Of a stretch of DNA of 15,759 nucleotides, positions 1 through 15,759 are shown piece after piece. The first letter of the stretch is position 1. Each line of letters begins with the position of its first letter. A model generated the notes under the pieces. That model was given only the letters and a program-made list of their open reading frames with translations. It was not told the origin of the DNA and ran no database searches. Source of the stretch: Candidatus Desantisbacteria bacterium CG1_02_49_89 (GTDB taxonomy: Bacteria > Desantisbacteria > UBA1551); the NCBI GenBank assembly GCA_001871075.1, contig MNUP01000054.1, forward strand, positions 1 to 15,759, written 5' to 3'. The translations under genes were made by a program, and so were the position numbers.

Positions 1-170
1 AAAAAGTAACTATTCATATATGAAGATTTGTTTATAAGTTGCCATAATAATTATCAACAGAGCAAAAAAGAATGAAAACTATACCAATTTGCAAGAATTT
101 AAAAACTGTTACCGACGACAAAGGGTTAAAAACAGGGCGTTTTCACGCATTTTTCAGGTAAAGTCCTGAG
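1..170. other. A+T-rich non-coding start of window
   Basis: I see no credible gene, RNA or convincing promoter here. The stretch is A+T-rich with stops in the frames I read. It is the first part of the 429-base non-coding region upstream of the first giant gene; the rest of that region is taken up by the repeats listed separately. Confidence 0.6.
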
Positions 171-196
171 TTACTCCGAAGGAGTCCCTTTGGGAC
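171..196. repeat. Double mini-hairpin repeat (ACTCC-GAA-GGAGT / GTCCC-TTT-GGGAC)
   Basis: Two perfect 5-bp hairpins overlap by two bases: ACTCC (173-177) pairs with GGAGT (181-185), and GTCCC (184-188) pairs with GGGAC (192-196). The reverse complement, GTCCCAAAGGGACTCC followed by TTCGGA, closely matches the 28-bp repeat found twice inside the second giant gene at 7815-7870. This looks like one copy of an interspersed short repeat family of the genome. No function is implied. Confidence 0.6.
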
Positions 197-228
197 AAAA
201 ACTGTGTTAACCTGTGGTTTCAGAAGCA

Positions 229-397
229 GTCATTTGTCATTAGTCGTTTGTCATTACTAAAAGACAAATATTTCTCTGTGTTCTCTATGGTTAATTTCGT
301 GCTTTCGTGATTTCGTGGTAATAAAGATAGTCATTAGTCATTTGTCATGAGTCATTTGTAAAAGCCGAAGATTTCTCTGTGCCTCTGTGTCTCTGTG
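229..397. repeat. Compound heptamer repeat, two units
   Basis: Two arrays of four 7-bp units of the form GTCATTW (229-256 and 330-357, each with one or two substitutions) are each followed by a similar AAAAGNC...ATTTCTCTGTG segment. The region is therefore a duplicated compound unit of about 100 bp. The second unit ends in three CTCTGTG copies at 8-bp spacing (375-381, 383-389, 391-397). Between the units is a TTTCGTG-rich stretch (296-317). The repeat ends about 25 bases before the ribosome-binding site of the next gene, so it lies in that gene's promoter or leader region. I cannot identify a promoter within it. Confidence 0.65.
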
Positions 398-420
398 GTG
401 AATTATTTAAATTTTTCTTT

Positions 421-427
421 GGAGGGG
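421..427 (+). promoter_or_regulatory. Ribosome-binding site of the first giant gene
   Basis: GGAGGGG lies 2 bases before the ATG at 430. It decides the start: the frame is open further upstream to a GTG at 379, but that extension (PLCLCGELFKF...) is translated from the CTCTGTG repeat and would bury the signal peptide. Confidence 0.75.
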
Positions 428-429
428 AA

Positions 430-3400
430 ATGCATAAATTAACAGCAGTGGTAACGGCGTGCGTTATGATCGCGGGATGCGCATTCGGGGAGGTGGCGGT
501 GGGCGGCAGCGGAAAGGGCGTGAGCATTTCAAACGGGCTTACGAAGATCAACGTGGTCCTGAAGGACGGGGATGCGGTCGGTTTCGAGGTTTTCAGCACG
601 GTGAAGGGCGAGCTTCAGGTCGCGCTTGTGGAGCTTTCTTCCTCCGCAAGGTGGAAGGCTAAGACCGTCGAATCCGGCAAAAAGGGGACGGGCTCATTTT
701 CCAGCGCATTTTTCACGTTGAAAGGTATGGATACCGCGGGCACAAAAGGCACGCCGGAATTCGGCCCGGATTCCTATATAACCGTTTCTCTTGACGAGGG
801 CAATCCTTTCCCGCAGGTGGAATTCAAGTTCGACCTGAAATCTTTTAACGCGGACAAATGGGAATCAGCCTGGGGCAGTGGATGCCCGATGTATTTCCTG
901 CGCTGCACGCTTGACGAAGCCCAGTGTTTCTACCAGGGAGGGGAGCTTTTCCCGTCCCCGACGTTCGACCCCTATCCGATAACAATGCCGCAGATGAGCG
1001 GTGACTGGTCCCCTTCCAGGTGGTCATACGCGCCTGCTATCGGCGCGAACCCGGTCCCGGCAATGGGTTTATGGGCTCCGCAGATAAAGAAATTCGTCGG
1101 CTACGAGTTCCAGCACAGCCGTTCAACCAACAGGAGCGAGAAATTCATAGCCAGCTCATACTGCGCCGGAGAGGACGCGCATCCTAAGCAGTTCTTTACC
1201 CTATTATACCCATACGCGAAGGGACAGTGGCGCAAGTTGAGGTATCCTGACAAGCCGGCTGTTATCGGCACTCATTTCAGGGTCATATACAACCTTGACC
1301 TTCCTTCATTCCAGGACCCAAATGATTTTGTTATTCATTATATATATCGGACATACCTGGACCTGCTTCCTGACTGCCCGAAGATGAACGATCTGTCCTG
1401 GATGAAAGGGACCCAGGGTTCCCCTGACGAATACGGCGCGCTTCTGCTGTATGACATGGGAAAGCGCAAAGGCAAGCCAGGCAGAGGCGCAAGCCGGCTT
1501 TACGTTAAATATGACCAGAGCGAAAAACAGTTCTTCAAGGCCGGCGCGACCCAGCTTATCGGCCACCAGACAGGGAAAGCCATCAATCTCGCTTACCTTG
1601 TTAATAACCAGAATGCCATAAAGGATTACAAGGCACAGATCGAGTTCCTTTTACCGAAGGCGATCGAAAAGACCTATGAGAACGGGGATAAGTGCTGGGT
1701 GTGGAACCACCCTCTTGAAGGCGCTTTCAACGACGGGTACAAAGGGGATGCCGCGACTTCAACCCAGCACATGTTCAACTGGAGCATAGCTGAGGCGATG
1801 CTTTATATTTATATAAACGAGAAAGATGAAAGCTACCTGAAATATATCGACGGCATGCTTTTATGGACAAAACATTATCTGTATGACCGGGCAGGAATGG
1901 CTGACATACCGCAGTCAATATTTTCCATGGGAGCGGGCAACGGCGGGGAGTTCTGCCTGGATTACTATTACACATTCAGGAATGACCCGAAAAGAAAAGA
2001 GCTTGCGAAGCAGGCTTTTGACCTTGCGAAGATGGTTGTTTTCAGGAACGTGTATTACTATACCGATGACCCGGATAATTACGATGAGCTGGATCCCACT
2101 TTCCTGATGCAGGCGGTCAACGCCCAGTACTGGCTTGGAATGGTGACCTGGGGAGAAATGGGCAGGATCCCTGAAATGCTGATGCAGATATACGCCGAAA
2201 CAGGCGACCCTGTGGCGAAATATATCACCCGCGGTTGCCTTGAAAGGTTTTTCTGGGGCGCCAGGAACACCAAGCTCGAATTCTGGGAGAACATAGACGT
2301 TTTCGGCGAGTCAAACGGCGAGAAGGGCAAAGGTTCAGGCGGGTGGGGGGCGTGCAATTTCAAGAGATACGCCCAGCCTGTCGGTGACGCTCTGGCAAGA
2401 GTTGTCATGGGCCAGGGCGGGGCAATGGCTTTCTGCGTTAAGACATTCGCGGTTGACATAGCCGATTACTGTTACGAGCCGGAGAACAATTTTGAATTCA
2501 AGGTTACTGTTGATAAAAGCCTTGCGGGAGCTCCTTTGGGGGAATTCGGCCTGATCGCCACAGCACCGAGGCGGGACCTGCGCGGAAAAAAAGTTTATTT
2601 GAACGGCAAGGAACTTGAATCAGGCACATTTGTCATTTCCACGATCGGCGAGGACGTTTTTCTGGGAGCCGTGAAAGCCGGCGACGTTGTGACGGTCGGG
2701 GATATTAAAGCGCACAAGCCCCTGAAAACAGAGCAGGAAAAAGTAAGGGTCATACCCAAAGGCAAATACGTGAAAGAAGACGCTTTCGCGCTTCTCAATC
2801 TCTATCCTGTCGCGGATACGAAGATAGACGCGACCTGGCAGGGGGACTGGGGCGGGTACATACCGGGTAAAAGGTACGTTTCAGGCATACCCTGCCTTAT
2901 GATAGACCCGGTTTTCAATTCTGACAAAACAGCTGTGGGCGGCGGGGTGCAGGTTCCTGTCGATGAAAAGGTGCAGGCAATTTTCGTTTTCGCCTCAACC
3001 GGCGGCAGGATCGGGAAGATAGGCGATTACACCGTGGCCTATTCCGACAACACGACCCAGAATTTTGAGCTTGTCGGCGGGGCGGACGCGTTCGCAGGCT
3101 CTCCTTATTACAAAAGGACCTGGCAGATAAAGATGTATCCCAACATTCTGCCAGCGGAGAAATCCGTGAAATCTATCGTTTTTTCCAAGGGGTCTATGAT
3201 ATTCGCGGTCACGCTGCAGCTGCTGCGGACAGAGGACGCGTCAAAGGCTATCGAGATCATGAAGTCCGCGACAGAGATGAAAATGATGGCGGAAAGCAAT
3301 TACAATTACCAGTCACCCGATAAGAAAAACCCGCTTGACCTCGCGTGGTGGAACAAGGACTGGCATTACAGGACACTTATCCAGCTGGGCGCGGGTTCGG

Positions 3401-5058
3401 TTGACAGGCAGGACCCTATAATAAGGATAAAGGAAGATTTCTCCCTGCTCCTGGAACAGGCAGGGGTTTCGGACGCGTTTGACACGAATTCAGTGCGCGT
3501 CGTGGAATACGACGCTGCGGGAAAGGCTTTCGAGATCCCGGCGCAGTTTGACTGCGTTCTTGGGGAAAAAGCCCGCGGTGAGGCTGTGTGGATAATCCCC
3601 GGAAAAATGAAAGCGGGTGAGAAAAGGAACTTCTGCATATACTTTGACACCGTGAAGAGCCCAAAGAAACCCGTAAGATCCGAGATCAAGTACAGCACGG
3701 ATAACGGCGTGCTGCTTGTGGAAACAGGGAAGGGCGGGGCAAGGCTTGAGTTCAGCCTGGACGGCAGCGCCAGGGGCCCGCGCCTGGAATCCGTGATCTT
3801 TGACAATGAGAACAACAATGATTTCGACAACCAGGAGAATGTGCTGGGCCCTTCAGGATATAACGAGGGGTACGGCGATCTTACCGTGTGCCAGGACCCT
3901 ATATGCTGGTTTAATTTTGGGGGATTGCAGGACGCTTCCGCGGTCGCGGACGTGGTTTCAAGCGGGCCTGTCTCGCTTACCGTGAAGATCTCAAATAAGG
4001 AACTATACGGCGGGGGAAAAGGCTCTCTGGATTCAGGGACAAAGGTCGTGGGATACGCTGACTGGTATTTCAGGTTCTTTAAAAACCAGAAAAGGATAGA
4101 CCAGTGGGTGGATATCAACCTGCTGAGCAGCGGGCACAAGTGGACAAGGGAGCTTACGGCCAGGTATGGCCTTAACACCAGCGAGGGTGCCGGAGCGTCA
4201 GGGGAAGGCGGGGTGTTCTACGCGTTTAACAGCGAGCTCGCCGCCGTGGTGCTTGAGGACGAGGCAGGCCGCAAAAAGCCCGGCATCGTTTTCACTGAGG
4301 ACGGAGGCGTGATACAGGTCGGGTTTGAAAGGTATGACAAAAAGGGCATGTATTATCCGGGAAGGTGGTTCATTGTTCCGGGCGGTCAGCCTGCGGAATA
4401 TTATAATTCGCAGGCAATGCTGTTCCCGTTCGCGCAGTACGCGGTTGAAGTTCTCGGGAAATCCGGGGTTGAGAAGCTTGAGCCGAAACCGGTCCAGCCG
4501 AAAGCTTTTGACACAAAGCGTGAAATGGCTGCCCCTGAGGAAGGGGAAGCCGCGGCAAAGCCTGCGGCGGCCGCGCTCACGTTCTCGGACAGCGTCTATC
4601 TGATCATGGGAAAGAAAGACGTGAGCTTCGGCCTGAAGCGCAAGGACAATCCTGACGAGGGAAGGTCAAAATCCGGGACCAGGGCCGGAAAAGAATGCGG
4701 TTATCCGGGTGAGAACAAGAACGGACCCGGCAGGATGTTCTATTTTGACATTGACGACAAGTTCATAGCGGACGCGAAAACCCAGAAATTCACCATTGCC
4801 GTTGAATACTTTGACGAAGGCCCTTCCGCGGGCCTGGAATACGATTCAACGGATGAGGCAGTGCAGAAATGCCCGACAGCAGGCGCGTTCAAGGACTACC
4901 CGGAGAAGATAGAGATAGAAGATTCGGGGAAATGGAAGACGTTTACATTCAGGATAGAGGACGGGCGTTTTAATAATTCCTGCAACGGAGCGGATTTCAG
5001 GTTCTCCGCAGAGGGTGAGTTCTGCATTTCCAGAATAACTATCACTAAGGCAAAATAG
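430..5058 (+). CDS. Giant secreted multidomain carbohydrate-active-like protein, paralogue 1
   Basis: A protein of 1542 aa, probably exported. The N-terminus has a short hydrophobic segment and a lipobox-like I14-A15-G16-C17, so it may be an outer lipoprotein; simple type I cleavage nearby is the alternative. Approximate layout: beta-rich domain 20-290; helical region 298-680 rich in aromatic residues, resembling an alpha/alpha toroid; small beta domain with DLRGKKVYLNG near 716; galactose-binding/jelly-roll-like domain 784-935; DUF2341-like domain opening with WWNKDWHYR (about 973-1080); beta-sandwich 1090-1354; Pro/Ala/Glu-rich linker 1353-1382; C-terminal jelly-roll about 1385-1542 with DFRF near its end. 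Helical toroids combined with such beta modules are typical of polysaccharide lyases and glycoside hydrolases, so a role in binding or cleaving an extracellular polysaccharide is inferred. No catalytic residues are recognised. The paralogue at 5521 matches nearly end to end except for the C-terminal module. A PcRGLX/YetA relation is possible but unproven. Confidence 0.85.
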   Translation: MHKLTAVVTACVMIAGCAFGEVAVGGSGKGVSISNGLTKINVVLKDGDAVGFEVFSTVKGELQVALVELSSSARWKAKTVESGKKGTGSFSSAFFTLKGMDTAGTKGTPEFGPDSYITVSLDEGNPFPQVEFKFDLKSFNADKWESAWGSGCPMYFLRCTLDEAQCFYQGGELFPSPTFDPYPITMPQMSGDWSPSRWSYAPAIGANPVPAMGLWAPQIKKFVGYEFQHSRSTNRSEKFIASSYCAGEDAHPKQFFTLLYPYAKGQWRKLRYPDKPAVIGTHFRVIYNLDLPSFQDPNDFVIHYIYRTYLDLLPDCPKMNDLSWMKGTQGSPDEYGALLLYDMGKRKGKPGRGASRLYVKYDQSEKQFFKAGATQLIGHQTGKAINLAYLVNNQNAIKDYKAQIEFLLPKAIEKTYENGDKCWVWNHPLEGAFNDGYKGDAATSTQHMFNWSIAEAMLYIYINEKDESYLKYIDGMLLWTKHYLYDRAGMADIPQSIFSMGAGNGGEFCLDYYYTFRNDPKRKELAKQAFDLAKMVVFRNVYYYTDDPDNYDELDPTFLMQAVNAQYWLGMVTWGEMGRIPEMLMQIYAETGDPVAKYITRGCLERFFWGARNTKLEFWENIDVFGESNGEKGKGSGGWGACNFKRYAQPVGDALARVVMGQGGAMAFCVKTFAVDIADYCYEPENNFEFKVTVDKSLAGAPLGEFGLIATAPRRDLRGKKVYLNGKELESGTFVISTIGEDVFLGAVKAGDVVTVGDIKAHKPLKTEQEKVRVIPKGKYVKEDAFALLNLYPVADTKIDATWQGDWGGYIPGKRYVSGIPCLMIDPVFNSDKTAVGGGVQVPVDEKVQAIFVFASTGGRIGKIGDYTVAYSDNTTQNFELVGGADAFAGSPYYKRTWQIKMYPNILPAEKSVKSIVFSKGSMIFAVTLQLLRTEDASKAIEIMKSATEMKMMAESNYNYQSPDKKNPLDLAWWNKDWHYRTLIQLGAGSVDRQDPIIRIKEDFSLLLEQAGVSDAFDTNSVRVVEYDAAGKAFEIPAQFDCVLGEKARGEAVWIIPGKMKAGEKRNFCIYFDTVKSPKKPVRSEIKYSTDNGVLLVETGKGGARLEFSLDGSARGPRLESVIFDNENNNDFDNQENVLGPSGYNEGYGDLTVCQDPICWFNFGGLQDASAVADVVSSGPVSLTVKISNKELYGGGKGSLDSGTKVVGYADWYFRFFKNQKRIDQWVDINLLSSGHKWTRELTARYGLNTSEGAGASGEGGVFYAFNSELAAVVLEDEAGRKKPGIVFTEDGGVIQVGFERYDKKGMYYPGRWFIVPGGQPAEYYNSQAMLFPFAQYAVEVLGKSGVEKLEPKPVQPKAFDTKREMAAPEEGEAAAKPAAAALTFSDSVYLIMGKKDVSFGLKRKDNPDEGRSKSGTRAGKECGYPGENKNGPGRMFYFDIDDKFIADAKTQKFTIAVEYFDEGPSAGLEYDSTDEAVQKCPTAGAFKDYPEKIEIEDSGKWKTFTFRIEDGRFNNSCNGADFRFSAEGEFCISRITITKAK

Positions 5059-5060
5059 TC

Positions 5061-5065
5061 AATTA
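5061..5065. repeat. Left copy of 5-bp flanking direct repeat AATTA
   Basis: AATTA lies immediately outside the left inverted repeat and is matched by AATTA at 5492-5496 just outside the right one. This is the pattern of a 5-bp target-site duplication. Five A/T bases can coincide by chance, so the weight comes from the exact position at both TIR borders. Confidence 0.6.
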
Positions 5066-5106
5066 CCTTCACCCTCCCCCTTGAACGGGGGAGGGATGGG
5101 TGAGGG
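5066..5106. repeat. Left terminal inverted repeat of DUF559 cassette
   Basis: It contains a perfect 9-bp hairpin, CCCTCCCCC (5072-5080) with GGGGGAGGG (5087-5095) and loop TTGAAC, followed by GGGTGAGGG (5098-5106). The same elements appear in reverse complement at the right end. It follows the giant gene's stop closely, but it has no T-tract and is not read as an intrinsic terminator. Confidence 0.75.
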
Positions 5107-5497
5107 TGGTTATTTGAATAAAAAATTAAGGGATCTTGCTAGAAATCTTAGAGATAATTCTACAGATACAGAGAATTATATATGGAGATTTTTAAGGAAT
5201 AACCAATTAGAAGGATTTAAATTTCGCCGTCAGCATCCAATAGGGAAATATATCGTAGATTTTGTTAATTTAGAAAAGAGAATTATCGTTGAGGTAGATG
5301 GAGCGCAACATCTTACTAACAAAGAAAAAGATAGAATAAGAGATGCCTGGTTTAAAAAAGAAGGATTCAGAACTTTGAGATTCTGGGATAACGAAGTATT
5401 AAACGATATCGAGTGTGCATTAGAAATCATAAGAGGAGAACTTTTATTCCCCTCACCCGAACCCTCTCCCGCAAAGGGGCGAGGGCGAAGGAATTAA
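5096..5497 (+). CDS. DUF559 domain protein (Vsr/PD-(D/E)XK-like nuclease fold)
   Basis: A small protein of 133 aa from ATG 5096. It shows the DUF559 hallmarks in order: KKLRDLARNLR; a TxxE-W-FLRNxxLEG helix; KFRRQHPIGKYIVDFV; the core RIIVEVDGAQH carrying the acidic E/D pair expected for a Vsr-like endonuclease fold; and RTLRFWDNEVLxD. This family is predicted to be DNA-cleaving but is mostly uncharacterised. ATG 5096 lies inside the left inverted repeat; TTG 5114 with GAGG at 5103-5106 upstream is a credible alternative, and TTG 5081 is unlikely. The last residues (PSPEPSPAKGRGRRN) are encoded by the right inverted repeat, and the stop TAA (5495-5497) is completed by bases in and beyond the flanking AATTA. 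The gene is much more A+T-rich than its neighbours, which indicates an independent origin. Confidence 0.85.
   Translation: MGEGGYLNKKLRDLARNLRDNSTDTENYIWRFLRNNQLEGFKFRRQHPIGKYIVDFVNLEKRIIVEVDGAQHLTNKEKDRIRDAWFKKEGFRTLRFWDNEVLNDIECALEIIRGELLFPSPEPSPAKGRGRRN
5450..5491. repeat. Right terminal inverted repeat of DUF559 cassette
   Basis: CCCTCACCC (5450-5458) is followed by an imperfect hairpin, CCCTC(T)CCC at 5462-5470 with GGG(C)GAGGG at 5477-5485, and then GAAGG at the border. In reverse complement it aligns along its whole length with 5066-5106, needing a few one-base gaps. Confidence 0.75.
5492..5496. repeat. Right copy of 5-bp flanking direct repeat AATTA
   Basis: This pairs with 5061-5065 as the putative target-site duplication around the DUF559 cassette. 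It overlaps the stop codon of the DUF559 frame. Confidence 0.6.
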
Positions 5498-5520
5498 ATA
5501 TAATTTCAACGGGGGTTTTT

Positions 5521-8500
5521 ATGCCTAGACGTTTTATATTTTTGATTTTACTTTTAGCATTCAGCTTTTCCGCCCCGATATTATATCGGGGCGAGACCTC
5601 GCCCCTTTGGGGCGGGCAGCTTGCCCACGCCGGCTCCGGCGCCAGCGCCATCTGGAATTCGCTTGCGCGGGTGGAGGTCCTGAAAGCCGAAAAAGGCGCG
5701 TATGGGTTTACCGTGAAAGCCGAAGGCAGCAAGAAGGTCTGTAATGTTGAACTGACAAGCGGCCAGAGGTGGACAGCGTCTGACGTAAAGACCGGGCAGG
5801 AAGGCAGTGTTTCCTGGGTTATTTTCAAAGGCATAGATACCACAGGGACAAAAGGGACACCTGTTTTTGGGGATGATTCATTCATCAAGGTATCCCTTAA
5901 AGAGAACAACCCGTTCCCGGAAGTTGAGTTCTCGCTTAATTTCGCGTCTTTTGACGAAGGCAAGTGGAAAACAGGGCTTTCCCCGGTTTCCCCGCTCTAT
6001 TACCTGCGCTGTACCCCTCCGAAATCCACTATGTTCTATATCGGAGGCGGTTACATCCCGTCTCCGCAGGTTGAGGAATTTCCCTTGAAACTGAACAAGG
6101 GAAGGATGTCAGGCGAATGGGGAGACAAGTGGTCATACGCGCCTGCGATGGCAGGCTGGGCTGTGCCAGCAGTGGGATTGTGGGACCATGAAGGAGCTTT
6201 ATTCGTTGGTTATGATTTCGCGGTCGCGCGGCATACCGACAAAACCGAAAAATACATCGCGAGCGCTTACTGCGCAGGCACAGGCGACCATTCAGGCCAG
6301 TTCTTCACCCTTGTGCATCCGTACCAGACCCAGTGGTCAAAACTCGTGTTCCCAAAATGCCCTTCGACAGCCGCTTCGCATTTTGAAATAGTATATTCGT
6401 TCGATATCCCGTCCTGGAAAGACCCCAACATGTTCGTGATGAAGCACATATACGAAGCGCATAAGGACCTGCTGCCTGAGGTCTCGAGAATGAACGACGT
6501 GGGTTTTATGCCCGTGATCGATTCCTGGACCTCGCCGTACGGCCTAGGTTACACCACAGGCGCAGGGGCAGGCGTAATGGGAAAGAGCTCAGGCGGAGGG
6601 CTGGAGGGCGTTTTCATAGAGATCGGCACAACAGTGCTGGGAAACAGGTTCATAGCTGACGCGATGGGATGGGTCAGGTATCAGAAAAATAAAACAGGGA
6701 TGCGGGGCCTGAAAGACCAGCTGAAATACCTGATGAAAAAGGCTGTGTGGATGAATATCAGCGGGGATACCTGCTGCGTCTGGGTTGACCCGCTTGAAGG
6801 GCCGGGATTTAAAAAGCAGTGGGGAGGCAAGGAAGTAGAGACGATCTACAATGAGTGCGTGTTTGACATCGGCACAGCGATGGTGTTCGCGTATATGGAT
6901 AAGGGAGAGACCCAGTACCTTCCTTTTGTCGACGGCGTATATAACTGGGCGAAGCACTTCCTGTTCCAGCGCAACGGCGTATGCGATCTGTCCTGGGCTA
7001 TGTTCTGCCACGTCGCCTTGAGCGGCGGCGAGAATTTCATGCTGAATTACCGCAAATTCTTCAAGAACGACCCCCGGCGCGGGAAGAATTACGGCGAGGC
7101 GCTTGACCTTGCGGCAATGTGCCTTTACAAGACGATGTGGATCTACACCGCGGACCCTGACGAGACTGACCTGATGGACCCTTCGTTCCTGATACAGGCG
7201 GTTAATTCTGACTGGTGGATAGGAAAAGTTACCTGGAACGAATGCGGCTGGATCCCCAGGGTAATGATACCGGTGTATGTTGAGACAGGCGACCCGCTCT
7301 TCAAATATCTTCTGAGGGGAGTGCTGGACAAATTCTGGACAGGTTACAAGGCGGACGCGGTGCACGTTGTCGAGAATATAGAGATCTTCGGGGAGAAAAG
7401 CCCGAAAGGGGAAAGGTCAGGCTCTCCTTTTGACGGGTGCATGCTTTCCGCGAGCCGCAGGTGGGCTTACCCGGTTGGCGACGCTGTGATGCGTGTGGAT
7501 GTCGGCGAAAAAGCCGCCATCGCGTTCTGCAAGGATACGCGGGATTTTGACGCCGAGGATTACGCGTGCGACCCTGAGATGAACTGCTCTTTTAAGGTGG
7601 TTTCTTTGCAGCCCTCAAAACCGTCCCAGCCGATAAACATTATTGTTACAGCGCCGTTCAAAGACCTGCGCGGGAAAAAGGTTTACGTGAACGGGGCAGA
7701 GCTGGGTGAAGACAGAAGCGAGTTCAACGAGGTCACTGAAGGGGAAGATGTTTACATAAAAGGAGTGAAGCCGGGGGACGCCATTAAAATCGGCGAGTTA
7801 AAAGTTGAAAGTTCTCCCAAAGGGATCCATTCGGAAAAGTTGTCCCAAAGGGATCCATTCGGAAAAGTTGAAAACGTGAAAATCAGAGAAGCGAGAAAAG
7901 AAAAATACACGGAGAAGATGGGGTTCAAGTGCCTTAATCTTTCGCAATTCTGCAATAGCGCTCTTGAGCTGCGGTGGTGGAGAAAGGATGACATGTTCAA
8001 GCTGCGCGAGGATTCCTGGTTCGGGTATTCTGCGGGAGAACACATTGCGAACGGGGTGCCGTTCATGCTTGAAGACCCGGTCCTGAATTCTGATAAGGTT
8101 TTCATCCAGGGGAACCCGGGTTCGCCGGTATCGATCCCCGTCGGGGAAGAATGCGGAGCAATTGTTCTGTTCTTCGGTTCGCTCAATTCAGAAGGCGGGC
8201 CTTCAGGCAAGGCAAGCGTTGAGTTTGAGGACGGTTCAAAAGCAGTTTTAGATGTCGCAAGCTCCACCGTGCCTGCGGATTTCACGAACAACCTGCCTGT
8301 AAGGAACTGGGATTTCCACATGCTGTGGTTCCGGCCTGAGAAGCAGCAGAACGTTGCGCGGATAATTATTGAAAGCGGGAGGCTTTTTGCGGTGACCCTT
8401 GGAACAGAAGGCAGGCATTTTGACATCGCCGCAAGGCTTGCTTCCGGAATAGCCGAAGAGCAGGCCCTGCGCATGCAGAACTACGGTTATTATCTGCCGT

Positions 8501-10248
8501 CAAAGAGATCGCCGGTTGACTGGGCCTGGTGGGACAAATCCTGGAAGTACCGGGCGTTGATGGAAGTTGACGCCGGTGTTTACGAGCGCAAAGACGCTGC
8601 CGTCAGGCTCAAAGAGGATTTCGAAATGCTTTTCAGGCAGGCAGGCGTGAAAGATAATTTCGATTCCAATTCTTTGAGGATCGTTGAATATTCATCCGAC
8701 GGTAAAGCGCTGAAAGAAGTACCCGCACAGTTCGATGTTCTGAAGGAACTGAATGGATCAAAGGGCGAGCTTATTTTCATAATGCCGGAGAAAAGTCCCG
8801 CAGGCGGTAAAAGATACTTCTACGCGTATTTTGATTCAAAGAAAAGCAGGAAAAAACCGCCGAAACCTTCGATAAGCGTTTTATCCGCCGAAGGCGACAG
8901 GGTAACAGTAAACACCGGAAAAGGCGGAGTGGAATTCGAATACCTGCTGGACGGGAACGGCGTGGGCCCAAGGATTACAAATATAACATTTGACACTGAA
9001 GGGAGCGGGGATTTTGCAAACCAGAATAACGCGCTGGGCCGCTCGGGCTATAACAGCGGGTACGCTGACCTGACCGCGTGCCAGGACCCGATCCTCTGGT
9101 ATAATTTCGGACTGCTCCAGTCAGATCCCTGCCAGGCGTCAGTTGTGCACCTGGGGCAGGCGTCCCTGACCCTGAAGATCTCCGGCAAAGAGCTGTGGGG
9201 GGCAGGGGACGAAATAGGGTCGGGCAAGTCTGCCGCAGGCAGGAAAGGCCTGGCAGACCTGTATTTCAGGTTCTACGCGGGCAAACCCGAGTTTGATTCC
9301 TGGATCGATTACAGCCTTGAAAAGCCGGATACAAAATGGACAAGGGACTTGCAGGTGCGGTACGGGCTGAATGACTGGTCCGAAGCGGCTTCTGCTTCAA
9401 AAGCAGGAGTGACATATGCTACAGGCGGCCAGGTTGCTGTTGTCCCACTTGATGAGGAACAGGGAAGGTCGAAAATATCGGTTTCGTTCACCACTGACGG
9501 CAACGTGCTCCAGCTCATGCTGGGCAAGCCGGAGTTTAAGGGCAGTTACTTCACTGACAAGTGGAGGACTATGCCCGCGCTGGGAGAGGATGCGTACCTG
9601 GCAAACGCTATTCCCGTAAAGGTAACGCAGTACGCGATTGAGATCAATGAAAAGTCAGGCGCGAACAAGCCTGAAATTATTTCCGTGAAGCCTGAGCTAT
9701 ACAGCACCATAAAGGCTGTTGCCTCCGCTGAACAGGAAAAGCCGCTGCCAAGCCCCGAAGGAGTTCTTAACAAGGATTTTTCTTTTGAAGAAAAGGGCAG
9801 GTACTGGGGCTGCGAACCTGACGAGAGCTATTTTTATTACGGGGATTCACACTCAGGCAGGACCTGCGTAAGGCTGAGCATCGCGAAGGGCGGGCTTGCG
9901 CTTATCAGGACCAATCCTCTGTCAAGTTATCTTATGGACCTCAGTCCGAACAAGAACTATAAGGTATCGTTCTGGGCTAAAGCAGTGGGCAGTGAAGCTA
10001 CCGTGATGGTCAACTTCTACGGAGGCGGGGCGCATGATTTCAAGCAGATACCCTTCAAGGTCGAGGCAAGTGAAGAATGGAAGAAATATGAGATGGTCGT
10101 GCCAACAGGCAATTTTCCTAAAGGAATGAAGGAAGGCAAGATATTCGCGTCTTCTTCGGTTATCCCGGGCCTCAGGATATGGTTGTTAAGTGAACCCGCG
10201 GAAGTTTATATAGACGATGTTGAGATCCGCGCCCCGGCCCAGCAGTAA
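5521..10248 (+). CDS. Giant secreted multidomain carbohydrate-active-like protein, paralogue 2
   Basis: A protein of 1575 aa, a diverged tandem paralogue of the gene at 430. ATG 5521 is chosen because it gives a classic signal peptide (MPRRFIFLILLLAFSFSA); the Shine-Dalgarno is weak (GGGGG, 5511-5515). Shared layout, approximate: beta domain 45-295, helical toroid-like region 299-675, beta domain with DLRGKKVYVNG near 714, galactose-binding-like domain 800-965, WWDKSWKYR DUF2341-like domain 1004-1110, beta-sandwich 1120-1370, linker about 1390-1413. The C-terminal module (1415-1573) differs from paralogue 1: NKDFSFEE, YKVSFWAKA, EWKKYEMV and VYIDDVEIR match the CBM4/9 jelly-roll pattern, so carbohydrate binding is likely. 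There are two oddities: a palindromic cluster is translated just after the signal-peptide core (PILYRGETSPLWGGQLAHA), and a 28-bp tandem repeat is translated in two frames in the 765-784 linker. Function is inferred from domain types; no catalytic residues are recognised. Confidence 0.85.
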   Translation: MPRRFIFLILLLAFSFSAPILYRGETSPLWGGQLAHAGSGASAIWNSLARVEVLKAEKGAYGFTVKAEGSKKVCNVELTSGQRWTASDVKTGQEGSVSWVIFKGIDTTGTKGTPVFGDDSFIKVSLKENNPFPEVEFSLNFASFDEGKWKTGLSPVSPLYYLRCTPPKSTMFYIGGGYIPSPQVEEFPLKLNKGRMSGEWGDKWSYAPAMAGWAVPAVGLWDHEGALFVGYDFAVARHTDKTEKYIASAYCAGTGDHSGQFFTLVHPYQTQWSKLVFPKCPSTAASHFEIVYSFDIPSWKDPNMFVMKHIYEAHKDLLPEVSRMNDVGFMPVIDSWTSPYGLGYTTGAGAGVMGKSSGGGLEGVFIEIGTTVLGNRFIADAMGWVRYQKNKTGMRGLKDQLKYLMKKAVWMNISGDTCCVWVDPLEGPGFKKQWGGKEVETIYNECVFDIGTAMVFAYMDKGETQYLPFVDGVYNWAKHFLFQRNGVCDLSWAMFCHVALSGGENFMLNYRKFFKNDPRRGKNYGEALDLAAMCLYKTMWIYTADPDETDLMDPSFLIQAVNSDWWIGKVTWNECGWIPRVMIPVYVETGDPLFKYLLRGVLDKFWTGYKADAVHVVENIEIFGEKSPKGERSGSPFDGCMLSASRRWAYPVGDAVMRVDVGEKAAIAFCKDTRDFDAEDYACDPEMNCSFKVVSLQPSKPSQPINIIVTAPFKDLRGKKVYVNGAELGEDRSEFNEVTEGEDVYIKGVKPGDAIKIGELKVESSPKGIHSEKLSQRDPFGKVENVKIREARKEKYTEKMGFKCLNLSQFCNSALELRWWRKDDMFKLREDSWFGYSAGEHIANGVPFMLEDPVLNSDKVFIQGNPGSPVSIPVGEECGAIVLFFGSLNSEGGPSGKASVEFEDGSKAVLDVASSTVPADFTNNLPVRNWDFHMLWFRPEKQQNVARIIIESGRLFAVTLGTEGRHFDIAARLASGIAEEQALRMQNYGYYLPSKRSPVDWAWWDKSWKYRALMEVDAGVYERKDAAVRLKEDFEMLFRQAGVKDNFDSNSLRIVEYSSDGKALKEVPAQFDVLKELNGSKGELIFIMPEKSPAGGKRYFYAYFDSKKSRKKPPKPSISVLSAEGDRVTVNTGKGGVEFEYLLDGNGVGPRITNITFDTEGSGDFANQNNALGRSGYNSGYADLTACQDPILWYNFGLLQSDPCQASVVHLGQASLTLKISGKELWGAGDEIGSGKSAAGRKGLADLYFRFYAGKPEFDSWIDYSLEKPDTKWTRDLQVRYGLNDWSEAASASKAGVTYATGGQVAVVPLDEEQGRSKISVSFTTDGNVLQLMLGKPEFKGSYFTDKWRTMPALGEDAYLANAIPVKVTQYAIEINEKSGANKPEIISVKPELYSTIKAVASAEQEKPLPSPEGVLNKDFSFEEKGRYWGCEPDESYFYYGDSHSGRTCVRLSIAKGGLALIRTNPLSSYLMDLSPNKNYKVSFWAKAVGSEATVMVNFYGGGAHDFKQIPFKVEASEEWKKYEMVVPTGNFPKGMKEGKIFASSSVIPGLRIWLLSEPAEVYIDDVEIRAPAQQ
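5573..5626. repeat. Palindromic cluster inside the signal-peptide region
   Basis: Four consecutive, partly overlapping perfect stems: CCCCGATAT/ATATCGGGG (5573-5591), GGGGCGAG/CTCGCCCC (5588-5605), CGCCCC/GGGGCG (5600-5614) and GGGCA/TGCCC (5614-5626). Neighbouring stems share bases and so are mutually exclusive. It looks like an interspersed palindromic repeat that landed in the coding region in frame. Its translation adds about 19 residues ending LAHA, which supplies a possible signal-peptidase I site (AHA). Confidence 0.7.
7815..7870. repeat. Perfect tandem 28-bp duplication in a coding linker
   Basis: Bases 7815-7842 and 7843-7870 are identical. Each starts TCCCAAAGGGATCCATTCGG and ends AAAAGTTG. 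Because 28 is not a multiple of 3, the copies are read in different frames (SPKGIHSEKL, then SQRDPFGKVE). The unit matches the reverse complement of the repeat at 171-196. It falls in the linker before the galactose-binding-like domain, where paralogue 1 has unrelated sequence of different length. Confidence 0.8.
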
Positions 10249-10412
10249 AACCGCGTATGGCGTATGGCTTATCGCCAGAAACAGATTTACGAAGTAAAAA
10301 TCATTTTTAAATAATCACTGTCCCTAAAGGACCCCTGCGTTTTGCTTTCATGAGAAAGCTGCAGGGGTAATCAGCAGTTAATAATCACCGTAATCATTCA
10401 GTTGCGGAGCAA
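10249..10412. other. Spacer with a long hairpin, no gene
   Basis: This holds no gene. Bases 10331-10368 form a two-part stem: ACCCCTGC (10331-10338) pairs with GCAGGGGT (10361-10368), enclosing GCTTTC (10344-10349) pairing with GAAAGC (10354-10359) around an ATGA loop. There is no T-run on either strand, so it is not a textbook intrinsic terminator, though its place after a giant gene suits 3'-end formation or mRNA stability. GTCCCTAAAGGAC at 10319-10331 just before it resembles the GTCCC/GGGAC repeat family. Confidence 0.55.
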
Positions 10413-12746
10413 ATGATGGAACGCGTGTGGTGGATAGTTTTTCCTGTAATCATGCTGCTTACCGGGATCTGCGACTGGCACCCGATGCCGGGCCTGGAGA
10501 TCGCGGTATTCCTGTTCCTCTTCATTGTTCCTTTGATCGCGGGATCCCGGGATGCCGGCACGCAGAAACAGCAGCGCGGCAAAGGCATATCAGCCTACTG
10601 CGGAAGGCTTATCGAGACGGGTGTTCTGATGCTTGTGTCGGTTGTGCCCTGGATTGTGGACACAAGGGCCTTTAATGCCGCGCTTGTCAAGACCGTGTTT
10701 TCGCACCTGCTGATCTTCACTATGGCGGCTGCGTGGTTCCTGAAAATTTTAGAGGAAGGTTATTTCAGGCCTGCGAAGACCGCGCTGAACGTGCCGGTTC
10801 TCGGTTTCTGGGCGTGGTGCCTGATTTCGTTCTTTATCTCCCCGTACAAATACGCTTCGATGGAGGAGCTGTACCGTTTTTCAAGCTACTTTCTGCTTTT
10901 TTTTATAGTGGTCAACAACATAAAAGAAAAAGCGCAGTTTAAAAGGATCGCTGCGACAATGCTTGCAGGTTCCTTCGTGATAGCTTTGTACGGCATCCTG
11001 CAGCGCCTCGGCATTGAATTCGTGGACTGGCCGTCCGGCGGAAGGATAATAGCAAGCCTCGGTAACCCGGATTTCTACAGCGGCTACCTCTGCGTTACGA
11101 TACCTGTAAGCGCGGCAATGATAACCGAAGGTTCGGGATCAAAGGCTGCAAGGATCTTTTATACCGTCCTTTTTATCCTTCAGCTTGCCTGCCTTTATTT
11201 TACCTTCACTCGCGGAGGCTGGGCTGCGGTGCCGCTTGCCCTGTTGTTTCTGTTATTCCTAAAAATGCGCGCGGGCGGAAAGGACAAATTTTTTGCAGAC
11301 AGGACCCGGGTAAGGATCTTCTGGGCTTCTGTTTTGGTAATTTCGGCCGGAGCGGCATGCGTGTTTTTCTGCAAACCTTTTGAACAGGCGAAGAACAAGG
11401 TAAAAACCATGTTCGGTTTCGCGGGCGGTGTTTTCAGGGAGGCGCCCGAGTTCCTTACTATGACAGGCCCTTATCCTGACAGCGTTTCGCCGGAGTGGAT
11501 CGCGGAAGGCGGCAACAACGGCATCCTTTCCCGCAACCGCATATTCTATTCGCGCATGGAAGGCACTGCCGGGGTCAGGGTAACGCTTTGGTACGGTTCG
11601 TGGAGGATGTTCCTGAAAAATCCCCTGGCAATGGTGTTTGGCAGCGGCATAGGCACATTCCACCAGGAGTTCCCCCGGTTCAGGCCGCCATATCATAGGT
11701 TCAAGACGGTTTTCTTCGATAATACTCACGCGCATTCCGAATACCTGGAAATGCTGGCTGAAACGGGAATTGTTGGTCTGGCGCTGTTTATATGGATCGT
11801 TGCGGCGTTCTTCTTTGCAAAGCCCGGTCTTGAACAGCTTGACAGGTTCAGGAAAAACCTTTATTGCGGCCTGGTTGCCGCTGTTTTTGCGGTCCTTTTC
11901 GAAAACCTTGGCAGTGTTAACCTGCGCTGGACTTCATGCGCTTCGCTTTTCTGGGTTTGCCTTGGTCTGGCAACCGCGCTGGTTCGCGTAAAAACCGATC
12001 AGGATACCGGGAACAAAGGTCAGCCTGCGCCGGTTGCGGTTGTTCCTGCGGTATCAGGAAAGACAAAGCCTTTGCCTGCCAATGCAAAGCTTCTCGGTTA
12101 CTCTTTGTCATTGATCTTGCTTATTTTGGTTTATATACCAACCATCAATTTTCTAACAGCCGATATTTTCCAAAAAAAGGGGGCTTTTAGCAAGGATGAA
12201 CCCGGAGAATGGGAAAAAGCTATAGAATATTACAATAAAGCGCTAAAATATAACCCGGTAAGCCTTGAGATACCTTATAAGCTTGCTTTTGCGTATGCCA
12301 GGAAAGGGGATCTTGGCCAGGCACTTAAAATTTATTCAAAGATTGCAAAGCTGGCTCCTGATTACTATCAGGTTCACCATAATAAAGGATATATATATTA
12401 TATACTGAAAAACATGGATCCTGCGATAAAAGAGCTTGAAATAGCTGTAAGGCAGGATTGGTCAAACGATCTCGGGTTCTACCTGCTTGGTAAGGCTTAT
12501 GAGGAGAAGGGAGATCTTGAGAAGGCGGAAAAGGCCTATCATAATGCAATTGAATCCAGGAAAGCAGTAAATAAGTATCTGGATAACAACGCTCCCTGGG
12601 TTAATACAGATGCCTATCTGGCGCTTGCAGAGCTATATACAAAGCTTGACAGTCCACTTGAAGCACAGGCCTGTTATGAAGCTGTCCAGAATGCTGAATC
12701 GGATAATCCAGATCTGCCAAATAAACTGAAAAAGCTAAATAAATAA
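10413..12746 (+). CDS. O-antigen ligase/polymerase-like (Wzy_C) membrane protein with C-terminal TPRs
   Basis: A 777-aa inner-membrane protein with a dozen or more hydrophobic segments. Family hallmarks are SLGNPDFYSGYL, FTFTRGGW, and a large, probably periplasmic loop containing TAGVRVTLW and GSGIGTFHQEFPRF, then THAHSEYLEMLAETGIVGL. The His residues 439/441 and the loop Arg correspond to residues important in WaaL-type ligases. After the last membrane segment (558-586), residues about 600-777 form TPR helices (AIEYYNKALKYNP, LAFAYARKGDLGQALKIY, LGKAYEEKGDLEKAEKAYHNAI). Such proteins join or polymerise lipid-linked glycans, or glycosylate proteins; which of these applies cannot be told here. 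ATG 10413 and ATG 10416 are adjacent; the second has better spacing from GGAG (10406-10409). The TPR part is more A+T-rich than the membrane part. The transposase start follows 7 bases after the stop. Confidence 0.88.
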   Translation: MMERVWWIVFPVIMLLTGICDWHPMPGLEIAVFLFLFIVPLIAGSRDAGTQKQQRGKGISAYCGRLIETGVLMLVSVVPWIVDTRAFNAALVKTVFSHLLIFTMAAAWFLKILEEGYFRPAKTALNVPVLGFWAWCLISFFISPYKYASMEELYRFSSYFLLFFIVVNNIKEKAQFKRIAATMLAGSFVIALYGILQRLGIEFVDWPSGGRIIASLGNPDFYSGYLCVTIPVSAAMITEGSGSKAARIFYTVLFILQLACLYFTFTRGGWAAVPLALLFLLFLKMRAGGKDKFFADRTRVRIFWASVLVISAGAACVFFCKPFEQAKNKVKTMFGFAGGVFREAPEFLTMTGPYPDSVSPEWIAEGGNNGILSRNRIFYSRMEGTAGVRVTLWYGSWRMFLKNPLAMVFGSGIGTFHQEFPRFRPPYHRFKTVFFDNTHAHSEYLEMLAETGIVGLALFIWIVAAFFFAKPGLEQLDRFRKNLYCGLVAAVFAVLFENLGSVNLRWTSCASLFWVCLGLATALVRVKTDQDTGNKGQPAPVAVVPAVSGKTKPLPANAKLLGYSLSLILLILVYIPTINFLTADIFQKKGAFSKDEPGEWEKAIEYYNKALKYNPVSLEIPYKLAFAYARKGDLGQALKIYSKIAKLAPDYYQVHHNKGYIYYILKNMDPAIKELEIAVRQDWSNDLGFYLLGKAYEEKGDLEKAEKAYHNAIESRKAVNKYLDNNAPWVNTDAYLALAELYTKLDSPLEAQACYEAVQNAESDNPDLPNKLKKLNK

Positions 12747-12753
12747 GGGAAAT

Positions 12754-13752
12754 ATGGCAAGACCTATCAGAATAGTATACGAGGGCGCCCTGTACCACGT
12801 TACTTCAAGGGGTAATGAGCGAAAAAGGATCTTCCAGAACTCGGATGACAGGAGGAAATTTTTATCTATTATCAACGAAGCATACCAGCGATATGGCATT
12901 TTTCTTCACTGCTTTGTTCTTATGGATAACCACTATCATATGATGATCGAGACTCCGAAAGGCAATCTTATACAGGCAATGCATTATATTAACGGAAAAT
13001 ATACACTATTCTATAATTGGAGGCATAAAAGAACAGGCCATCTTTTCCAGGGAAGGTATAAAGGCATTCTTGTTGAAAAGGATGAATACCTGCTTGAACT
13101 GAGCAGGTATATACACTTAAACCCGGTCCGGACAGGGGAAGTGGCTAATCCGGCAAACTATGTCTGGAGCAGTTTTGTCTACTACATGGATAGCTCCAAG
13201 ACAAGCCCGGATTGGTTGAGAAAAACCTTTATTTTAGGCCAGTTTTCTCATAAAGACAACCAGGCAAGGTCAAGATATGCCGGGTTTGTTAAGGAAGGTA
13301 TCCGAAAATCACCCCAGAACCCCCTTTCAAAGACCTATGCCCAGGCTATTCTTGGCAGTGAAAGGTTCAGAATACAGGTAAAGGAAAGGCTGGGCAAGCC
13401 CAGGATCCAGCCAGAAGTGCCTTCCACCAGGAAGCTCGCCGAAGATTCCTGGCTTACCCCTGAAGAGGTGATAAAGCTGGTTGCAGGATATTTCGGTGCG
13501 CCAAAGGATGTCATGGTTTTGAAGGGCAAGAAGGCCAACCTGGCAAGAACTGCTGCAATTTACCTGTGCAGAAAATACACGCCCGCAAGCCTTTTAAGCC
13601 TTAGTTCCCATTTCGGAAATATAGTGTATTCATCCATTACGCAGGTCTCAAGAAGAATGGAGAACAAGCGGAAAGTTGACAGATATCTTGACAGGAAGAT
13701 CAGGGCTGTTGAAAAGGTGCTGGAAAACAAGCGGTTGCAAAGAGTTTCTTAG
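12754..13752 (+). CDS. REP-associated-type Y1 (HUH) transposase with DnaA-C-like tail
   Basis: A 332-aa protein. Residues 1-150 are a Y1_Tnp domain: MARPIRIVYEGALYHVTSRG start, DNxxxF-like strand, HUH metal-binding motif H60-Y61-H62 within LMDNHYHMMIETP, helix INGKYTLFYNWR with candidate nucleophiles Tyr83 or Tyr87, GHLFQGRYKGILV, and RYIHLNPVRTGEV. These are single-strand DNA transposases that nick through a tyrosine and often act on short palindromic repeats. Residues about 238-320 (EEVIKLVAGYFG to ITQVSRRM) resemble the DnaA C-terminal helix-turn-helix seen at the end of many long members of this family, presumably for target recognition. The catalytic motifs are intact and the length is normal, so it is probably functional. 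AGGGA at 12746-12750 serves as ribosome-binding site, and translational coupling to the ligase gene 7 bases upstream is possible. Confidence 0.92.
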   Translation: MARPIRIVYEGALYHVTSRGNERKRIFQNSDDRRKFLSIINEAYQRYGIFLHCFVLMDNHYHMMIETPKGNLIQAMHYINGKYTLFYNWRHKRTGHLFQGRYKGILVEKDEYLLELSRYIHLNPVRTGEVANPANYVWSSFVYYMDSSKTSPDWLRKTFILGQFSHKDNQARSRYAGFVKEGIRKSPQNPLSKTYAQAILGSERFRIQVKERLGKPRIQPEVPSTRKLAEDSWLTPEEVIKLVAGYFGAPKDVMVLKGKKANLARTAAIYLCRKYTPASLLSLSSHFGNIVYSSITQVSRRMENKRKVDRYLDRKIRAVEKVLENKRLQRVS

Positions 13753-13764
13753 TATATTTATTTT

Positions 13765-13791
13765 GAGTGAAATGTCAAGACCTGACCCCAG
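13765..13791. repeat. 27-bp repeat, copy 1, downstream of Y1 transposase
   Basis: The repeat begins GAGTGAAATGTC and ends CTGACCCCAG. It contains a small stem GTCA (13774-13777)/TGAC (13783-13786) around AGACC. It lies 12 bases past the transposase stop and is identical to the copy at 13822. Repeats with this ATGTCAAGACCTGACCCC core are, to my knowledge, common beside transposases of this type in environmental bacteria. Confidence 0.85.
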
Positions 13792-13821
13792 TTTTATCAG
13801 TGTGAAAAGAAAAAATGGAAA

Positions 13822-13848
13822 GAGTGAAATGTCAAGACCTGACCCCAG
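13822..13848. repeat. 27-bp repeat, copy 2, downstream of Y1 transposase
   Basis: A perfect copy of 13765-13791, same orientation, after a 30-bp spacer (57-bp period). The internal stem GTCA (13831-13834)/TGAC (13840-13843) is preserved. Confidence 0.85.
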
Positions 13849-13883
13849 CGGTTTAAAATAATTTGGGAAAAGTGATTTTTTAC

Positions 13884-13911
13884 TTGACAAAAAGCCAGGA
13901 ATAAATATAAT
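13884..13911 (+). promoter_or_regulatory. Consensus sigma-70 promoter
   Basis: TTGACA at 13884-13889 and TATAAT at 13906-13911 are both perfect consensus hexamers with a 16-bp spacer, preceded by an A/T-rich stretch. Transcription would start near 13918, about 410 bases upstream of the first DUF11-like gene. There is no other gene in between. Confidence 0.75.
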
Positions 13912-14039
13912 ATAACCAGTAAGATAATTAACGTAAGACGCTCTTATACCTAACTACAAAATCCTTTCTCATCTTTTACGACAAACCCAATCTCTCACAC
14001 TTACACGCTTTCAAAAGCGCCTTGCCGTTGCGGTACGCC

Positions 14040-14063
14040 AAAAGTAAACTTAAAAGTAAACTT
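14040..14063. repeat. Tandem 12-bp duplication AAAAGTAAACTT
   Basis: Two perfect adjacent copies (14040-14051 and 14052-14063) in the leader of the DUF11-like array. It could be an operator-like direct repeat or a replication-slippage product. Confidence 0.7.
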
Positions 14064-14153
14064 TAATCTTCGTTCGAGTGTCAAACTTATCGGGACTAAA
14101 AGACCAGGCTGTGATTATTTTTTGCCGCAGGCCCTGGTTTTACATACGGTAGC

Positions 14154-14171
14154 CGCAAGCTTGAGCTTGCG
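14154..14171. repeat. Perfect 8-bp palindrome CGCAAGCT-TG-AGCTTGCG
   Basis: A short perfect inverted repeat in the leader. It is not followed by a T-run. It resembles a dispersed palindromic repeat more than a terminator. Confidence 0.55.
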
Positions 14172-14328
14172 TATTTTCAAAAGAAAAGATCCTTTGAAAC
14201 CCGGTTATCAGTTTTCAGCCAAAAACCTGCTTTTTATCATTTTTAAAAGAAAGCGGGTTTGGCCCAGAAAGACCCTGCGCATATGTATATGATAGATTTG
14301 ACAGATTTGATAAAATTGGAGAGAATAG

Positions 14329-14919
14329 GTGAGTAAAATAAAAACATCTTTATCTTATAAAACCAGCCCGGAGAGAATAACCGAAGACGCCAACAGATAC
14401 ATCAGGTTCTGGGGCGCCTGTATTTCGATCAGCCTATGCATGCTTTTGCTTGTATGGGCTGTTTTTATTTCCGGAGGCCCGGCAACGTCCTATGCCGACA
14501 TCCAAAACTTCGCCTCATACAGCCAATATAATAATTTATCTCTGGAAGACACCCAGACCGGTCCGTATACTAATACAGTAAATGGCACATATACATACCA
14601 TCAGCTCGTTCTCGTTAAATACTCGATCAACCGCCGCCTGTATCCAAGCGGCACCAACTGGTCAGACACCCTGGCTGTCGATGCGGTCCAGGACGATACG
14701 GTTGAGTTCAGGATCACCTGGCAGGATTCAGGTGTCGGAGGCACGGCTGACACGGTTGTTCTTACAGACGCGGTGCCATCGAACGTGACCTATATTGACA
14801 GCCAGATAGTATCAGGCGGCGGGACGCTTTCTTATTCAGCGCCTACATTACTCTGGTTGAAGAATAACGTAAGCCCGGGAGAGACCGGGGATATCAGATA
14901 CAGGGCAAGGGTGAACTAA
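14329..14919 (+). CDS. Secreted DUF11-like (TIGR01451-type) repeat-domain protein 1
   Basis: A 196-aa protein starting at GTG 14329, with GGAGAG (14318-14323) five bases upstream. A charged cytoplasmic tail (1-27) precedes a hydrophobic segment (about 28-50) and a possible signal-peptidase site S54-Y55-A56. It may therefore be secreted with a long signal peptide or remain anchored. Residues about 110-196 form one DUF11-like Ig/beta-sandwich unit: VDAVQDDTVEFRITW, ADTVVLTDAVPSNVTYIDS and the ending GDIRYRARVN. Such domains occur in bacterial cell-surface and extracellular proteins. It heads an array with the next two genes, probably transcribed from the promoter at 13884. Its mature N-terminus lacks the cysteine-containing motif shared by the other two. 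Confidence 0.8.
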   Translation: MSKIKTSLSYKTSPERITEDANRYIRFWGACISISLCMLLLVWAVFISGGPATSYADIQNFASYSQYNNLSLEDTQTGPYTNTVNGTYTYHQLVLVKYSINRRLYPSGTNWSDTLAVDAVQDDTVEFRITWQDSGVGGTADTVVLTDAVPSNVTYIDSQIVSGGGTLSYSAPTLLWLKNNVSPGETGDIRYRARVN

Positions 14920-14923
14920 TAAA

Positions 14924-15463
14924 ATGTCTAACCTTATAGCGAACATGCATTTTGGTAAGAAAATAACGGCAGCACTTATCGCCCTGGTTGCCATAGTATG
15001 TATTTATGTTATACCAGCATTAGCAGTTACAACAGTAGTTAATAAATGCACAAGCACCTTCCAGATGACAGGAGCCGCAGTCACAACCTCAGGATGGGAT
15101 ACCGCGAATGTCAGGGTTCAGACCAGCCCAAGCCTCACAGTAAAGAAATACGCAAAAAATATTAGGACCGGGATCGAGCAGGATTACAGCGTTGACGCAG
15201 TCACAGGCGACTCGATCGAATTCAGGATCACCTGGTCAAATGACGGAGAAGCAAAAGCAGATACGATCGTGCTCAGGGATTATATACCTTCAGGCATGAC
15301 ATATATCGCGGCTTCAGCGACTGACACGGAAATTAACTGCGACAGCCCGACAACAGCAACATACAACGCAGGCCTGGTCAGTTACACAGGCATAGGAGCC
15401 GCAGGAACAGACCCAAGCCCTGCTGCTAACGGCGTGATAAGGTTCAGGGTTACGGTGAACTAA
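14924..15463 (+). CDS. Secreted DUF11-like repeat-domain protein 2
   Basis: A 179-aa protein starting 4 bases after the previous stop, so likely cotranscribed and perhaps translationally coupled; the Shine-Dalgarno is poor (AAGG at 14907-14910). The signal peptide ends at ALA (residues 32-34), giving a mature start VTTVVNKCTSTFQMTG. A DUF11-like domain follows: LTVKKYAKNI, VDAVTGDSIEFRITWSNDG, ADTIVLRDYIPSGMTYIAAS and the ending GVIRFRVTVN. ATG 14945 is a possible alternative start. The mature N-terminal motif (N-x-CT-x-T-x-Q-x-TG-x-x-V-x-x-SG-x-D) recurs in the next gene. It is probably an extracellular or surface structural protein; its partner is unknown. Confidence 0.82.
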   Translation: MSNLIANMHFGKKITAALIALVAIVCIYVIPALAVTTVVNKCTSTFQMTGAAVTTSGWDTANVRVQTSPSLTVKKYAKNIRTGIEQDYSVDAVTGDSIEFRITWSNDGEAKADTIVLRDYIPSGMTYIAASATDTEINCDSPTTATYNAGLVSYTGIGAAGTDPSPAANGVIRFRVTVN

Positions 15464-15470
15464 TAATAAT

Positions 15471-15491
15471 AGCTCATAGCTCATGGCTCAT
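15471..15491. repeat. Three 7-bp repeats (RGCTCAT)
   Basis: AGCTCAT, AGCTCAT and GGCTCAT in tandem, just after the stop of DUF11-like gene 2. The 7-bp period is the same as in the GTCATTW arrays at 229-256 and 330-357, although the unit differs. Confidence 0.65.
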
Positions 15492-15575
15492 AGCAGAAAC
15501 AAAAACGAAAATAAAAATAAAAGCAAAAAGAAATAAGTAAAAAGTAAAAGAAACAAGTAAGAGTAACAAAAATTA

Positions 15576-15583
15576 AAAGGAGG
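15576..15583 (+). promoter_or_regulatory. Strong ribosome-binding site for DUF11-like gene 3
   Basis: AAAGGAGG lies 4 bases before ATG 15588 and fixes its start. The spacer before it (15492-15575) is almost pure purine, A-rich, on the + strand and has no gene. Confidence 0.75.
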
Positions 15584-15587
15584 CAGT

Positions 15588-15759
15588 ATGAAAAGGTTCA
15601 TGGTAGCAGCGGCAGTGGTGGTCGGGTTGGTCGGATTGGTCGGAATGGTCAGAGTTGCTGACGCGGTAACAGTCATCAATAACTGGTGCACAGGAACATA
15701 TCAGCTGACAGGGAAAACGGTTGCAAGCAGCGGGATAGACAGCGCGGTAGTCAGGGCTC
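15588..15759 (+). CDS. Secreted DUF11-like protein 3 (truncated by window end)
   Basis: Only the first 57 residues are present. MKRF is followed by a hydrophobic core (VAAAVVVGLVGLVGMV) and a probable signal-peptidase site ADA (24-26). The mature start VTVINNWCTGTYQLTG and the following TVASSGIDSAVVRA match DUF11-like protein 2 (VNKCTSTFQMTG, SGWDTANVRV), so the two are paralogues. The C-terminal DUF11 domain is expected beyond the window. The strong ribosome-binding site contrasts with the poor one of gene 2 and suggests this may be the more highly made member. Confidence 0.8.
   Translation, partial: MKRFMVAAAVVVGLVGLVGMVRVADAVTVINNWCTGTYQLTGKTVASSGIDSAVVRA
15620..15655. repeat. Four imperfect 9-bp repeats in a signal-peptide core
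   Basis: GGTCGGGTT, GGTCGGATT, GGTCGGAAT and GGTCAGAGT in tandem encode the repeated VGL hydrophobic core. The in-frame unit (three codons) means copy-number change would lengthen or shorten the signal peptide without frameshift. Confidence 0.6.

Follow-up and report, generated by a model that had tools for sequence, protein, structure and literature searches.

A DUF559 gene bracketed by inverted triplex motifs: a proposed minimal mobile element of a new kind

The DUF559 cassette and its triplex-motif ends

The window, i.e., the whole 15,759-nucleotide stretch of Candidatus Desantisbacteria bacterium CG1_02_49_89 analyzed here, contains two tandem giant paralogues (379-5058 and about 5521-10248, 41% identical to each other), and the short gap separating them is occupied by a single DUF559 gene set between two imperfect inverted repeats of ~41 bp each (Table 1). 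Arm-to-arm alignment of these repeats yielded a score of 26 (shuffles: mean 6.8, maximum 14), and other pairs of positions at equal spacing in the window scored 13 at most. The G+C content of the core is 0.307, vs. 0.53 and 0.52 in the flanking genes, and 0 of 617 sampled 335-bp windows were as low. A first-pass annotation of this DNA had described hairpin-bearing inverted repeats around one DUF559 gene, a core far more A+T-rich than its neighbors and a placement between tandem paralogues, and all of this is borne out. The giant paralogues have more homologous matches elsewhere in their own genome and none in the 58 other genomes searched, and the flanking giant gene had no match in one other genome of the same order. 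A Pfam domain (CBM_4_9) was recognized in the second paralogue only.

Both repeats fit the pattern of the G/C-rich intrastrand triplex motif (TM or TMECO, earlier PIT elements) described in >260 genomes (Holder et al., 2015; PMC4666352), i.e., a pyrimidine arm, a loop, a purine arm, 2-4 nt, and a purine third strand compatible with reverse-Hoogsteen triplets, which in the window follows G*G, A*A and T*A triplets. In each repeat, this hairpin is accompanied by a 9-nt purine third strand (or “tail”), with both tails facing the gene, and a TM motif scan of the whole window returned these two repeats only. TM repeats are known from E. coli, Neisseria, Pseudomonas and cyanobacteria, and single-stranded DNA of the E. 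coli motif folds into a stable triplex in vitro, in vivo proof being absent (PMC4666352). They have no known source, and genetic variability and genome instability have been reported around them, together with flanking genes of no consensus function and no mobility functions nearby (PMC4666352). The motif is here tied to DUF559 as paired ends, whereas that study names no mobility gene.

Table 1. Features of the DUF559 cassette in the window.
Feature	Position	Strand	Basis
Complete unit (TM, DUF559, inverted TM), AATT at either outer end	5061-5496	+	arm alignment
Left AATTA, within the extended inverted repeat; unsupported as target-site duplication	5061-5065	.	
Hairpin of left TM, CCCTCCCCC-TTGAAC-GGGGGAGGG	5072-5095	+	motif scan
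Third strand (tail) of left TM, GGGTGAGGG, pointing at the gene	5098-5106	+	motif scan
DUF559 (PF04480) domain, TTG start at 5114	5114-5437	+	profile search, conserved residues
C-terminal read-through of the DUF559 frame over the right TM, ~20 aa then stop	5438-5497	+	
Third strand (tail) of right TM, GGGTGAGGG on the - strand (forward letters CCCTCACCC), pointing at the gene	5450-5458	-	motif scan
Hairpin of right TM, CCCTCTCCC-GCAAA-GGGGCGAGGG, one mismatch	5462-5485	-	motif scan
Right AATTA	5492-5496	.	

Across 110 different DUF559-flanking ends (the window's included), agreement of the tail with the mirrored purine arm was 0.949 vs. 0.868 ± 0.007 when permuted (z = 11.3), and a direct copy of the arm gave z = 5.5, both z values being overstated because these ends are phylogenetically dependent. 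The length of the tail G-run before its first A or T also correlated with that of the arm G-run after its last A (rho = +0.36), as a mirror predicts, while the same correlation was negative under the direct-copy model; the mirror was preferred to the direct copy. Third-strand sequence follows the mirrored purine arm, as would be expected of a purine triplex. Ordinary folding of the right repeat was unremarkable (z = 0.03), with DNA folding programs that do not model triplexes.

The gene held between the repeats matched PF04480 (DUF559) with an E-value of 3e-37 and 127 bits (cut-off 20.6), and its product retains all of the conserved residues E20, D49, E60, D62 and H66; the predicted, likely catalytic residues are invariant across the aligned DUF559 sequences. 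The solved DUF559 homologue 3hrl (NGO0050) was matched with E = 1e-44, and the EDxHD homing nuclease I-Bth0305I (3r3p) with E = 1.3e-3 across 56 residues. DUF559, with its member YcjD, is a family of PD-(D/E)XK nucleases akin to Vsr (PMC1189080), and was earlier termed EDxHD homing-endonuclease-like (PMC9403480). The nuclease domain is thus kin to that of Vsr and probably to those of EDxHD homing endonucleases, and a selfish-gene role is plausible; unlike these, the DUF559 unit comes without intron, intein or extended DNA-binding region, and measures ~430 bp with repeat ends of its own. An AGGG within the left tail lies 7 nt upstream of the start codon of the window gene, and the median distance from inner tail to start codon is 10 nt in the common tail-inward layout. 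Judging from this spacing, the purine tail of the left TM could act as the Shine-Dalgarno sequence or ribosome-binding site of the DUF559 gene.

Recurrence of the gene-repeat unit

A second DUF559 gene of the window's genome (C135, L009) has such repeats on either side, and single copies of the repeat also lie at other intergenic positions. Three points go beyond the first-pass annotation: the ends are triplex motifs instead of plain terminal inverted repeats, the inner tail of the left repeat is the probable ribosome-binding site of the gene, and another DUF559 gene of the same genome is bracketed likewise. Nine copies of the exact canonical TM pattern were counted in this genome, two of them being the window's, and a reversed control pattern gave zero matches in any listed genome. 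The window DUF559 groups with a Clostridia MAG (support 100/90) and the C135 gene with Geobacteraceae (97/87), and their position in different supported clades suggests that the two genes arrived separately. A conserved “TAAGGAAATT” tail considered for the solo repeats was dropped, as it resembles the ribosome-binding sites of the following genes.

A set of 80 loci was chosen from GTDB genomes on DUF559 protein similarity alone. An inward-facing TM occurred within 250 bp upstream of 61/80, downstream of 61/80, and on both sides of 54/80 of them, for a background density (500-2900 bp away) of 0.0146 TM per 100 bp per locus. Clean tail-in pairs were found at 36 loci and a clean tail-out pair at one, tail-out units being a minority, seen in Deinococcus and in one further family. 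From 290 genomes searched by profile came 54 additional loci in other genomes, nine of them at contig edges with approximate coordinates, with a TM upstream of 30 and downstream of 26. Hosts of the DUF559 loci include Pseudomonadota, Thermodesulfobacteriota, Nitrospirota, Elusimicrobiota, Bacillota, Chloroflexota, Spirochaetota and others.

The association also held genome-wide, with the canonical TM present in 26/57 genomes with a strong DUF559 match vs. 24/233 others (290 genomes; OR 7.3, p = 9e-9). Among genomes without Y1 transposase, TMs were found in 8/17 with DUF559 vs. 4/101 without (OR 21.6), and within DUF559-positive genomes Y1 made no difference to TM presence (OR 0.92). About half of the strong-DUF559 genomes lack the canonical TM pattern, and variants exist (e.g., in genome G110). 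TM similarity follows DUF559 similarity (Mantel rho 0.178, exceeding all 1000 permutations), which is not explained by G+C, and paired TMs at one locus resemble each other more than TMs from different loci. Three genomes (G130, G271 and G118) hold 73, 22 and 16 TMs, respectively, yet have no DUF559 or Y1 transposase match.

The AATTA noted outside both ends in the first pass is indeed present, but its reading as a target-site duplication (TSD) is not supported. The inverted repeat itself extends through AATT (AATTACCTTC / AATT-CCTTC), and, once boundary slack is allowed for, a 5-mer match of this kind would arise at this composition with a probability of about 0.03. Among 54 comparable cassettes, no excess of flanking direct repeats was detected (mean longest repeat of 3.74 nt vs. 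3.67 nt for permuted flanks), and direct repeats of at least 5 nt were seen at the ends of 18.5% vs. 16.2% when permuted. Since direct repeats at the ends of like cassettes are no longer than those of their permuted partners, the window AATTA is unsupported as a TSD.

G110 carries about a dozen related copies (L172, L182-L193) of a ~630-bp element bearing a DUF559 cassette, which is a MITE with terminal inverted repeats (TIR) GGTAGTGTCAAAA and 8-bp TSDs. Inverted ends and dispersal are common to this IS-derived MITE and to the window unit, which has terminal inverted repeats and dispersed copies and no supported TSD; the G110 element differs in having a separate outer TIR and 8-bp TSD around TM-DUF559-TM, whereas the window unit has none. 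In two of the G110 copies, the triplex motif replaces the first half of the DUF559 gene.

In E. coli, the DUF559 family member ycjD has a fixed locus between sapF and fabI and occurs in about 61% of complete genomes, and strain K-12 combines ycjD with 23 TMs. Two inverted TMs lie downstream of ycjD (L032, L028, sapF-ycjD-fabI). The hairpin before ycjD is not a TM, because its counterpart follows sapF in strains without ycjD. These strains have an eef efflux operon filling the sapF-fabI gap, and the site was accordingly rejected as a clean empty site, the upstream hairpin belonging after sapF. The E. coli gene hence resembles the window unit in its family and its downstream TMs, and differs in its fixed locus and its lack of a clean left TM, i.e., an older, decayed context.

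Filled, empty and solo sites

One family comprised six homologous DUF559 units across five species, and several of its copies at different sites lose homology at the outer ends of a TM-containing 40-bp inverted repeat (three of them have ~90 bp extra in common on one side). Solo copies of this 40-bp repeat, mostly ~90% identical or better, are dispersed in those same genomes. In two genomes of different families, units are 86% identical within unrelated flanks.

Sites lacking the unit were also found. At the gene pair where G334 and G336 carry a unit, G339, G333, G335 and G337 have neither unit nor leftover motif; on the right, this unit borders at its repeat on sequence that is apparently ancestral (common to G337), and ~460 bp of other DNA separates its left side from the gene. 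Another unit, carried by G248 and G346, is absent from the congeneric G345, where a tail remnant stays, as well as from seven more species with no visible remnant. In Deinococcus psychrotolerans, the unit begins right behind the paaD stop codon, and Deinococcus sp. QL22 has paaD-paaZ with neither unit nor TM. Because the empty sites of G339, G333, G335, G337 and QL22 hold no TM, the motifs came or went together with the gene; given the extra DNA beside the unit in two comparisons and the TM tail in one empty genome, some of these sites may reflect loss instead of gain.

Overall, related genomes carry units and same-sequence solo TMs at differing positions or do not carry them, and on the strength of these genome comparisons DUF559 units are mobile. 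The copies with other flanks, the solo repeats and (for other units) the empty sites that the first-pass annotation had proposed searching for were all found, and its minimal mobile unit of inverted repeats and DUF559 is upheld.

A site examined at L223 was unusable as a clean empty site, being a gene-content hotspot. The site of the G309 unit (L298-L311) is a hotspot, where relatives carry differing DNA, partly gene-sized, between the same neighbors. A ~160-bp dispersed repeat adjoins the G248 unit (L194, bases 1304-1462) and is missing there in G346; G345 carries several copies at other positions (L269, L270).

A REP-like reading and its alternatives

We infer, with a probability of roughly 0.6, that the unit is a REP-like element with a Vsr/EDxHD-type nuclease of its own acting at the TM ends, solo TMs being non-autonomous derivatives. 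In its favor are the recurrent bracketing, the mirror fit of the third strand, the covariation of TM and DUF559 sequences, the association across genomes with and without Y1, the mobility of the units, the different clades of the two DUF559 genes in the window's genome, and the nuclease kinship with its conserved acidic and His residues. For the broader proposal of a single widespread class of mobile elements made up of DUF559 and TMs, whose Vsr-fold nuclease would recognize a three-stranded DNA end, we see about even odds. As an autonomous, selfish element, the unit might function as follows: when a TM becomes single-stranded during replication, repair or transcription, its two arms (pyrimidine and purine) and its purine tail would adopt a triplex hairpin, which the DUF559 protein would recognize and beside which it would nick or cut, and the TM-ended unit would be copied or joined to a new site by host repair, with single TMs presumably moved in trans. 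Against this reading stand the inability of a hydrolytic nuclease to join ends by itself, the absence of a general TSD, and the TM-rich genomes without DUF559 match (G130, G271 and G118). The strong-DUF559 genomes without the canonical TM, the tail-out minority, and the E. coli ycjD locus without a clean left TM count in the same direction.

The closest parallel is REP/REPIN with RAYT (TnpA-REP), in which short hairpin repeats are likewise dispersed, alone or as inverted pairs, and a single nuclease gene lies between two copies in inverted orientation. The DUF559 unit differs in that its nuclease is of the PD-(D/E)XK and not the HuH Y1 type, that its ends are triplex motifs, and that the DUF559-TM link holds in genomes without Y1 enzymes; no repeat-flanked Y1 HuH gene was found, the gene between the window repeats being DUF559 and the Y1 gene of the window lacking a TM.

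The repeat and the gene family were each already known, and their union as one unit is apparently the new part. No statement that DUF559 and TM form one unit was found in the literature searched (mostly open-access journals, bioRxiv excluded), and repeats were not a topic in the titles or abstract openings of DUF559-mentioning papers. DUF559, a common family, has no settled role, and linking it with the TM gives each a testable function. The unit points to a minimal mobile element of a new kind, one with triplex ends, whose coming and going between related genomes could explain the spread of these long-puzzling repeats, and a nuclease acting at the repeats, if true, would be a candidate cause of the genome instability around TMs. 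With a solved DUF559 structure, and with ycjD and 23 TMs in E. coli K-12, the idea is directly testable.

The first-pass annotation had offered two readings, a unit mobilized by its own nuclease-fold protein and a MITE with a captured nuclease gene, of which the former fits better because the same DUF559 bracketing recurs in many phyla. An element of MITE or IS type with a 5-bp AATTA TSD does account for the inverted repeats and the AATTA, and G110 has an IS-type MITE bearing such a cassette; with AATT inside the inverted repeat, no TSD excess in 54 cassettes, and a bracketing that spans phyla and is no one-off capture, we regard it as very improbable. More weight, within what is still an unlikely explanation, goes to a host or IS transposase (RAYT-type Y1 or other) that would mobilize the TMs with DUF559 as a passenger between them. 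The window does encode a RAYT-type Y1_Tnp gene (12754-13752), in G110 the cassette is carried inside a MITE that has a TIR and 8-bp TSDs, TM-rich genomes without DUF559 exist, and TMs are weakly linked to Y1 in DUF559-negative genomes (OR 4.3). However, no TM lies beside the window's RAYT gene, TMs follow DUF559 in the absence of Y1 and, where DUF559 is present, are indifferent to Y1 (odds ratios above), and the recurrence of one gene family with one motif in many phyla would be hard to explain by repeated capture. From the Y1_Tnp survey across 290 genomes, RAYT is not needed as a mobilizer.

Somewhat less likely again is a homing-type DUF559 nuclease that would cut pre-existing TMs, the unit spreading by TM-TM recombination and not by its own transposition. 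Its probable kinship to I-Bth0305I and the homing-endonuclease-like label would suit this, as would the inverted TM pairs enclosing no gene in E. coli (PMC4666352) and the TM tail kept in the empty site of G345, but the TM-free empty sites listed above argue against it. Finally, DUF559 could be a resident repair or Vsr-like enzyme, the hairpins being merely terminators and leader sequences: Caulobacter VsrA has a DUF559 domain and a DNA-damage phenotype (PMC12907096), the TM tails stand at ribosome-binding-site distance, and ycjD occupies a fixed locus in most complete E. coli genomes. We consider this improbable, as terminators would leave unexplained the presence/absence between sister species, the multi-copy amplification, the two-sided tail-inward symmetry and the conservation of the third strand, and earlier work on TMs (then PIT) reported neither promoter nor terminator activity (per PMC4666352). 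The self-mobilized, REP-like unit remains our preferred reading.

As a separate observation, the RAYT-type protein of the window combines Y1_Tnp with a C-terminal DnaA-like helix-turn-helix (Bac_DnaA_C), and its genome has 10 Y1_Tnp matches.
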